Shown: one piece after another, positions 1 through 64,000 of the stretch | Numbering within the stretch: the first letter of the stretch is position 1 | How the letters are laid out: every line of letters begins with the position of its first letter | NCBI RefSeq assembly: GCF_024700075.1 | Contig: NZ_JAJONE010000001.1 | Coordinates: 4,363,001-4,427,000, forward strand | Direction of reading: 5' to 3' | DNA: 64,000 bases | DNA from: Hymenobacter sp. J193 | GTDB taxonomy: Bacteria > Bacteroidota > Bacteroidia > Cytophagales > Hymenobacteraceae | The notes under the pieces: model-generated | Databases searched by the model: none | Seen by the model: only the letters and a program-made list of their open reading frames with translations | Told to the model about the DNA's origin: nothing | Made by a program: the position numbers and the translations under genes

Positions 1-107
1 GCAGCGGGAGCAGCACGGAGTAGGAGCCGGGCCACGCGCCCGGCCGCTCTGCCGCACTAACGGACAAGATGGAGAACTTACGCTGGAATAAGCCGAAAAA
101 AATCAAA

Positions 108-947
108 TTACTGCACCGCCGCCGGGTGCGGGTAGCCCTGCTCCACTAACATTTCCCTGATTCCCTGCATCAGCTCGCTTTTTAGCAGCTGCGTGCCGCG
201 CCGGTAATCCTCGGAGAAAGTCCAGAAATACACGTGCAGGGTAGCCACGGTACCGTCGGTTTTCTCTACGATAACGTAGGGCGTGTGCGGCTCCTCATTT
301 TCCACGTCTTGGTACTGGCGCACGAATTCCAGTACGAGCTCCTGCACCTTGTTGGGGCGCTTGTCCTGCTCAATGTCGATGGAAACCAGGAAGTCCTGGC
401 GGATGTGCCCGTCGCGGGTGAAGTTGATGAGCGGCTCGCGCAGCACCAGCGCGTTGGGCAGGTAGATGTGCTTGCCGTCGAAGGTTTTGATGAGGGTGGT
501 GCGCAGGTTGAGGGCCTCCACGCGGCCCATCAGCTCCTTGTTGTCGCGAATCTGAATGGTGTCGTGAATGCGGAAGGGCCGATTGAAGGCCAGCACCACG
601 CCCGCCAGGAAGTTCTCGGCAATATCCTTGAGGGCAAAGCCTACCACAAAGGCCGTAAGGCCGGCCGCGCCCAGCACGCCCGTAACCACGCCGGCGGCCC
701 CTATCACCTGCATGGCCAGCAGCAGCCCCAGGCCTATGAAAGCCCACTTGCTCAGGCGGGTCAGAAACTCGGCCAGGAGCGGGTCGTGGGAGCGGGCCTG
801 CAGGCGCCCGCCCAGCAGACGGCTCAGCCGCTGCGCCACAAATACGGCAATAGCCAGCAGCACCAGGGCTACGGCCAGCTTAGGCAGCAGAAACAGAAAG
901 TGGGCCCAATAAGTAGTCAGTACCTCGTAGAGGTCGTGTAGCAGCAT
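108..947 (-). CDS. MscS-family mechanosensitive ion channel
   Basis: Inner-membrane small-conductance mechanosensitive channel, expected to release solutes on hypo-osmotic shock. The 279-residue protein has a membrane helix at about residues 20-45, a second hydrophobic segment near 68-85, and the Gly/Ala-rich pore helix of the family (AAGLTAFVVGFALKD, about 94-108). The soluble beta domain follows (FNRPFRIHDTIQIRD) and then the alpha/beta C-terminal domain. It is a minimal MscS without extra N-terminal helices or a cyclic-nucleotide domain. The ATG is at 947. It stands alone; the next gene in the same direction lies about 100 bp upstream. Family assignment is firm; ion selectivity cannot be read from sequence. 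Confidence 0.9.
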   Translation of the reverse strand: MLLHDLYEVLTTYWAHFLFLLPKLAVALVLLAIAVFVAQRLSRLLGGRLQARSHDPLLAEFLTRLSKWAFIGLGLLLAMQVIGAAGVVTGVLGAAGLTAFVVGFALKDIAENFLAGVVLAFNRPFRIHDTIQIRDNKELMGRVEALNLRTTLIKTFDGKHIYLPNALVLREPLINFTRDGHIRQDFLVSIDIEQDKRPNKVQELVLEFVRQYQDVENEEPHTPYVIVEKTDGTVATLHVYFWTFSEDYRRGTQLLKSELMQGIREMLVEQGYPHPAAVQ

Positions 948-1041
948 AGCGAAAAGGCAAAGAGGACGTAAGCAAAACCCCGCCGGCGGGGGCTGGCGGG
1001 GCTGTTTTCCTCGGAGGTACGCAAAAAGCTGGCGGCGGGGT

Positions 1042-1443
1042 TCAGACCAGGGCGGGCCGGTTCATCCAGCGCCAGAACACCCATCCGCCCACGGTGTAGG
1101 CCACCACATCGAGCGGGTCGGCCACCATGCCCGGCTTGAAGAACGGCATCAGCAGCTCAAACCAGATGGCAACGACAACCCAGGTGCTGGCAATCCATGC
1201 CAAAGGCAGGACAAAGTCAGGACGCCGGAAATAAAAGCGCCGTAGCACCCACAGCGCCAGCGTCAGCTCCAGCGGCAGCGTGAGCAGGTCGCCCAGGTGG
1301 GAGTTGATGAAGGCCGGCAGTGGGGGCCACGGCGCCCAATAGCGGTTGATGCAGGAGAAAAGGTAGAGCACAGCTCCCCCGATAAACAGCGGCTGCCGCA
1401 GCTCCTGCGGCAGTGTTACCCGGCCAACGCGGTTACTACCCAT
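1042..1443 (-). CDS. Small multi-pass membrane protein, VanZ-like in size
   Basis: 133-residue integral membrane protein of unknown function. I place the start at the ATG at 1443 (MGSNRVGRV...), which overlaps the last 28 bases of the upstream zinc-ribbon gene and implies translational coupling. Hydrophobic segments lie at about residues 18-32, 45-62, 75-95 and 105-122, with charged loops such as RRFYFRRPD between them. The size and spacing recall short VanZ-like or putative secondary-transporter proteins of Bacteroidota, but no diagnostic motif is visible. The longer open frame to 1728 is a shadow of the upstream gene. Confidence 0.65.
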   Translation of the reverse strand: MGSNRVGRVTLPQELRQPLFIGGAVLYLFSCINRYWAPWPPLPAFINSHLGDLLTLPLELTLALWVLRRFYFRRPDFVLPLAWIASTWVVVAIWFELLMPFFKPGMVADPLDVVAYTVGGWVFWRWMNRPALV

Positions 1444-1721
1444 ATCATAAAAGCCAGGAGCGCCGCAAAAGCCAGTTGCCCGCCCCGAATGATGTATTTG
1501 AAAAAACGGACGAAAGAGCTGTCCTCGGGCTTTATCTCGATGAGCATGACCGAGGACATCTTCGCGTTGACCAGCTCTTCCCGCTCCTGCTCGTTGCGTC
1601 GCAGCTGCGGGTCCAGCAGCTGCCCGCACCGCTCGCACCGGTCGTCGCTGTGCTGTCGCCAGGCCGACCAGTGGCTGCAGTGCGGGCATTTTTTGGAGGA
1701 GGAAAGCAGGGAAGTATCCAT
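1416..1721 (-). CDS. Zinc-ribbon protein with C-terminal membrane anchor
   Basis: 101-residue protein that opens with two CxxC knuckles (CPHC near residue 10 and CERC near 25), a typical treble-clef or zinc-ribbon metal site. A charged middle section follows, then one hydrophobic helix (about 77-98, GGQLAFAALLAFMIWVV) that would tether it to the membrane with the ribbon in the cytoplasm. Start chosen at the ATG at 1721 (MDTSLLSS), because an upstream in-frame ATG would add a poorly conserved-looking extension. It overlaps the following membrane protein by 28 bp, so the two probably work together. Function unknown. Confidence 0.65.
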   Translation of the reverse strand: MDTSLLSSSKKCPHCSHWSAWRQHSDDRCERCGQLLDPQLRRNEQEREELVNAKMSSVMLIEIKPEDSSFVRFFKYIIRGGQLAFAALLAFMIWVVTALAG

Positions 1722-1794
1722 GGCCCAAAAGTACGCGGCAATTGCCGGCTGCCCGGGCAAATCGGCCTACATAATGATGTGACTTTTCGCCTGC

Positions 1795-2232
1795 TTATTC
1801 CTCCATGATGTCCTCGTTCCAGAGGGCGGGCTCGGCGGCAATGAATTCCTCCATCATCTGCACGCACTCGGGCAAATCCAGGTCCACTACTTCCACGCCG
1901 TGGCTTTCCATGAACTCGCGGGCTCCGTCAAACGTGCGCGACTCGCCCACGACTACTTTCGGAATCTTGAACTGCACGATGGTGCCGGCGCACATAAAGC
2001 AAGGCATCAGGGTGCTATAAATGACGGTGTTGCGGTAGCCCTCGGCCTGGCGGCCGGCGTTGTTGAGGCAGTCCATTTCGCCGTGCAGAATGGGATTCAG
2101 CTCCTGCACGCGCTTGTTGTGGCCCCGGGCCACCAGCTTACCGTCGCGCACCAGTACCGAGCCAATTGGAATGCCACCCTGGGACCGGCCCAGCCGGGCT
2201 TCGTCGATGGCAGCTTGCATGAATTCGTCCAT
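1795..2232 (-). CDS. Cytosine deaminase / nucleoside deaminase (CDA fold)
   Basis: Zinc-dependent deaminase of the cytidine-deaminase fold, closest in pattern to yeast-type cytosine deaminase, which converts cytosine to uracil for pyrimidine salvage. The catalytic signature is complete: HGEMDCLNNAG (zinc His plus proton-shuttle Glu, about residues 50-60) and PCFMCAG (two zinc Cys, about 77-83). The acidic C-terminal tail (LDLPECVQMMEEFI...) resembles the gating tail of the fungal enzymes. Full length at 145 residues. The substrate could instead be guanine or a tRNA adenosine, but the sequence around the active site favours cytosine. Confidence 0.88.
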   Translation of the reverse strand: MDEFMQAAIDEARLGRSQGGIPIGSVLVRDGKLVARGHNKRVQELNPILHGEMDCLNNAGRQAEGYRNTVIYSTLMPCFMCAGTIVQFKIPKVVVGESRTFDGAREFMESHGVEVVDLDLPECVQMMEEFIAAEPALWNEDIMEE

Positions 2233-2258
2233 GAGAGAAAAATGAGGAAGGGTGATAA

Positions 2259-2573
2259 TTAGCGAAAGTTACTTCGATGAGCCCAAAGCAATAATAACAT
2301 GGGCAATATGCAAGATCCACCAATGAGAACGTTCCGAGTAGTATCGTGCTCTAAACCAAACAGGCCGCATAATACAACCAACAGTAGCTGACCGAGTCCA
2401 GTAAGCTTTACGTGCCGCCACCAAATAGTTGAGGCTTCAACACCGTGGTTCTCGAAGCCGACAGAGCCATGATAAAGCAGGTTAAATACACTAACAAAAA
2501 GATATTTAGCAGGGCTAAAAGTAGAAAGAGAGTGAATAGGAACATAAATAGTAAAAGGTAATTCAGCGCGCAC
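2259..2573 (-). CDS. Small hypothetical membrane protein
   Basis: 104-residue reading frame with two hydrophobic C-terminal segments (GLGQLLLVVLCGLFGL and VLIGGSCILPMLLLLW) joined by a short charged loop. Its first 11 bases overlap the 3' end of addB. The region is visibly poorer in G+C than both neighbours. A second minus-strand frame (2408-2602) is even more hydrophobic, so the true gene could be a frameshifted fusion of the two or a decayed remnant. No family recognised; existence as a functional gene is uncertain. Confidence 0.4.
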   Translation of the reverse strand: MRAELPFTIYVPIHSLSTFSPAKYLFVSVFNLLYHGSVGFENHGVEASTIWWRHVKLTGLGQLLLVVLCGLFGLEHDTTRNVLIGGSCILPMLLLLWAHRSNFR

Positions 2574-5500
2574 AAATCCCCTTGTAAGAGCACCACTGGC
2601 ACACGTCCAGGTCGTCGGTCTTGCGGATATGTTCCTTAGGGGCGAGCATGCGGTCTACCAGACGGCGCATGGCCTCGTGGCTGGACTGTTCGAAGGAAAG
2701 CTCGTCGGTGGTCAGAAAGGAAAGGTCGGCTTCGAGCGGGGTGGGGTCGGGGCTGCGCAGGGGCACAATGGCGGCCTGGGCAGCGGGGTAGCCCAGCTGC
2801 GCCAGCATGAGGCGGTAAAGCCAGAGCTGCCGCACTTTCTCGGCCCCGCCCCCGGCCTCCGTTACCAGCCGCTCCAGGGCTTCCTGGGGCGTGTACTTTT
2901 GCGGGCGCTGCCCAGCAGGTTGAGGCCCCCGCCGTGCACCGCCCCGGTTTTGTAGTCGATGATGCGGCGCTGGCCGTTGGGCAGCTCGTCTACCCGGTCG
3001 GCGTAGCCTACCAGACGCACCGCTACCTGCTCCCCGGTGCTGGTTTCCACAAATACCGTCCCGAACAGCTGCTGCTCCAGGCCTACCACGCGCAAAGGGC
3101 CTTCCTCGGCAATCTGCTGAGCTAGGGAATCGAGGTAGCGGTCTACCAGATGCACGCCCACGCCGCGCAGCACGTGGTTGAGGCCTTCGTCGGGCAGCTG
3201 CTGGCGCGGGGCCGCGGCTTCCTCCCCATCTTCCAGGGCCAGCCCGCGCTCCAGCAGCTCGGCAACCTGGGGCTTCCAGCTGGCAATATCTTCCACGGTT
3301 ATCAGCTTGCTTTCCGCCACAAACGGCGTCATCAGGTGCTCCAGCACAAAGTGCACGGCCGTGCCGAACACGTCGGCGCCCAGGTCTTCGGCCACGCCTT
3401 CCTGCTCCTGAAACTTGGCAATGCGCGAAAAGTAAAACCGTAGGGAGCAGGTCAGAAACTCATTGAGGGCCGAAGCCGACAAGCCCCGCTCCAGCAGCCC
3501 CCGGATGGCCCCGCGCATCTCGTAGTCCTTTTCCAGCACCAGGTCGCCCTCGTATTTCTGGTACCCCTCGGAGCCGCGCGCAATTTCGCCGCCCACCTGC
3601 TGCCCGTTAGGTAGCACCGTGGCGGAGGCCGTCAGATCGAGCAGCTCCAGGCCCGGGTTCTGAGCGGCCAGATCGTGCTGAATCTGGAGCAGAAAGCGGC
3701 TTCGTTCCCCGGCCTGCACGCCCTCGGCCCCGGGCAGAATGTAAACCAGATCAACCCGCCGGGCGCGCTGGAGCAGGCGCCAGAACTGATGACTGGTGGC
3801 GGCCTCGTGCTCGGCGTAGGTGGGCATGCCGTACTTGGTGAGCACGTCGTAGGGAAACAGGGAGGTATTGCGCTTGGGCGCGGGCAAAATCTGCTCGTTG
3901 CAGCTCAGGATAATGATGTGGTCGAAGTCGAGGGCGCGGGTTTCGAGCAGGCCCATCACCTGCACCTGGGCAATCGGCTCCCCGGCGAAAGGCAGGCGGG
4001 TGCGCGTCATCTGCTCGTACAAGAACCGCCGGAAGGAGCGCACCGAAGGCCGCTGGGTGCGACAGTCGAAGGCCGAATCGAGCTGGCGCACCAGGGTATA
4101 GAACAAATAGAGGTACTCGGCTTCGATGGCCGTGTGCTCCTGCTGGTACACGTCGCGCAGCAGCTCAATCACCTCGTAGCAGGCCCGCACCACGTCGTCG
4201 CAGTTGCGCCAGGGGCGGAACAGGGCTTCTACCAGCGGGTGGTGGCGGCCCAGCTCGCGCAGCTCGGCTTCGGTGAGCAGCACGGCATTGCGCTTCACAA
4301 TCTGCCGGCAGATGTCGTCCAGCACCCCGTGAAAGGCGGCCTGCTCGGGCTGGGTGTCGAGCCAGTTTTCGTAGCGGCGCAGGAAGGGGTGAGCCAGCAG
4401 CTTCGTGACGGTGAGGTGATGGTAGCGCCGGATACCGTAGTCGGAGCTGGTTTCGCCCTCCCGGATGCCGGTCAGGTGCACCTCAAACAGCAAATCAATC
4501 AGGTTGAACAAAGGCGTGCTGCGGAAGCTCAGGCCCATCGTCACGTTGAACTGGGGCACCTGCTCGGGCGGCAGGCCGTGCAGCACCGGCAAGAGCAGGG
4601 TTTCATCGGGCAGCACCACGGCCACCGAGGCCCGGGGCGCGGTGTGCAGGCCTTCCATCACCAGCTGCCCGGCCACTTTGCCCTGCATGGAGTTGTTGGC
4701 CACCCCAATAAACCGGACGCGGCGGGGCAGGGTGCGCAGCAGCTCCTCGGCGCCCATGTCCCCGAAGCCAAAGGCTGTGGGCGGTAAATCGAGGGAGTCG
4801 GCCAGCTGGCGGAAGGGCTGCCCGGCGCGGTTGGGCGAGTCGCCGTCGAGGTAAAACCGGTCGGTGTCGAAGCGCACTTCGGCCTTGCGCTCCTTCAGCA
4901 GCAGCTTGAGCAGGCGGCGCTCCGCTTTCGACAGCACGCCCAGACCCAGGAAGACATGCTGGGGCACTTGCTCGGGGGCAGTCTGCAGGCGCTTTTGCAG
5001 GGCATCCACGGCCAGGCGGTAGGCCAGGCCCGGGTAGGCCAGATGCTGCTCCTTCAGGCGGCGGCGCAGGCGGCGGTACACTTTCTCCAGGTCGTCCCAG
5101 AAGCGAAACCAGGCGGCCGTGGCCGAGGCCGGAGCCGGCGAGTCGCTGAGGTCCCAGCGTTCCAGGGCTTTGGCTTCGGACAGGTACTCGAACAGGTTGC
5201 TGGCGTCGGCCAGGTTCTGGTCGAGGGCCGAGAAGTCGTCGAGGAGCAGGCGCGACCAGCCCGTGAACAGGTCAAAATCCAGCTTGGGGTCGATTTCCCG
5301 CAGGATGTCGAACAGCAGCAGCTGCAGGGCAATGGGCTCTTCCACCTGCACGCCGGCCAGCTCCACCATGTAGTCTTCCATGGCCGCCACGCGGGGGCTC
5401 CACAGCGCCTCGCCCTTGGGCGCGGCCAGGGCCAGCTCGTTTTTGAGGTAGACCACGGCCCGGCGCGTGGGCACTACCACCACCAGGTCTGACAGCTCAC

Positions 5501-5618
5501 TGCCCGAAAAGCGGCTCAACAAATCCTGGGCGGCCTGGCGCAGAAAGGGTTGCAGGGCAGCGGTAGGGTCAGCAGGTTCGGCGAGGGGGAAGGCAGAAGG
5601 GGCGGGGCGGGGCGTCAT
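2563..5618 (-). pseudogene. addB: AddB-like PD-(D/E)XK nuclease subunit, frameshifted
   Basis: Second subunit of an AddAB-type double-strand-break resection enzyme: a helicase-like scaffold with a C-terminal RecB-family nuclease. From the ATG at 5618, 918 residues are open up to 2862. They include VVVPTRRAVVYLKNEL near the N-terminus, the iron-sulfur Cys in FLTCSLRFYFSRI (about 724) and nuclease motif IDYKTG (about 886). The rest (KYTPQEALERL through CQWCSYKGIC, the other three cluster Cys) lies in another frame ending at 2563. The switch is at the A4 run (plus 2897-2900); one extra base restores 1018 residues. Real mutation or sequencing error cannot be separated here. The partner addA lies at 9084-13111. 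Confidence 0.85.
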
Positions 5619-5624
5619 ACTGGG

Positions 5625-5632
5625 TAAAGATA
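5625..5632 (-). promoter_or_regulatory. Candidate -7 element for addB
   Basis: TATCTTTA on the minus strand fits the Bacteroidota -7 consensus TAnnTTTG in seven of eight bases. It ends only 6 bases before the addB ATG, so the transcript would have almost no leader. No clear TTG at the -33 spacing was found. Confidence 0.3.
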
Positions 5633-5763
5633 CGGCGGGCGGGTTTCAGCCGCGCCTTCCGGTGGGTTTTGGCAAGCGGCGGGCCGCTAGGCAGCCCTTT
5701 TCTACGCGGGTATAGTATTCCGCAAGCCTTTATATAGCCAATTCACAAACGATGTAGCGGCTG

Positions 5764-5840
5764 TGTAGAGACGCATACTTGCGTCTACTCGTTGAACGGC
5801 ATGCGGCGCAGACGACGAGACGCAAGTATGCGTCTCTACA
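5764..5840. repeat. Perfect 23-bp inverted repeat (REP-like)
   Basis: Arms 5764-5786 and 5818-5840 are exact reverse complements (left arm begins TGTAGAGACGCATACTTG) with a 31-bp loop. It sits between addB and a hypothetical gene with no T-run after it, so it looks like a dispersed palindromic repeat rather than a terminator. Palindromes with a GTAGAGACGC core are, from memory, common in Hymenobacter and cyanobacteria. Confidence 0.8.
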
Positions 5841-5870
5841 CCGTTCACGAAACCGCTATACCTTCATCAT

Positions 5871-6503
5871 TTACCAAAATTTCCACCACGGCTTTCCGTC
5901 GGCTTCTACTGACGCTGCTTTAATGTCCGCAAGCATTTGTTGTTTTCGCCACTCATGTTCAAGCAGTTGCCGCTCGTCTTCTAGTAGTCGAGCTACCTGT
6001 TGTTTTAAATCGGCCCAGTTTTCAATATTTTCCAGGGAATACCCCTGATAGAACTTCAAAAAGTGTTCTACGTCTTGCTGTATGTTCTCCACGGAGCCGT
6101 AAATATTGGCTTGCGCTGCCTCAAAATCGTCTATTCTATAGATAAACCATTCCTCAGTATCGGTGAAAACAGCTTCGCGGCACAAGCGTTCTAAGGCGGC
6201 AACGGTCTGCTCTAAGTTGAGGGTGCAGTTGGTGTATTTCTGGTACAAAAGCCCAAGCAGCGGACCGCCTTGCGCACGTTGGGAATCAAAGCGCAGGTAG
6301 TCTCCGAAATACTCAATCAGATGATGCTTGCTCCTGGAGCTCAACAACGCCAGATCAATGAAGAAAATGTCCGGCTGTTCCTCCTGTAGAACGATTTTGT
6401 CGGCCCAGGCTATGATTTCCTCTTTGGTAAGCATGCCGCTGGCCAGCCCTGCCCTAATTAAATGGAGTGTGGGTAATATGCTTTTCGGATTGGTAGATTG
6501 CAT
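5871..6503 (-). CDS. Hypothetical protein, possibly immunity-like
   Basis: 210-residue soluble protein, rich in Glu, Gln and aromatic residues, with no signal peptide or membrane segment. The N-terminal stretch GMLTKEEIIAWADKIV resembles the opening of several small immunity and DUF2247-like proteins, but this is only a resemblance. Predicted mostly helical; it ends in KPWWKFW. Codon use and G+C are lower than in neighbouring genes, suggesting different ancestry. Transcribed alone, away from the next plus-strand gene. Confidence 0.65.
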   Translation of the reverse strand: MQSTNPKSILPTLHLIRAGLASGMLTKEEIIAWADKIVLQEEQPDIFFIDLALLSSRSKHHLIEYFGDYLRFDSQRAQGGPLLGLLYQKYTNCTLNLEQTVAALERLCREAVFTDTEEWFIYRIDDFEAAQANIYGSVENIQQDVEHFLKFYQGYSLENIENWADLKQQVARLLEDERQLLEHEWRKQQMLADIKAASVEADGKPWWKFW

Positions 6504-6586
6504 GGGGTGATAGACGGGTAGAAGTTGTTGCCGTTCGCAAAACGATACAGTGTCAATATAGCTAACCCTGCCAGGTTTGTTTCATT

Positions 6587-7234
6587 ATGCCTATTCGCGT
6601 TACACTTCAGGAACAGCCCGCCGAGCCAGAAAATCAGATCCAGCAAGTACTCCTGAAGGTGGGCGGGCTGGTGCTGCTACCCATCTGGCTGCCGTTGCTG
6701 CTGCTGTTTCTGCTGGGCCTTATGCTGGTTTTCGGCTTTCTGCACCTGTGGGATAAGCTACGCGGCACCGCGCCGAAGCCGTTTCTACAACCAGAGTTGC
6801 CTAGCGAGCCGGTAGCTGTCTGGCAGAACGAGCGGCTAACTGTTCTGATGCAGGAAGCGGACGATAACGACGCGTTTTACAAACAGCACGAAGCCTTGTT
6901 GGATACCTGGACTGATGCGGTTGCCGATCAATATTTTTCCACTCATCAACTCTTTACCCAGCCGCCTATTACTGGCTTAAATCAGGTGGCCGTATCGGAT
7001 TTCGTGCACCCTTGGGCCGACGGAGTGTTGCTCCAGCTGCTGGAAGCCGCGCCCGGCTCCGAAGCGGGCGTAACGTCCTGGCTGATCTACGTGGATGGCC
7101 GCACACTTACTTGGCAGAAGCTGCGGGAAATAGGCCTGTACGCGCTGCACGAGGCCAATCCACCGCTGCCAGATCAGGTGAAGGGTTTTCGCATCAACGG
7201 CGACGAGCTAACGGTGAGGCTGGCTCAGGTATAG
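6587..7234 (+). CDS. Hypothetical protein with one membrane anchor
   Basis: 215 residues starting at the ATG at 6587. A strong hydrophobic helix at about residues 28-55 (LPIWLPLLLLFLLGLMLVFG) anchors an otherwise soluble C-terminal domain of about 150 residues. No catalytic motif is visible and the family is not recognised. It is followed 78 bp later by the VKOR-like gene on the same strand. Confidence 0.65.
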   Translation: MPIRVTLQEQPAEPENQIQQVLLKVGGLVLLPIWLPLLLLFLLGLMLVFGFLHLWDKLRGTAPKPFLQPELPSEPVAVWQNERLTVLMQEADDNDAFYKQHEALLDTWTDAVADQYFSTHQLFTQPPITGLNQVAVSDFVHPWADGVLLQLLEAAPGSEAGVTSWLIYVDGRTLTWQKLREIGLYALHEANPPLPDQVKGFRINGDELTVRLAQV

Positions 7235-7312
7235 CCAAATCCTGTACCTACTTTCCCGGCATGCAGGCCGTACCGAAGCTGTACCCATCTTCATCCGAAA
7301 ACGCCCGCTGCC

Positions 7313-7837
7313 ATGAACCCGACGCAACTCAGCCGCGAACTGCGCACCGCCCAAACTCCTGACCTCAAGCGCCGCCGCTGGATTATCGGCCTGTCCTTGC
7401 TGGGCGCCGCCATGGGCCAGATCGTGACCTTGTACCAGACCGGCATCATCCGCCACCTTCCCGACCCGCCCATCGGCCCCTTCGATTCCGATAAGGTGGA
7501 CGCCTCCGACTACGGTTACAAGCGCCTCGACACGCCCGATGCGGCCGGCATGCTCATCACCTACGCCTTCACCACGGCCCTCGCCTCGGCCGGCGGCAAA
7601 GACCGCGCCCTGCTCAAGCCCTGGGTACCCCTGGCCATGGGTGGCAAAATCCTGAGCGACGTCCTCACAAACCTGACGCTGGCCCGCGAAGAATGGCAGG
7701 AAAACAAGGCCCTGTGCTTCTACTGCCAAACAGCTAACGTGCTGTCGGTAGCCTCACTGGCCCTGGCCGTACCAGAAGTAGTGCGCGCCGCCCGCAATGC
7801 CTTCGGAGGCGGCCCCAACAACGTAGCGCAGGTGTAA
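7313..7837 (+). CDS. Vitamin K epoxide reductase (VKOR)-like family protein
   Basis: 174-residue protein with the layout of the small bacterial proteins annotated as VKOR family. It has an RRRW motif before a first hydrophobic helix (WIIGLSLLGAAMGQIVTLYQTGIIRHLP), a central Ala-rich segment, and a CFYC dithiol just before a final helix (about residue 139). In VKOR enzymes a CxxC in this place exchanges electrons between quinone and thiol partners. The second cysteine pair of full VKOR is absent, so an oxidoreductase role is an inference. It precedes the lipoprotein gene by about 60 bp, possibly in one transcript. Confidence 0.65.
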   Translation: MNPTQLSRELRTAQTPDLKRRRWIIGLSLLGAAMGQIVTLYQTGIIRHLPDPPIGPFDSDKVDASDYGYKRLDTPDAAGMLITYAFTTALASAGGKDRALLKPWVPLAMGGKILSDVLTNLTLAREEWQENKALCFYCQTANVLSVASLALAVPEVVRAARNAFGGGPNNVAQV

Positions 7838-7894
7838 GTTTTTGCGCATCTTGTGGCCCCGGCGCTGCTGCTACCTGGCAGGCCGGGGTTTTCT

Positions 7895-9094
7895 ATGCGT
7901 AACACATTCTACGGATTGTTATTGTTGGGTTTGGTGGGTTGTGAGACCCGTCAAACAGCTACCACCGAAGCTCGGGTGACACCTCCGGCTGCTGTAAAGC
8001 AGTCCGAAGTAGTGCAGCCCGCCGTTCAGCCAAGGCAGGATACCACCGATTACAGTGAGGAAAGTAGTTGGGTAATGGGTGCCCACGCCGAACAGCTAGA
8101 TACTCTTTTGCGCATAGATGGGAAATCGTACCGCCTGCGGATGCGTGCCCAATCTGACAGTAGTGCTAGGCTTCAATATATTCAGAAGCCTGTGGCCGGA
8201 GAATCCCGGCAGATGATAGATACCATCCGTGGCGTCGACGCCAGCTTCACCTACGAGCTGTACGATGGCCAGGGCAAACGGCTGTTTCAACGCGTTTTGC
8301 GCAAGCCTGAGTTCTACAAAGCGGCCGGCCACGACCTGACCATCAACAGCGTGCTTATCGGACCTGACTTTGTGGGGTATAACGCCCCCCGCAAGGCCTT
8401 GCTGTTCAGCCAAAGCTTTGTGCCCGACGGCACTGACGTCGGCACGCAGTGCTTCCTGATGCTGGGCCTGGATGGGCGGGTCCGAATGCTTATCGAAGGA
8501 AACTGGGCGGGTGGGAATGAGGCCGACTGCGGCGTGGCCCAGGCCATCAACGGGGCCACTATCCTAACTTGTCAGGAGTTGATTCTGCCGAACGGGCGCC
8601 GTATGAACCTGCAAAAGAAGAACGCGGAGCTCGTTGCGGCTTTTTTTCTGAGCGACAGTACCCTGTTCGTGGCCTACGACTACGTAACGCACCAGTTGGT
8701 TAAGCTGGAGGAAGGAGGTCAAGGAATAGAGGAGGTGCGCGACCCGCGCCTGCAGCGCACGGCCAACGCCCAGATACTTGACCTGACGGGCAAGCCCCTG
8801 GCTGCCTTCCGCTACGACGGTTTCTCCAACGAGCTGGGGTATCTTGTGCCGCGCCGGTATGTATGGCAGACGAGCACCTATTACCTGCTGGATGAAGCCC
8901 GGAATAGCGTGCATCTTATCAGCCAGCAGCACCCCGAAAATCCCCAGGAACTCAAGCTGAGTCAACTGGAGAAGTTCCAAGCCCCTCGCCGGCCTTTGGA
9001 GCGAGCCATCAAGCTATACGGCAGCTCCGGCCAGGCTCACCTGTTGTACGTGGACACCCGCACGGGCCGCATCCGTCACCAGATCAACATCTAA
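7895..9094 (+). CDS. Uncharacterised lipoprotein
   Basis: 399 residues from the ATG at 7895. The N-terminus is a lipoprotein signal (MRNTFYGLLLLGLVGC, lipobox LVGC with Cys at residue 16) followed by a Thr/Ala-rich linker. The body has repeated short segments resembling beta-strands (SYRLRMRAQSDS, RMNLQKKNAELV), which suggests a beta-propeller or beta-sandwich, but no family was recognised. An in-frame GTG at 7853 was rejected because it would bury the signal peptide. Its last 11 bases overlap the convergent end of addA. Confidence 0.7.
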   Translation: MRNTFYGLLLLGLVGCETRQTATTEARVTPPAAVKQSEVVQPAVQPRQDTTDYSEESSWVMGAHAEQLDTLLRIDGKSYRLRMRAQSDSSARLQYIQKPVAGESRQMIDTIRGVDASFTYELYDGQGKRLFQRVLRKPEFYKAAGHDLTINSVLIGPDFVGYNAPRKALLFSQSFVPDGTDVGTQCFLMLGLDGRVRMLIEGNWAGGNEADCGVAQAINGATILTCQELILPNGRRMNLQKKNAELVAAFFLSDSTLFVAYDYVTHQLVKLEEGGQGIEEVRDPRLQRTANAQILDLTGKPLAAFRYDGFSNELGYLVPRRYVWQTSTYYLLDEARNSVHLISQQHPENPQELKLSQLEKFQAPRRPLERAIKLYGSSGQAHLLYVDTRTGRIRHQINI

Positions 9095-10609
9095 ACGCCA
9101 CCACTTCCTCCGTCTCGAAGTAGTACAGCAGCCCGCGCACGTCGGCAAAGCCCAGGCGCTTGAACAGCTGCCCGTACTGGCGCACCAGCTGCTGGTGCCG
9201 GTCTTCGGGCGGTGGCACCCGGAAGTCGAGGAGGGTGACGCGCCCCCGGCCCTCACCCAGCCCGGGCTCAAACACCACCCGGTCGGGCTTATAGTCTTCG
9301 CGGGGGGCGCCGCCTACCAGAATTTCCCGCTCCGTCTCGGCAATGACCCCGGGCTGGAAATACGGGGCCAGCTGCGGATGCTGCACCACTTGGCGCAGAC
9401 GTTGGAGCAGCTCGGGCCGCTCGCGGCGGCTTACCAGCCCCTCTGCCGTGAGCTGCCCCGCCACGCGCTCCACATCCGGGGCCATGATGACACGGCGTAG
9501 GGCAAAGTGCAGCTTGCGGCTCCACTCGCGCTGCTGTTGCTGCTCCGAGAAGTCGAATACGGTGCTGGCGTGCCGCCGCAGCCGCAGGCGCTGCTCCCAG
9601 TCGGCCGTGCTCAGGTTGGTCAGGGCGAATTGGTTGCTGGTTGCCGGTTGTTGGCTGTTCGTTTGGGCTGGTGCCGGGCTGCCGTGATTGAGCACGTAGG
9701 TGAGCTGTTCCTCGTTCCACTGGCCCAGGCTCACGAGGTAACGGTGGAGCAGTTGGGCAATGTTGGTAGCCGGGGCGGTTTCGTCCTTCGCCGATTTACC
9801 GGCGTCGGGGCGGCGGGTGATGATGTAGAGGCGGTGGCGGGGTCGGGTGAAGGCCACGTAGAGCAGGTTGAGGGCTTCCACGAAGGTTTTTTCGCGCTCC
9901 TCGGCGTACTGGTCTGCCAGCACGGTCTGGGCTAGCTCCTTGCGCTGCTTGACCACGGCCACCGGCGGCATTTCGGCCACGGGCTTGTCTTCCGCCGCCA
10001 GCCGGCCCCAGAGGTAGGAGCCCCCGAAGGCCGAGCTGGGCTCGAGGCTCCAGTCAGCCCAGGGTACGATGACCACGCCGTAGGCCAGGCCCTTCGCCTT
10101 GTGCACCGTGGTGATGGTGACGGCCCCGCCGCGTCCGGCCGGGGCGTTGATGCTCAGGTTGCTTTTGCGCTGGTCCCAGTAAGCCAGAAAGTTGCCCAGG
10201 TTGTTGCCGAAGCGCAGGGAGTACTCCAGGGTCAGATCCAGAAAGCGGAACAGATACTCGCTTTCCTCGCGCCGGTGCAGCAGGCCAAACAGGCCCATCA
10301 GCTTCTCGCTCAGCTCGTAGAGGTCGAGGTTGCCGGTTTGCTTTTCCTGCACGTCGTAGCCCAGGCGGCGCAGCTCGTCGAAAAACGGCTTGCTGCGCTC
10401 CTCCTTGGCAATTTCCCCGATGCGCCGGGCGCGGGTAGGGGTAGGCGGCACCCCACGTACCACTTTATCGACCAGCAGCAAAGCCTCCACCCGGGCCAGG
10501 GAGTTGGTAGGCTGGTGCAGCACCCGCAGAATAGCCACCAGCAAATTTACCACTTCGGCAAACTCCAACGACAGCGAATCAGCCGAAATGATGTCATAGC
10601 CCCGCTCTT

Positions 10610-11338
10610 TCAGAAACTTGGCCACCCGCCGGCTCTGGTCGCGGCGGCGGCACAGCACGGCCACGTCTTCCAGCCGGAACCCGTCGGCCAGGGCTTGCTC
10701 CACCAGGGCCAGGGTGAGGTAGAGCGTGCTTTCGTCGTAGTCAAGGGACTCCGCGCCGCTATGGCCGGGCAGGGGTTCGTCGGTATAGCGGCTTTCGGCG
10801 GGGCGGTACAGGCGGGCCGGGGCATCGGGCTGGGTAAGGAGGATTTCGACGTGGGCCTCACCCCCCGGCCCCCCTCTCCCGCGGAGAGGGGGGAGCCTGA
10901 TGACGGTCGTTCTGACGGGGCGGAGCTACTCCGCTCACGCTGCGCAGCCCCGCCGTGCGCGTCAGATTCTGACGGGTTTGGTTTGTTTAGCGCCTGATGA
11001 AGGGTATCAAGTACATTCGGAAGCTGGTGCAGTACCTGCTCGTTAGTAAAGCGAATTATCCGGTAACCAAGTCCTTCTAGTTCGTGGGTGCGGCCTGCGT
11101 CATATTCAGCCTGTTCATGGTCGCCGTGGACTTCGCCATCAATTTCTACGACCAGCAGGGCCGGAATGCACACGAAATCCACGATAAACGAGCCGATGAC
11201 GTGCTGGCGGCGAAACTTCGCGCCCAGCTTACCGTCCCGAAGCTCCTGCCAGAGTACTTCCTCCGCCGGAGTAGGGTGCCGCCGCATTTCCTTGGCAAAA
11301 TTCGATGTCTTCTCCCAGGCGCGTGCATCAGCCGTCAT
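10610..11338 (-). CDS. DUF559 endonuclease-like protein carried by the element in addA
   Basis: DUF559 is related to Vsr-type and restriction endonucleases of the PD-(D/E)XK fold. From the ATG at 11338 the protein has MRRHPTPAEEVLWQELR, then FRRQHVIGSFIVDFVC, then LVVEIDGEVHGDHEQ, the presumed catalytic D...ExD core, and ends its domain with GYRIIRFTNEQVL. The domain is complete and undamaged. There is no stop inside the element: the frame runs through the terminal repeat (SPLSAGEGGRGV) and 80-odd residues of out-of-frame addA, stopping at 10610. It is also in frame with addA upstream, so it may be made as a fusion. Confidence 0.75.
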   Translation of the reverse strand: MTADARAWEKTSNFAKEMRRHPTPAEEVLWQELRDGKLGAKFRRQHVIGSFIVDFVCIPALLVVEIDGEVHGDHEQAEYDAGRTHELEGLGYRIIRFTNEQVLHQLPNVLDTLHQALNKPNPSESDAHGGAAQRERSSSAPSERPSSGSPLSAGEGGRGVRPTSKSSLPSPMPRPACTAPPKAAIPTNPCPAIAARSPLTTTKARSTSPWPWWSKPWPTGSGWKTWPCCAAAATRAGGWPSF

Positions 11339-11479
11339 CACAAACTCGCCTACGGTGCCAGTAGGTAGCAATGGCACCGTATCCGTTGCGGGGCTGCGCA
11401 GCGCGAGCGAAGCAGCTCCGCGTCGTTGCACGGAATCGTCAGGCTCCCCCTCTCCGCGGGAGAGGGGGCCAGGGGGTGA
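10858..11479 (-). mobile_element. 622-bp DUF559 element with terminal inverted repeats
   Basis: Ends on the minus strand are TCACCCCCTGGCCCCCTCTC at 11479 and its imperfect complement at 10858. The terminal repeats match over about 40 bp (ending AGCCTGA) and continue with looser similarity, including GCTGCGCAGCCCCGC-type palindromes, for roughly 100 bp on each side. Each terminus also holds its own palindrome around TCCGCGGGAGA. GGCC flanks both ends (10854-10857, 11480-11483), consistent with a 4-bp target duplication or with a palindromic target. Cargo is a single DUF559 gene; no transposase is visible. Confidence 0.8.
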
Positions 11480-13150
11480 GGCCTGCACAAACTCCGCGTC
11501 GTAAATCTGCTGCACCAGTTCCAGCTGCGGGTGGCTCTGGGAAACGTGCGTAAAAAAGTCGTTGTTGAACTGGATGATCTGCGGGCCCGAGCGGTAATTG
11601 GTTTGTAGGGAAGCCGGTTCCAGGGCGCCTTCCAGCCCGATATAGCGCGCTTCCAGAATGTCGCGGGTTTCCTCATCCTGGGCGCGGTTGATGAGCGGCA
11701 GCGTGTGGCCCTGGTACAGGCGCAGAATCTGCTCCATTTCGCCCCCGCGCCAGCGGTAGATGGCCTGCTTGGCGTCGCCCACAGCTAGGCTCAGGTTGCC
11801 GCCCGCCACGGCGTTTTCCACCAGCGGCAGCAGGTTGTTCCACTGCAGTTCCGAGGTGTCCTGAAACTCGTCGATGAGCAGGTGCTGGTATTTCTCGCCC
11901 AGCCGCTCGTACAGAAACGGCACTGGCTCGCGCAGCACTATCTGGGCCAGCCGCCGGTTGAACTCCCCAATCAGCACCACGTTGCGGTCCTGACTTACCT
12001 GCTGCACGGCCTTGCTCAGCTCACTCAGCAGCGACACGTGAAACAGCTGCGGCAGCATTCCTTCGATCAGCAGATACTGGCTCAGATACTGGTCGCGCCG
12101 CTGCTCAAGCTCCTGGAATACCTGCGTCAGCTCACCCGCCACAGCTTCCAGCGCGGGCTTCAGCGGACCTTTCATAGCATCGGCGCTGCCCCACTTGCCT
12201 GTCTCCGCCGCCTTGCGGGCCGTAGCGGTAGGGACGCTGCCCGGCTCCTCCAGCCAGCGCAGTGGCTTGGTGAAGTGCGAGTGCACGCCCCGACTGCCGC
12301 CCGCCAGCTGGTCGGGCACGAGGCCATGCTGAGCTAACGCGGCCGTGGCCCGGTCGCCGAGGGCCTGCATGTCGGTCTGCATCTGCTCCCGGCGCTGCTT
12401 GAGGGTTTTGTGCAGGGTACGAAACTCCTTCAGCTCCATCTGCTGCAGCTGGGCCACGGCCTCATGCACCGACTCATTCAGCAGAAACTTGCCGAAGCGC
12501 ATCATCTCGTCGGGCAGCTGGTTCCAGCTGCGGCCTTCCTCGGCCTTGCTCAGGGCGTAGTCCTGCAGGGTGCGCGTGAGCAGGGCGTGCTCCTCGCCGC
12601 GGTTTACCTTATCCAGCAGCAAAGCCACCGCCGCGTGCAGTATGGATTCGTCGTCGAGCTCCACCTCGAAGGCAGCCGGCAAGCCCAGCTCCCGCGTGAA
12701 AGCCTGCACCACCCGCTGCACAAACGAGTCGATGGTACTCACGGCGAAGTCGGCGTAGTGGTAGAGCACCAGCTTGAACGTTTGCTGGGCCCGGCGGCGC
12801 AGCTGCTGCTGGCGCTGCTCGGGCGTGTCCAGCGTGCGGGGCAGCAGACCGTCGGCGTACAGCTCCTCGGCCAGCTCGGCCAGCAGCGTGTCGGCTTTGG
12901 TATCAATGCCGGGGTTGGAAAACCCGCGCAATGCCCCAATGATACGCTCCTTCATTTCGGCCGCGGCGGCGTTGGTGAAGGTAATGGCCAGAATGCTCTT
13001 GTAGTAGCCCGCTTCGTTGGCGCCCAGGGCCAGCCGCAGGTATTCCTTGGTAAGCTGATAGGTTTTGCCGGAGCCGGCAGAAGCGGAATAGATGCGGAAG
13101 GTAGCGGACATAGGGCGGAAATAATCTACGGTAAAGGTCGCAGGAATGCG

Positions 13151-13178
13151 TTGATTGCAATGATAAAAGCTACTTTCA
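13151..13178 (+). promoter_or_regulatory. Promoter for the membrane protein at 13183
   Basis: TTG at 13151-13153, 17 bases, then TACTTTCA at 13171-13178 fits the Bacteroidota pattern TTG-N17-23-TAnnTTTG with one change. The -7 element ends 4 bases before the ATG at 13183, implying a nearly leaderless message. Confidence 0.45.
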
Positions 13179-13182
13179 CCTC

Positions 13183-13623
13183 ATGCTACGCCATATTCAT
13201 ACTGCTAAGCCGCATTGGAATTACTTACTGATTCTTCTGTTCATGCTTCTGTTGGCCTGCACACTGGATTCGCAGTTCGAGAAGGGTGGGATGGAAGCGA
13301 ACCACCAGTACATTTTAGTGATGGGCGTTATCCTAGCCTGTTACTTGCTGCCCAGTCAGGCTAAGCATATTACGTTGGCTGAGAAGCTTGTTCTACCAAT
13401 AGTGCTGGCTCCCTTTGCCTTCGTGCTGGGGCTCTTATTCTCTGGTGTCCTGCTATACAGCGCCAGCTCCTTAACAGGGAATTCTGGATTTGTTGATTTA
13501 GAGGAAGCTCCAACCGACGTGGTATTGCTGGCCGATTTTCTATGGTATGCCTCTACGATTATCGGCTACAAAGTGCTAACTAAAGCCTTTCGTACTCTTT
13601 TCTATACAGACCTGCGGGACTAG
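13183..13623 (+). CDS. Hypothetical membrane protein
   Basis: 146 residues with three or four hydrophobic segments (NYLLILLFMLLLACTL, YILVMGVILACYLLP, LVLPIVLAPFAFVLGLLFSG and a weaker C-terminal one). No known domain recognised. Located divergently from addA with only about 70 bp between the starts. Base composition is lower in G+C than the flanking housekeeping genes. Confidence 0.65.
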   Translation: MLRHIHTAKPHWNYLLILLFMLLLACTLDSQFEKGGMEANHQYILVMGVILACYLLPSQAKHITLAEKLVLPIVLAPFAFVLGLLFSGVLLYSASSLTGNSGFVDLEEAPTDVVLLADFLWYASTIIGYKVLTKAFRTLFYTDLRD

Positions 13624-13709
13624 CTTGCCTTACATCCGCGCTGATTTAGCTGCTGCTACAGCATGAATAGGGCTTTATATTGTGCTTTTCTAGATTGATA
13701 TTCTTGCTT

Positions 13710-14075
13710 ATGGGAGCAGCGGTAAAATCCTATGTCTTTGACAACTGGTATCCGTCGTTGGAAGAATGCCTGGCGCTTGTATACAAGAAGTATGATAGGA
13801 AATTAATGGTGTTCATCAAGCATAATCACTTTGATCCTGACACTGAAGAGGAACTGAACACGGGATTAGCCAGTGACTACGCCTATAGGTTCGTAGATTC
13901 AGCTATAGAAGATGTGGATGGATTTGGACGGTATCGGCCAGTTGATTTTTCCAGAATGGAATACGAGGGACAGAAGTATATCTTTTTGTCAACAGGCGCT
14001 TCCGAATTGGGTTCGGCAATTATGACCATCCTTGCTGATGTATTAATTGAGCTGGGCGGCCGAGAAACGAAATAA
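13710..14075 (+). CDS. Hypothetical soluble protein
   Basis: 121 residues from the ATG at 13710 (MGAAVKSYVFDNWYPSLEEC). An in-frame TTG at 13680 would add ten residues but is less likely. The protein is acidic with no signal peptide, membrane helix or recognisable motif. It follows the small membrane protein on the same strand and is low in G+C; both could be accessory genes. Family unknown. Confidence 0.6.
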   Translation: MGAAVKSYVFDNWYPSLEECLALVYKKYDRKLMVFIKHNHFDPDTEEELNTGLASDYAYRFVDSAIEDVDGFGRYRPVDFSRMEYEGQKYIFLSTGASELGSAIMTILADVLIELGGRETK

Positions 14076-14081
14076 CTCATC

Positions 14082-14495
14082 CTATACCGCCTCCCAAACC
14101 CGTGCCGCCACCTCTGGCGTGATGCGCATGGGCCGCATGGTTTTGGGGTCGAGGAGCACCCACTGGGTTTCGGCCTCGCAGAGCAGCTTGCCATCCGCGG
14201 CCCGCTCGATGCGCACGTGCCGCTGTGAGGTCACGCCTTCCATTTTTGATACCCAGGTGATGCAGCGCAGCTCGTCGCCGAGCAGGGCGGGAGCGAGGTA
14301 GCGGATGTTGTGCTCCCTTACCACCCACACGTAGTTCGGCTGCTCCTCGGCGGGCGTAGCGGCCAGCCAGTGCGCCCCAGCTGTATCCTGCACCCACTGC
14401 ACGTAGCGCACGTTGTTGGCGTGGTTCAGCGCGTCAATGTCCTCGGGCTGTACCGTGATGAAGTGCGTAAAGCGGAAAGGAGTGGGTGCATCCAT
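14082..14495 (-). CDS. Acyl-CoA thioesterase, 4HBT hotdog family
   Basis: Hotdog-fold thioesterase of the 4-hydroxybenzoyl-CoA type, which hydrolyses acyl-CoA or acyl-ACP. The family signature is present near the N-terminus: QPEDIDALNHANNVRYVQW, where the Asp followed by NHANN contains the catalytic acid and oxyanion-helix start. Later strands (WVVREHNIRYLAPALLGDEL, VTSQRHVRIERAADG) fit the fold. Start set at the ATG at 14495 (MDAPTP), giving 137 residues. Substrate chain length cannot be told. Confidence 0.85.
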   Translation of the reverse strand: MDAPTPFRFTHFITVQPEDIDALNHANNVRYVQWVQDTAGAHWLAATPAEEQPNYVWVVREHNIRYLAPALLGDELRCITWVSKMEGVTSQRHVRIERAADGKLLCEAETQWVLLDPKTMRPMRITPEVAARVWEAV

Positions 14496-14649
14496 AAAGC
14501 AGGCAGAATACCAGCCCAAAGCTAACAGGTTTCGCAGGGTGGCCGGAATATAGCTTTATCCACAGTTCGCCAACCGTCGCCAACTGTTGGGTTATCAGTT
14601 GTATGTCAGATATTACTGACCACGGATAGCCATTGCCATAAATAATCCG

Positions 14650-14837
14650 TACCTTTGCAGCCGCATTTGAGAACGGCCACGTTCCGCGCAGCTTGTGAGC
14701 TGCCTTTAAAAAAACCTGTTGGGCCGGCTTTGTCTTCCGTCCGTTGCTTCCGTCACTTGTCGTTGTGTAGAGTGGGAGAAGAGCGTCGCTGAATCCGCTG
14801 TTTTCAGAGCTATAGTCTCCACTCCATTATCACAGAC
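14650..14837 (+). promoter_or_regulatory. -7 element and long leader of the DEAD-box helicase gene
   Basis: TACCTTTG at 14650-14657 matches the -7 consensus exactly. The transcript would carry a leader of about 175 bases before the ATG at 14838, unusually long compared with neighbours. It contains a small hairpin (GCAGCT TGTG AGCTGC near 14690-14705) followed by an A-rich stretch. Long structured leaders are typical of cold-induced RNA helicase and cold-shock genes, so post-transcriptional control is plausible. Confidence 0.45.
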
Positions 14838-16808
14838 ATGGAACAAGAAAAGGTAAAAATGAAATTCAGCGAGCTGACCCTCTCTGAAGAAATGCAGCGC
14901 GCCATTGCTGAAGTTGGGTACGAAGAAGCTTCCCCCATTCAGGAAGCCGCTATTCCCGTGATGCTGCAGGGCCGCGACGTAATCGGGCAGGCCCAGACGG
15001 GTACCGGTAAAACCGCCGCCTTCGCCATCCCCGCCATCGAAATGGTTGATACGGAGTCGCGTGAGGTGCAGGCCATTGTGCTCTGCCCCACCCGTGAGCT
15101 GGCCGTACAGGTTTCCGGCGAAATCCAGAAGCTGGGCAAGTACAAGCGTGGCTTGGCCGTAGTGCCGATTTACGGCGGTAGCTCCTACGACCGGCAGTTC
15201 CGCGCCCTAGAGCGCGGCGTGCAGATCGTGATTGGTACGCCCGGCCGCGTGATGGACCACATCGAGCGGGGCACCCTCAAGCTGGATGCCTGCAAGATGA
15301 TCATCCTCGACGAAGCCGACGAAATGCTCGACATGGGCTTCCGCGACGACATCGAAACGGTGCTCAAGAAAATGCCTGAGCAGCGCCAGACGGTATTCTT
15401 CTCGGCTACCATGAGCAAGCCGATCATGGAGATGACCAAGCGCTACCAGAAGGATCCGCAGATCGTGAAGGTCAACCATCAGGAAATGACGGTGACCAAC
15501 ATCGAGCAGAGCTACTTCGAGGTGCGTGGCCCCCAGAAGAAAGATGTGCTGACGCGTCTGATCGACATGTACAACATCAAGTCGGGCATCGTCTTCGCCA
15601 ACACGAAGCGCATGGTGGATGAGATTGTGGGCGACTTGCAGGCCAAAGGCTACTTCGCCGAAGGTTTGCACGGCGACATGGGCCAGCAACAGCGCCAGAA
15701 CACCCTCGACAAATTCCGCAAAGGCACCCTGGAAATCCTCGTAGCCACCGACGTAGCCGCCCGCGGCATCGACGTGGAGAACGTGGAAGTGGTCGTCAAC
15801 TACGACCTGCCCGCCGACGAGGAATACTACGTGCACCGCATCGGCCGCACGGGCCGCGCCGGCAAAACGGGTAAGGCCTTCACCTTCGTGAGCGGCCGCG
15901 ACATCTACAAGCTGCGCGACATCATGCGCTTCACCAAAGCCACCATCAAGCAGGAGCGCGTGCCCAGCTTCGAAGATGTGTCGGAGGTGAAAACCACGCT
16001 GATGCTGAACTCCATCAAGGAAGTAATTGAAAAGGGTAACCTGGACAAATACATTGCCCGCGTGCAGCGTCTTATCGATCAGGACCAGGAAGATGGTGTT
16101 ACGTCCCTCGACGTGGCTGCTGCCCTGCTGAAAATGACGATGAAGGAAGACAAGCGCGCCCAGGAAAGCCTCGACGCCAGCCGCACCCAAGGTGCTGCCC
16201 GCCCCGGCTTCACGCGCCTCTTCGTTACGATGGGCAAGAAAGACCGTCTGCACCCCCGCGACATCGTGGACCTGATTGCCGAAAACACCAGCCTCACGGC
16301 CGGTAAAGTTGGTGATATTGCCCTCTACGACAAGTTCAGCTTCGTGGAAGTGCCCAATGAGTTCGTGGAAGAAGTTATCAGCCAGCTCGGCCGCAGCTCT
16401 ATCCAGGGCCGGCCGGTAGCCTTCAATATTGCTACGCCCCGCCAGGAAGGTGATGCGCAGCAGGAAGGCGGCAACCGCGGCGGCTTCGGCGGCGGTGAGC
16501 GTCCGCGTCGGGGCCCAGGTGGGTTCGGCGGTGGCGACCGTCGTGAAGGCGGTAGCTCCTACGGCGGCAACCGCAGTGGCGGCTCTTATGGGGGCAACCG
16601 GGGCGGCAGCTCTTTCGGCGGCGACCGTCGTGAAGGCGGCAGCTCCTACGGTGGCAACCGCGGTGGCGGAAGCTACGGCGGCAACCGGGGCGGTGGCTCC
16701 TTCGGCGGTGACCGTCGTGAAGGCGGCAGCTCCTACGGTGGCAACCGCGGTGGCGGAAGCAGCGGTGGCTACAAAGGCAAGCGCGAAGACAACAACTTCG
16801 ACGAATAG
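14838..16808 (+). CDS. deaD: DEAD-box ATP-dependent RNA helicase, CsdA/DeaD type
   Basis: 656-residue RNA helicase used in ribosome assembly and RNA turnover, especially in the cold. Core motifs are in order: Q-motif region (PIQEAAIPVMLQG), AQTGTGKT (about 51-58), PTREL, DEAD (about 158), SAT, and [10 protein letters not shown]. After the core comes a DbpA-like RNA-binding domain (LFVTMGKKDRLHPRDIVDLI through FVEEVISQL, about 465-535). A Gly/Arg/Ser-rich tail follows, built from a 29-residue unit repeated almost three times. Long leader upstream; two terminators downstream. Confidence 0.93.
   Translation: MEQEKVKMKFSELTLSEEMQRAIAEVGYEEASPIQEAAIPVMLQGRDVIGQAQTGTGKTAAFAIPAIEMVDTESREVQAIVLCPTRELAVQVSGEIQKLGKYKRGLAVVPIYGGSSYDRQFRALERGVQIVIGTPGRVMDHIERGTLKLDACKMIILDEADEMLDMGFRDDIETVLKKMPEQRQTVFFSATMSKPIMEMTKRYQKDPQIVKVNHQEMTVTNIEQSYFEVRGPQKKDVLTRLIDMYNIKSGIVFANTKRMVDEIVGDLQAKGYFAEGLHGDMGQQQRQNTLDKFRKGTLEILVATDVAARGIDVENVEVVVNYDLPADEEYYVHRIGRTGRAGKTGKAFTFVSGRDIYKLRDIMRFTKATIKQERVPSFEDVSEVKTTLMLNSIKEVIEKGNLDKYIARVQRLIDQDQEDGVTSLDVAAALLKMTMKEDKRAQESLDASRTQGAARPGFTRLFVTMGKKDRLHPRDIVDLIAENTSLTAGKVGDIALYDKFSFVEVPNEFVEEVISQLGRSSIQGRPVAFNIATPRQEGDAQQEGGNRGGFGGGERPRRGPGGFGGGDRREGGSSYGGNRSGGSYGGNRGGSSFGGDRREGGSSYGGNRGGGSYGGNRGGGSFGGDRREGGSSYGGNRGGGSSGGYKGKREDNNFDE
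16536..16790 (+). repeat. 87-bp tandem repeat coding for the Gly/Arg-rich tail
   Basis: Units begin at 16536, 16623 and 16710 (each GACCGTCGTGAAGGCGG), giving a period of exactly 87 bp and slightly under three copies. Each unit encodes 29 residues of the form DRREGGSSYGGNRGGGSYGG. In-frame length changes would alter only tail length. Confidence 0.85.
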
Positions 16809-16911
16809 AACCCCGGAACCGAGGATTCTGACCCACAGATTGGCTACGCCAAACTCCGTTTCGTGCGGATTTAGCTGAGCGCACAGATTTCGTGGACGAT
16901 CCACAATAGAC

Positions 16912-16939
16912 AAAAGGCTCCGTGTTTACGGAGCCTTTT
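16912..16939 (+). terminator. Intrinsic terminator after deaD
   Basis: 12-bp perfect stem AAAAGGCTCCGT with GTTT loop and a trailing TTTT run; can act in both directions. Confidence 0.8.
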
Positions 16940-16977
16940 GTGTTTTCCCGCCTGACTGTTGAATGCCTGCGAAACAG

Positions 16978-17006
16978 AAAAGAGCCGCTCGATGAGCGGC
17001 TCTTTT
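16978..17006. terminator. Second intrinsic terminator between convergent genes
   Basis: Stem AAAAGAGCCGCTC with a 3-base loop and TTTT tail; symmetrical, so it can serve both deaD and the convergent DUF2383 gene. Confidence 0.8.
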
Positions 17007-17094
17007 CTTGAATTTTATTGCCCACAGAATCCGCGTAGTCCGAAGAATTCGCACGAAACGAAGTTCGGCGCAGCCAACGCGGGGCTTCGTCTTT

Positions 17095-17541
17095 CTACTT
17101 GGATGAGTCGCGGAGGGTGCGGATTTCGTCGTGGGCAGCCTGCACTCCCTGATATTGCTTTTCTACTACGGTTTTAAGTTGGCCGGGCAGGTCCTGGGCT
17201 TTAAGAGCGGTCTGGTAGGCTTTCACTGCATAGTCTTCGCCCCGTTCGCACTCGTTCAGGATGCTCTTGTTGTCTTTGCTGGTTAGGGCCCCTTTCAGGT
17301 TGATCCAGGCACGGTGCACCGTACCCGTCACTGAAGACTCTTCGTCGGGCTTCAGGTTCAGCTTAAACATCTGGTCTTCCAGCTCGGTAATAAATTCGGA
17401 GCGCTGGGCGGCGTACTTCTTGAAGGTGTCCTTCAGTTGGGTATCCTCTACGTCGGTCATTGCTTCGGCGTAGCCTTTCTGCCCATCTTTCAGGGTTTCA
17501 ATCAGTTCGTTTACGAGGGCTTGGGTGGCTTTGGCTTCCAT
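17095..17541 (-). CDS. DUF2383 / PA2169-family four-helix-bundle protein
   Basis: 148-residue all-helical, ferritin-like protein. The sequence matches the DUF2383 pattern: ALVNELIETLKDGQKGYAEA at the start, LKDTFKKYAAQRSEFITELE in the middle, and CERGEDYAVKAYQTAL later, with Glu and His spaced as in ferritin-like bundles. Start set at the ATG at 17541 (MEAKAT); the in-frame extension upstream is not needed. Members are usually linked to stress responses, but no activity is established. Convergent with deaD. Confidence 0.8.
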   Translation of the reverse strand: MEAKATQALVNELIETLKDGQKGYAEAMTDVEDTQLKDTFKKYAAQRSEFITELEDQMFKLNLKPDEESSVTGTVHRAWINLKGALTSKDNKSILNECERGEDYAVKAYQTALKAQDLPGQLKTVVEKQYQGVQAAHDEIRTLRDSSK

Positions 17542-17675
17542 GATCTGAGAATAGTTTTGGATGTGGGAAAGAGAAACTACAGCTTCCTTTACTGCCAAAA
17601 CTTACGCAGGGTTGCGAGCGGTGAGTTGGTGAAAGAGTGAGATAGGGCGCTTGCGGGGTAGGTCATCTCAGTCAT

Positions 17676-17818
17676 GGCGAGCGTAGCAGAGCTATCTGTC
17701 CTGAACAAAACCAGCCCCCATCTTTCTACCACTATGTCCTTGATGATGGCGCGAATCAAGAGCTTTTCACTTTTCAGGGACTGGGGCCTTGTCCGGGACG
17801 GATAGCTTCGGCTCCGCC
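17676..17818. repeat. REP-like imperfect inverted repeat
   Basis: Left arm 17676-17702 (GGCGAGCGTAGCAGAGCTAT...) and right arm 17796-17818 (GGACGGATAGCTTCGGCT...) pair imperfectly across about 95 bp. It occupies the 300-bp gap between the DUF2383 gene and the flavoprotein gene. No gene was seen in this gap. Confidence 0.5.
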
Positions 17819-17842
17819 TTACAGGGCCAACTCACCACGCCA

Positions 17843-19090
17843 CTATTTCACCAACTCACCCATGGCCCGCCCAGCCAGGTACCCGGTCGTCCAGGCCGCC
17901 TGGAAGTTGAAGCCCCCGGTGATGCCGTCGATGTCCAGCACCTCACCGGCGAAGTGTAGGCCCGGCACCACGCGGCTTTCCATGGTTTGCATGTTCACCT
18001 CGTCCAGCGTGATGCCCCCGCAGGTCACAAACTCTTCCTTGTAGGTAGTTTTACCGTGCATAGGCAGGGAGGTGCGCAGTAGGCTTTCAATCAGGCGGTT
18101 CTGCAGCTTGACGGCTAGTTCGTTCCAGCGCGTTTCTGAGCCAATGCCAGCCTGCTCCGCCAGGGTGCGCCACAGCCGCTGTGGCAGCCCAAAACGCGGA
18201 TTCGTCAGCACCGTTTTTTTGCCGTGCAGCGCCCGGTATTCCTGCAGGTGCTGGCGCAGAGTTTCTTCCGTAAAATCAGGAATCCAGCTGATGAGAGCCG
18301 TGCTTTGGTAATTGAGGTCGTGGAGGCGGCGGGCCCCCCAGGCCGAAAGCTTGAGCACCGCGGGGCCGCTCACACCCCAGTGCGTTACCAGCACCGGACC
18401 TTCGTATTCCAGCTTTTCACCCGCAATGCGCACCCGGGCCCGGGGCACACTCACGCCCGGCAGCTCCTGCAGCGGAGAATCGGGCACATTGAAGGTAAAA
18501 AGACTAGGTACGGGCTCCTGAATGGTGTGGCCCAGCTGCCGCAGCCAGTCGTACTGCGCGCTTTTGGGCGCGCCGCCGGTGGCAATGAGCAGCCGGGCTA
18601 CTTTCAATTCCGGCAGCTGCGGGCTGGAAAGCGTGAGTTGGAAACCACCTTCGGGCAGGGGCGCAATCTGCTCGGCGGCCGTGTGCGGGAGAATCTGTAC
18701 GCCGGCTTTTCGAGCAGCCTCCAGCAGACACTGCGCAATGGTTTCCGACGAGTCGGTAGTGGGGAACATGCGGCCGTCGGCTTCCGTCTTGAGACGCACA
18801 CCACGGCGCTCAAACCAGCGCACGGTGTCGACGGCCCCGAATTGTTTGAAGGGCTCCTTCAACTGCCGCGCCCCCCGCGGGTAGTGCTGCACGAGTTGGG
18901 CAGGTGTGTCGGCGGCGTGCGTCACGTTGCAGCGGCCCCCGCCCGAAATCCGCACTTTGCTCAGCAGCTTACCCGTTTTTTCGAGCAGGTAAACCGTCAG
19001 GTGCGGGTTGGCCTCGGCGCAGGCAATAGCCCCGAAAAAGCCTGCCGCGCCCCCGCCCAGCACCGCCACCGTCGAAGAAAAATCATTCAC
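17843..19090 (-). CDS. BaiN/RdsA-type NAD(P)/FAD-dependent oxidoreductase
   Basis: 415-residue flavoprotein of the HI0933 family. It starts with a GTG at 19090. The FAD dinucleotide motif is AVLGGGAAGFFGAIACAE (about residues 9-26), followed by the family signature KVRISGGGRCNVTHA (about 45-59) and the C-terminal FAD-contacting GEVLDIDGITGGFNFQAAW (about 381-399). Members act as flavin-dependent reductases; the natural substrate is unknown in most bacteria. TATCTTTA lies 4 bases upstream of the start, suggesting a nearly leaderless message. Confidence 0.88.
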   Translation of the reverse strand: MNDFSSTVAVLGGGAAGFFGAIACAEANPHLTVYLLEKTGKLLSKVRISGGGRCNVTHAADTPAQLVQHYPRGARQLKEPFKQFGAVDTVRWFERRGVRLKTEADGRMFPTTDSSETIAQCLLEAARKAGVQILPHTAAEQIAPLPEGGFQLTLSSPQLPELKVARLLIATGGAPKSAQYDWLRQLGHTIQEPVPSLFTFNVPDSPLQELPGVSVPRARVRIAGEKLEYEGPVLVTHWGVSGPAVLKLSAWGARRLHDLNYQSTALISWIPDFTEETLRQHLQEYRALHGKKTVLTNPRFGLPQRLWRTLAEQAGIGSETRWNELAVKLQNRLIESLLRTSLPMHGKTTYKEEFVTCGGITLDEVNMQTMESRVVPGLHFAGEVLDIDGITGGFNFQAAWTTGYLAGRAMGELVK

Positions 19091-19094
19091 GCCG

Positions 19095-19102
19095 TAAAGA
19101 TA
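19095..19102 (-). promoter_or_regulatory. Candidate -7 element for the BaiN-like gene
   Basis: TATCTTTA on the minus strand, 4 bases before the GTG start; the same octamer and placement as upstream of addB. Confidence 0.3.
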
Positions 19103-19207
19103 CGCCGCGCGGTTTCAGATACCTGTTTACAGTTGCCGGACAAGTTCATCTATAAGCTCGGCAACAGGCAACAGGCAACTGGAAACAGGTAACTGGAAAC
19201 GGGCAAC

Positions 19208-20044
19208 TCAACAAAAGGGCAAGGCCGCCAGCAGGTCGTCGTGCTGAAAGATGTAGCCCGTGAGCTGCCGCAGTTGGGCGCTGTTGATTGTTTTACCCCC
19301 GGCTTCTTCGGGTAGAAAGGTAGGTGGCTCCAATCCCAGGGACCGGGCAGCAGCCGGGTAAAACTCGCGGCGCAGCGGATGCTGGGCGGCGCTGGCGTTC
19401 AGGGTATAGCCCCAATGTTGCTGCTGCAGAATGGCCAGCAATGCGCCCACGCAGTCGGTGAGGTGAATGAGGTTGACGGGTGCGCTGCCCTGGGCCACCG
19501 CCTGACGCCCTGCCAGAAAGCGGCCCGGCGGGCGGCCCGGACCAACGAGGCCTGCCATCCGGACCACGGTAGTGCGTATGCCGGGTAGTTGCGTAAACAG
19601 ATATTCCGCCTGAAGCAGGGGAGAAGCAGCCTCGGCCGTGGCCAGCGCATCCGCTTCCGTCAGTGGGTGGTTTACATCCGGATATACACCGGTGGAGCTT
19701 ACGAACAGCACCTGGCGCACCCCGTGTTGCTGCACGGCCGCAGCTACGGGCCAGAGCACATCCAGATACGGAATACCGGAGCTAGCTCGCGGGGGCACGT
19801 TCAGGACCAGCGTATCGGCGCCGCGAAGTAGCGCAGTCAGAGCCAGGGCATCAGCGGCAAGCTCCGGCGTGAGTCGCAGGAGCGTCGGCTGAATTCCAGC
19901 CGCTGCCAGCGTGGGCAGCTTACCGGGCGAGGTAGTGGAGCCACGCACTGCATAGCCGGCGGCCACCAGGGCCTCCGCCAATGGTAGGCCCAGCCAGCCG
20001 CAGCCCAGCACGGCAATGGTAGCCGAAGAAACAGAATCGGTCAT
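19208..20044 (-). CDS. NAD(P)-binding SDR/epimerase-like protein (YeeZ type)
   Basis: 278-residue Rossmann protein of the extended SDR group. The nucleotide-binding motif is VLGCGWLGLPLAEAL near the N-terminus; VLFVSSTGVYPD (about 115-126) and INLIHLTDCVGALLAIL-type segments are typical of the YeeZ/epimerase-like subgroup. The usual YxxxK is not clear, so it may bind nucleotide without classic dehydrogenase chemistry. Start at the ATG at 20044. Divergent from the hypothetical gene at 20145. Confidence 0.75.
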   Translation of the reverse strand: MTDSVSSATIAVLGCGWLGLPLAEALVAAGYAVRGSTTSPGKLPTLAAAGIQPTLLRLTPELAADALALTALLRGADTLVLNVPPRASSGIPYLDVLWPVAAAVQQHGVRQVLFVSSTGVYPDVNHPLTEADALATAEAASPLLQAEYLFTQLPGIRTTVVRMAGLVGPGRPPGRFLAGRQAVAQGSAPVNLIHLTDCVGALLAILQQQHWGYTLNASAAQHPLRREFYPAAARSLGLEPPTFLPEEAGGKTINSAQLRQLTGYIFQHDDLLAALPFC

Positions 20045-20144
20045 GAAGGACAAAGGTGTTCATAAATCTTTCCGGGGCAAGGCAAGCCGCCGAGAATTGG
20101 CAAACCATTACCTTGCACCTAACAAGTATGCAAGCATACTACCT

Positions 20145-20537
20145 ATGCCTTCTCCCTACCGCCTGTACGCTGACTTTGCCGTTGACTTTGAAGCCCGCGT
20201 GCGGGTGCTTCAGCCGGATGAAGGCGGGCGTCAACTCCCACCCTACAATGGTATCCGCTGGGACTTTCGCTACGCTCAGGACGATTTAAAGGCCATCTAT
20301 AGGCTGTATCCGGATTTTTTCAACCCTGAAACCGGCGACTCGTGGCCAGCCGGACCCCTGCCAGTAGATGAGTGGCTGCACGCACGGATTAGCATATTCT
20401 CCGAGTCTGCGCGGGCCTTTCATCAGTCAAGGATTCGCTCCGGTACCAGCTTTTACTATTGTGAGGGCAGCCGAATTGTAGCCGAAGGCACTGTTACCCG
20501 CCTGACGGGTTTGCTTGAGCTCCGGCCACAGCCCTAA
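20145..20537 (+). CDS. Hypothetical protein
   Basis: 130 residues from the ATG at 20145 (MPSPYRLYADFAVDF). Soluble, with many aromatic and acidic residues; no signal peptide and no recognised family. A TTACCTTG sequence near 20109 may be its -7 element. The stop is 40 bp before the SDR start on the same strand, so the two could be co-transcribed. Confidence 0.6.
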   Translation: MPSPYRLYADFAVDFEARVRVLQPDEGGRQLPPYNGIRWDFRYAQDDLKAIYRLYPDFFNPETGDSWPAGPLPVDEWLHARISIFSESARAFHQSRIRSGTSFYYCEGSRIVAEGTVTRLTGLLELRPQP

Positions 20538-20576
20538 TCATCGACATTGCATTTCCCACTTCAACCTTCTCACCCT

Positions 20577-21458
20577 ATGTCTGCTACTCAGCCCTACGCC
20601 CAGCCCATGCTGCGCGACAACGCCCTGCAGGGCAAAACCATTGTGGTAACCGGCGGCGGTACCGGCCTCGGCCGCGCCATGACCACGTATTTCCTGCAGC
20701 TCGGCGCCAACGTCACTATCAGCTCGCGCAAGCTCGATGTGCTGGAAAAAACGGCCGCCGATCTACGGGAGCTAACCGGCAACGCCAATGTGCTGGCCGT
20801 GCAGTGCGACGTGCGCAAGTACGACGAAGTGGAAGCCATGCTCCAGCGCACCATTGCAGAGTTCGGGGGCGTGGACGTGCTGCTCAACAACGCGGCCGGC
20901 AACTTCATCAGCCCCACGGAGCGCCTCAGCCATAAGGCTTTCGACGTGATTGTGGACATTGTGCTGAAAGGCTCCTACAACTGCACGCTGGCCTTTGGGA
21001 AGCGCTGGATTGCTGATAAGAAGCCCGGCACCATTCTCAACATCGTTACTACGTACGCCTCCGTGGGCTCGGCCTTTGTGGTGCCCTCGGCCGCCGCCAA
21101 GGCCGGCGTACTAGCCATGACGCGGTCCTTGGCCGTGGAGTGGGCCAAGTACGGCATCCGCTCCAACGCCATTGCCCCCGGCCCGTTCCCCACGGAAGGC
21201 GCCTGGAGCCGACTGTTTCCCGAGCCGCTGGCATCTAAGCTCGACCCCGCTGCCAACGTCCCCCTCAAGCGCGTGGGCAACCACCAGGAACTGGCCAATC
21301 TGGCCGCCTACATGGTGTCGGACTTTGCCGCTTACATGAACGGCGAAGTGGTAACCCTGGACGGGGGCGAGTGGCTGAACGGTGCCGGCGAATTCAACAA
21401 GCTCGAGCTTCTCACTTCCGATATGTGGGACATGATTGAGAAAACCATGCGCCGATAA
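20577..21458 (+). CDS. SDR oxidoreductase, 2,4-dienoyl-CoA reductase-like
   Basis: 293-residue classical short-chain dehydrogenase. It has TGGGTGLGRAM (cofactor motif, about 25-35), LLNNAAGNF (NNAG motif variant), and late segments GPFPTEGAWSRLF and YMNGEVVTLDGGEWL as in peroxisomal-type 2,4-dienoyl-CoA reductases, which lack the usual catalytic Tyr. That points to NADPH-dependent reduction of dienoyl-CoA in beta-oxidation of unsaturated fatty acids. Start at the ATG at 20577. Its stop codon (21456-21458) overlaps the first bases of a long inverted repeat. Confidence 0.85.
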   Translation: MSATQPYAQPMLRDNALQGKTIVVTGGGTGLGRAMTTYFLQLGANVTISSRKLDVLEKTAADLRELTGNANVLAVQCDVRKYDEVEAMLQRTIAEFGGVDVLLNNAAGNFISPTERLSHKAFDVIVDIVLKGSYNCTLAFGKRWIADKKPGTILNIVTTYASVGSAFVVPSAAAKAGVLAMTRSLAVEWAKYGIRSNAIAPGPFPTEGAWSRLFPEPLASKLDPAANVPLKRVGNHQELANLAAYMVSDFAAYMNGEVVTLDGGEWLNGAGEFNKLELLTSDMWDMIEKTMRR

Positions 21459-21653
21459 CCACGGATTGGCTACGCCGAACTTTGTTTCGCGTGGATTTAT
21501 CGGATTCCACGGATTTTGTAGCTGGCGCGAATATGCCTGGCTTGAAAAACAAAAAGGGCTTGCCGGAAGGCAAGCCCTTTTTAATCGTCCACAAAATCCG
21601 CGTAATCCGATAAATCCACGCGAAACAAAGTTCGGCGTAGCCAATCCGTGGTT
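21457..21653. repeat. Long inverted repeat enclosing a terminator
   Basis: Arms 21457-21520 and 21591-21653. The outer 50 bp are exact complements (beginning AACCACGGATTGGCTACGCC); the inner 13 bp have about three mismatches. The 70-bp loop carries the terminator at 21551-21582. The left arm overlaps the SDR stop codon; the right arm ends on the first base of the stop triplet of the convergent LysM gene. Confidence 0.9.
21551..21582. terminator. Intrinsic terminator inside the long inverted repeat
   Basis: 14-bp stem AAAAAGGGCTTGCC, loop GGAA, tail TTTTT. Symmetrical, so it serves both converging genes. Confidence 0.85.
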
Positions 21654-22501
21654 TAGATCTTATACCCTTTGTAGCCTTTCTGGAACTCGGCGGGGGCAAT
21701 GGGCTGGTTGGCGACGACGTCGGAAAACTCGAACTTCTCGAACAAGCCTTTGTCGTCGTGCACCTGCACCAGCGTGGGCAGGAACGTGGCCTGGTCCACG
21801 CACACAATGGTGCGGCGGCCGTAGGAGTTGGGCACCTGCACGGCCTTGCCAGCTGGTACGGTGGCCCCGTGCGAGAGGCTGTTGCGTTCCAGAATACGGT
21901 ACTCGCCGCAGCCAAACTTGTCGGCAATCTGGGCTACGGTTTCGGCCTTGGCGGGCTTGTAAGTGATATAGCGGAACTGCGGAAAATCGGAGCGTAGGAT
22001 GTAGCCGGGGCGGCCGGCCACGGTGGTGTCGCCGGCGTAGCGGAAGCTCCGCTCGAAGCTGTGGTCGGTGCGCTGGGCCGAGCCGTGCAGCAAATCGGCA
22101 ATGGTGCCGAAACCGGCCTGGAATACGCTGTGGTGCTGGTTGCGGCGCATCAGCGTGCCGTTGGGGTCGAGGCTGACGGTGACGTAGGGGAAGCTGTTGG
22201 GGTATACATAGGCCTCGTTGTCGTTCTGGCCCGCCACGTAGAGCACCTCCACGCCTTTCTGGTTGCGCAAGTACAGCCGCAGCGGACTGTAGGCTATCTT
22301 CATCTGGGTGCGGGCCTGCTGATACGTCCCGTCGATGCGCTCCTGGGCCTTCACCGTGCAGCGCAGGGTTTTGAGGTGGTCGATGGAGTAGCTGAGCCGG
22401 GAAACCAGCACGGCAGTCGTCATTTTCTCGGCGGGGGCAGCACCCAGCGCAATTCCCAGTAAGGCGAAACCCGCCGTAAATCGAAGCAAAGGAGAAATCA
22501 T
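21653..22501 (-). CDS. Secreted DUF1571-like protein with a LysM segment
   Basis: 282 residues from the ATG at 22501. The N-terminal signal (ISPLLRFTAGFALLGIALGAAPA) indicates export. The body resembles DUF1571 proteins (YSIDHLKTLRCTVKAQERIDG, then QMKIAYSPLRLYLRN). A LysM-like stretch (ETVAQIADKFGCGEYRILERN, AGKAVQVPN) is inserted near residues 190-230, which would bind glycan such as peptidoglycan. Periplasmic or outer-surface envelope role likely; exact function unknown. Confidence 0.7.
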   Translation of the reverse strand: MISPLLRFTAGFALLGIALGAAPAEKMTTAVLVSRLSYSIDHLKTLRCTVKAQERIDGTYQQARTQMKIAYSPLRLYLRNQKGVEVLYVAGQNDNEAYVYPNSFPYVTVSLDPNGTLMRRNQHHSVFQAGFGTIADLLHGSAQRTDHSFERSFRYAGDTTVAGRPGYILRSDFPQFRYITYKPAKAETVAQIADKFGCGEYRILERNSLSHGATVPAGKAVQVPNSYGRRTIVCVDQATFLPTLVQVHDDKGLFEKFEFSDVVANQPIAPAEFQKGYKGYKI

Positions 22502-22567
22502 AGAGAAGGTAGACAACGTACGACGGCGCGGCCTTGCATAAATCGGGCCGGACCAAGGGCCGGCCGG

Positions 22568-22867
22568 TTAGTTCAGGCTGATGCGCGGAAAGCGCGAGGC
22601 CGTGCTGTCAAATAAAAACAATTCGTCGATTTCCACGCCCCGGAAAAAGCGGTACAGTGGCAACTGCTCCACCACCAGCCGGATGGCCTCACTGGAAGCA
22701 CCGTTCATGGTAATCCAGCCGCGGGAGCGGTCGGCGCTGATGGCGTACACTTCCACGGCGCCTTCTTCCATCAGCTGGTTGACGAAGGAACGGTGAGCAG
22801 GAATAAGCGCCATAAACGCTTCATCGAAATACTCGGGAAGGCGCACGGTTACGACGAATCTGGCCAT
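22568..22867 (-). CDS. Small YciI/muconolactone-isomerase-like protein
   Basis: 99 residues with an N-terminal strand (MARFVVTVRLPEYFDEAFMALIPAHRSFVNQLMEEG) and pattern of the ferredoxin-like alpha/beta barrel found in YciI and muconolactone isomerase-like proteins. No ring-cleavage genes are nearby, so a catabolic role is not supported. Divergent from the glycosyltransferase gene at 22972. Confidence 0.6.
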   Translation of the reverse strand: MARFVVTVRLPEYFDEAFMALIPAHRSFVNQLMEEGAVEVYAISADRSRGWITMNGASSEAIRLVVEQLPLYRFFRGVEIDELFLFDSTASRFPRISLN

Positions 22868-22971
22868 AGAAAAGCGGACTGCTATGGCCGGGTAACGCCG
22901 GAAAGAAACGGAAGGTTAGGTGCCAGTGGCACGGTCAACAACTTTTTTAAGCTTTTTGCGAAAGAGAGGCC

Positions 22972-23718
22972 ATGCATTTTACTGTTATTACTCCCACACA
23001 CAACCGCGAGCAGTTCTTGCCCGAAGCCGTTGCCAGCGTGCAGGCCACCGTCACGGCTCCGCTCGACATTTCCTTCGACCACCTCATCTGCGAAAATGCC
23101 TGCACCGACGGCACGCAAGCCTGGCTGACGGCTCATCCGCAGGATCGACTTCGCCACCAGAGCAGCGCCACCAAGCTGCTGCCCGGCCCGGCCCGCAACC
23201 TGCTGATTCGCACCACCGCGCCCGAAACCTGGCTGGTTCCCCTCGACGACGACGACCTGCTGCTGCAGCGCGCCATCTACCACTATGCCGCCCAGATTCA
23301 GACCCACCCCGGCCGCCCGTGGCTGGTAGCCGATTTTCTGCGCGTGGATGAAGAGCGGCGCTACCTACCCTCCGAAGACTACTACGCCTGGCAGTTTGAT
23401 TCGCCCACCGATATGCTACGCGCCATTTTCCGGGCCGAGCACTTCATTCAAGGCAACGTTTGCTACTCGCGCCAGCTGTTTGATGAAGTAGGCGGCTACG
23501 ATGAGGAGCTGCGCATGGCCGAGGACCTGGACTTGTACGTGCGCTTTCTGCTGGCCGGGCACCTACCCGTCATCTGCCCGCACCTCAGCCACCTGCACCG
23601 CTTTCACCGCGCCAACGTGAGCATCGGGGTGGACGCCGCCAAGCACGGCGCCGACCTGCAGGTCATTTATGATAAGTACGCTGATCAACTGCAGAAGCTG
23701 GGCATTGAGCGGCCGTAA
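22972..23718 (+). CDS. Family 2 glycosyltransferase
   Basis: 248-residue GT-A glycosyltransferase. It opens with FTVITPTHNREQFLPEAVASV, has an acidic cluster LVPLDDDDLLLQRA (about 83-96) at the DXD position that binds Mn-nucleotide sugar, and GYDEELRMAEDLDLYVRFL (about 176-195), the ED motif that marks the catalytic base. No membrane segments, so it is cytosolic or peripheral. Acceptor and sugar unknown. It stands alone, followed by a repeat with a terminator. Confidence 0.85.
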   Translation: MHFTVITPTHNREQFLPEAVASVQATVTAPLDISFDHLICENACTDGTQAWLTAHPQDRLRHQSSATKLLPGPARNLLIRTTAPETWLVPLDDDDLLLQRAIYHYAAQIQTHPGRPWLVADFLRVDEERRYLPSEDYYAWQFDSPTDMLRAIFRAEHFIQGNVCYSRQLFDEVGGYDEELRMAEDLDLYVRFLLAGHLPVICPHLSHLHRFHRANVSIGVDAAKHGADLQVIYDKYADQLQKLGIERP

Positions 23719-23720
23719 AG

Positions 23721-23880
23721 ACCACAGATTCGCGCGGATTAGTCGGATTGTACGGATTTCGTGGACGACTCTTCCTAAACAAAAAGCCCCGCACCGTGCG
23801 AGGCTTTTTTGTTGTTCATTTACTCATAAGCCCTGCCTGCGCCCTCCACGAAATCCGGCTAATCTGCGCACATCCGTGGT
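23721..23880. repeat. Inverted repeat enclosing a terminator, third copy
   Basis: Left arm 23721-23765 (ACCACAGATTCGCGCGGATT...) and right arm 23846-23880 pair imperfectly, the right arm lacking about 10 bp. It begins two bases after the glycosyltransferase stop codon and encloses the hairpin at 23781-23810. It uses the same CACGGATT...GATTTCGTGG vocabulary as the copies at 16833 and 21457. Confidence 0.75.
23781..23810. terminator. Intrinsic terminator
   Basis: Hairpin AAAAAGCC..GCAC / GTGC..GGCTTTTTT between the convergent glycosyltransferase and lacI genes. Confidence 0.75.
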
Positions 23881-23897
23881 TCCGTCGTCCTGGTTTT

Positions 23898-24986
23898 CTA
23901 CAGGTAATACTGCAGATTTTCCTTGGTGATGATATCGAGTGGCAGGTACTTCACTGGCTTCACGTCCTTCTTGAAGATGAGTAGATCGGCTAGTGCGTAC
24001 ACGCCCCGGTAGCCTTGTTCCTTGGGGTTCTGGTTGATGAGAAAATCGATGATGCCTTCGTTGAGGAAGTGAATGTTCCGCTCCAGCAGGTCGTACCCGA
24101 TCAGGCGGACGTCTTCGCGCTGGTTGGCCTGCAGATACGGGGCGATTTCAAAGGCCTTGGACGTACTCACGAAAATACCTTTAAGCTGACTTTGCTCCTC
24201 ATCCAGCAACCGGTTCAGCTGCCGGGCAAACGAGGGGTCGGCCGGTTGGGGCAAGTCGATGCTGAGAACCTTGTAGGCATTTTTGGGCCGCTCCTGGTGT
24301 AGGCCGTCCGGCTCCGGGGGCAGCTGTGCGAAGTAGTCCCGGAACCCCCGCTCTTTCTGCGTGATGTGCACGGAGTTGGCAATGTCCTCGGCAATGTGGG
24401 CAATAAGAAACGTGCCCGGCTGCGTTTGCCCGAACTGAGCCAGCTTGCCGGCCAGAAACCCGCTTTGGTACGAATCCTGCCCGATGTAGCTGAGCGACTG
24501 CAACTCGGCAATGTAGGTGTTGAACAGCACGTAGGGAATGCCCTGCGCGTGCCACTGCGTAAAAAACGTCAGCGACTCGCGGTAAAACAGCGGGGCAATA
24601 AGAATTCCATCGGGTCGGGCCTCGGTAGCGGCTTCGGCCTGCTCCCGGAAGGAGTCGACCTCGGTGAGGCTGTAGGGATATACGGTAATATCCAGCCCAT
24701 ACTGCTTGAGTTCCTTGCCCGCCTTGCGGATGCCGTTCCAGGGCGCGTCCCAGTAGGGGTCGAGCGTATGGTCGGGCTGCAGCACTGCCAGCTGGTACGT
24801 ATTGTTGGAGCCAAGGGTGCGCGCAATCAGGTTGGGCTCATACTCCAGCTCTTCCATCATCAGCAGCACTTTCTGCCGCACCTCCTCCGCTACCCGGCCC
24901 CGATTGTGCAGGACCCGGTCCACGGTTCCCACCGAGACATTGGCTCTGGCCGCTATGTCCTTGATGCGCACCACGTTTTTCTTCAT
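23898..24986 (-). CDS. LacI-family transcriptional regulator of the chitin/GlcNAc locus
   Basis: 362 residues: N-terminal helix-turn-helix (VRIKDIAARANVSVGTVDRVLHNRG, about 5-29), hinge region, then a periplasmic-binding-protein-like sensor (LAVLQPDHTLDPYWDAPWNGIRKAG onward). The sensor is of the substrate-binding type that binds sugars or sugar phosphates. It is divergent from nagB, with the paired TGCGTGTGCG sites between them, so it is the best candidate to bind those sites. The sites lie upstream of the -33 element, which would suit an activator as well as a repressor. Confidence 0.88.
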   Translation of the reverse strand: MKKNVVRIKDIAARANVSVGTVDRVLHNRGRVAEEVRQKVLLMMEELEYEPNLIARTLGSNNTYQLAVLQPDHTLDPYWDAPWNGIRKAGKELKQYGLDITVYPYSLTEVDSFREQAEAATEARPDGILIAPLFYRESLTFFTQWHAQGIPYVLFNTYIAELQSLSYIGQDSYQSGFLAGKLAQFGQTQPGTFLIAHIAEDIANSVHITQKERGFRDYFAQLPPEPDGLHQERPKNAYKVLSIDLPQPADPSFARQLNRLLDEEQSQLKGIFVSTSKAFEIAPYLQANQREDVRLIGYDLLERNIHFLNEGIIDFLINQNPKEQGYRGVYALADLLIFKKDVKPVKYLPLDIITKENLQYYL

Positions 24987-25015
24987 AACCGGACTTTACT
25001 CGTTCTTAAACTTTT

Positions 25016-25023
25016 CAAAGATA
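25016..25023 (-). promoter_or_regulatory. -7 element for the lacI-type gene
   Basis: TATCTTTG on the minus strand matches TAnnTTTG exactly, 29 bases before the ATG at 24986. No good -33 TTG was seen. Confidence 0.4.
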
Positions 25024-25273
25024 CCATGCGGGCCGTACCCGTGCGGTCTTTATGACGGAGGGGCAGGTGCCGGACGGTGCGGACTTCTCTGCTCAGACAG
25101 AAAAACCAGGCTAATCTTACCACAGATACGCCAGGAGCCAGCGGATAATCAGTTTCCGGAGAACAAAGCCCGGATTTTAGCATTGCCTGGGTACGGACCG
25201 AGTATCTATGATGAAGCTTTCATCCTATTGGCCTTCCATAAGGACAAGTTACATCATGTTATTGTATTTATAA

Positions 25274-25321
25274 TGCGTGTGCGCAAACACATGAAAAAAA
25301 TGTGTGCGTGTGCGCGCACAT
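25274..25321. promoter_or_regulatory. Paired operator-like sites upstream of nagB
   Basis: Site A 25274-25292 (TGCGTGTGCGCAAACACAT) and site B 25305-25321 (TGCGTGTGCGCGCACAT) start 31 bp apart, close to three helical turns. Site B is nearly palindromic about its centre, as for LacI-type operators. The same pair occurs before susC at 29079-29125, including the flanking A-run and TTTTTTTCAT. Confidence 0.7.
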
Positions 25322-25336
25322 TTTTTTCATAAAACG

Positions 25337-25368
25337 TTTGCATTGCCGATTTAACTTGTTTACGTTTG
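25337..25368 (+). promoter_or_regulatory. nagB promoter
   Basis: TTTG at 25337-25340, 20 bases, TACGTTTG at 25361-25368: an exact Bacteroidota promoter. It starts 15 bases after operator site B. The leader to nagB would be about 210 bases; I see nothing else defined in it. Confidence 0.6.
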
Positions 25369-25585
25369 AGACATACCAGCTAAATCTAATAAGTAAAATC
25401 ATATTCACTTTGCTAAGGTCGGTACTGCCGGCTGCTGCGAGGGTGTTCGGGGAATTCTGTGTCTTCCTACTCGTGCAATATCTCTTTAGTTCAAGTATAT
25501 CGGTGAATGCTCTAGTTCCTGATTAAGCGTTCCTGCTCGTTTCGTCCTTAAGGTTCTGTCCACCTCCAACCTCGAAAAGCCCGCT

Positions 25586-27499
25586 ATGGAAGTCCTTGAT
25601 TACCCCGAAACCACTTTCGAAAAACTGCCTGTAACCATCTTCGAAGCTGCTGCCGAGGGCGCGGTACGCGTGGCCCGCGAAATTGCGGAGCTCATTCGCG
25701 GCAAGCAGCAGGGCGAGCAAGCCGTTCTCGGACTGGCTACCGGCTCGTCGCCCATCGGCGTGTACCAGGAGCTGATTCGCCTGCACCGTGAAGAAGGGCT
25801 GAGCTTTCGCAACGTCGTGACGTTCAACCTCGACGAATACTATCCCATGGAGCCCGACGAGCTGCAGAGCTACGTCTACTTCATGCACGAGCAGCTATTC
25901 AATCATATCGACATTCTGCCCGAAAACGTCCATATCCCGGATGGCACGCTGCCTATTGACAAGGTAAAGGAGTACTGCCAGCACTACGAAAAGCAGATTG
26001 AGGAGTGCGGCGGGCTGGATATGCAGTTGCTGGGTATCGGCCGCACCGGCCACATCGGCTTCAACGAGCCCGGCTCGTCCATCAACTCTATTACCCGGTT
26101 GGTAAAGCTCGACCCGCTGACAATTACAGATGCCGCCAAGGACTTTATCAAAGAAGAATTTGTACCGCTGCGGGCCCTCACCATGGGCGTGGGCACCATT
26201 ATGAAAGCCCGCAAAATTATTTTGCTGGCCTGGGGTGAGGGCAAAGCCAAAATCCTGAAAGAAATGGTAGAAGGCCGGGTTTCGGACGAGGTGCCGGCCT
26301 CCTTTCTACAACTGCACCCGCAGGTAGCTGTAGTGGTAGACCAGTGGGCCGCTATGGAGCTGACGCGCGTGAAAACGCCCTGGCTCGTAGGCATGTGCGC
26401 CTGGGACGAGAGCCTGATTCGGCGGGCCGTTATCTGGCTGAGCTTGCGCACGCGCAAGCCCATCCTCAAGCTGACCGACGAAGACTACAAAGACGGGAGC
26501 CTGAGCGACCTGCTTGTGGAAGCCGGCAGCGCCTACAACCTGAATCTGCGGGTGTTCAATACCATTCAGCGTACCATTACGGGCTGGCCGGGGGGTAAAC
26601 CCAACTCCAACGATACCCAGCGGCCCGAACGCGCCCTGCCGGCCATCAAGCGCGCCCTGATTTTCAGTCCCCACCCCGACGACGACGTTATTTCGATGGG
26701 AGGGACCCTGCTACGGCTGGTAGATCAGGGCCACGATGTGCACGTGGCCTACCAGACCTCCGGCAACATTGCCGTGTTCGACGACGATGCCCGCCGCTTT
26801 GCCGATTTCGCGCTGGACTTTGCCGAGAAGATGAACGTGGGCGTGGCCGAAACGCGGCGGGAACACGTGGAGGTAGTGGAGTTTCTGCGGCACAAAAAGC
26901 TGGGCGAAGAAGACAGCCCGCTGGTACAGGACATCAAAGCGCTGATTCGCAAGGGTGAAGCGGCGGCCGCCTGCCGGTTTTGCGGCGTGAAGGAGCAGAA
27001 CGTGCACTTCATGAATATGCCATTCTACGAAACCGGCCAGGTGAAAAAGAAGCCCCTAGGCGAGGCCGATATTCAGGCGGTAGTAGAGATTCTGCAGGAA
27101 ATTCAGCCCCATCAAATCTTCGCGGCCGGCGACCTGCGCGACCCGCACGGCACGCACCGGGTGTGCCTGGACGCCATTTTTGCGGCATTAGCCCGCCTGA
27201 AAGGCCAGGAAGCCTGGGTAGATGACTGCCACCTGTGGCTGTACCGCGGGGCCTGGCAGGAGTGGGATGTAGAGGAAATTGAAATGGCCGTGCCCATCAG
27301 CCCGGAAGAACTGATGCGCAAGCGCAAAGCCATCTTCAAGCACCAGTCACAGAAAGACAGCGCCGTATTTCCCGGCAACGACAAGCGCGAGTTCTGGCAG
27401 CGCTCCGAGGACCGCAACCATACCACCGCCCAGCTCTACGACCAGCTGGGCCTGGCCGAGTACGAAGCCATGGAAGCCTTTGTGCGCTACCGGTTTTAA
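25586..27499 (+). CDS. nagB: Glucosamine-6-phosphate deaminase fused to a PIG-L/LmbE deacetylase domain
   Basis: 637-residue two-domain enzyme. Residues about 1-270 are NagB, converting glucosamine-6-phosphate to fructose-6-phosphate and ammonia: GLATGSSPIGVY (phosphate loop), FNLDEYYPM (catalytic Asp) and GIGRTGHIGFNEPGS (catalytic Asp/His region). Residues about 350-600 form a PIG-L/LmbE domain with FSPHPDDDVISMGG (zinc and catalytic acids) and DPHGTHRVC. That domain deacetylates N-acetylglucosaminyl compounds, so the fusion may supply the deacetylation step. First gene of the chitin locus, followed by the sugar porter. Confidence 0.9.
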   Translation: MEVLDYPETTFEKLPVTIFEAAAEGAVRVAREIAELIRGKQQGEQAVLGLATGSSPIGVYQELIRLHREEGLSFRNVVTFNLDEYYPMEPDELQSYVYFMHEQLFNHIDILPENVHIPDGTLPIDKVKEYCQHYEKQIEECGGLDMQLLGIGRTGHIGFNEPGSSINSITRLVKLDPLTITDAAKDFIKEEFVPLRALTMGVGTIMKARKIILLAWGEGKAKILKEMVEGRVSDEVPASFLQLHPQVAVVVDQWAAMELTRVKTPWLVGMCAWDESLIRRAVIWLSLRTRKPILKLTDEDYKDGSLSDLLVEAGSAYNLNLRVFNTIQRTITGWPGGKPNSNDTQRPERALPAIKRALIFSPHPDDDVISMGGTLLRLVDQGHDVHVAYQTSGNIAVFDDDARRFADFALDFAEKMNVGVAETRREHVEVVEFLRHKKLGEEDSPLVQDIKALIRKGEAAAACRFCGVKEQNVHFMNMPFYETGQVKKKPLGEADIQAVVEILQEIQPHQIFAAGDLRDPHGTHRVCLDAIFAALARLKGQEAWVDDCHLWLYRGAWQEWDVEEIEMAVPISPEELMRKRKAIFKHQSQKDSAVFPGNDKREFWQRSEDRNHTTAQLYDQLGLAEYEAMEAFVRYRF

Positions 27500-27636
27500 G
27501 TCCGCCGCGCGGGCCAGCAAGGTCAAGGGCTTGCTGGTAAGCATCTGATAACAAATTAGATAAGAAAAATTAGCTGCTGCTCTGCGAGCGGCCCTAGCTT
27601 GTATTGCCCAGCCGAACCCTTCAGCTCCTGATTCTC

Positions 27637-28923
27637 ATGCAACAAGACCAACGAAGCGTCGTGCCGCCGCTAGCCATTATAGGGGCGCTGTTTTTTATCT
27701 TCGGCTTCATCACCTGGCTCAACGGTACGCTGATTCCGTTTCTGAAGCTGGCCTGTGAACTAACTTACGCGCAGGCCCTGCTGGTTACCTTCGCCTTCTA
27801 CATTGCCTACGTCTTTCTGGCCCTTCCCTCGGCGCTTATTCTGCAAAAAACCGGCTTCCGGAACGGCATGGCGCTGGGGCTGGTGGTAATGGCGGCCGGT
27901 GCCTTGGTGTTTGTGCCGGCGGCACAGGCGCGTTCGTATAACCTCTTTCTAGTTGGGCTATTCGTGCAGGGTGCCGGGCTGGCGTTGCTGCAAACTGCCT
28001 CCAACCCCTACGCCAGCATCCTGGGGCCCCTGGAAAGTGCGGCCCGGCGCATCAGCATTATGGGGATTTGCAGCAAAATTGCCGGTGCGCTGAGCCCGGT
28101 GATAATTGGGGCTGTGGTGCTGAAAGGGGCTACGGCGCTGGAAAACCAGCTGGCCGCTACCTCCTCGCCCGCCGCCAAAGAGGCCCTGCTCCAGGAACTG
28201 GCCAACCGGGTAATCGTACCATACCTGAGCATGGCGGCGGCGCTGGTCGTCCTGGCCGTGCTGATTCGGCTGTCGCGCCTGCCCGAAATCAATTTGCAGC
28301 CCGAGGAAACAACTGTCAGCTCCAAAGAGCCGGGCCAAAGCATCTGGCAGTTTCCGCACCTGCTGCTGGGAGTGCTGGCCATTTTCTGTTGCGTAGGCGT
28401 GGAAGTTATTGCCGGCGACACCATTACGCAGTACGGGCGTGCGCAGGGCATCAGCCTGGATGTAGCTCGCAACTTTACTTCGCTCACCCTGATAGCCATG
28501 CTGGTAGGGTACTTCATTGGCGTAGCGCTTATTCCGCGCTGGCTTAACCAGCAGGCAGCCCTCAGCCTTTGTGCCCTGCTGGGCGTAGTGTTCACGCTCG
28601 GTATTGTATTTACGCACGGCTACACGTCGGTACTGCTGGTGGCCTTGCTGGGCTTGGCTAACTCGCTTATGTGGCCGGCTATTTTCCCCTTGGGCATCAA
28701 AGGCCTGGGGGCACTGACGGAGCGCGGCTCGGCGCTGCTGATTATGGGTATTGGGGGAGGAGCTGTGCTGCCTTATTGCTACGGTAAGCTCAGCGAGGTG
28801 CTGGGGCTGCAGCAGGCCTACCTTATCCTGATTCCGTGCTACTGCTACATCCTGTTCTTTGGGCTGAAAGGCCACAGCTACCAACCCAGAAGATCGAAAC
28901 GCGTGGCTTACGCGGTAAGCTAG
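27637..28923 (+). CDS. nagP: Sugar MFS transporter, FucP/NagP type
   Basis: 428-residue inner-membrane proton symporter of the FucP subgroup, probably carrying N-acetylglucosamine given its place between nagB and susC. Twelve hydrophobic segments can be traced. Family marks include FFIFGFITWLNGTLIPFLKLACELTYAQA in the first two helices and GAGLALLQTASNPYASILGP (about 120-140), typical of FucP-like porters. Start at the ATG at 27637. Import without phosphorylation implies a cytoplasmic kinase, which is not encoded here. Confidence 0.85.
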   Translation: MQQDQRSVVPPLAIIGALFFIFGFITWLNGTLIPFLKLACELTYAQALLVTFAFYIAYVFLALPSALILQKTGFRNGMALGLVVMAAGALVFVPAAQARSYNLFLVGLFVQGAGLALLQTASNPYASILGPLESAARRISIMGICSKIAGALSPVIIGAVVLKGATALENQLAATSSPAAKEALLQELANRVIVPYLSMAAALVVLAVLIRLSRLPEINLQPEETTVSSKEPGQSIWQFPHLLLGVLAIFCCVGVEVIAGDTITQYGRAQGISLDVARNFTSLTLIAMLVGYFIGVALIPRWLNQQAALSLCALLGVVFTLGIVFTHGYTSVLLVALLGLANSLMWPAIFPLGIKGLGALTERGSALLIMGIGGGAVLPYCYGKLSEVLGLQQAYLILIPCYCYILFFGLKGHSYQPRRSKRVAYAVS

Positions 28924-29078
28924 ACGACTGCCAAAGGTCTTAGCGCTAATGATAGCAAATGCCTAGCTGTCATCATGAGAAATTGCTATTATCAATAAGA
29001 AGAAGCGGGCAAAAATGCGGGAATCCTCCAGAGAGGGTCTGCTTATGCCAGAGTGGTACTATTTGTGAAATAAATTTT

Positions 29079-29125
29079 TGCGTGTGCGGGCACGTCTGTG
29101 AGAAAAAATGCGTGTGCGCACACAT
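29079..29125. promoter_or_regulatory. Paired operator-like sites upstream of susC
   Basis: Site C 29079-29100 starts TGCGTGTGCGGGCACG; site D 29108-29125 is ATGCGTGTGCGCACACAT, a near-perfect palindrome. The TGCGTGTGCG cores are 30 bp apart. The layout, the A6 spacer and the TTTTTTTCAT following site D match the nagB copy almost base for base. Confidence 0.7.
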
Positions 29126-29140
29126 TTTTTTCATCATCAC

Positions 29141-29171
29141 TTGCTTCGTGTGTTACAGAACGTTAAGTTTG
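29141..29171 (+). promoter_or_regulatory. susC promoter
   Basis: TTG at 29141-29143, 20 bases, TAAGTTTG at 29164-29171, an exact match to TTG-N20-TAnnTTTG. It begins 15 bases after operator site D, the same geometry as at nagB. Confidence 0.6.
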
Positions 29172-29657
29172 GATTAATAGAATTATCCGCTGTTCAAAAA
29201 GTCTTATTTGTTATTTCATTATAGCTACTACTCTTCTTCCTATCCTTCGGCATATCCTATAATAGCACCTGAGCACGAAACAGCCTTCCCAGGCTCTTCG
29301 GATAGTAACCTTTCCAGTGTCGCGCCACCTTTGAGTAGAGTCCTGAACACCTAGGCCCTACTATACAATTTCCCATTTCATACTTCCCTTTCAGGTTGCG
29401 GACGCCGTTTTGCGGCGTGCCGGGCTTGGTATAATCACGGCTTCAACTGGGACGTTTCTCAGGCTGAAAAGCTAGTTGCAGCGCTATAGCAGGCATTGTT
29501 CGGATGTGCTGTAAGCGTAATGCAGCGGTTGCCGATGAGTATATTCAAAATCTGGTAGAATGGGCTAACCAGTTGCTAATGCTGGTTGGGCGTGTGTCTG
29601 AAATGCTGAATCATCATTGTTCTCTCACTTTTTCCTCACCAAACCCCATTGAAGGCT

Positions 29658-32600
29658 ATGCAAAAATTTACTTGGCTTACTTTTTTGCTGCTACTGAGCT
29701 TGCATGGCTTGGGATACGCGCAAACCACTACGGTGACCGGTAAGGTGACCGACGCGAAGGGCGGCGCTCTGCCCGGCGTAACCGTGCTGGCCCGGGGCAC
29801 AGGCCAAGGCACCAGTACCAACGCATCCGGCGTTTATCTGCTAACCGTGCCCGATACCACGTCGCTGGTTTTCTCCTCTATTGGCTACGACCCGCAAACC
29901 GTTGCGGTGCGCGGCCGGACTACCATCGATGTGACCCTGAGCGAAAACGTGCAGGCCCTAGGCGAGGTAGTAGTAACGGCGCTGAACGTGGCCCGGGAGC
30001 GGAAAACGCTCGGCTACTCCGTCACGGAAATTCAGGGTAACTCGCTGACGCAGGCCCGGGAAACCAACGTAACCAACTCACTGGTGGGCAAAGTAGCCGG
30101 CCTGAACGTCAACTCAACCTCCGGCGGCGCAGGCTCGTCCAGCAACGTTATTATCCGGGGCGTATCCAGCCTGAGCCAGACCAACCAGCCCCTGTACGTT
30201 ATCAATGGCATACCTGTGGAAAGCCAGCCCAGCTCGGCCAACACCGGCAGCCGCTGGGACAACTCCCCCGACCTGGGCGACGCCATTTCCAACATCAACC
30301 CCGACGATATCGAATCCATTTCGGTGCTGAAAGGCGCTGCCGCTTCGGCCCTGTACGGCTACCGTGCCAAGGCTGGGGTTATCCTTATCACCACCAAAAG
30401 CGCCAAAGGCAACGATGGGGTGGAGTATAACAGTAACTACGTAATCGAGAAGATCTATAATCTCACCGACTGGCAGTACGTGTATGGCCAGGGAGACAAT
30501 AACCGCATACAAACGACCATGAAGGGAGTTTTGGATGCGGGTATATACAGTTGGGGTAGTAAGCTCAATGGTGACAGTATCGCTTTACAGTTCGATGGAG
30601 AAGAACGCGCTTACGTGGCACAGAAAAATAACTTACAGAACTTTTATCGGACGGGTAGCAGCTGGACAAATACGCTCGCCTTTAATAAGAGCTTCACAGG
30701 TGGCTCGGTACGGTTATCAGCTAGTAACCTGACTAACAAAGCCGTGATACCTAATTCTGGCTTGAATCGTCAAACATTCAATCTGGCGGGTACATTTGAG
30801 CCAATTAAGCGCTTGGCTATTGATGCACGCGCCACTTATATTCTGGAGCAAGCACAAAACCGAGCTATTCTGGCCGATGGAGCAGGTAATGCCAACTTCA
30901 ACGTGTTATTTTTACCTACTAGCGTGGATGTGCGCACGCTGAAGCCACGCGTAAAGTCAAATGGAAATGAGTTAAATTACGAGACACAAGGCTATAATAC
31001 GAATCCTTACTTCGCTGCTTATGACTTTATAAACGACACTAAGCGAGAAAGACTACTTTCTTCGGTGAATGCCCGTTATACGTTCGATAATGGCCTATTC
31101 CTGCAAGGTAGAGCTGGGCGCGACGGCTACACCGACCGCTTTACCAGTGTGACGCCTTCGGGTACTACGTATCGGCTCGAGGGGAGCATTATGGAGTTAA
31201 CCACACAGTTTTCTGACCTCAATACCGATGGGTTAGTGGGTAAAAACTTTGAGATAGGCTCAGACTTCACTGTTGCTCCCAATCTTGGGGCCAGCTACCG
31301 CCGGACGAAGTCAGAAGCCTTCCAGAACAACGGTACCAATTTCGCCGTGTTCGGCGTCAACAGCCTCAATAATGCTAAAAACAGGTCGAGTCAGACCTTC
31401 CCCAGCGACCAGGAAATTCAGTCCGTCTATGGTTCCTTAGATTTATCTTATAAGGAATACCTGTTTCTGACTACAACCTTGCGCCGCGACTGGTTCTCGA
31501 CGCTTGCTGGACCAATTCCAACGGACGACCTGGGTATTACTTACCCCGGCGTGAGTGGCTCTTTCGTATTCTCCGAGTTGTGGCGCCCTGAGTTTCTAAC
31601 TTTCGGTAAGCTGCGGGCAGGCTATTCCCGTGTAGGACAGGCTACTATCCCCTACCAGACGCAGCTAAATTATGCGTTTCTGCCAAATGTTATCAATGGA
31701 AATCCGTTGGCTACTATCGCCAACGTAAACGTGCCGAACAGTGGTTTACAACCTTCCAGTGCTACTGAGTTTGAAATCGGCACAGAGCTGGCTCTGGCCC
31801 AGAACCGTGTGCGTCTGGATCTGACCTTCTATAAGAAAAATTCCGATAAGGAAATTGTCTTTACTCCAGCCTCTATCACCTCGGGTTATCAAGGAGCCGT
31901 GTTGAATGCTGGAAAAATGGAAAATAAAGGTGTGGAAGCATTGCTGACTGTACTGCCGGTAAAAACGGCGGTCTTCACCTGGACTTCCTCTCTCAACGCG
32001 GCTTACAATAAAAACACAGTATTGTCATTGGCTGCCGGTCAGGAGCAATCCGTTTACGCTACCTCTCGCTCTAACGTAGGCTTTGTGGGCCAGATTGTAA
32101 ATAAGCCCTCTGGTCAGATACTGGCTTACGATTATAAGTATGATACTGACGGTAGTATTGCGACGACTCCCAATGGGTTGCCTGCCCGCGGCGACCTAAA
32201 AGCTTATGGTACCGCTTTTCATCCGCTGACTGGCGGCTGGAGCAACGACTTCACCTTCAAAGGATTGAATTTCGGAGTGTTAGTTGACGGCAAATTCGGC
32301 GGCAAAATATTCTCGGCTACCGACTACTACGGCACAGTCTTCGGGTTGCATAAGAAGACTTTGGAGAACCGTGAAGAGTCTTATGGCACTGATGGTAAAG
32401 TAACAAGCCGCGAGTATTATGGAACGCTGGCTAATAACGTCTCCAAGCAGTTCGTGCAGGATGCCGACTTTATCAAGTTGCGGCAGGTAACGCTGGGCTA
32501 TTCCTTTCCCACCAAGCTGCTGGGTACCAAAGTGCAGCGTCTCACCCTGAGTTTGGTGGCCCGCAACATAGCCATTCTGATGCGCAAAACCGACAACATT

Positions 32601-32699
32601 GACCCCGAGAGCAGCTACAACGCCTTCACGCAGGGGCTGGAGCTGGGCGGTATTCCGCCGGTGAGAACGTTCGGCCTGAACCTGAACGCCAAATTCTAA
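29658..32699 (+). CDS. SusC/RagA-family TonB-linked outer-membrane transporter
   Basis: 1013-residue outer-membrane porin-like transporter that imports oligosaccharides with its SusD lid, here presumably chito-oligomers. Order of parts: signal peptide (KFTWLTFLLLLSLHGLGYAQ), carboxypeptidase-D-like domain (VTGKVTDAKGGALPGVTV, about 24-100), TonB-box-like LGEVVVTAL (about 107-115), plug domain with VIIRGVSSLSQTNQPLYVI and ISVLKGAAASALYG, then the beta-barrel ending in NLNAKF. ATG at 29658 chosen over an upstream TTG. The middle (about 30.4-32.4 kb) uses AT-richer codons than the two ends. Confidence 0.93.
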   Translation: MQKFTWLTFLLLLSLHGLGYAQTTTVTGKVTDAKGGALPGVTVLARGTGQGTSTNASGVYLLTVPDTTSLVFSSIGYDPQTVAVRGRTTIDVTLSENVQALGEVVVTALNVARERKTLGYSVTEIQGNSLTQARETNVTNSLVGKVAGLNVNSTSGGAGSSSNVIIRGVSSLSQTNQPLYVINGIPVESQPSSANTGSRWDNSPDLGDAISNINPDDIESISVLKGAAASALYGYRAKAGVILITTKSAKGNDGVEYNSNYVIEKIYNLTDWQYVYGQGDNNRIQTTMKGVLDAGIYSWGSKLNGDSIALQFDGEERAYVAQKNNLQNFYRTGSSWTNTLAFNKSFTGGSVRLSASNLTNKAVIPNSGLNRQTFNLAGTFEPIKRLAIDARATYILEQAQNRAILADGAGNANFNVLFLPTSVDVRTLKPRVKSNGNELNYETQGYNTNPYFAAYDFINDTKRERLLSSVNARYTFDNGLFLQGRAGRDGYTDRFTSVTPSGTTYRLEGSIMELTTQFSDLNTDGLVGKNFEIGSDFTVAPNLGASYRRTKSEAFQNNGTNFAVFGVNSLNNAKNRSSQTFPSDQEIQSVYGSLDLSYKEYLFLTTTLRRDWFSTLAGPIPTDDLGITYPGVSGSFVFSELWRPEFLTFGKLRAGYSRVGQATIPYQTQLNYAFLPNVINGNPLATIANVNVPNSGLQPSSATEFEIGTELALAQNRVRLDLTFYKKNSDKEIVFTPASITSGYQGAVLNAGKMENKGVEALLTVLPVKTAVFTWTSSLNAAYNKNTVLSLAAGQEQSVYATSRSNVGFVGQIVNKPSGQILAYDYKYDTDGSIATTPNGLPARGDLKAYGTAFHPLTGGWSNDFTFKGLNFGVLVDGKFGGKIFSATDYYGTVFGLHKKTLENREESYGTDGKVTSREYYGTLANNVSKQFVQDADFIKLRQVTLGYSFPTKLLGTKVQRLTLSLVARNIAILMRKTDNIDPESSYNAFTQGLELGGIPPVRTFGLNLNAKF

Positions 32700-32733
32700 G
32701 GATTTCCCCCTGGTTTATTTCAACCTGTCCGTC

Positions 32734-34323
32734 ATGAAAAGCACTTTCGCTAAATACTCTGCCCTCAGCTTCGTTGCCCTGCTGCTGGCCACCAGTTGTA
32801 CCGACGACTTCGAAGACATCAACACCAACCCCTCCACCTACAGCCAGGCCAACTTCAACCCCAACTACTTGCTCACCACCTCGCAACTGGGCTACACTGG
32901 TAGCACTGATTTTGCCTACGACACCTGGCGGGCCAACCTGATTTATTCTTCCACGCTGGTACAGGGCCTCTCCACGGTAGTTGGCTACTGGGCGGGTGAT
33001 AAGTACTTGCTCAACGAAGACTACACCGCTGCCTACTGGGGCGGCACTACGGTAGGTGCCTACGTAGAGCAAGTGAAGCCCATTACCGACCTAGTAGAGT
33101 CGACCCGCGGCAAGGACAAGTACAAGAACCTGCACCAAGTAGGGCGCATCATGCGCGCCCTCATCATGGAGCGTATCACCGACCTCTACGGCGACGTGCC
33201 TTATACCGAGGCCGGTATGGGCTACTACAAAGGCATTATCACGCCCAAGTACGACAAGCAGCAGGATATTTATAATGACCTGCTGAAGGAAGTGGAAGAA
33301 GCCACCCTCGCCCTAGACCCTGGCGCCGATGTGCCCTCGGGTGACGTGTTCTACAAAGGCAACATCGCGCAATGGCAACGCCTAGGCAACACGCTACTGC
33401 TGCGCATGGCCATGCGTCTGACCAAGGTAGACCCCGAGAAAGCCAAAGCCTACGCCTCCAAAGTGCAGAACAAAACCATGCAGAGCAACGACGATAACGC
33501 CTACGTGGTGCATGATGTGGGCGGTGCCCGTGTGACGCAGAATCGCAACAGCCAGGTGCTGCTGGGCGATGGCGGCCAGGAATTTTATTACGTGAAGTGG
33601 TCGAAAACCTTTATCGATCAGCTGCAGAGCACCAACGACCCGCGCCTGTCCAAAGTAGCCGTGACGCAGCTCTATCTCGCCGACGACAACAAAACTCCGA
33701 ACTCAGCCCCCGTTTCTACCGCGTCAGTACAGAAGGGGATGCCTAACGGCAAGGACCTGAGCGGCCGTCCGGCCTACGACGTATCGGCCGACCCCACCTT
33801 CACGAAATTTACGGACTACTCTTCGCCTAGCCTCGGCATGATCAAGCGAGACGGCCCGACGTTTGTGCTGACGTATGCGGAGTCGGAACTGCTGCTGGCC
33901 GAAGCCGCCCAGCGCTGGGGCCTGGGCAGTGCCGCTGAGCACTACAATGCCGGCGTAACGGCCGCCATTACCTATCTCTCGCAGTACGACGCTTCCCTGA
34001 CTGTGGCCCCGGCCGACGCCGCTGCCTTCCTCGCGGCCAATCCTTACGAGGCCGGCAAAGGGTTGGAAATGATTAATACGCAATACTGGGTACACACCAA
34101 TACCATGCTCGACTTCTATGAGTCGTGGGCCAACTGGCGCCGCAGCGGCTACCCCGAGCTGACGCCGGTAGTGTACCCCAACAATGCTACCAACGGCCAG
34201 ATTCCGCGCCGCTTCCCGTACCCAACTACCGAAATTTCGAGCAACCCTGATAACTATAAGGCGGCCAGCTCCGCAGTAACGGGTGGCGACAACCTGATCG
34301 GCCGCGTGTGGTGGGATAAGTAA
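32734..34323 (+). CDS. SusD/RagB-family surface lipoprotein
   Basis: 529 residues. The lipoprotein signal ends at a lipobox cysteine (ALLLATSC, Cys 22) followed by TDDFEDINTNPSTY, the classic SusD-like-2 opening. SusD lids bind glycan over the SusC barrel at the cell surface. The TPR-like helical scaffold is visible as repeated helices (GRIMRALIMERITDLYGDVPYTEA; FTYAESELLLAEAAQRWG-like segment). Start is 34 bp after the susC stop, so they are co-transcribed. Acidic residues after the Cys suit surface export. Confidence 0.92.
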   Translation: MKSTFAKYSALSFVALLLATSCTDDFEDINTNPSTYSQANFNPNYLLTTSQLGYTGSTDFAYDTWRANLIYSSTLVQGLSTVVGYWAGDKYLLNEDYTAAYWGGTTVGAYVEQVKPITDLVESTRGKDKYKNLHQVGRIMRALIMERITDLYGDVPYTEAGMGYYKGIITPKYDKQQDIYNDLLKEVEEATLALDPGADVPSGDVFYKGNIAQWQRLGNTLLLRMAMRLTKVDPEKAKAYASKVQNKTMQSNDDNAYVVHDVGGARVTQNRNSQVLLGDGGQEFYYVKWSKTFIDQLQSTNDPRLSKVAVTQLYLADDNKTPNSAPVSTASVQKGMPNGKDLSGRPAYDVSADPTFTKFTDYSSPSLGMIKRDGPTFVLTYAESELLLAEAAQRWGLGSAAEHYNAGVTAAITYLSQYDASLTVAPADAAAFLAANPYEAGKGLEMINTQYWVHTNTMLDFYESWANWRRSGYPELTPVVYPNNATNGQIPRRFPYPTTEISSNPDNYKAASSAVTGGDNLIGRVWWDK

Positions 34324-34486
34324 CCGTTCTGCTTTCTGAGCTATGCAGGCAAGCAGCGTTCCTGCTGCAACAGGGGCGCTGCTTGGCGCTGCGGCTGAGT
34401 GACCGTAGCTTCCTGCGCAGAACAAAGATTTTCATGCTGGGCGCAGTCGGGGTTTCCTGGCTGGCAGTAAGGTAAGGGGTACTCAT

Positions 34487-34510
34487 TCCGCAAAATGGGG
34501 ATTTTGCGGA
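34487..34510. promoter_or_regulatory. Perfect 10-bp hairpin between susD and GH20 genes
   Basis: TCCGCAAAAT, loop GGGG, ATTTTGCGGA. There is no T-run after it, so it is not a standard terminator. It lies 98 bases before the GH20 start and may stabilise an mRNA end or mark a processing site. Confidence 0.45.
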
Positions 34511-34607
34511 GGCTGGCGTGGGAAACGCTACCCGGCTGTGCTCGGCATGATAACTTACCACACGTACTTTTCTTTACTTGCTTCCTCTTACATCCAACCC
34601 ACCGTTT

Positions 34608-36479
34608 ATGCGCTTCAACGTTTCCTGTACCAGCTGGCTTGGCGGCATCCTGGCCCTTCAGATCTTCCTGGGTGCCCCGGTTCAGGCTCAGCTGGCGGAA
34701 GTTCCGGCCCAAAGCCTGGGGCTGGTGCCTTTGCCCCGTGAGGTGAAAGCCTACGCCGCCACGTACAGCCTGCCCCAGAAAGTAAGCATCTATGCAACTG
34801 GCAAGGAAGCGCTGAACGTGGCGGGTTTGCTGAAGGATATGCTCACCGCTACGGGCAAAACCGTTACGCTTACCACCACCCGGGCAGGGGCACACATTGC
34901 CCTCACGACAGCGCCCGGCCCGGTGCCCGAGGGCTACCAACTGAATGTCGATAAAACCGGTGTGCGTATTACGGCCGCCGGTGGCCCGGGGCTGTTCTAC
35001 GGCACCCAGACCTTTCTGCAGCTGCTGCCGGCCCGGCCGGCAGCCACCGCCAGCGTGCCCTACGTGCGCATCACCGATGAGCCCGCCTTCCGGTGGCGCG
35101 GCGCCATGCTCGATGTGAGCCGGCACTTCTTCCCGGTTGAGTTCGTGAAGAAGTATATTGACTTCCTGGCCGCCTACAAGTTGAATACCTTTCACTGGCA
35201 CCTGACCGATGACCAGGGCTGGCGCATCGAAATCAAGAAATACCCCAAGCTCACGCAGGTAAGCGCCTTCCGCAAGGAAACCATCATCGGCGCCCAGCAG
35301 CTGTTCAAAACCCCGGCCGACTTCAAGTACGACGCCACGCCCTACGGTGGCTTCTACACCCAGGACCAGGTTCGCGACGTGGTGGCCTACGCCCAGAAGC
35401 GCTACGTCACCATCGTGCCGGAAATTGAGATGCCGGGCCACTCGGTGGCCATCCTGGCGGCATATCCGGAGCTTGCCTGCAAGCCTGGTACCTATGAAAC
35501 CTGGACGATGTGGGGCGTGAACGAGGATATAGTATGCCCTACGGAGCCCACATTTCGCTTTTTCGAGGACGTGTTGGCGGAAGTGGTGACGCTGTTTCCG
35601 GGTCCCTACGTGCACATCGGCGGCGACGAAGCGCCTAAAACCCGCTGGAAGGAAAGCGCCGCCGTGCAGGCAATCATGAAAAAGGAAGGCTTCACCGACG
35701 TGGAGAAGGTGCAGGGCTGGTTTAACCGTCGCATCGAGAAGTTTTTGGCCAGCAAGGGTAAGAAGCTCATCGGCTGGGACGAAATCCTGGAAGGCGGCAT
35801 TGCGCCCAGCGCCACCGTAATGAGCTGGCGGGGCGAAAAAGGCGGCATTGAAGCCGCCAAAATGGGCCACGATGTGGTGATGTCGCCTACTACCCATTTA
35901 TATATCAACTACGGGCAGAGCGCGCAGCCCCACAGCCCCTACGAGCCGCTGATGATTGGGGGCTACATTCCGCTGGACGTCATTTACAACTACAACCCGC
36001 TGCCCAAGGAACTCACGCCCGAGCAGCAGAAGCACGTGCTGGGGCCCCAGGCCAACATGTGGACGGAGTATATTACCACGCCGGCCGCAGCCGAGTACAT
36101 GCTGTTTCCGCGCCTGCTGGCCGTTTCGGAAGTAGCCTGGATGCCCGCTGCCCGCAAAAGCTACTCCGATTTCCTGCCCCGCATGGGCCGGCAGTTTGCC
36201 CGCCTCGACGCCAAGAAGGTCAACTATCGCGTGCCTGAGCCCCTGGGCCTCGACAGCGCCAGTGTAGTAAAGCAGGGCGACAAAGCCATGCTCACGCTTC
36301 GTACGCTGGTACCCGGCGCCCAGATTCGCTACACCCTCGACGGCCACCTGCCCGATGAAACCACCAAGCTTTACACCAAGCCCCTGGCCGTGCCCCTAAA
36401 CAAGCGCCTGCTGGTGCGGGCCGTCACCGTCACCGCCAATGGGCGTAAAAGCCCGCCCGCCGAGCTGCTGATCAAGTAG
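34608..36479 (+). CDS. Beta-N-acetylhexosaminidase, glycoside hydrolase family 20
   Basis: 623-residue exo-enzyme releasing GlcNAc from chito-oligosaccharides, most likely in the periplasm. Signal peptide MRFNVSCTSWLGGILALQIF..VQAQ; GH20b-type domain at about 30-160; catalytic TIM barrel from about 160 with RGAMLDVSRHFFPVEFVKKYID, HWHLTDDQGWRIEIKKYP, and the catalytic pair in HIGGDEAPKTRW (Asp-Glu, about 343). A short C-terminal domain with CTDGHLP-like beta strands (IRYTLDGHLPDETTKLY) follows. ATG at 34608 chosen for the signal peptide. Confidence 0.93.
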   Translation: MRFNVSCTSWLGGILALQIFLGAPVQAQLAEVPAQSLGLVPLPREVKAYAATYSLPQKVSIYATGKEALNVAGLLKDMLTATGKTVTLTTTRAGAHIALTTAPGPVPEGYQLNVDKTGVRITAAGGPGLFYGTQTFLQLLPARPAATASVPYVRITDEPAFRWRGAMLDVSRHFFPVEFVKKYIDFLAAYKLNTFHWHLTDDQGWRIEIKKYPKLTQVSAFRKETIIGAQQLFKTPADFKYDATPYGGFYTQDQVRDVVAYAQKRYVTIVPEIEMPGHSVAILAAYPELACKPGTYETWTMWGVNEDIVCPTEPTFRFFEDVLAEVVTLFPGPYVHIGGDEAPKTRWKESAAVQAIMKKEGFTDVEKVQGWFNRRIEKFLASKGKKLIGWDEILEGGIAPSATVMSWRGEKGGIEAAKMGHDVVMSPTTHLYINYGQSAQPHSPYEPLMIGGYIPLDVIYNYNPLPKELTPEQQKHVLGPQANMWTEYITTPAAAEYMLFPRLLAVSEVAWMPAARKSYSDFLPRMGRQFARLDAKKVNYRVPEPLGLDSASVVKQGDKAMLTLRTLVPGAQIRYTLDGHLPDETTKLYTKPLAVPLNKRLLVRAVTVTANGRKSPPAELLIK

Positions 36480-36792
36480 CTAGTGGCTCGTTAGCTGCTG
36501 TGTTCTACCAATTTCTCCGTCCTCCGTCCCTCTTTTCCACAACCGCTTCACCCCATTGCTAATGGCCATGTGCTGTTAGCTCACGGCTCCCAAAGCCGCT
36601 TTGCACCCCCTTTGCATCTTTCCCGGTTGCCCTTCCCCGATGCTGCCTGTGCGGTGTCCCGGCACTCTATTGCCCTCCCGCAACCGGCCCACTCACGCGT
36701 AATTGCTCAGTGTGACAGCAAAGGGGGAATTCCCAACGTCTGCCTTCACTGCTGCTGAAATTTTTGGTTCCACCATTAACCAATTCACAGCT
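36480..36792. other. 313-bp gap between GH20 and first chitinase
   Basis: No gene, convincing promoter or terminator seen. The first chitinase's reading frame extends back to 36703 but its true start is at 36793. Confidence 0.4.
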
Positions 36793-39700
36793 ATGAAACA
36801 CCTTTCCTCGCTTCTGTGCGCAGAAGCCCGGCGCCGCCTGCTCTCCGCGCGCGTCAAGAAAAAGCGCCTGCTGGCGCTGCTGGCCCTGGCCCTGGTGCTG
36901 CTGCCCGGCCTCAGCCCGGCCCAGGTGAGTCCCCCGGTGCTCAAGAAACGCACCGACCACAACAAGCAGATAATCGGCTACCTCACGCAGTGGGGGCCCT
37001 GGAAGGATATTCCGGGCTTGATTCCTAAGGGCAGCCTCAACCAGCTGAACGTGGACTACTCCCAGTACACGATTCTGAACTTCTCCTTTTTCGGGGTGGC
37101 CGTGGATGGCTCCATCCATAGCGGCGACTACCGCAACCCCAACATTGCCCAGCCCGGCTCCGTGCAGCAGCCCGCTCCGCTCGTCAACACCGATACCTAC
37201 AGCAGCTGGGATTTGTACCTGCTGCAGGGCGAGCTGGACATCATCCAGTACATTTCTGATGGCAGCTACGCCTACTCCCTGGGCTACCGCAACGCCACCG
37301 GGGGCTGGTCGAACGTGAACACCGGCGCTACTGGGGCCTTTCCGCTGGCCATTCACAAGCAGAACGGCAAGCTCGGCCTCATCGACCTGGCCCATCAGCA
37401 GGGCGTAAAGGTAATGGCCTCCATCGGGGGCTGGAGCATGGGCAAGCACTTCGGCGAAATGGCTGCCGACCCCATCAAGCGGGCCCGCTTCGTGAGCGAC
37501 TGCCAGAAGCTGATAGCTCTGGGTTTCGACGGTATCGATCTGGACTGGGAGTACCCCGGTCAGGCTGGCATGAACTTCACCGGCCAGCCCCAGGACTACC
37601 CCAACTTCGCCGTGCTGGTGGAGGATATCCGGGCGGCAATAGGGCCCAATAAGCTCATTACGTCGGCTTTCACGGCCGTGCCTTCCAAGTTTGTGCAGTT
37701 CGACTGGGCGCGCCTGAGCCGCTCGATGGACTACTTCAACTTCATGACCTACGACTACAACGGCGGCTGGTCGAACAAGGCCGGACACAACTCGCCGCTG
37801 TTTGACTACCCCAATGCCGAGTTTGCCAGTTTCTCCCTGGATGCTACAACCCAAGGTATCAAAGCGGCCGGTATTCCGCTCAACAAAGTGAACCTGGGCG
37901 TGGCCTTCTACGGCCGCGGCGTGGTAACCAACGGTCCGGCTGCCCTAAATGCACCCACCGTAAAGCGCGCCGAAACCGTGAGCCCCGATGGCGCGGTGAT
38001 GACCAGCGCCGATTTCGCCAACTGGCCCAAAGATGTGTGGGACGGTACGCCCAACTACCAGGCCATTGTGGCCCAAACCGCCAGCTGGACGGAATACTGG
38101 GACGACAACGCGAAAGTGCCCTACAAAACCAACGGTACCTATTTTCTGAGCTACGATAATGAGCGGTCGGTAGGGCTGAAGGCTCAGTACGTGAAAGACC
38201 AGCAGCTGGCCGGCGTCATCGTCTGGACGGCCAGCGGCGACTGGCTGGACCTGGCCGTGAATCCGGTTACCTACGGCGGCAAGCTCGTGTACAGCGCCAG
38301 CACCAAGGCTCCGCTGGTAAACAAGCTGAACGAAGTATTTGCCTCCGGTACAACAACGACAAACACGCCACCGACGGTGAGTTTGACCTCACCGGCGAGT
38401 GGGGCCAGCTTCACGGCTCCGGCCAGCATTACGATCAACGCTAATGCTGCGGATGCCAACGGCACGGTCAGCAAGGTGGAGTTCTACCGGGGCACCACGC
38501 TGCTGGGCACGGATACGAGTGCACCGTATTCCTACTCCTGGACGGGGGTAGCAGCAGGTACGTACTCCCTGACGGCCAAAGCCACGGATAACGCGGGAGC
38601 GGTGACGACTTCGGCGGCCGTTAGTGTCACGGTTACGTCAGCCCCCACGGCGCAGGCCATTCCGGGCACGATTCAGGCCGAGAGCTACACGGCCCAGCAG
38701 GGCACGGACAAGGAAACCACGACCGACACGGGCGGGGGCCAGAACGTGGACTGGTACGAAACCGGCGACTGGCTCGACTACTCGGTCAACGTGGCCGCTG
38801 CGGGCCAGTACAGCGTGGGCATCCGCGTGGCCTCGGCCAACGGCGGGGCTACCCTGCAGCTGCGCAACAGCGCCGGCACGGTCCTGGGCTCGGTGAACGT
38901 AGGCAACACGGGCGGCTGGCAGAGCTGGCAGACGCAAACTACCACGGTCACGCTACCGGCTGGGGTGCAGACCCTGCGCCTCTACGCCTCCGCTTCCACG
39001 GGCACGAACGTGAACTGGCTCAGCTTCACGGCCGTGACCACCAACACCCCGCCCACCGTCAGCCTGACCTCGCCCACGAGCGGCGCAACGTTCACGGCTC
39101 CGGCTTCCATTACGCTTAACGCCACTGCCGCCGATGCCAACGGCACGGTGAGCAGCGTAGCCTTCTACAATGGCACCACCTTGCTGGGCACGGACACGTC
39201 CTCGCCCTACTCTTACACCTGGACTGGCATAGCCGCGGGCACCTACTCCATCACGGCCCGCGCCACCGATAACGCCGGGGCGGTAACCACCTCCTCGGCC
39301 GTGAGTGTGACGGTAACGGCCGCTCCCGTTGGTCAGACCATTCCCGGCACCATTCAGGCCGAAAGCTTCTCGGCCATGCTGGGCATCCAGACGGAAACCA
39401 CGACCGACACGGGGGAGGCATCAACGTAGCCTGGTACGAGACGGGCGACTGGCTCGACTACGCCGTGAACGTGACCACGGCTGGGCAATACACTGTGGGC
39501 TTCCGCGTAGCCTCGGCCAACGGCGGGGCCACGCTTCAGCTGCGCAACAGCGCCGGCACGGTGCTCGGAAGCGTGAACGTGGGCAACACGGGCGGCTGGC
39601 AGAACTGGCAGACCCTGAGCACGAACGTGAGCCTGCCGGCCGGTACGCAGACGCTGCGCCTGTTTGCCTCGGCCTCGACGGGCACGAACGTGAACTGGCT

Positions 39701-40460
39701 CACCTTCTCCTCGGTGACCACCACGAACACGCCGCCGACGGTGAGCCTGACCTCGCCCACGAGCGGCGCGACGTTCACGGCCCCGGCTTCGATTACGATT
39801 ACTGCCAACGCGGCCGATGCCAACGGCACGGTCAGCAAGGTGGAGTTCTACCGGGGCACCACGCTGCTGGGCACGGATACGAGTGCGCCGTACTCTTACA
39901 CTTGGACCGGCGTAGCCGCGGGCAGCTACTCGATTACGGCCAAGGCCACCGACAACCAAGGAGCGGTAACGACGTCGGCAGCCGTGAGCGTGACGGTAAC
40001 GGGCAGCACGGGCAGCTGCAGCGTGGCGGCGTGGACGGCCACGGGCGTCTACACGGTGGGCCAGCAGGCCAGCCGCTCGGGCAACGTCTACCAGGCCAAG
40101 TGGTGGACGCAAGGGGAGGACCCGCTGACGGCTAGCTGCACGGACTGCGCGTGGAAGCTGATAGGTCCCTGCACCAGTGCCCGTACCATCACCGCCGCGG
40201 CTACCGCTAAGTCGGACGAGGCCGTGAAAGTGTATCCAAACCCGGTGGTGAGCGGGGAGCTGCTGACGGTAGAGCTGGGAGCCACCTACGAGCACGTGGA
40301 GCTGGTGCTGCTGGACCTGACGGGTCGTCGCAGCCACCGCGCTTCTTACGAGCACGCCCGCACCATCACGCTCCGCCTGCCCAGCCTGCCCAATGGGGTA
40401 TTCCTGCTGCAGGTGCAGGCCGATGGCCGGACGTTCACCAAGCGGCTCAGCAAGCAGTAG
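36793..40460 (+). pseudogene. Modular GH18 chitinase with T9SS sorting domain, frameshifted
   Basis: Secreted chitinase. ATG at 36793 with a long Arg/Lys-rich n-region and hydrophobic core (LLALLALALVLLPGL). The GH18 barrel holds MASIGGWSMG and the catalytic FDGIDLDWEYPG (Glu about residue 252). Then: Ig-like, CBM6 (IQAESYTAQQG...), Ig-like, second CBM6, third Ig-like, CBM5/12 chitin-binding module (YQAKWWTQ, near 40085-40110) and a T9SS type-A C-terminal domain (VYPNPVVSGELL). Reading is open to 39429 (about 878 residues); a one-base loss in GGGGGAGG at 39411-39418 shifts it, and the second CBM6 onward continues in another frame to 40460. Restored length about 1222. Confidence 0.88.
39510..40108 (+). 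repeat. 599-bp tract nearly identical to 42116-42714
   Basis: Covers the second half of CBM6, the last Ig-like domain and most of CBM5/12. Offset to the paralogue is exactly 2606 bp with no gaps; I noticed only two mismatches (GGTGGAG/AGTGGAG near 39839 and GTCTACAC/GTGTACAC near 40049). Flanking chitinase sequence is clearly divergent. Confidence 0.85.
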
Positions 40461-40468
40461 TCACGCGT

Positions 40469-40502
40469 GGGGGAGTTCCGGATGGGACTCCCCTTATTTT
40501 TC
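40469..40502 (+). terminator. Intrinsic terminator after first chitinase
   Basis: Stem GGGGAGT / ACTCCCC with a loop of about 10 bases followed by TTATTTTTC. Confidence 0.6.
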
Positions 40503-40525
40503 TTCCACCACTTTCCACAACCGTT

Positions 40526-43054
40526 ATGAACACAACCAAACTCCCTCCGTCCCGGCGGCTCATGAGTCGGCGCGCCCGTGCCTGGAGCTTTTTCCTGGCT
40601 TCCCTGTGCGGCCTGATGTGTCTTAGCTTCGCGTCCCTGGCCCAGAGCCGGGTAATCGTGGGCTACTTCCACAACTGGAACAATGCCTCGGCCCCCTACA
40701 TTCGCCTGCGCGACGTGGATTCGCGCTATAATGTCATCAACATTTCCTTTGCGGTGCCCGTGGCTTACGGCGACATGACCATGACCTTCGCCCCGGTCAT
40801 GCAATCCAAAGCCGAGTTCATTGCCGACATGCGCACCTTGCAAAGCCAGGGCCGCCGCGTGCAGATTTCCATTGGCGGGGCCGATGCCCCCGTGGAGCTG
40901 CACACCACCGCCGACAAGGACAAGTTCGTGACGTCGATGAAAGCCATCATCACCGAATACGGCTTTGATGGGTTTGACATTGACCTGGAAGGCACCTCGG
41001 TGATTCTCAACTCCGGCGACACCAACTTCAAAAGCTCCACCACGCCCAAGATCAACAACCTAGTTACGGCTTCCCGGGAGCTGACCGCGTTTTTCCGCGG
41101 GCAGGGCAAGGATTTCTGGCTGACCTCGGCCCCGGAAGTGCAGTACGTGCAGGGCGGCTACGGCAACTACGGCACGGCGTTCGGGGGTTACCTGCCGGTG
41201 CTGTACGGGCTGCGCGACATCCTCACGTTTGTGCACGTGCAGTACTACAACACCGGTTCCCAGAACGCGCTGGATGATAAAATCTATGGGCAGGGCACGG
41301 CCGACTTCATCGTGTCCATGACGGATATGCTGCTTAAGGGCTTCCCGGTGGCTCGCAACTCGGCCAACTTTTTCCCCGCTCTGCGCCAGGATCAGGTGGC
41401 CTTTGGCTTGCCGGCTACCGGCAACGGGGCCGCCCCCGCCGGTGGGTACGTAACGCCGGCCGACGTGACCAAGGCCCTGAACTACCTAGTGAAAGGCATC
41501 AGCTACGGCGGGCAGTACGTACTCAATACCACGTACCCCAATCTGCGGGGCATCATGACGTGGTCCGTCAACTGGGACAAAACCCAGAATTATCCGTTTG
41601 CCACCAACGCCTACAACTTCTTCAGCACCCTGGGCAATACCACGAACACGCCGCCAACGGTGAGTTTGACCTCACCGGCGAGTGGGGCCAGCTTCCCGGC
41701 TCCGGCCAGCATTACGATCAACGCTAATGCGGCCGATGCCAACGGCACGGTGAGCAGCGTGGCCTTCTACCAGGGCACGACCTTGCTCGGTACAGATACG
41801 TCTTCGCCCTACAGCTACACCTGGACGGGGGTAGGAGCAGGCACGTACTCGATTACGGCTCGTGCCACGGACAACCAAGGGGCGGTGACGACTTCCGGGG
41901 CGGTGAGCGTGACGGTGACGGGCAGCACGCCGGTGGCCAAAGCCATACCGGGCAAGATCGAAGCCGAAGCTTACACGGCCATGCTGGGCATCCAGACCGA
42001 GACGACCACCGACACGGGCGGGGGCCAGAACGTGGCCTGGTACGAGACGGGCGACTGGCTCGACTACTACGTGAGTGTGGCCACGGCCGGCACCTACAAG
42101 CTGGACCTTCGGGTCGCCTCGGCCAACGGCGGGGCCACGCTTCAGCTGCGCAACAGCGCCGGCACGGTGCTCGGAAGCGTGAACGTGGGCAACACGGGCG
42201 GCTGGCAGAACTGGCAGACCCTGAGCACGAACGTGAGCCTGCCGGCCGGTACGCAGACGCTGCGCCTGTTTGCCTCGGCCTCGACGGGCACGAACGTGAA
42301 CTGGCTCACCTTCTCCTCGGTGACCACCACGAACACGCCGCCGACGGTGAGCCTGACCTCGCCCACGAGCGGCGCGACGTTCACGGCCCCGGCTTCGATT
42401 ACGATTACTGCCAACGCGGCCGATGCCAACGGCACGGTCAGCAAAGTGGAGTTCTACCGGGGCACCACGCTGCTGGGCACGGATACGAGTGCGCCGTACT
42501 CTTACACTTGGACCGGCGTAGCCGCGGGCAGCTACTCGATTACGGCCAAGGCCACCGACAACCAAGGAGCGGTAACGACGTCGGCAGCCGTGAGCGTGAC
42601 GGTAACGGGCAGCACGGGCAGCTGCAGCGTGGCGGCGTGGACGGCCACGGGCGTGTACACGGTGGGCCAGCAGGCCAGCCGCTCGGGCAACGTCTACCAG
42701 GCCAAGTGGTGGACCCAGAACGAGGACCCGCTCACGCAGAGCTGCCAGTACTGTGCCTGGCAGCTTGTCGGCCCCTGCGCCGGTGCCCGCACCATCACCG
42801 CTACTACCAAACCCACCCTGGGCGTTTCCATCTACCCCAATCCTACCCAGGGCGGCCGGCTGACGCTTGAGCTGGATGCCTATTACCCCGAGGTGACGGT
42901 GGAGGTAGTAAACACCAGCGGACAGACGACTTCTTACTCCTATCGGGGGGATAAGCGCCTGCAACTGGTGCTGCCCAATCTGCCGAAAGGGCTGCTGCTG
43001 CTGAAAGTAAAAGCCGGCGGCAGCACCTTCACCCAGAAAATCGTGAACAACTAA
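40526..43054 (+). CDS. Modular GH18 chitinase with T9SS sorting domain
   Basis: 842-residue secreted chitinase. Signal region ends near SFASLAQ (residue 40). GH18 catalytic domain about 42-372, with VQISIGGADAPVE and the catalytic FDGFDIDLEGT (Glu about 155); the short-barrel style resembles bacterial endo-chitinases of the ChiC/ChiD type and differs from the first enzyme. Then Ig-like, CBM6, Ig-like, CBM5/12 (WTQNEDPLTQSCQYCAWQ) and the T9SS C-terminal domain (VSIYPNPTQGGRLTLEL). The two chitinases probably act as complementary activities. Confidence 0.92.
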   Translation: MNTTKLPPSRRLMSRRARAWSFFLASLCGLMCLSFASLAQSRVIVGYFHNWNNASAPYIRLRDVDSRYNVINISFAVPVAYGDMTMTFAPVMQSKAEFIADMRTLQSQGRRVQISIGGADAPVELHTTADKDKFVTSMKAIITEYGFDGFDIDLEGTSVILNSGDTNFKSSTTPKINNLVTASRELTAFFRGQGKDFWLTSAPEVQYVQGGYGNYGTAFGGYLPVLYGLRDILTFVHVQYYNTGSQNALDDKIYGQGTADFIVSMTDMLLKGFPVARNSANFFPALRQDQVAFGLPATGNGAAPAGGYVTPADVTKALNYLVKGISYGGQYVLNTTYPNLRGIMTWSVNWDKTQNYPFATNAYNFFSTLGNTTNTPPTVSLTSPASGASFPAPASITINANAADANGTVSSVAFYQGTTLLGTDTSSPYSYTWTGVGAGTYSITARATDNQGAVTTSGAVSVTVTGSTPVAKAIPGKIEAEAYTAMLGIQTETTTDTGGGQNVAWYETGDWLDYYVSVATAGTYKLDLRVASANGGATLQLRNSAGTVLGSVNVGNTGGWQNWQTLSTNVSLPAGTQTLRLFASASTGTNVNWLTFSSVTTTNTPPTVSLTSPTSGATFTAPASITITANAADANGTVSKVEFYRGTTLLGTDTSAPYSYTWTGVAAGSYSITAKATDNQGAVTTSAAVSVTVTGSTGSCSVAAWTATGVYTVGQQASRSGNVYQAKWWTQNEDPLTQSCQYCAWQLVGPCAGARTITATTKPTLGVSIYPNPTQGGRLTLELDAYYPEVTVEVVNTSGQTTSYSYRGDKRLQLVLPNLPKGLLLLKVKAGGSTFTQKIVNN
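42116..42714 (+). repeat. Second copy of the 599-bp tract
   Basis: Counterpart of 39510-40108 within the second chitinase; see that entry. Near identity limited to this block suggests recent gene conversion or unequal exchange. Confidence 0.85.
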
Positions 43055-43073
43055 CCGTCTGTGACTACATGAG

Positions 43074-43104
43074 AAAAGGGAGTCCTCTCGGGGACTCCCT
43101 TTTT
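43074..43104 (+). terminator. Intrinsic terminator of the chitin locus
   Basis: Stem AAAAGGGAGTCC / GGACTCCCTTTTT with a TCTC-type loop, 19 bases after the chitinase stop codon. Confidence 0.8.
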
Positions 43105-43170
43105 GTTATTCCGGCAGAGAAAAGCCTGGGCGACGCGTGTAGGGCAACATCCGAACTCAGTCAATTGCAT

Positions 43171-43208
43171 AAGAGAAGCCGACCCTTTTATTAAGGTCGG
43201 CTTCTCTT
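43171..43208. terminator. Bidirectional terminator between chitinase and S46 peptidase
   Basis: 14-bp stem AAGAGAAGCCGACC and its complement around CTTTTATTAA; symmetrical. It would end the minus-strand S46 transcript, whose stop codon is at 43238. Confidence 0.7.
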
Positions 43209-43237
43209 ATATATACACTACTATATACACTACTCTG

Positions 43238-45507
43238 TTAAACCTCTGTTTCCTCAGCCTTGGTTCGCTTCTGCTTTACTTTCACCTTCTTCACTTTGCC
43301 CTCCGTGGCGGAGCGAGAGGATTCAGTGGAGCTGCCTACCAGCGTCATTTCCTTGACCAGGTGGCCGGCACCGGCAAACTTATCCACTACGAACAGCATG
43401 TAGCGCACGTCGAGGGTGATGTTGCGCACCCGGTCGGGGTCGTACATGATGTCGGACATGGTACCCTCCCAGTTGCGGTCGAAGTTGGTGCCAATCAGTT
43501 CCCCGCGCCCGTTGATGACGGGCGAGCCGCTGTTGCCGCCCGTGGTATGGTTGGTAGCAATGAAGGCCACGGGCACGGTGCCCTTGTAGGCGTAGGGGCC
43601 GAAATCCTTGTTGCGGTAGAGCTCGGCCAACCGGGCCGGCACCTCAAACTCGGGGTTGGTGGGGTCGGCTTTTTCCATGATGCCGTCGAGGGTGGTGTAG
43701 AACTCGTAGCGGGTGCCGTCGGCGGGCTGGTAGCCGGCTACTTGCCCGTAGGCCACGCGCAGGGTGGAGTTGGCATCGGGGTAGAACTTACGCTGGGGCT
43801 GCTGCAGGCGCAGGCCCGCCACGTAGGTGCGCTGGAGAAGGGCAATGCTTTCCGTAGCCTTAGTATACGTGGGCAGCACCTGCTGGCGGTAGGTACTGAT
43901 AATGGCCGAGGCCAGCTGCACGGCCGGGTCCTGGCGCAGGGCGTCGGCTTTGCCCTGGGCTACTTCGGCCAGCACGGCCTGGGCGCCAGCCTCCGAGGTC
44001 AGGCGCGACTTCCCGTAGAGCTGCGCCACATACCCGGCCCAGCTGGCGGAGGTGGGGTGCTGCTGCCGCAGGGTTTGCACGGCGGGCGGCAGCAGGGCCG
44101 GGGGAGTGCCCTCGGCGTAGAGCGGGAGCAGGGCGGCGGCTACTTTCTGGTCGGTGGGGGCGCTGTAGTTGCGGAAGAAGCCAGTGGTGCCTTTCTGGGC
44201 TTTCTCCACGGCAGCCGTCAGCTCGCTGACCGGGACCTTCTTGTCGATGAGGTCCAGCAGCGGCAGCAGGGAGTTGGCGTAGCTGAGCAGCTCCACGCCC
44301 AAGGCGGCTTCCGTCACGTAGTCGCGGGCCAGGGTGTAGTCGCGGCCGGTGGCATAGTTTTTTTGCAACTCGGGCAGTAGACCCGCAAAGGCCGCCTTAC
44401 GCGCGTCGTCGCCGCCTTCGGCCCACAGCTGAAACTGCTGCTCCTGCTGCTGCTTCACGCGCACGGCATCGAGCTTGCGCAGGCCCCGGTTTTCGCCTAT
44501 CCACTTCTTCCAGTAGTTGGCCAGGCTGGCGTACTTAGCCGCGTACTGAATGCGCACCTTGTCGGACGACTGCATGTCGGCGGCCAGCACCTTCAGCTTG
44601 GCGTCGCGCACCTTTATTTTAGCTGGGTTCGACACGGAGTAGGTTTCATCCACGCCCCAGCTGGTGAGGTACTCGTTGGTGCGGCCCGGGAAGCCGAACA
44701 CCAGCGTGAAGTCACCGGGCTGCACGCCCGCCAGGGAAATGGGCAGGTGGTGGCGGGGCTTGAAGGGCTTGTTTTGGGGGAGTAGGGTGCGGGCCGGTTG
44801 TCGGGGCCGGCGTAGATGCGGAAGAGGCTGAAGTCGCCGGTGTGGCGGGGCCAGGCCCAGTTGTCGGTGTCGCCGCCAAACTTGCCGATGCTGCTCGGCG
44901 GAGCGCCTACCAGCCGCACGTCCTGGAATACCTCCGTTATGAACAGATAGTACTCGTTGCCGTTGAACATGGGCCGCACAAAGCTCTGGTAGTGCGTGCC
45001 CTGCACGGCGGCTTGGCTTACGCGCTGCATGTTCTGCTGCACCAGCAGCTCGCGCTGGGCTTCCAGGATGCCGGTGCTGGGCACGCCCGTGAGCACCTGC
45101 GCCGTCACGTCCTCCATGCGCACGATGAAAGTAGCCGTGAGGCCGGGGTTGGGCAGCTCCTGCTCCCGCGTCATGGCCCAGTAGCCGTTGGTGAGGTAGT
45201 CTTTCTCCACCGACGAATGGCTCTGAATCTGGCCGTAGCCACAGTGGTGGTTGGTGAGCAGCAGGCCCTCGGCGCTGATGATTTCGCCGGTGCAGCCGCC
45301 GCCAAACTGCACCACGGCATCTTTCAAACTGCCCTGGTTGACGGAGTAAATCTGCTCGGCGGTGAGCTTGAGGCCTTTTTTCTGCATGTCGGCCTCGTTG
45401 AGCTGCTTAAGCAGCAGCGGCAGCCACATGCCCTCGTCGGCGCGGGCGCCGGAGAAGGACGTTACAAGAGTGAGGGCCAGCAAAGCCAGCCGGTTACGAA
45501 GAAGCAT
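43238..45507 (-). pseudogene. S46-family dipeptidyl peptidase (DPP11-like), frameshifted
   Basis: Periplasmic serine exopeptidase of family S46. Signal peptide at the start (LLALTLVTSFSGARA). Catalytic His in LLLTNHHCGYGQIQ, Ser in TTGGNSGSPVINGRGELIG. Eighteen residues after the catalytic Ser is Arg (FDRNWEG), the position where DPP11 (Asp/Glu-specific) has Arg and DPP7 has Gly. Reading from 45507 leaves the true frame near plus 44772-44780 (TTTTGGGGG); the rest, from NKPFKPRHHLPISL, continues in another frame to 43238. One added base restores 756 residues, a normal family length. Sequencing error is possible. Confidence 0.87.
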
Positions 45508-45600
45508 TGGGGGCGTAAAAAGGGGAGTGGGTGGAAAACAGGACGCAAAAATACCTAGGTGGCTGCTGGCAAATGGGTTTTTTTGCAGGATTGTTCAACG

Positions 45601-45634
45601 CAAAACGCCCGGCCATTATCGGCCGGGCGTTTTG
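45601..45634. terminator. Bidirectional intrinsic terminator
   Basis: Perfect 14-bp stem CAAAACGCCCGGCC around ATTATC, then GTTTTT. It lies between the YkvA gene and the S46 gene, both on the minus strand. Confidence 0.85.
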
Positions 45635-45678
45635 GTTTTTCGTGGCATACGTCCACAGTTGAACAACTAAAAGCCAAC

Positions 45679-46200
45679 TTACGAATGGCCTAGCTCGGCC
45701 ACGGCGGGGCCGTTCTGGGCGTTGGTGTTGGAGGCTTTGGGGGTGCGGGAAGCGGCCGGAATATCGTCGGTTTCCTCATCGGCGTGGGTTTTCTCCCACT
45801 CCCGGAAGCGGGTGATTTCACCCTGAAACTTCTCCACAAACCAGCTCAGCAAAGCCAGATCATCCAGAAAACCTACCACCGGAATAAAGTCTGGCACTAA
45901 GTCCACGGGGGAGAGAGTGTAGAGCAGCACGCCCAGCGCCGACACAATGGTGCCGGTGTCAATTTGCCGGTAGTCGCCGCTCACGTAGTTGCGCACGAGG
46001 CGCACCACGGTGCGGGCCACATCGAAAAGCTGGCGGAATTTGTTGTCGCCGCTGTCCTTGCTGGCCAGCTTGTTGGCTACTTCGTTCAGCACCAGCACCA
46101 CCTTGAAGGGACGGCCCAGCAGCTTGCCGGCGCGGTTGAGGAACACGCTGAACAGCGCGTTTTTGGAAATGGAAAAGCCTTTGTCGAGCATGGAAGCCAT
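45679..46200 (-). CDS. YkvA family (DUF1232) membrane protein
   Basis: 173 residues. The DUF1232 core is clear: LGVLLYTLSPVDLVPDFIPVVGFLDDLALLSWFV (about 90-123), a hydrophobic hairpin with conserved SPVDLVPDFIP. A basic N-terminal helix and an acidic disordered tail (DEETDDIPAASR) flank it. Function of the family is unknown. It lies just downstream of the YdcF-like gene, about 70 bp apart, same strand. Confidence 0.85.
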   Translation of the reverse strand: MASMLDKGFSISKNALFSVFLNRAGKLLGRPFKVVLVLNEVANKLASKDSGDNKFRQLFDVARTVVRLVRNYVSGDYRQIDTGTIVSALGVLLYTLSPVDLVPDFIPVVGFLDDLALLSWFVEKFQGEITRFREWEKTHADEETDDIPAASRTPKASNTNAQNGPAVAELGHS

Positions 46201-46271
46201 ATGCGCAGGGAGTTAGGGATGAGCCCGGTGTACGCTCCACGCTCGGCTCGTGTTGTCGTAGAAAGCGCCAC

Positions 46272-46847
46272 TTAGCCCAATAGGTAGGCGTAATAAGCCA
46301 GAAACTCCCGTATCAGAGCGTATCCGTCGCGCCACTCGTAGTAATCGGCGTGGGCAGCGTATACTACTGGTATACCTTGTCGCCGTAGCATGAGCTTGGT
46401 GCGGGAAAGGTGGAAAAACTGCGACACCACCAGCGCCGACCCAAACCGGCGCTGCCGGGCCAACTGAGCAAAGTTGCGGGCCGTCGCCAGCGTGTTGTTG
46501 CCCTGGTTATCGACTATAATGGCGGCTGCCGGCACCCCCTGGCGCACGAGGTACCGCTGCATGACGGTGCCTTCCCAATGCCCTTCTTTGCCCAGGCCGC
46601 CGCTCACGAAAATAGTGGCGCTACTTCCTGCTCTATATAATGCCAGGGCTTTATCGAGGCGGGCTTTCAAGCGGGGTGATAAGGAACCATCGGCGTTGAC
46701 GGTGTTGCCCGGTACCACCATACAGTCGGCGGGGCGGCTGGTGTCGGTAAGGCCATCAACCGTGATAATGGCGGTATGGAGCAGAAACCAGCAAGCCAGC
46801 AACCCCAGGCCAAGGCTGAGCCAGCGTTTCGTTGTGCGTAGGGCCAA
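46272..46847 (-). CDS. YdcF-like DUF218 protein
   Basis: 191-residue DUF218 (SanA/YdcF-type) protein with a single N-terminal membrane helix (LSLGLGLLACWFLLHTAIITV). The domain carries ADCMVVPGNTVNADG, ATIFVSGGLGKEGHWEG, NNTLATARNFAQLA and VVSQFFHLSRTKLML, the usual DUF218 blocks. These proteins are linked to envelope integrity and bind nucleotide-like ligands; the reaction is unknown. No ATG fits; an in-frame stop lies 18 bases upstream, so the TTG at 46847 is the likely start. Confidence 0.82.
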   Translation of the reverse strand: MALRTTKRWLSLGLGLLACWFLLHTAIITVDGLTDTSRPADCMVVPGNTVNADGSLSPRLKARLDKALALYRAGSSATIFVSGGLGKEGHWEGTVMQRYLVRQGVPAAAIIVDNQGNNTLATARNFAQLARQRRFGSALVVSQFFHLSRTKLMLRRQGIPVVYAAHADYYEWRDGYALIREFLAYYAYLLG

Positions 46848-46914
46848 AGGGAAGCGGGAAATTTAGAAGCGAGGAAGACACCCGAAAATTACGGCTTTCC
46901 TGTACTTTCGCTCC

Positions 46915-47442
46915 ATGAGCACACCCCTGGCCCGCCCCGCCGCCGACGAATACGCGCCGTACTACCATACCTACGTGCGCCTGGTAGAGGACCCCTTCCG
47001 CCAGCTGCGCGAGCAGCCCATCCAACTGCGCCAGCTGCTGGCCTCACTCACCGACGAGCAAAGCCTTCTGCGCTACGCGCCCGGCAAGTGGAGCATCAAG
47101 GAAAGCCTCGTCCACATGATCGATACGGAGCGCATTTTCGCCTACCGCGCCCTGCGCATCGCCCGCGGCGACACCACGGCCCTGCCCGGCTTCGAGCAGA
47201 ACGACTACGTGCCCGCCTCCGGCGCCGACGACCGGCCACTAAGCAGCATCCTGACCGAATACGACGCGGTGCGCGCCGCCACGCTGAGCTTGCTGGAATC
47301 GTTGCGGCCCCAGGACTTTGAGCGGCGCGGCACGGCCAGCAACAACCCGGTAAGTGTGCGGGCAATGGCGTATATTTTGGCCGGCCACGAAGCCCACCAC
47401 CTGGGCATTCTGCAGGAGCGGTACCTGCCGCTGCTGGCGTAG
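46915..47442 (+). CDS. DinB-family (DinB_2) putative metalloenzyme
   Basis: 175-residue four-helix bundle of the DinB/YfiT superfamily. The metal-binding His triad is visible: His in ESLVHMIDTER (about 64) and the pair in LAGHEAHHLGILQERYL (about 158-162). Many members are thiol-dependent S-transferases; substrate unknown. A TACTTTCG sequence at 46903-46910, 4 bases before the ATG, may be its -7 element. Confidence 0.85.
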   Translation: MSTPLARPAADEYAPYYHTYVRLVEDPFRQLREQPIQLRQLLASLTDEQSLLRYAPGKWSIKESLVHMIDTERIFAYRALRIARGDTTALPGFEQNDYVPASGADDRPLSSILTEYDAVRAATLSLLESLRPQDFERRGTASNNPVSVRAMAYILAGHEAHHLGILQERYLPLLA

Positions 47443-47521
47443 CCAAACCGCCCGCAACACAACACTGGCGCCGAAAAGCGCGTTAACCCCCACGTACACC
47501 TTCCTTTTACTTCCTACTACT

Positions 47522-47638
47522 ATGGCCAAAGCCCAAGACGCCCGCAAAGAGAAAAAGAAAGAGTCAACCAAGACGGAAAAAGAAAAGAAAGCCGCCAAGG
47601 ACGAGAAAAAAGTCGCCCGCGCCCGCAAGCAGGAGTAG
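47522..47638 (+). CDS. Small Lys/Glu-rich protein
   Basis: 38 residues, about half Lys, Glu or Asp (MAKAQDARKEKKKESTK...), with no hydrophobic core, so probably disordered. ATG at 47522, stop followed within 10 bases by a strong terminator, which argues it is a real gene. Similar very basic short proteins occur in Hymenobacter relatives, from memory. Role unknown; nucleic-acid binding is possible. Confidence 0.55.
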   Translation: MAKAQDARKEKKKESTKTEKEKKAAKDEKKVARARKQE

Positions 47639-47645
47639 CACCACG

Positions 47646-47684
47646 GCAGCCCGAGTATCGAAAGGTATTCGGGCTGCTTTTTTA
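47646..47684 (+). terminator. Intrinsic terminator
   Basis: 14-bp stem GCAGCCCGAGTATC, loop GAAA, then TTTTTTA. Confidence 0.88.
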
Positions 47685-47696
47685 TGGCTAGACCTA

Positions 47697-48134
47697 ATGA
47701 AAATACCAGAAAATTCAGCAGAGTTAAAAGACGCAATAGTTATTTCTGCAACGCTCTACCCGACTTTAAGTAAGCTACGGGAACGACAATTGCTTTTCGT
47801 TTTACGCGCAGTTCCAGATGAAATAGTAGTCGAAGGTATTATTCAGGTATTCGAATTAGGCAGTGATACGGAGGTGTCCTTTATCCAACAGGAAATAGCT
47901 GGGAATATACTTTCGGCACGCAAACCAGCCACAATCCAATCGGTTTCTTCCGTTGTCAAAAGGTGCTTGAATAACTGGAATAAGAGTATTGAGCAATTGC
48001 CTCTTTGGCTTGTGTCTGCATTTGGCAGTTCAGAAATTAAAGCGGCATTTGGAGCGCTTGAGAAAAGTAATTTAACCCAGGTAGAAAGAGAAAACCTGGT
48101 TACGATGAAATGGTGGTTAGCTGCTAAAATATAG
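47697..48134 (+). CDS. Hypothetical low-GC protein
   Basis: 145-residue soluble helical protein starting with the ATG at 47697 (MKIPENSAELKDAIV). No motif or family recognised. Its base composition is markedly AT-richer than the genes on both sides, so it may have been acquired. Placed directly after a terminator and convergent with the AlbA_2 gene. Confidence 0.6.
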   Translation: MKIPENSAELKDAIVISATLYPTLSKLRERQLLFVLRAVPDEIVVEGIIQVFELGSDTEVSFIQQEIAGNILSARKPATIQSVSSVVKRCLNNWNKSIEQLPLWLVSAFGSSEIKAAFGALEKSNLTQVERENLVTMKWWLAAKI

Positions 48135-48142
48135 CAGCCCAC

Positions 48143-48772
48143 TCACAGCGTATAGTACACCTCTTTTTCCTTGTCGTGGTGCTTGATGTAGCCGTGCAGC
48201 GTGAGTTTGATGAGGGTGCGGAAGGCCCGGCGCTTGCCCAGATTCAGCAGCTTCATGTACTGCGCCAGCGTGATGCGCGGGTGCTGCCGCAGGTAGTCCA
48301 GCACGGCCAGCTCCTCCTTGTCGAGCGGCAGCCGCTCCAGCCGCGGGGCGGCGGGCTCCTGGCGCTCCAAAGCTTTTTCGGTGAGTTGACTGGTTTGCAC
48401 GCTTTCGTCATGCACCCGCACGTAGGCCCGCCAGTCGCCCTCGGCCACCTGGGCCCGGTGTGGCTTGTCCTGGCTTTCGGGCACCGTCACCACCACTACC
48501 ACGCGGCCATCTTCCTCCACCTCCCGGAAGCGCAGTTCCAGCGGTGGGTCGATAAAGTGGCGGGATGCTTCGCGTAGCTGATACATTTCCTCTTCGGCAT
48601 CGCGCACGCCCACAATGCGGCCGTCATCATCCACCCCCACCAGCACCCGGCCGCCGTGGGTGTTGGCCAGCGAGGCCAGCGTGCGGGCAATGCGGGTGGG
48701 GTGGGTGGTGCGCTTCTTGAATTCCAGCCGCTCGCCCTCGCCCTGCCGGATCAGTTCCTGCAACTCTGTCAT
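48143..48772 (-). CDS. AlbA_2 (Schlafen-like) domain protein with C-terminal winged helix
   Basis: 209 residues. The N-terminal AlbA_2 domain has EGERLEFKKR (about 12-21) and ANTHGGRVLVGVDDDGRIVGV (about 36-57), its putative nucleotide-binding signature. The C-terminus (ELAVLDYLRQHPRITLAQYMKLLNLGKRRAFRTLIKL) looks like a winged helix. Such proteins are often DNA-binding regulators, and some act in defence; neither role is proved here. Confidence 0.8.
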   Translation of the reverse strand: MTELQELIRQGEGERLEFKKRTTHPTRIARTLASLANTHGGRVLVGVDDDGRIVGVRDAEEEMYQLREASRHFIDPPLELRFREVEEDGRVVVVVTVPESQDKPHRAQVAEGDWRAYVRVHDESVQTSQLTEKALERQEPAAPRLERLPLDKEELAVLDYLRQHPRITLAQYMKLLNLGKRRAFRTLIKLTLHGYIKHHDKEKEVYYTL

Positions 48773-48800
48773 CTGGTTAAATGGCTGGGTGGTTGTCTTG

Positions 48801-48911
48801 TTGAATGGCTAAAGAGTTTTTAGGCTAAATGGCGGCAGTGTTTTGTTCCCGCTTGCTCTACGTTTGCTTGGACTTATAGCCCCTAAATCATTTAATCAGA
48901 TAGCCATTCAA
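48801..48911. repeat. Inverted repeat around TTGAATGGCTA
   Basis: Exact 11-bp arms at 48801-48811 and 48901-48911, embedded in looser GTTAAATGG/GTTGAATGG similarity. The right arm overlaps the stop codon of the SDR gene. Nothing else is seen in this gap. Confidence 0.45.
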
Positions 48912-49792
48912 CCCGCTACCCCGGTTTCCTCCGCCGAAATGCGCCAGAGGCGGAAGGCTTCGGCGCGGTTGCCGGCGCGCTCGGCAAAGCGGCCGGGGCG
49001 GCTGTTTTTAAAGTACTGCCCACTTACGCGAGTTACTTCCGGAGACGTGGCCAGGTATACCGTGGTGCGGGCCCCGTGCTCCGGCGACACCAGCAAAGGC
49101 TTGGCCATCCACCACAACGTGCGCATCAACCGGGGCGCGCCCGGGTGCATCAGGCCCGTATCTACCAGGCCCGGGTGCAGGCAGTTAGCCGTAATGTTGG
49201 TCAGGTCGAGGCGATGCGCCAGCTCGTTGGTGAACAGGATGTTGGCCAGCTTGGAGTCGCAGTAAGCCGTGATGCCGCTGTAGCGGCTGCGGGCGTTGCG
49301 AACTTCCTGCGAGGCTTCAATCTGCCCCAGCCAGTGCGCCTCCGAGGCCACGTTGATGATACGCCCCTGGGGTGCGGCCAGCAGGAGCGGCAGCAAGTGG
49401 TTGGTAAGCACGAAAGGCGCCAAGTGGTTGGTTGCCCAGCTCAACTCGTGCCCTTCCGCCGTGATGGTGTGCTTCCCACCCATAATACCGGCATTGTTGA
49501 TGAGCACATCCAGGTGCCCGTGGCGGCGCGTTACTTCCTCGGCCAGCTGCTGTACCTCACTCAGCAATGACAGGTCGGCCACCAGCACCTCGGCACTGGC
49601 GCCCGCGGCAGCTCCGGCCTGCTGCACCTCGGCCAGGGTGGCGGCCAGCTTCTGCGGGTTGCGGCCCACAAGCAGCAGGTGGGCGCCCCGGCGGGCCAGC
49701 TCCCGGGCCGTGGCCGAACCCAGTCCGCCGGTAGCGCCGGTAAGCAGCACGGTTTTGCCGCGCATGGAAAAATCGGGGGCAGGGGCCGCCAT
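48908..49792 (-). CDS. SDR oxidoreductase, retinol-dehydrogenase-like
   Basis: 294-residue classical SDR. LLTGATGGLGSATARELARRG (cofactor loop, about 15-34), VLINNAGIMGG (about 95-105), INVASEAHW (catalytic Ser region) and YCDSKLANILF (catalytic YxxxK, about 181) are all present. The pattern resembles the retinol dehydrogenase/protochlorophyllide reductase-like branch; the substrate is unknown. ATG at 49792. It stands alone. Confidence 0.87.
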   Translation of the reverse strand: MAAPAPDFSMRGKTVLLTGATGGLGSATARELARRGAHLLLVGRNPQKLAATLAEVQQAGAAAGASAEVLVADLSLLSEVQQLAEEVTRRHGHLDVLINNAGIMGGKHTITAEGHELSWATNHLAPFVLTNHLLPLLLAAPQGRIINVASEAHWLGQIEASQEVRNARSRYSGITAYCDSKLANILFTNELAHRLDLTNITANCLHPGLVDTGLMHPGAPRLMRTLWWMAKPLLVSPEHGARTTVYLATSPEVTRVSGQYFKNSRPGRFAERAGNRAEAFRLWRISAEETGVAG

Positions 49793-49892
49793 CAGAACAA
49801 AAAACTAAAAGGGGAGAGGCAGCCGCACTGGCCGCTTCAGACTTAAACGGGTAAACCGCTGCCCGGTGTTGTAGTTTGGCAGGGCAGCAAAC

Positions 49893-49926
49893 AAAAATGC
49901 CGCCCCAGGCAGGGCGGCATTTCTTT
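49893..49926. terminator. Intrinsic terminator after the DUF3127 gene
   Basis: Stem AAATGCCGCCC / GGGCGGCATTT with a 6-base loop; a T-rich tail on the plus strand and a matching A-rich side for the minus-strand gene. Confidence 0.7.
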
Positions 49927-49952
49927 TCTTGGTTTGCTTCCGAAGCTGTTGC

Positions 49953-50372
49953 TTAGAAAGGCAGGTCGTTGTCGTCGTCCGAAGCAATGGGCGCCGAGGG
50001 CTGGGCCCGCAGGCTGGGGTTCTGATTGGCAGCAGCCGGACGAGGTGCGGCTTGCTGGTAGCTGCCACCACCCTGAGGTGCGGCGGCGCCGCCAGCGGCT
50101 GCGTCAATTTTCCAGGCTTCCAGGTTGGTGAAGTACAGCATCTGGCCGTTCTTATTGAAGCCGCGGCCGCGCAGGTTGAAGGTTACCTTCACCTCGTCGC
50201 CGACGCGGTATTGGTCGATGAGGGCAGTTTTATCCTGTACCAGTTGGAACTTGATATGCTCAGGGTACTGGCCATCTACAACTTCCAGCACGAACTCGCG
50301 CTTGCGGAATTTCTCGCTCACCTGCTGTTCGTCGAAGATTTCGTGCAGGCGGCCGGTAGCATCGTAAGCCAT
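49953..50372 (-). CDS. DUF3127 protein with an SSB-like C-terminal tail
   Basis: 139 residues. The first 90 form the DUF3127 domain, an OB-fold-like beta barrel (FRKREFVLEVVDGQYPEHIKFQLVQDK, YRVGDEVKVTFNLRGRGF, LYFTNLEAWKI). A Gly/Ala/Pro/Gln linker leads to an acidic end, SDDDNDLPF, which closely resembles the DDDLPF tip by which SSB recruits repair proteins. A role in binding single-stranded DNA or joining SSB partners is inferred, not shown. -7 element TAGGTTTG lies upstream. Confidence 0.82.
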   Translation of the reverse strand: MAYDATGRLHEIFDEQQVSEKFRKREFVLEVVDGQYPEHIKFQLVQDKTALIDQYRVGDEVKVTFNLRGRGFNKNGQMLYFTNLEAWKIDAAAGGAAAPQGGGSYQQAAPRPAAANQNPSLRAQPSAPIASDDDNDLPF

Positions 50373-50406
50373 AGGAGAGAATAGTTTGGGGCGTGAAACA
50401 GTATGT

Positions 50407-50414
50407 CAAACCTA
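50407..50414 (-). promoter_or_regulatory. -7 element for the DUF3127 gene
   Basis: TAGGTTTG on the minus strand, an exact TAnnTTTG, 34 bases before the ATG at 50372. Confidence 0.4.
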
Positions 50415-50476
50415 CGAAAAAAAACGCGGTTAGGCTAGCGCCGACTGCCTTTCGGCCGCCAGTCGGCTGCCTTTCT

Positions 50477-50484
50477 TAGCTTTG
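50477..50484 (+). promoter_or_regulatory. -7 element for the isoaspartyl peptidase gene
   Basis: TAGCTTTG, an exact TAnnTTTG, 34 bases before the ATG at 50519. Confidence 0.4.
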
Positions 50485-50518
50485 TGTTTTCTCTTACCTC
50501 CGAAGATTTTTCCTGCTG

Positions 50519-51535
50519 ATGATTCCACCTATTGCCCTGGCCCTGCACGGCGGCGCCGGCACCATTTCGCCCGCCCTCATGACGCCGGAAAAAGAGCAGG
50601 CCTACCAGCAGGCCCTGCGCGAGGCCACGGAAATCGGCTACGCCGTGCTGGCGCGGGGCGGCTCCGCCCTCGATGCCGTGGAGCTGGCTGTGCGCAGCCT
50701 CGAAGACTGCCCCTTGTTTAATGCGGGCCGGGGTGCCGTCTTCACCCACGAAGGCCACCACGAAATGGATGCCGCCCTCATGGATGGCCGCAACCGCGCC
50801 GCCGGGGCCGTGGCCGGGGTGCGCACTGTGCAGAACCCCATCCGGGCTGCCCGCCTGGTAATGGAGAAAACCGACCATGTGCTGCTGGCTTACCCCGGCG
50901 CCGACGAACTGGCCCGGGAGTATGGCCTGGCTACCCAGCCCGAAGAATACTTTTTCACCCAGCACCGCTACGACCAGCTGCAGGAGGCCTTGCGCGAAGG
51001 CCGCATGCGCCTCGACCACAGCCAGGCCCTGCCCAACGCTACCGTTCCCGGCGAAACGCCCGCGACGCCTGCCCCGCTAGCCGAGCCGGCAGCTTTCGTG
51101 AGCGAAGACCCCAAAAGGAAAATGGGCACCGTGGGCGCCGTGGCCCGCGACGCGCAGGGCCACCTGGCCGCCGCTACCAGCACCGGCGGCATGACCAACA
51201 AGCGCTACTCCCGCATCGGCGACTCGCCCATCATCGGGGCTGGCACCTTCGCCGACGACCGTACCTGCGCCATCAGCTGCACCGGCCACGGGGAGTTTTT
51301 TCTGCGCGCCATGGTGGCCCACGATATCAGCTGCCTGATGGAGTACCGGGGGCTGAGTCTGGCCGAAGCCTGCCGCGTGGTAGTGCACGACAAGCTGGCG
51401 CCCATCGGTGGGGAAGGCGGCCTGGTGGCCGTAGATGCGGCCGGCAACGTGGCGCTGCCCTTCAACTCGGAGGGCATGTACCGCGCCAGCCGTACCGCTG
51501 CCGCGCCCCTGTACGTGGGCATCTACCGAGACTAG
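50519..51535 (+). CDS. Isoaspartyl peptidase / L-asparaginase (Ntn hydrolase)
   Basis: 338-residue plant-type asparaginase that matures by self-cleavage. ALHGGAGTI near the N-terminus and the cleavage/catalytic site at KMGTVGAVARD (Thr is the nucleophile, about residue 203), followed by ATSTGGMTNKRYSRIGDSPIIGAGTFAD, are all intact. It hydrolyses beta-aspartyl dipeptides and asparagine. The convergent neighbour is a cyanophycinase, whose product, beta-Asp-Arg, is a known substrate of this family. The two share a terminator. Confidence 0.92.
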   Translation: MIPPIALALHGGAGTISPALMTPEKEQAYQQALREATEIGYAVLARGGSALDAVELAVRSLEDCPLFNAGRGAVFTHEGHHEMDAALMDGRNRAAGAVAGVRTVQNPIRAARLVMEKTDHVLLAYPGADELAREYGLATQPEEYFFTQHRYDQLQEALREGRMRLDHSQALPNATVPGETPATPAPLAEPAAFVSEDPKRKMGTVGAVARDAQGHLAAATSTGGMTNKRYSRIGDSPIIGAGTFADDRTCAISCTGHGEFFLRAMVAHDISCLMEYRGLSLAEACRVVVHDKLAPIGGEGGLVAVDAAGNVALPFNSEGMYRASRTAAAPLYVGIYRD

Positions 51536-51572
51536 CTACTCCTTATATATAGGTGTGCAAAACGACGCGCAC

Positions 51573-51611
51573 AAAAAATGCGGGCTTCCCACCGGAAAGC
51601 CCGCATTTTTT
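51573..51611. terminator. Bidirectional terminator between convergent genes
   Basis: Stem AAAAAATGCGGGCTT and complement AAGCCCGCATTTTTT around a short loop; T-runs on both strands. Confidence 0.88.
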
Positions 51612-51628
51612 GTGGAGCCACAAGTCGA

Positions 51629-52585
51629 CTACGATAGGGCCGGGGGTGGGGTAGCGGCCGGGGATGCACTGATTTCCGTGGCGGCGGTTACGGCTGCGTC
51701 ATGGGTGGCGCGGTCTACGTAGAATTGGCGCTGTTGCATATCATACACGTTGCCTTTAGCCAGCACGTGCATTGTCATGTGCTCGACGGAAAGAGTGGTG
51801 CCTTTTTTGGCGGCCGGCGCATTGTTGTGCCGAATGTTGTTGCCATCCATAATAATCACCAGGTTCGAGCCAATGGTTTCGATAAGGTTGCCGTCGGTAA
51901 TGAGGATGCCGGTGTCCTCGCCCAGGCCAATACCAATAAGCTTGGGGTGCAGGCTCACGGCCTCAATCAGGCGCCCGAACCGCCCGCGCTTCACGAAGTG
52001 CGTGTCAATCACCACGTTACTGAGTAAGTTCAGGCCGTGTCCCATCTTCACGGCTCCCTTCAGCAGGGCGTCGGGCACGCTGCCGCCCCGGATCATATTG
52101 TGCGACATGGCCATGGCACCGGCGCTGGTACCGGCCATCACGAAGTTGGGCTCGGACTGGTAGCGGGTGGTGAGGCGGTCGAGAAACTCGCTTTCCCCAA
52201 ACATTTCCTTGAGCCGCGACTGGTTGCCGCCGCTGAACATAATCAGGTCGCAGGCCTGCAGGCGCTCCAGGTACTCGGGCTGCCGGGCGTCTTCGGGCGT
52301 GCGAATGTCCATCACGCCCACGTTGCGGCAGTTGAGCATGGCAAAGGACGAGCGGTAGATTTCGCCCACTTCCTCCGGAATCATCGATGCCGTGGTCACC
52401 ACCTCAATGCGCGGGTCCGTTTTTCCGGATTCTGTTACGACGCGCTTGAGGATGCCCAGCTCGAAAAAGTTGAGGTAATATTTTTTGCGCACACGGGCGC
52501 TGGAGTAGGTGCCTTTGTCTTCGTTGCCACCGATGGCAATCAGCTTGCCGAGAGGTTTAAGTGTTTTCAACTGCGGTACTATCAA
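51629..52585 (-). CDS. cphB: Cyanophycinase (peptidase S51)
   Basis: 318-residue serine exopeptidase that splits cyanophycin into beta-Asp-Arg dipeptides. Family blocks: GKLIAIGGNEDKG (about 12-24), IMFSGGNQSRLKE, and the nucleophile elbow VMAGTSAGAMAMS (Ser about 151), followed by VVIDTHFVKRGRFGRL. The start is a TTG at 52585, the only in-frame choice; it overlaps the stop codon of the M1 peptidase (TTGA), implying translational coupling. No signal peptide, so intracellular. Another S51 activity on acidic dipeptides is the main alternative. Confidence 0.88.
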   Translation of the reverse strand: MIVPQLKTLKPLGKLIAIGGNEDKGTYSSARVRKKYYLNFFELGILKRVVTESGKTDPRIEVVTTASMIPEEVGEIYRSSFAMLNCRNVGVMDIRTPEDARQPEYLERLQACDLIMFSGGNQSRLKEMFGESEFLDRLTTRYQSEPNFVMAGTSAGAMAMSHNMIRGGSVPDALLKGAVKMGHGLNLLSNVVIDTHFVKRGRFGRLIEAVSLHPKLIGIGLGEDTGILITDGNLIETIGSNLVIIMDGNNIRHNNAPAAKKGTTLSVEHMTMHVLAKGNVYDMQQRQFYVDRATHDAAVTAATEISASPAATPPPALS

Positions 52586-54459
52586 ATGTCAGAATCGATG
52601 GAAAGAAACCAGCGGCGTGCTAGCAAGGTTCGCGCCACCTCGGGGCGGTCTACGCCGGCAGCCCCACCAGCGCGTCGAGCGTGCCGGTAGCCACGGTAGG
52701 GGTAGTTGGGCCGGGCCTGCGCATATACGGCCTGGGCCCGGCGGCGGCCGTCGGGCGTTGCCAGCAGTGCCTTGTAGAGCGGCACCAGAAACTTGCGCCG
52801 CCCTACCCGGAAAAGAAATTTTTCGAGGGCGGCGTTGGCAGGGGCGTAGCCGGCGGCCAGCGCGTGCGGAAACCACGCCGCCAGGATTTCGGAATTGCCG
52901 GATGCCGTAAACCCAAACGCCGCGTCCAGGTCGGCCGCTTGCGTAGTCGTGATTTTTGGGGGAAGGCCCTGCAGGAAATGCACCCACTCGTGGCTGCTCC
53001 AGTCGGCAGTGGCCAGGCTGGCCGCCGGAGCGCCCTGCTGCCAGGCCCGCCGCGCCGCCTCCACCGCCGCAAACCGCTCCGACTGCACCGGCGGTGCCAC
53101 GGCCGGGATGCCGGGCTGATCTATCCAGGCCATGAGCTGCAACCGGTCTTCGAGGCCGGGCTCCAGGTCGAGCAGCTCTCGGCGCAGGTAAGCCAGGAAG
53201 GAGCTGGTGTCCATCGACTGGAAGCTGTGGCGGGTGAAGTACTCCTTAATAAAGGCATCGAGGCGGGGGCGTCCCACCAGGTGCTCGAGGGTGAGCAGGA
53301 GGTAGTCGCCCTTTTCATAGGCAATTTCGTTGAGGCCCTCATCCGGGTCGCGGCCGGCCAGGTGCAGGCGCAGGTGCGTATCGGGGGAGGTTTCGCCCAG
53401 CTCGGCCAGGGTGTGGTGCAGGGCGGTGTTGCCCAGCGCCTGCAGCATGTCGGCGTAGGGGCGGCCGTAGAGCTTCTCCATAATGCGCCGCTCGAAGTAC
53501 ACCGTGAAGCCTTCGTTCAGCCAGAAGTCGTTCCAGGTGGCGTTGGTCACGAGGTTGCCGCTCCAGGAATGAGCCAGCTCGTGGGCTACCAGGCTGGTCA
53601 GGCTTCGGTCACCGGCCAGGATGGTAGGCGTTACAAATGTTAAACGTGGATTTTCCATGCCCCCAAACGGAAAGGAAGGCGGCAGTACTAATAAATCATA
53701 CCGCTGCCAGCGGTAAGGGCCGTACAGTTCCTCGGCGGCGGACACCATCAACTCCAGATCCTGAAACTCGCTGGTGGCTGTGGGCAGCGTTGTTGGCTCG
53801 GCGTACACGCCGGTGCGGCCACTGAGCGGAGCAAAAGCCAGGTCGCCCACGGCCAGCGCCATCAGGTAAGCCGGAATGGGCTGCGTCATTTGAAAATGAT
53901 ATTCGCCCAGGGCGTTGCGCGTCTGCGGATTCTCGGCACTCATCAGGGCCAGCAGGCTGGAGGGCACGCGCACGGTAGCCTCGTAGGTGAAGCGCACCCC
54001 CGGCGAGTCCTGGCAGGGCAGCCAAGTGCGGGCCAGGATAGCCTGCGACTGAGTGAAGAGAAACGGCTGCGTGCCGGCCGTCTGCTCCGGCGTCAGCCAT
54101 TGCAGGGCCGCCGCGCCCGGCGAGGTGCGGTACCGCACGCTGATGCTTTGGGTACCGGGCGCCAGCTGCACGCGCAGGGCCTGGCCCAGGATGGCATCGG
54201 CGGGGGCCAGCTCCCAGCCGGTAGCCGGCCCGGCGGGTGCGTCCAGGGTCACGGCATCAATTTGCAGGTCGCGGGTATCAAGCCAGAGCGTAGTGGCCTC
54301 GCTATTCTTCTCCAGCTCCCAGGTAGCCTGACCCGCTAGCGTGCGGGTGGCAAAGTCCACGGTCAGGTCGAGGGCAAGGTGCCGGACGCGCACCTCGGCG
54401 GGGCGGGCATAGCTGTGCGGGTCGGAAACGAGCGGCGTAGCAGCGGCGGGTACAGTCAT
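52582..54459 (-). CDS. M1-family metallo-aminopeptidase
   Basis: 625-residue zinc aminopeptidase of the leukotriene-A4-hydrolase-like branch. Order: N-terminal beta saddle; exopeptidase motif FGGMENPRLTFVTP (about 268-281); zinc site HELAHSWSGNLVTN (about 295-308) with the third ligand in NEGFTVYFERRIME; then a helical C-terminal domain as in LTA4 hydrolase. No signal peptide, so cytosolic peptide turnover is likely. It lies upstream of cphB with a 4-base overlap. Confidence 0.92.
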   Translation of the reverse strand: MTVPAAATPLVSDPHSYARPAEVRVRHLALDLTVDFATRTLAGQATWELEKNSEATTLWLDTRDLQIDAVTLDAPAGPATGWELAPADAILGQALRVQLAPGTQSISVRYRTSPGAAALQWLTPEQTAGTQPFLFTQSQAILARTWLPCQDSPGVRFTYEATVRVPSSLLALMSAENPQTRNALGEYHFQMTQPIPAYLMALAVGDLAFAPLSGRTGVYAEPTTLPTATSEFQDLELMVSAAEELYGPYRWQRYDLLVLPPSFPFGGMENPRLTFVTPTILAGDRSLTSLVAHELAHSWSGNLVTNATWNDFWLNEGFTVYFERRIMEKLYGRPYADMLQALGNTALHHTLAELGETSPDTHLRLHLAGRDPDEGLNEIAYEKGDYLLLTLEHLVGRPRLDAFIKEYFTRHSFQSMDTSSFLAYLRRELLDLEPGLEDRLQLMAWIDQPGIPAVAPPVQSERFAAVEAARRAWQQGAPAASLATADWSSHEWVHFLQGLPPKITTTQAADLDAAFGFTASGNSEILAAWFPHALAAGYAPANAALEKFLFRVGRRKFLVPLYKALLATPDGRRRAQAVYAQARPNYPYRGYRHARRAGGAAGVDRPEVARTLLARRWFLSIDSDI

Positions 54460-54735
54460 AGGAGAGGCGAAAAAAAGCAGCGGGCGCGGGGCAAAAGCAA
54501 CGCGGGCAAATATAGCAAAACAGCCTTCCGGCCCGCCGCCATTTTGCTAATGGCCGGAACAGCGAAAACGTGTACCTTGCGCAACGGTGTCGGGGCTCGC
54601 GCAGGCGGGCCGGTAACCCTCGGATGGCGTTTAGAGTAGAACGCGCAGCCGGCTCAACAGTTCAGGGCTGACAGCCTGAACCAGTGCCGGGTGTTTTCCA
54701 GTTACCAGCCTTATGGCTCTTCACCGCCCTTCTTC

Positions 54736-56490
54736 ATGAAACCACCGATTGCTTCTATATTTTTTTCCACCCTGCTCAGCTGGCTTCTCTGCCTGACGCT
54801 GCTGGCCTCAGCTGCCTCCTGCAGCCAGGATCAGCAGAACAAGGTGAAGGCAGCCCTGCCGGGCGCCCTCGGTAAGCCCGGCGGCCCCCAGCCCAAGCTC
54901 GACAGTGTGTATGTAGTGCGCCAGATGCTGGCCGAACCTGCGTTCAAGGACCAACTGGAATGGGGCAAGAAATTCTACCGGGAGCGGGACTTCCGCCTGG
55001 GCTGGTTCCGGGGCCACGAGCTGGTGCCGCAGGCCAAAACCATGCTCAACGTCATCAACAAGGCCGGCGACGAGGGGCTTGATCCGAAAGACTACAAAAT
55101 CAAGGACTTCGATAAGCTGTTTGCCGAGTTGGAAGCGGCCCAGATGGATACTACCAGGCGCAACGCGCTGGAAAAGCAGATTGACGTCGCGCTGTCGGGC
55201 ACGTATTTCAACTGGGCTTCCGATTTTTACCGGGGCACGGTGAACCCGCGCGAGGTAAAAAGCATCGACTGGAACGTGAAGCGCAACAAAATCAAGTTGC
55301 ATAAGGCGCTCATGACCATCCTCAAGGAGCGCGAAAGCACGTACCCTTATTACGAGTTTGAGCCCCTGCACCCCGAGTATGATCGGCTGAAAAAAGCCCT
55401 GGCCGAGTACCGCGAGCTGCAGCGCAACGGCGGCTGGCCCCAGCTGCCCGCCACCACCAAGCTCAAGCCCGGCGACGCCTCGCCCACGGTAGCGCTGCTC
55501 CGGCAGCGCCTGCTCAACGAGCCTGCGCCGGCTGCTCCTAAGGCAGTAGCCGTGAATAACACCAGCGGCAACGGGACTACTCCAGGCGCTGCTCCCGCCC
55601 CGAAGTATGATGATGAGCTGGTAGGAGCCGTAAAGGAGTTTCAGGAGCTGAATGGTCTGAAGGCCGACGGCGTGGTAGGGGGCGAAACCTTACGCCAGCT
55701 TAACGTGCCGCTGCAAAGCCGCATCGAGCAGATTACCCTGAACATGGAGCGGTGGCGCTGGATTCCGAAGCGCTTTGAGCCGAGCTACCTCATGGTGAAT
55801 ATTCCTGACTACAAGCTCCACGTTATCGAAGACAACAAGGAGGTTTTCAACATGCGCGTAATTGTGGGCAAGGCCCTCAACGCTACCCCGGTGTTCAGCG
55901 ACAAGGTGGAGTTTGTGGTGCTGGCGCCTTACTGGAATGTACCCTACAGCATCATCGATAAGGAGATGCGCCGTGGGCTCAGCAACGACCCGGTGGGTAC
56001 GCTGAACCGCCTGGATATGGAAGTAGTGAAAGGCTCCGGCGCCAAAGCTACCCCCGTAGATCCTACATCCATCGACTGGGCCAACCTTACGGAGAAGACC
56101 TGGAAGTATACCCTGCGCCGCCGCCCGGGGCCCAAAAACGACCTCGGCGACGTGAAGTTTATTTTCCCCAACTCCAATGACGTGTACCTGCACGACACCC
56201 CCCACGATGAGTTGTTCAACCAAACCAAGCGCGGCTTTTCGCACGGCTGTGTGCGGGTAGAGGAGCCGATTAAGCTGGCCCAGTACCTGCTGCGCAACAA
56301 GAGCGGCTACGATGAAGCCAAGATTCTGGACATAATTTCTCAGGGCAAGGAACAGTACGTTGCCCTGCCCGAAAAGCTGCCTGTGTATCTCGTATACTTC
56401 ACCTCCTGGGTGGACGAAGCCGGCAAAGTCCACTTCCGCGAAGACATCTACGGCCACGACAAAGCCTTAGCACGCGAGTATTTCGATTAG
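54736..56490 (+). CDS. L,D-transpeptidase (YkuD/YcbB type)
   Basis: 584 residues. N-terminal signal with hydrophobic core and a Cys at about 29 (LASAASCSQD), probably a lipoprotein. The scaffold domain is followed by a peptidoglycan-binding domain (VKEFQELNGLKADGVVG, about 310-326). The YkuD catalytic domain ends with KRGFSHGCVRVEEPIKLAQYLL, holding the catalytic His and Cys (Cys about 504). It makes 3-3 cross-links in peptidoglycan or attaches proteins to it. ATG at 54736 selected for the signal peptide. Terminator follows. Confidence 0.9.
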   Translation: MKPPIASIFFSTLLSWLLCLTLLASAASCSQDQQNKVKAALPGALGKPGGPQPKLDSVYVVRQMLAEPAFKDQLEWGKKFYRERDFRLGWFRGHELVPQAKTMLNVINKAGDEGLDPKDYKIKDFDKLFAELEAAQMDTTRRNALEKQIDVALSGTYFNWASDFYRGTVNPREVKSIDWNVKRNKIKLHKALMTILKERESTYPYYEFEPLHPEYDRLKKALAEYRELQRNGGWPQLPATTKLKPGDASPTVALLRQRLLNEPAPAAPKAVAVNNTSGNGTTPGAAPAPKYDDELVGAVKEFQELNGLKADGVVGGETLRQLNVPLQSRIEQITLNMERWRWIPKRFEPSYLMVNIPDYKLHVIEDNKEVFNMRVIVGKALNATPVFSDKVEFVVLAPYWNVPYSIIDKEMRRGLSNDPVGTLNRLDMEVVKGSGAKATPVDPTSIDWANLTEKTWKYTLRRRPGPKNDLGDVKFIFPNSNDVYLHDTPHDELFNQTKRGFSHGCVRVEEPIKLAQYLLRNKSGYDEAKILDIISQGKEQYVALPEKLPVYLVYFTSWVDEAGKVHFREDIYGHDKALAREYFD

Positions 56491-56544
56491 CCTTCCAAGC
56501 TTCGGCGCGCCTTCTTCCGGCGTCCGAACTTCACCGAGACATGC

Positions 56545-56577
56545 AAGGCCGACCTCATTTACTGAGGTCGGCCTTTT
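56545..56577 (+). terminator. Intrinsic terminator after L,D-transpeptidase gene
   Basis: Stem AAGGCCGACCTCA, loop TTTAC, complement ending in TTTT. Confidence 0.85.
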
Positions 56578-56659
56578 GCGTGGTAGAGAGTATAGTCAGC
56601 ACCAGCTGATATAACGGCCGCCCTTATGATAAGTAGGCATGGAGAGTAGAAGGAGAGTG

Positions 56660-56720
56660 TTGTTTACATATGTATTACAATTGTAATCAGGGTTTTCATT
56701 TGTAATACATATGTAAACAA
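56660..56720. promoter_or_regulatory. Large operator-like inverted repeat upstream of the XRE gene
   Basis: Exact 21-bp arms at 56660-56680 and 56700-56720 (core TTTACATATGTATTACA) with a 19-bp spacer. The left arm runs into a second palindrome ATTACAATTGTAAT. TTGTAATC recurs at 56681-56688 and just before the gene near 56780. A plausible autoregulatory binding region for the adjacent HTH protein. Confidence 0.65.
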
Positions 56721-56807
56721 GAATTACCGGGGTCACTTCAGCCTTGGAAGGAGTGTAGATGCATGGTTAATGATCGTACATTTGTAATCATTACTTTCAG
56801 TTGATAT

Positions 56808-57395
56808 ATGGTAGAGCGTATTCGGACCTTACTGGCCGCCCGGCAGCTTACGCCCACGCAGTTTGCCGACCTGATTGGGGTAGGCCGCCCGATTGTCAGT
56901 CACATCCTTAGCGGCCGTAACAAGCCGAGCCTGGAAGTCATCCAGAAAGTCATTGCTGCCTTTCCTGATTTAGCCATGCCCTGGCTGCTTTCAGGCGTTG
57001 GCCCGATGTGGTCCGGCGAAGAAGATGAAAAGCCTGTAGACGCCGAAAAACCAGTCAAAAAACCGGTGTCTCGGTCCCGGCAAGGCGCGCCAACTGCGCC
57101 CGAGTCGGTAATGGCTCCTGTTGTGCCGGTACCAGCGCCGGAGCCGGCACCTCCTGCGGCGGTTCCCACACCGGCCCCCGAAATGCCAGCTACCCCTGTT
57201 GTAACTCCCGCGGCTGCTATGGCCAGCATGCCCGCTTCCCCGGCACCGCTTCCAGCACCAGCCTCAGAATCGGTCACCCCTAACACGCAGTTCGCCAATA
57301 TGCCCTTAGCGGCTTTGGCTGAACCGGATAAAGTCATCCGACGTATAGTTATCTTCTACCAGGACGGCACTTTCTCCGCCTACCAGCCTGAGTAG
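56808..57395 (+). CDS. XRE-type helix-turn-helix regulator with Pro/Ala-rich linker
   Basis: 195 residues. The helix-turn-helix spans about 1-60 (TPTQFADLIGVGRPIVSHILSGRNKPS), followed by AAFPDLAMPWLLSGVGPMW, a common ending for phage-repressor-like HTH proteins of Bacteroidota. A low-complexity Pro/Ala/Val linker (about 75-165) leads to a short C-terminal module (VIRRIVIFYQDGTFSAYQ). Likely a DNA-binding regulator acting on the repeats upstream of its own gene. Targets elsewhere unknown. Confidence 0.8.
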   Translation: MVERIRTLLAARQLTPTQFADLIGVGRPIVSHILSGRNKPSLEVIQKVIAAFPDLAMPWLLSGVGPMWSGEEDEKPVDAEKPVKKPVSRSRQGAPTAPESVMAPVVPVPAPEPAPPAAVPTPAPEMPATPVVTPAAAMASMPASPAPLPAPASESVTPNTQFANMPLAALAEPDKVIRRIVIFYQDGTFSAYQPE

Positions 57396-58068
57396 CGGAC
57401 CTCCCGCTTTCAGGCAATATCTAGCCAGCGTTTTACAGGCTATGCTGAGCCAGTGCAATTTGTCAGTAGCCTTTATCAGCCTTCTATAAGAAGCCTTACC
57501 CGGACCTAACCTTCTATTTTTATCTGACGATTTGGAAGCGTAAAGTGCGGGCATAGTACTACTGGTTAGTAGTGTTACTGTTGTTAGCTAAGTAAGATTA
57601 TGATGATATTTACTGATATGTTTATCAGATTATTATGTAGGTGAGTGTAATGTTTGGGTTGATGTTTTTTGCTTTAGAATAGCAATTCAGAAGAGTAATA
57701 TAGATACAATCCGGCTGCGAATGATTTATGGCACGGGTTACGTGTGAGGCCTGCTAAGCTTTTTGACAGTGAGCTGGATCCGGAAAACTGCAAATTTGCA
57801 AAGCTAACCTAATTGGCTCTCCGGTTACAGCTGATCAGGTAGTTACTACCGGAAGTTGTTTTGTTTCAAAAGTAAACACTCTATGCATTGTCGCAGCAGA
57901 TGCAGCCTGTTAGCGCCGAGCTTATTTTAGTGTTTACAAATGTCGGATTGTAAGCCTCCCTAAGTACTGCCCCCGCATAGCAAGAAAGTCAGCGGGCCAC
58001 AATAACTTCCATCCTTAGGCTATTTCGAAAGGCTTGGCGAAAAGCCGGGCGGTGCTTACCTTTGGCGC
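57396..58068. other. 673-bp AT-rich region without a gene
   Basis: Clearly AT-richer than its surroundings, with no reading frame worth calling on either strand and no recognised RNA. It ends in the promoter of the small lipoprotein gene. The stretch at 57560-57720 is especially AT-rich (for example TTATGATGATATTTACTG). Confidence 0.4.
58034..58064 (+). promoter_or_regulatory. Promoter of the small lipoprotein gene
   Basis: TTG at 58034-58036, 20 bases, TACCTTTG at 58057-58064. The -7 element ends 4 bases before the ATG at 58069, so the message should be leaderless or nearly so. Confidence 0.55.
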
Positions 58069-58239
58069 ATGAAAAATTTCCGTCTGCTCCTCTTGTCCGC
58101 CGTCGGCGCTTCCTTGTTTCTGTCGTCCTGTGAACAGGCTCCCGATGCGGAGAAGGACCCCAATGCTGATGCCGCCTATAAGCGCAAGCACCGCACCGAA
58201 ATGTACCGCGAAGCTCAGCGCAGCAACGTCAACTACTAA
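58069..58239 (+). CDS. Small lipoprotein, 56 residues
   Basis: Short gene with good support: exact promoter upstream, strong terminator 45 bases after the stop, and a textbook lipoprotein signal (MKNFRLLLLSAVGASLFLSS then Cys at 21). The mature part is about 35 residues, charged and probably helical (EKDPNADAAYKRKHRTEM). Function unknown; a structural envelope role is possible. Confidence 0.75.
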   Translation: MKNFRLLLLSAVGASLFLSSCEQAPDAEKDPNADAAYKRKHRTEMYREAQRSNVNY

Positions 58240-58283
58240 ATAGCCTTGGCTGGGGGCATCCCGGCTGCCTGCTACATATAGCC

Positions 58284-58318
58284 GAAAGCCCCGCCGGATC
58301 AGTTCCGGCGGGGCTTTC
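58284..58318. terminator. Bidirectional intrinsic terminator
   Basis: 15-bp stem GAAAGCCCCGCCGGA, loop TCAG. It lies between the small lipoprotein gene and the convergent hypothetical gene. Confidence 0.8.
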
Positions 58319-58354
58319 GCGTGAGGGCATTAAGGCAGATAGTACAGCCTTAAG

Positions 58355-58831
58355 CTAGTAGGCAGCTATGAAAGCCGGCTCGGCCAGCAGGGCGGGCAGG
58401 GACTGCGTGGCAGCCCATTCGGTCTCCAGCAGCGCCGCCCAGGTACGCAGGTACAGCACCACGTCGTCGCGCTGGTTGTGGCGCAGGGCGTTGCGGCGTT
58501 CGAAGGGAATGGCGGCCCGAATAACAGGATCGGACAGGCGCTCCAGGTGAGTAAGGTCGGTGCGGGTGAAGCCCAGGGCCAGCATTTCGTCGATAGTTTC
58601 ATCGAAGGGCCGGCCGCTGGTAGGGCAGTAGTCAATGAGCTGCTGCTCCCAGTCGCCGTAGCGCTGCAGGGCACGGGCGTGGATTTCGGCCTTGGTCAGG
58701 TGCGTAATCGTCTGGGCCAGGTGCCCGCAGTTGCAGCTGCCCATATGCCCCCACTGGTAGGGTGCTTCGGTCTGTAAACGGTGCGCAGTGGTGCGCAGGG
58801 CCTCCAGTACGGCCAATGTGCTCTTCGCCAT
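58355..58831 (-). CDS. Conserved hypothetical protein
   Basis: 158-residue helical, soluble protein. A WGHMGSCNCGHLAQTIT stretch (about 27-43) brings together two Cys and two His that could bind a metal. No named family recognised. ATG at 58831. Not evidently linked to its neighbours. Confidence 0.7.
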   Translation of the reverse strand: MAKSTLAVLEALRTTAHRLQTEAPYQWGHMGSCNCGHLAQTITHLTKAEIHARALQRYGDWEQQLIDYCPTSGRPFDETIDEMLALGFTRTDLTHLERLSDPVIRAAIPFERRNALRHNQRDDVVLYLRTWAALLETEWAATQSLPALLAEPAFIAAY

Positions 58832-58850
58832 AGTCAGCAGAGTAAACGAG

Positions 58851-58933
58851 TTAAAAGTTAGTTGTCCGTTGATAGTTGTCAGATGCTACCATGGTACTGA
58901 CAACAAGCAACTATGTGCGGACAACTCAGTTAA
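58851..58933. repeat. Imperfect inverted repeat upstream of hypothetical gene
   Basis: Arms 58851-58884 and 58894-58933 share GTTAGTTGTCCG and ATAGTTG..TTGTCAG around a CCATGG centre. It lies immediately upstream of the gene starting at 58831, so it could affect its transcription, or be a dispersed repeat. Confidence 0.5.
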
Positions 58934-58982
58934 TTCTGTTTATATCAAAGCCATAACCGCCCGTTTTTGTTTTCGTCACAAG

Positions 58983-59023
58983 GCAAAAGCCTCCCGCCGG
59001 TTAAATCAGCGGGAGGCTTTTGC
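58983..59023. terminator. Intrinsic terminator after rhlE
   Basis: 15-bp stem GCAAAAGCCTCCCGC and complement; the T-run needed for the minus-strand gene is supplied by the AAAA of the left arm. Confidence 0.75.
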
Positions 59024-59051
59024 GTGTCAGGATAGCCGTAATGGCCCCGGA

Positions 59052-60464
59052 TTAGCGGCTGGAGGAGCCGCCGCGGCTGTTGCCACCCCGGAAGCGCCGC
59101 CGGGCACCTTCGTTGCTGCTGGAGCCACCCGCGGCGGCGGGGCTGCTACCAGCTGCCGGGCGCCGTGGGCCCGAGTTTTCCCGGGGGGCGCGGCTGTTGT
59201 CGCGGGGTGGGCGGGCAGAAGCACCTTCCGGCCGGCCCCGGTCGGGGCGTGGGGCGCGGCCGGCGGGGCCTTTGGGGCGCTTGATGGGCGCCCCGCCATG
59301 CAGCAGCACGGGTGCCACGTCCTTGGTCAGGTAGGGGTGGTCGTCTACCACGTCCAGCTGGCGCCGGATCAGCTTCTGAATGTCCTGCAGATACGCCCGT
59401 TCCTCGTCTTCCACGAAGGTGAGGGCCGTGCCCAGGGCCCCGGCCCGGCCCGTGCGCCCGATGCGGTGCACGTAGGTTTCGGGCTCGTTGGGCACTTCGT
59501 AGTTGATAACGTGAGTCAGCTCATCCACGTCGATGCCCCGGGCGGCAATGTCGGTAGCCACCAGCACGCGGGTGGTGCCGGCTTTGAAGTTGCTGAGGGC
59601 GCGCTGCCGGTGGTTCTGCGACTTGTTGCCGTGGATGGCTTCGGCCGGGATGTTGGCCTTGGCCAGGGTTTTCACCACCCGGTCGGCGCCATGTTTGGTG
59701 CGCGTAAACACCAGCACCCGCCGGATCTGCTTGTCGCCGAGGACGTGCTCCAGCAACGCCGGCTTGTCCTCTTTATCGACCAGATACACGGCCTGCGTCA
59801 CGGTATCGGCGGTGCTCGACACGGGCGTAACGGCCACCTTCACCGGGTTAGGGCGCAGGATGGTGTTGGCCAGCTCCTGAATCTGGGGCGGCATGGTGGC
59901 CGAGAAAAACAGGGTCTGGCGGCGGGCCGGCAGCTTGGGCAGAATGCGGCGGATATCGTGGATAAAGCCCATGTCGAGCATGCGGTCGGCCTCATCCAGC
60001 ACAAACACTTCAATGTGGCGCAAATCCACGAAGCCCTGGTTCATGAGGTCGAGCAGGCGGCCGGGGGTAGCAATAACCACTTCCACGCCGCGCTTCAGGG
60101 CCGAAGTCTGGGGCGTCTGGCCCACGCCCCCAAAGATAACGGTGTGGCGCAGCTTGAGGTGGCGGCCGTAAGCCGCGAAGCTTTCCCCGATCTGAATAGC
60201 CAGCTCGCGGGTAGGCGTGAGCACCAGGCAGCGGATGCGCGACTGGGAGTGGCGTTCCACGAGGGCCGTTTGGTGCAGCACCTGCAGAATGGGTACCGTG
60301 AAGGCGGCCGTTTTGCCGGTGCCGGTCTGGGCCACCCCCAGCAAATCTTTCCCGTCGAGGACGTGCGGAATGGCTTGCTGCTGGATGGGCGTGGGGGTAG
60401 TGTAGCCTTCTTCCTGCAAGGCCTGCAGGATAGGATCAATTAAATTAAGGTCGTCGAAAGACAT
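59052..60464 (-). CDS. rhlE: DEAD-box RNA helicase, RhlE type
   Basis: 470 residues from the ATG at 60464 ([16 protein letters not shown]). Motifs: [35 protein letters not shown] (about 152-155), [18 protein letters not shown]. The RhlE subgroup is indicated by the FDDLNL start and the spacing of motifs. A basic Pro/Arg/Gly-rich tail of about 90 residues ([19 protein letters not shown]...) follows, without the DbpA domain of the other helicase in this window. Roles in rRNA processing and RNA decay are known for the family. Confidence 0.92.
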
Positions 60465-60634
60465 CAAACAGAAAAAAATGGCCTGGTCGCAATATGTAAG
60501 GGCCGGCCGCAATGAATTAGCAAAGGTCGCATATTTGCGGCAAATAGGCTGGCCGGGCAAACACCGGGCCACGTACCCGAGTATACCGAACGTCACCTGA
60601 GCCTCGTCAGCGGCTCTTAACCTTCCTTCCAGCT

Positions 60635-61150
60635 ATGCAGATAACCGACCAGAAACTCGTGTACGACGGCCATTTCAAGCTTCGCCTGCTTTCCCTGCAG
60701 GATGGCGACGACCAGCTCAAGCGGGAGCGGTTCGAGCCGGGCAGGTCGGTGGCAGCCCTGGTGCTGGACACCGCGCAGCAGCGCTACCTGTTCGTGCGCC
60801 AGTACCGTATCGGGCCCGAGGAGGAGATACTGGAAATTCCGGCCGGCATGCTCGACCCCGGCGAAAGCGTCGAGACGGCCATCCGGCGGGAGCTGCAGGA
60901 AGAGCTGGGCTACGACGTGGACCACCTGGAGTCCCTGGCCGAGTTCTACGCCTCGCCCGGCACCAGCGCCGAGCTGATGAGCGTATTCTACGCCGAAGTC
61001 AGCCACCAGTCGGGGGCCGGTGGGGGGCTGGCGAGTGAGGGCGAAAAGCTGGATGTGGTGCCGCTGACCTGGGAGGAAATGCTGGCCCAGCGCTTTTTGG
61101 ATGCCAAGACGTTTGCCGCCGTGCAGTGGGCTCAGCTGCGCCGGAAATAA
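60635..61150 (+). CDS. NUDIX hydrolase, ADP-ribose pyrophosphatase-like
   Basis: 171 residues. The Nudix box is complete: GMLDPGESVETAIRRELQEE followed by LGY (about 75-97), with the preceding EILEIPAG typical of ADP-sugar pyrophosphatases (NudF/TrgB type). It cleaves ADP-ribose or a related nucleoside diphosphate sugar to AMP and sugar phosphate. Start at the ATG at 60635. Divergent from rhlE. Confidence 0.9.
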   Translation: MQITDQKLVYDGHFKLRLLSLQDGDDQLKRERFEPGRSVAALVLDTAQQRYLFVRQYRIGPEEEILEIPAGMLDPGESVETAIRRELQEELGYDVDHLESLAEFYASPGTSAELMSVFYAEVSHQSGAGGGLASEGEKLDVVPLTWEEMLAQRFLDAKTFAAVQWAQLRRK

Positions 61151-61174
61151 CCCTGTTTACTCATTTGTATATGC

Positions 61175-61214
61175 ATGAAAAGCCCTGTTTTCGTGCGAAA
61201 ACAGGGCTTTTCAT
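61175..61214. terminator. Bidirectional intrinsic terminator
   Basis: Stem ATGAAAAGCCCTGTTTTC and its complement with a short loop; serves the convergent NUDIX gene and the secreted protein gene. Confidence 0.85.
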
Positions 61215-61231
61215 TTGGGTAAATTCCGATA

Positions 61232-61783
61232 TTACTGCGTATTGACTATGTACTCGAAGTCTTCTTTCAGCTTGGCATCGTTGATTATCACGCGCAAAGC
61301 CTGAGGTTCGGGTGTTTTAACAAATGGAATAATACGCTGGCTTTTGTATAAGTCGCGGTTCCAGAAGCGGCCGTCGCCGTTGGGCAGAGACGGAATGTTG
61401 AGCAGCTCCTTTTCGTCCTTATCCTTTACCACCAGGCTCAGGTAAGACGGGTTGGCGTTGGTAGAGCCGCGGCGCAGCATCGTCACGACCAGCACCCCGC
61501 CGGCGGGCAGGTTGTTGAGGCGGCGCTGGTAAGCGGAGTCGGCCCAGGTGGTGTACTTGCGCTGCTCGTTCAGCTCCAGCAGCAGCTCGGCGTAGGGGCG
61601 GTACGCCAGGCGCGTCACGCTGGCCGATACCTCCGCATCTTCGTCGGTGTTCTTGGTTACGTTCTGCACGTACTGGCACTCCTCGTCTTTTTTCGGACGG
61701 AGGTACTTTTTACGCTCCGTTTGCACCTGGGCCGAGGCAGCCAGGGTGGAGAACAGAGCCAGCAGAAGGAAAAACTGTTTCAT
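61232..61783 (-). CDS. Secreted hypothetical protein
   Basis: 183 residues from the ATG at 61783. Signal peptide MKQFFLLLALFSTLAASAQ with a clean AxA cleavage site. The mature part has a short Cys-containing segment (KKDEECQYVQNV) and mixed alpha/beta sequence ending DFEYIVNTQ. No family recognised. Convergent with the NUDIX gene. Confidence 0.7.
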   Translation of the reverse strand: MKQFFLLLALFSTLAASAQVQTERKKYLRPKKDEECQYVQNVTKNTDEDAEVSASVTRLAYRPYAELLLELNEQRKYTTWADSAYQRRLNNLPAGGVLVVTMLRRGSTNANPSYLSLVVKDKDEKELLNIPSLPNGDGRFWNRDLYKSQRIIPFVKTPEPQALRVIINDAKLKEDFEYIVNTQ

Positions 61784-61977
61784 GCAAGAAATAATTAGAC
61801 AAAACGAAGTTAAAAAGCCTTGATTACTGGACAAAGGTAAGAAAGCTCCTGCACACCCGCACTATGGCCGCGCCGCTTCACGCAAGCATAAAGCATAGAT
61901 AATGGCTGCGTAACTTCTTCTGAATGTGCGTGGTGTTGCTTTGCACATAGCTTGTGTGTCACAGCGAAAGTCTACCT

Positions 61978-62874
61978 ATGAAAACGAAGGTGCGTCGTCG
62001 GCGCGTGGAGGTAGTCGTTATTTCAGACGTGCATCTGGGCACCTATGGCTGCCACGCCACGGAGCTGCTGCGGTACCTGAAAAGCATCCGCCCCAAAACC
62101 CTGGTGCTCAACGGCGACATCGTGGACATCTGGCAGTTCAGCAAAAGCTACTGGCCGGCTGCCCACATGCGCGTAGTGCGCCACCTGGCCGGGCTGGCCG
62201 CCAAGGGTACCCGTATCTACTACCTCACCGGCAACCACGACGAGCTGCTGCGCAAATTTGCCGGTACCCGCCTCGGCGCCCTCACCCTCGACAACAAGCT
62301 GGTGCTGGAGCTGCCCCACGGCCGGGCCTGGTTTTTTCATGGCGACGTGTTCGACGTGACCATGCGCCACGCCCGCTGGCTGGCCCGCCTGGGTGGCCAC
62401 GGCTACGATCTGCTGATTCTGCTCAACCGCCTCGTCAACTTCGGGCTGCAGAAGCTGGGCCGGCCCCGCGTGGCTTTGTCGAAGGCCGTGAAGGACCGCG
62501 TGAAAAGTGCCGTGCGCCTGGTGGGGGACTTCGAGCAGACCGCTGCCGACATTGCCGGGGAGCGGGGCTACCAGTTCGTAGCCTGCGGCCACATCCACTG
62601 CCCCGAAATCAAAACGCTGACCACCGCCCACGGCCCGGTTCAGTACCTGAACTCCGGCGACTGGGTGGAAAATCTCACCGCCCTAGAGTACACCGCCGCC
62701 ACCGGCTGGCACCTCTACCGCTACGCCGACGACCCCCGAATGCAGCTCCCGGACCCTAACTCGGAAACGGATGAGGCCGACGATACCGACCGGGCCGCCG
62801 ATGCTGCCCCGGCCGCCCTGCTGCAGGGCTTGCTGGCCGAGCTAAGCCTACGCACGGCGCCTGCGGAGGAATAG
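61978..62874 (+). CDS. Calcineurin-like phosphoesterase, LpxH-like
   Basis: 298-residue metallophosphoesterase similar to UDP-2,3-diacylglucosamine diphosphatase. Metal-binding blocks in order: VVISDVHLGTYG (about 14-25), LVLNGDIVDIWQFS (about 43-56), YYLTGNHDELLRKF (about 82-95), FHGDVFDV (about 120) and ACGHIHCPEIKTL (about 202). LpxH acts in lipid A synthesis, but this longer form may have another phosphoester substrate. ATG at 61978. Followed 93 bp later by a glycosyltransferase; they form a probable two-gene unit. Confidence 0.85.
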   Translation: MKTKVRRRRVEVVVISDVHLGTYGCHATELLRYLKSIRPKTLVLNGDIVDIWQFSKSYWPAAHMRVVRHLAGLAAKGTRIYYLTGNHDELLRKFAGTRLGALTLDNKLVLELPHGRAWFFHGDVFDVTMRHARWLARLGGHGYDLLILLNRLVNFGLQKLGRPRVALSKAVKDRVKSAVRLVGDFEQTAADIAGERGYQFVACGHIHCPEIKTLTTAHGPVQYLNSGDWVENLTALEYTAATGWHLYRYADDPRMQLPDPNSETDEADDTDRAADAAPAALLQGLLAELSLRTAPAEE

Positions 62875-62967
62875 AAAATTTGCCGCATCTTGCCGGTCGG
62901 GCTTACTACTGCCGAAAAGCCCGGGGCTGCGTGTCGGTCTGCTTTCGGCCCACCGTTTCGTTTTCTG

Positions 62968-63978
62968 ATGCCACGTATTCTGTATGCTATCCAGGGCACC
63001 GGCAACGGCCACTTGGCCCGCTCCCTCGATATTGTGCCCCTGCTGCAGGAGCGCGCCTCCCACCTCGACGTGCTCATCAGCGGGCCGCCCTCTGATATTC
63101 AGCTGCCCTATCCGGTGCGCTACCGCTGCCACGGCATGGGCTTTATCTTCGGCAAAAGCGGGGGCATCAGCTTCAGCAAGACCTTTGCCCAGCTCAACGC
63201 CCCGGCCCTGCTGCGCCAAACCCGGGAGCTGCCGGTGAAGGACTACGACCTGGTGATAAATGACTTCGAGCCGGTTTCGGCGTGGGCCTGCTGGCTGCGG
63301 CAGGTGCCCTGCGTGGCCCTCAGCCACCAGAGTGCCGTGCTAGGCCCGCAGGCCCCGCGCCCGCGCCGGCCCGACCCGGTGGGCCACGCCGTGCTGCGCC
63401 ACTACGCGCCCTCCACGGCCCACTACGGCTTCCACTTCGAGCGCTACGACGAGCACACCTTCACGCCCGTTATCCGCCGGCAGGTGCGCGAGCTGACGCC
63501 CCAGAACGACGGCCACTACACCGTGTACCTGCCCGCCTATGATGAGGAAACCCTGGTAAGCCGTCTGCGCCACATCAGCCGCGATGTGGCCTGGGAAGTG
63601 TTCAGCAAGCACAGCCAGCAGGAGTCCCAGCACGGCAATGTGCGGGTACGGCCGGTGAGCGGGACGGCCTTCACCGACAGCTTGGCCCGCAGCGCCGGGG
63701 TATTCTGCGGGGCCGGGTTCGAAACGCCCGCCGAGGCCCTGTACCTAGGTAAGAAACTGCTGGTGGTGCCCATGAAAAACCAGTACGAGCAGGCCTGCAA
63801 TGCCGCCTCCCTGGCCCACCTGGGCGTGCCCGTGGTGAAAAGCCTGAAAGACAAGCACCTGACCGGGGTAGAGGAGTGGCTCCGCTTTGGTCGCCCCATC
63901 CCGGTAGACTACCCTGACGAAACCGGCCGCATCATCGACCGGCTATTGATGGAGCAGTTGGGCCGCAAGCGCCATTAG
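62968..63978 (+). CDS. MurG-like GT-B glycosyltransferase
   Basis: 336 residues from the ATG at 62968 (MPRILYAIQGTGNGHLARSL). The GTGNGHLAR motif is the N-terminal glycine loop of GT-B enzymes such as MurG and the MJ1255-type family. The C-terminal half contains GVFCGAGFETPAEALYLGKKLLVVPMKNQYEQACNA, the donor-binding helix region that grips the sugar nucleotide. Membrane glycolipid synthesis is a reasonable guess given the phosphoesterase upstream. Complete; ends 22 bases before the window edge. Confidence 0.87.
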   Translation: MPRILYAIQGTGNGHLARSLDIVPLLQERASHLDVLISGPPSDIQLPYPVRYRCHGMGFIFGKSGGISFSKTFAQLNAPALLRQTRELPVKDYDLVINDFEPVSAWACWLRQVPCVALSHQSAVLGPQAPRPRRPDPVGHAVLRHYAPSTAHYGFHFERYDEHTFTPVIRRQVRELTPQNDGHYTVYLPAYDEETLVSRLRHISRDVAWEVFSKHSQQESQHGNVRVRPVSGTAFTDSLARSAGVFCGAGFETPAEALYLGKKLLVVPMKNQYEQACNAASLAHLGVPVVKSLKDKHLTGVEEWLRFGRPIPVDYPDETGRIIDRLLMEQLGRKRH

Positions 63979-64000
63979 TTGTTGGAATCTGTCATGCTGA

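Follow-up and report, generated by a model that had tools for sequence, protein, structure and literature searches.

A DUF559 nuclease gene bracketed by inverted palindromic repeats in a Hymenobacter helicase gene: a candidate two-part mobile system

The interrupted helicase gene

The window, here the whole stretch of 64,000 nucleotides from Hymenobacter sp. J193 that was analysed, contains a UvrD/AddA-type helicase gene interrupted by a short repeat unit. The identity of the host gene rests on profile matches, with PF00580 in one half and PF13361 in the other. The arrangement is as follows.

9084..10855, minus strand: C-terminal half of the UvrD/AddA-type helicase, in a frame that differs from that of DUF559
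10856..11481: the complete repeat unit with its gene, measured between the outer repeat ends (626 bp; 10854-11483 with both GGCC)
10856..10893, plus strand: left repeat, a C-rich tail CCTCACCCCC on the outside and a hairpin with its pyrimidine and purine arms at 10870-10892
10915..10953, plus strand: inner inverted-repeat arm 1
10988..11311, minus strand: DUF559 (PF04480) nuclease domain, from the profile match
11388..11426, minus strand: inner inverted-repeat arm 2
11446..11481, minus strand: right repeat, an inverted copy of the left repeat
11484..13111, minus strand: N-terminal half of the UvrD/AddA-type helicase, in the same frame as DUF559

The initial annotation had described an insert with inverted ends and an intact DUF559 gene, and both the alignment of the ends and the profile search (115.8 bits against a cut-off of 20.6) confirm this. 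The ends agree over 31 nt at 94% and over 20 nt at 95% (GGCC included), the inner pair agrees over 39 nt at 87%, and the similarity between the two ends reaches about 98 nt in a gapped alignment. The general build of the end repeat is a C-rich arm, a loop, a G-rich arm and a G-rich tail, and two occurrences of the end pattern in the window compare with none in 100 shuffles. The element first delimited as 10858..11479 (622 bp) is therefore real, with its repeat ends actually at 10856 and 11481. It was also correctly read as carrying no transposase, the DUF559 gene being the only one recognised within it.

The DUF559 frame is free of stops throughout the element, in which the first ATG lies at 11336-11338, and it is continuous with the N-terminal half of the helicase only. 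The C-terminal half (EAHVEIL...) follows a different frame, so that the host protein is split at this site. Repeats open in the host frame had been expected to give rise to fusions. This holds for other host proteins, with open fusions to RecQ, MetH, PurL, a PDDEXK_1 protein and a type ISP enzyme, but an intact AddA-DUF559-AddA fusion is not supported here, owing to the frame of the C-terminal half.

The helicase stretch is present in 60 of the 61 genomes of the genus. In the close relative G034 it is uninterrupted and 98% identical to that of the window over a 175-residue query in the adjacent protein stretch, which bears out the proposal that the unit was inserted. Where the window carries the element, this closest empty site carries 26 bp between two GGCC. 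A target-site duplication was considered for the GGCC flanks and is not supported, in view of these 26 bp. Removal of the element with one GGCC does rejoin the helicase in frame, as had been noted, but probably does not restore the exact ancestor, given the sequence between the GGCCs in G034.

Recurrence of the same insert in other species was examined inside the genus, with 30 of the 60 matching genomes taken, one of them the window's own, and the loci of 26 of the 29 relatives parsed. DUF559 occurs in none of these 26 helicase linkers, and the repeat, without DUF559, lies in frame in the same linker in four of them. The linkers L373 and L367 were considered as host DNA captured between repeats, a reading that was dropped, as L367 contains what look like eroded repeat copies. 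In a further relative (L376, genome G009) the linker is normal but the open helicase frame covers only 868 aa, either an unrelated interruption or a sequencing error.

Repeat families and their cognate nucleases in the genus

The assembly that contains the window (G000) holds 21 exact repeat ends. Seven adjacent tail-out pairs occur within 3 kb, comprising six short pairs, whose starts are 165-271 bp apart, and the DUF559 unit, for which the figure is 603 bp; 12 of the 21 ends form the six short inverted pairs, and seven have no exact partner nearby. Another end of this genome (L012) matches the end of the element at 90% over 106 nt, inner arm 1 (10915..10953) included. The second DUF559 gene of the assembly (L023, G000:C1:459189-459503) is enclosed by inverted copies of another repeat family, AACTCCCCTCCTT...AAGGAGGGG...GGGGTGGTTG. 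Two main families are distinguished in the genus. Family A has the form CCTCACCCCC-CGG-CCCCCTCTCC-loop-GGAGAGGGGG with the tail usually outside, and includes a variant Ap, whereas family B has the form CCCCTCCTN-loop-AGGAGGGG-CTA-GGGGTGG with the hairpin usually outside, and includes a variant B2 with a longer linker. Both families share one common architecture, with exceptions such as L059 and L087.

Inverted pairs that enclose no gene outnumber the gene-bearing unit, with six in G000 and 32 adjacent short pairs in G050. The latter genome has 80 A ends, and its adjacent pairs are tail-out in all 32 cases and tail-in in none. Pairs of the exact pattern other than the gene-bearing ones span only 80-271 bp in G000 and G050. 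Pairs of B repeats are also present in G015, G017 and G030. A search of Rfam gave two weak matches, both far under the gathering scores. In a check for concerted evolution of the two ends, which used a crude parser and carries no weight here, the loops were identical inside 57 of 77 elements, compared with 165 of 326 comparisons between orthologous elements.

Several smaller features of these repeats were also recorded. One short pair (L016, G000:C1:3261450-3261636) has flanks that place it mid-way in a longer palindrome, CCTTATTGG ... CCAATAAGG. Insertion into palindromic targets was considered as a possible rule; the complementarity of the flanks reached the control 95th percentile in nine of 25 units, partly through shared repeat sequence that continues outward. 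Outside several A pairs of G050 (L144-L173), a box like TCGCCCTCCRCG lies a few bases from the tail. A weak DUF559-like match (L024, G000:C1:2185564) is found in a very long open reading frame about 3.6 kb from the solo end L012, and similar frames of about 1500-1700 aa occur in other genomes of the genus.

Within this one genus, the DUF559 clade and the repeat family go together, and the copy number of a repeat tracks its cognate DUF559. The DUF559 genes were typed by their flanking repeat, which labelled 86 of 91 and left five unlabelled. In a tree of the 86 domains, a 100/100 branch parts 27 rows (17 B1, 9 B2 and 1 A) from 59 (47 A and 12 Ap), and the odd A-labelled row in the B clade (L049) adjoins B hairpins too. 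The repeat label changes seven times on this tree, against a shuffled mean of 35.0. Across the 61 genomes, which are mutually non-independent and in which the DUF559 type was read from the flanking repeat, the number of B repeats correlates with B1-type DUF559 (rho 0.78) and not with the A-type (0.04), whereas the number of A repeats correlates with the A-type (0.62) and not with B1 (-0.06). The median number of B repeats is 24.5 in the 14 genomes with a B1-type DUF559 and zero in the 47 without.

Repeats are also found in genomes without a detected DUF559, namely G023 (82 A) and G005 (22 B), and in genomes without the matching type, with A repeats in G035 (21), G038 (17) and G059 (23) and B repeats in G054 (13), G060 (8) and G059 (7). 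DUF559 genes that share a genome are 36-71% identical, which argues against recent amplification of the gene-bearing unit; the one pair at 100% (G016) lies on two contigs and is possibly an assembly effect. The DUF559 nuclease is under purifying selection.

Bracketing and insertion sites beyond the helicase

In several phyla, DUF559 genes lie between inverted repeat copies that share a single architecture. In the genus, where PF04480 is present in 51 of 61 genomes, 94 strong matches were considered, of which 91 were fetched and 89 tested (L044 and L054 have short flanks); weaker PF04480 rows were omitted, L024 excepted. An inverted repeat between the 350-bp flanks scored above the control threshold of 29 (the 99th percentile of 693 control windows) in 82 of these 89 genes. 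A profile search across bacteria yielded at least 80 loci, mainly from Bacteroidota, along with Chloroflexota, Patescibacteria, one cyanobacterium and one gammaproteobacterium. Among the matches listed, and with L179 and L249 excluded as short, 52 of 78 testable loci score above the 99th percentile of 598 control windows (27), 26 fall below it, and 13 of the 78 exceed the highest single control window (62). In Pseudomonadota, DUF559 was detected at E 1e-15 in 30 of 150 genomes, and 45 of 66 tested loci lie above a control threshold of 32.8 (424 windows, highest 38) and 21 below. Excluded from this last test were L268 and L277 (no match), L270 and L339 (short) and five repeats of the same CDS. 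The bracketing repeat in Pseudomonadota is often of the CCCTCTCCC-loop-GGGAGAGGG-TT-GGGGTGAGGG type. Additionally, three of five DUF559 loci in one cyanobacterial MAG exceed the same control threshold. A few loci of the genus and of Methylomonas are shared between the sets.

Hairpins with pyrimidine arms flank both sides of 152 of 232 DUF559 loci and of none of 285 control windows. When the control is centred on genes, in loci longer than 5 kb, such hairpins flank 99 of 155 DUF559 genes compared with 11 of 387 neighbouring genes, and inverted repeats flank 110 of 155 compared with 9 of 387. The suggestion that DUF559 genes are generally bracketed in this manner is thus upheld, and other genomes with DUF559 between such repeats, whose absence would have spoken against it, are readily found. 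A G-quadruplex was considered as a common recognition feature and set aside: the G3 four-run motif is enriched outside the genus (23 of 78 loci against 4 of 132 controls, and 32 of 65 against 3 of 63), but is not universal, and within the genus it occurs in 23 of 89 loci and 15 of 108 controls. A PADLOC search for defence systems with three proteins gave no match. A full-text literature search, judged by title and abstract opening and with subscription journals largely outside its coverage, found no link between DUF559 and palindromic repeats.

Orthologous sites differ in whether they carry a unit. Among the best 30 of 62 matches to the purL 3' end, a repeat-DUF559-repeat unit is fused to PurL in eight loci and neither repeat nor gene is present in 22. 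Seven filled sites that were measured have 550-640 bp between purL and the gene that follows, compared with 98-109 bp in empty ones, and the PurL tail is replaced in the filled sites. At both addresses compared, the helicase and the purL 3' end, target DNA has been replaced rather than duplicated; the target-site duplication that is a trait of DDE-type elements (IS and MITE) was not seen at either of these two addresses, the helicase being compared with G034. DUF559 addresses are often conserved, with 21 context clusters for 91 loci, an observation that also fits vertical inheritance. One intergenic slot, between a gene without a Pfam match and a DUF3686 gene, was compared in two species, between which the former gene is 82% identical; one species has an Ap-type unit in the slot and the other a B1-type unit. 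In a Tannerella MAG (JAITMM010000074.1; L214/L259), a repeat-DUF559-repeat unit lies in frame within LeuRS and is read through without a stop. This is the only full LeuRS detected in the MAG, the other match to the editing domain being weak and partial.

Known relatives and a possible mode of spread

The fold and the sequence profile of DUF559 match I-Bth0305I, an EDxHD homing endonuclease of a class described in PMC3943268 and PMC9403480. DUF559 shares with this class the conserved acidic and histidine residues as well as presence and absence at orthologous sites, but differs from it as a short single-domain protein bracketed by REP-like repeats, with no evident intron or intein. DUF559 also has the Vsr fold, although, unlike the very-short-patch-repair endonuclease, it is embedded in a repeat unit. 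The homing-like character supposed in the initial annotation finds support in the homing endonuclease fold, the fixed addresses and the presence or absence of the unit.

RAYTs are dedicated, low-copy genes flanked by inverted repeat copies, with gene-less pairs being more numerous, and the same is true of the DUF559 system. A single RAYT copy beside many REPs is likewise similar to the non-amplifying DUF559. REP/REPIN elements with their RAYT (TnpA_REP, Y1_Tnp) are also alike in their short hairpin repeats and frequent inverted pairs (PMC3733652), whereas the gene between the repeats of the DUF559 system is PF04480, which encodes an EDxHD/Vsr-type nuclease, and not the Y1 transposase (PF01797). 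Y1_Tnp is present in 43 of the 61 genus genomes. DUF559-type hairpins were found within 1.5 kb of none of the 30 Y1_Tnp loci examined in the genus (L114-L143), of which 18 have inverted repeats of their own and 12 have none detected. The number of A repeats is only weakly related to that of Y1_Tnp (rho 0.29), compared with 0.52 for all strong DUF559, and linkage lends RAYT no support as the mover, this weak correlation notwithstanding. The proposed likeness to RAYT/REP with a nuclease in the position of the transposase is supported.

Two further repeat systems bear comparison. CGTC-tagged REPs constitute a superfamily without a known dedicated transposase and with intragenic copies, according to Di Nocera et al. 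(2013; PMC3733652). Some DUF559-associated repeats, such as L059, show CGTC near the stem, but a hairpin of the CGTC-ATTCCC type gave a single match in 262 DUF559 loci, at a distance of 1434 bp from the gene, and these REPs are not supported as partner repeats. Rickettsia palindromic elements are read through in frame inside host proteins (PMC3733652); the DUF559 unit is alike in this respect and unlike them in that it can carry a nuclease gene.

On this evidence, the insert is rather probably the gene-bearing form of a two-part, REPIN-like mobile system composed of a DUF559 nuclease and its cognate palindromic repeat. The partnership itself is observed, and the movement by the nuclease is inferred. 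The first part would be the small EDxHD/Vsr-type DUF559, and the second the cognate repeat, which is also found on its own as short inverted pairs. DUF559 would recognise its own repeat by the hairpin and the G-rich tail, and would cut or nick at repeats or target sites. Repair of the break would then place a copy of the repeat unit, whether or not it carries the gene, in the site, with some loss of target DNA. Its role for these repeats may then resemble that supposed of RAYTs for REPs, through break and repair in place of a Y1 transposase. Such spread by a repeat-tied homing-type nuclease is indicated by the fold of DUF559, its fixed addresses, its cognate repeats and the replacement of target DNA without duplication; restraint on the mechanism is warranted mainly because DUF559 does not amplify within genomes and repeat-rich genomes without DUF559 exist. 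The loci of the wider sets that fall below the control thresholds, the weak correlation of Y1_Tnp with A repeats, the one-sided repeat at E. coli ycjD and the E. coli genomes without a ycjD match also speak against it.

An alternative is homing alone, in which empty alleles at a small number of fixed addresses are cut by DUF559 and flanking homology then directs the copying of the gene into them, with the repeats serving as ends or insulators and the short pairs being deletion derivatives or otherwise moved. The match to I-Bth0305I, the clustered addresses, the filled and empty sites among the purL matches listed above and the replacement of target DNA are all consistent with such an account. 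It is nonetheless unlikely, as it leaves unexplained both the short inverted pairs whose number tracks the cognate DUF559 and the repeat-only insertions in the helicase linker. More doubtful again is that another enzyme moves the repeats and that DUF559 is a passenger or domesticated gene, trapped between two of them and kept by the cell for repair. Repeats without DUF559 in G023, G005 and many E. coli would agree with this, as would the lack of DUF559 amplification within a genome. Chance trapping, however, would not favour DUF559 over its neighbours so strongly (110 of 155 against 9 of 387), nor match protein clade to repeat family even where one genome has both types. Moreover, these repeats bracket none of the 30 Y1_Tnp genes, and the other exact-pattern pairs in G000 and G050 could not hold such a gene. 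That DUF559 is instead a Vsr-like repair enzyme acting at C-rich or methylated sequences, with the repeats as regulatory or protective hairpins kept for its use rather than mobile DNA, draws on its fold and on Caulobacter VsrA, a DUF559 protein required for the DNA damage response that is seen in the absence of a cytosine methyltransferase (PMC12907096), but is highly improbable in view of the insertion polymorphism, repeats in coding sequence, in-frame LeuRS insertion and two different pairs in one slot, all of which are the behaviour of mobile DNA.

The two-part system may extend well beyond the genus. On a broader proposition, our confidence is evenly balanced: that a broad palindromic-repeat superfamily is mobilised by DUF559 proteins, its members being replicators in which a homing-type (EDxHD/Vsr) nuclease takes the place of a transposase and in which enzyme and repeat evolve as cognate pairs. 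The superfamily would range from Bacteroidota to Pseudomonadota, Chloroflexota, Cyanobacteriota and Patescibacteria, reach E. coli K-12, where ycjD adjoins a repeat present in about 19 copies per genome, and enter essential proteins in frame without splicing. REP-like repeats are common in bacterial genomes, one REP superfamily being without a known dedicated transposase according to PMC3733652, and DUF559 is widespread and still a ‘protein of unknown function’ in Pfam; if the two are partners, one link accounts for both. Such replicators, if real, would represent a second route to the REPIN way of life, enzymatically unrelated to the first, and a means by which nuclease domains enter housekeeping proteins in frame without an evident intein.

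The question would then be testable in E. coli K-12 with ycjD and its 41-bp repeat. A repeat of the kind that brackets other DUF559 genes lies 3' of this gene (L407 7203-7243, NC_000913.3), whereas its 5' side has none. At a loose limit (E 10), 5377 of 5426 E. coli genomes contain the 41-bp repeat, at a median of 19 places, and it may be the same as the described E. coli repeat box C. A ycjD match is present in 3365 of the 5426 genomes and absent from 2061, and in two strains without ycjD other genes lie at that site.
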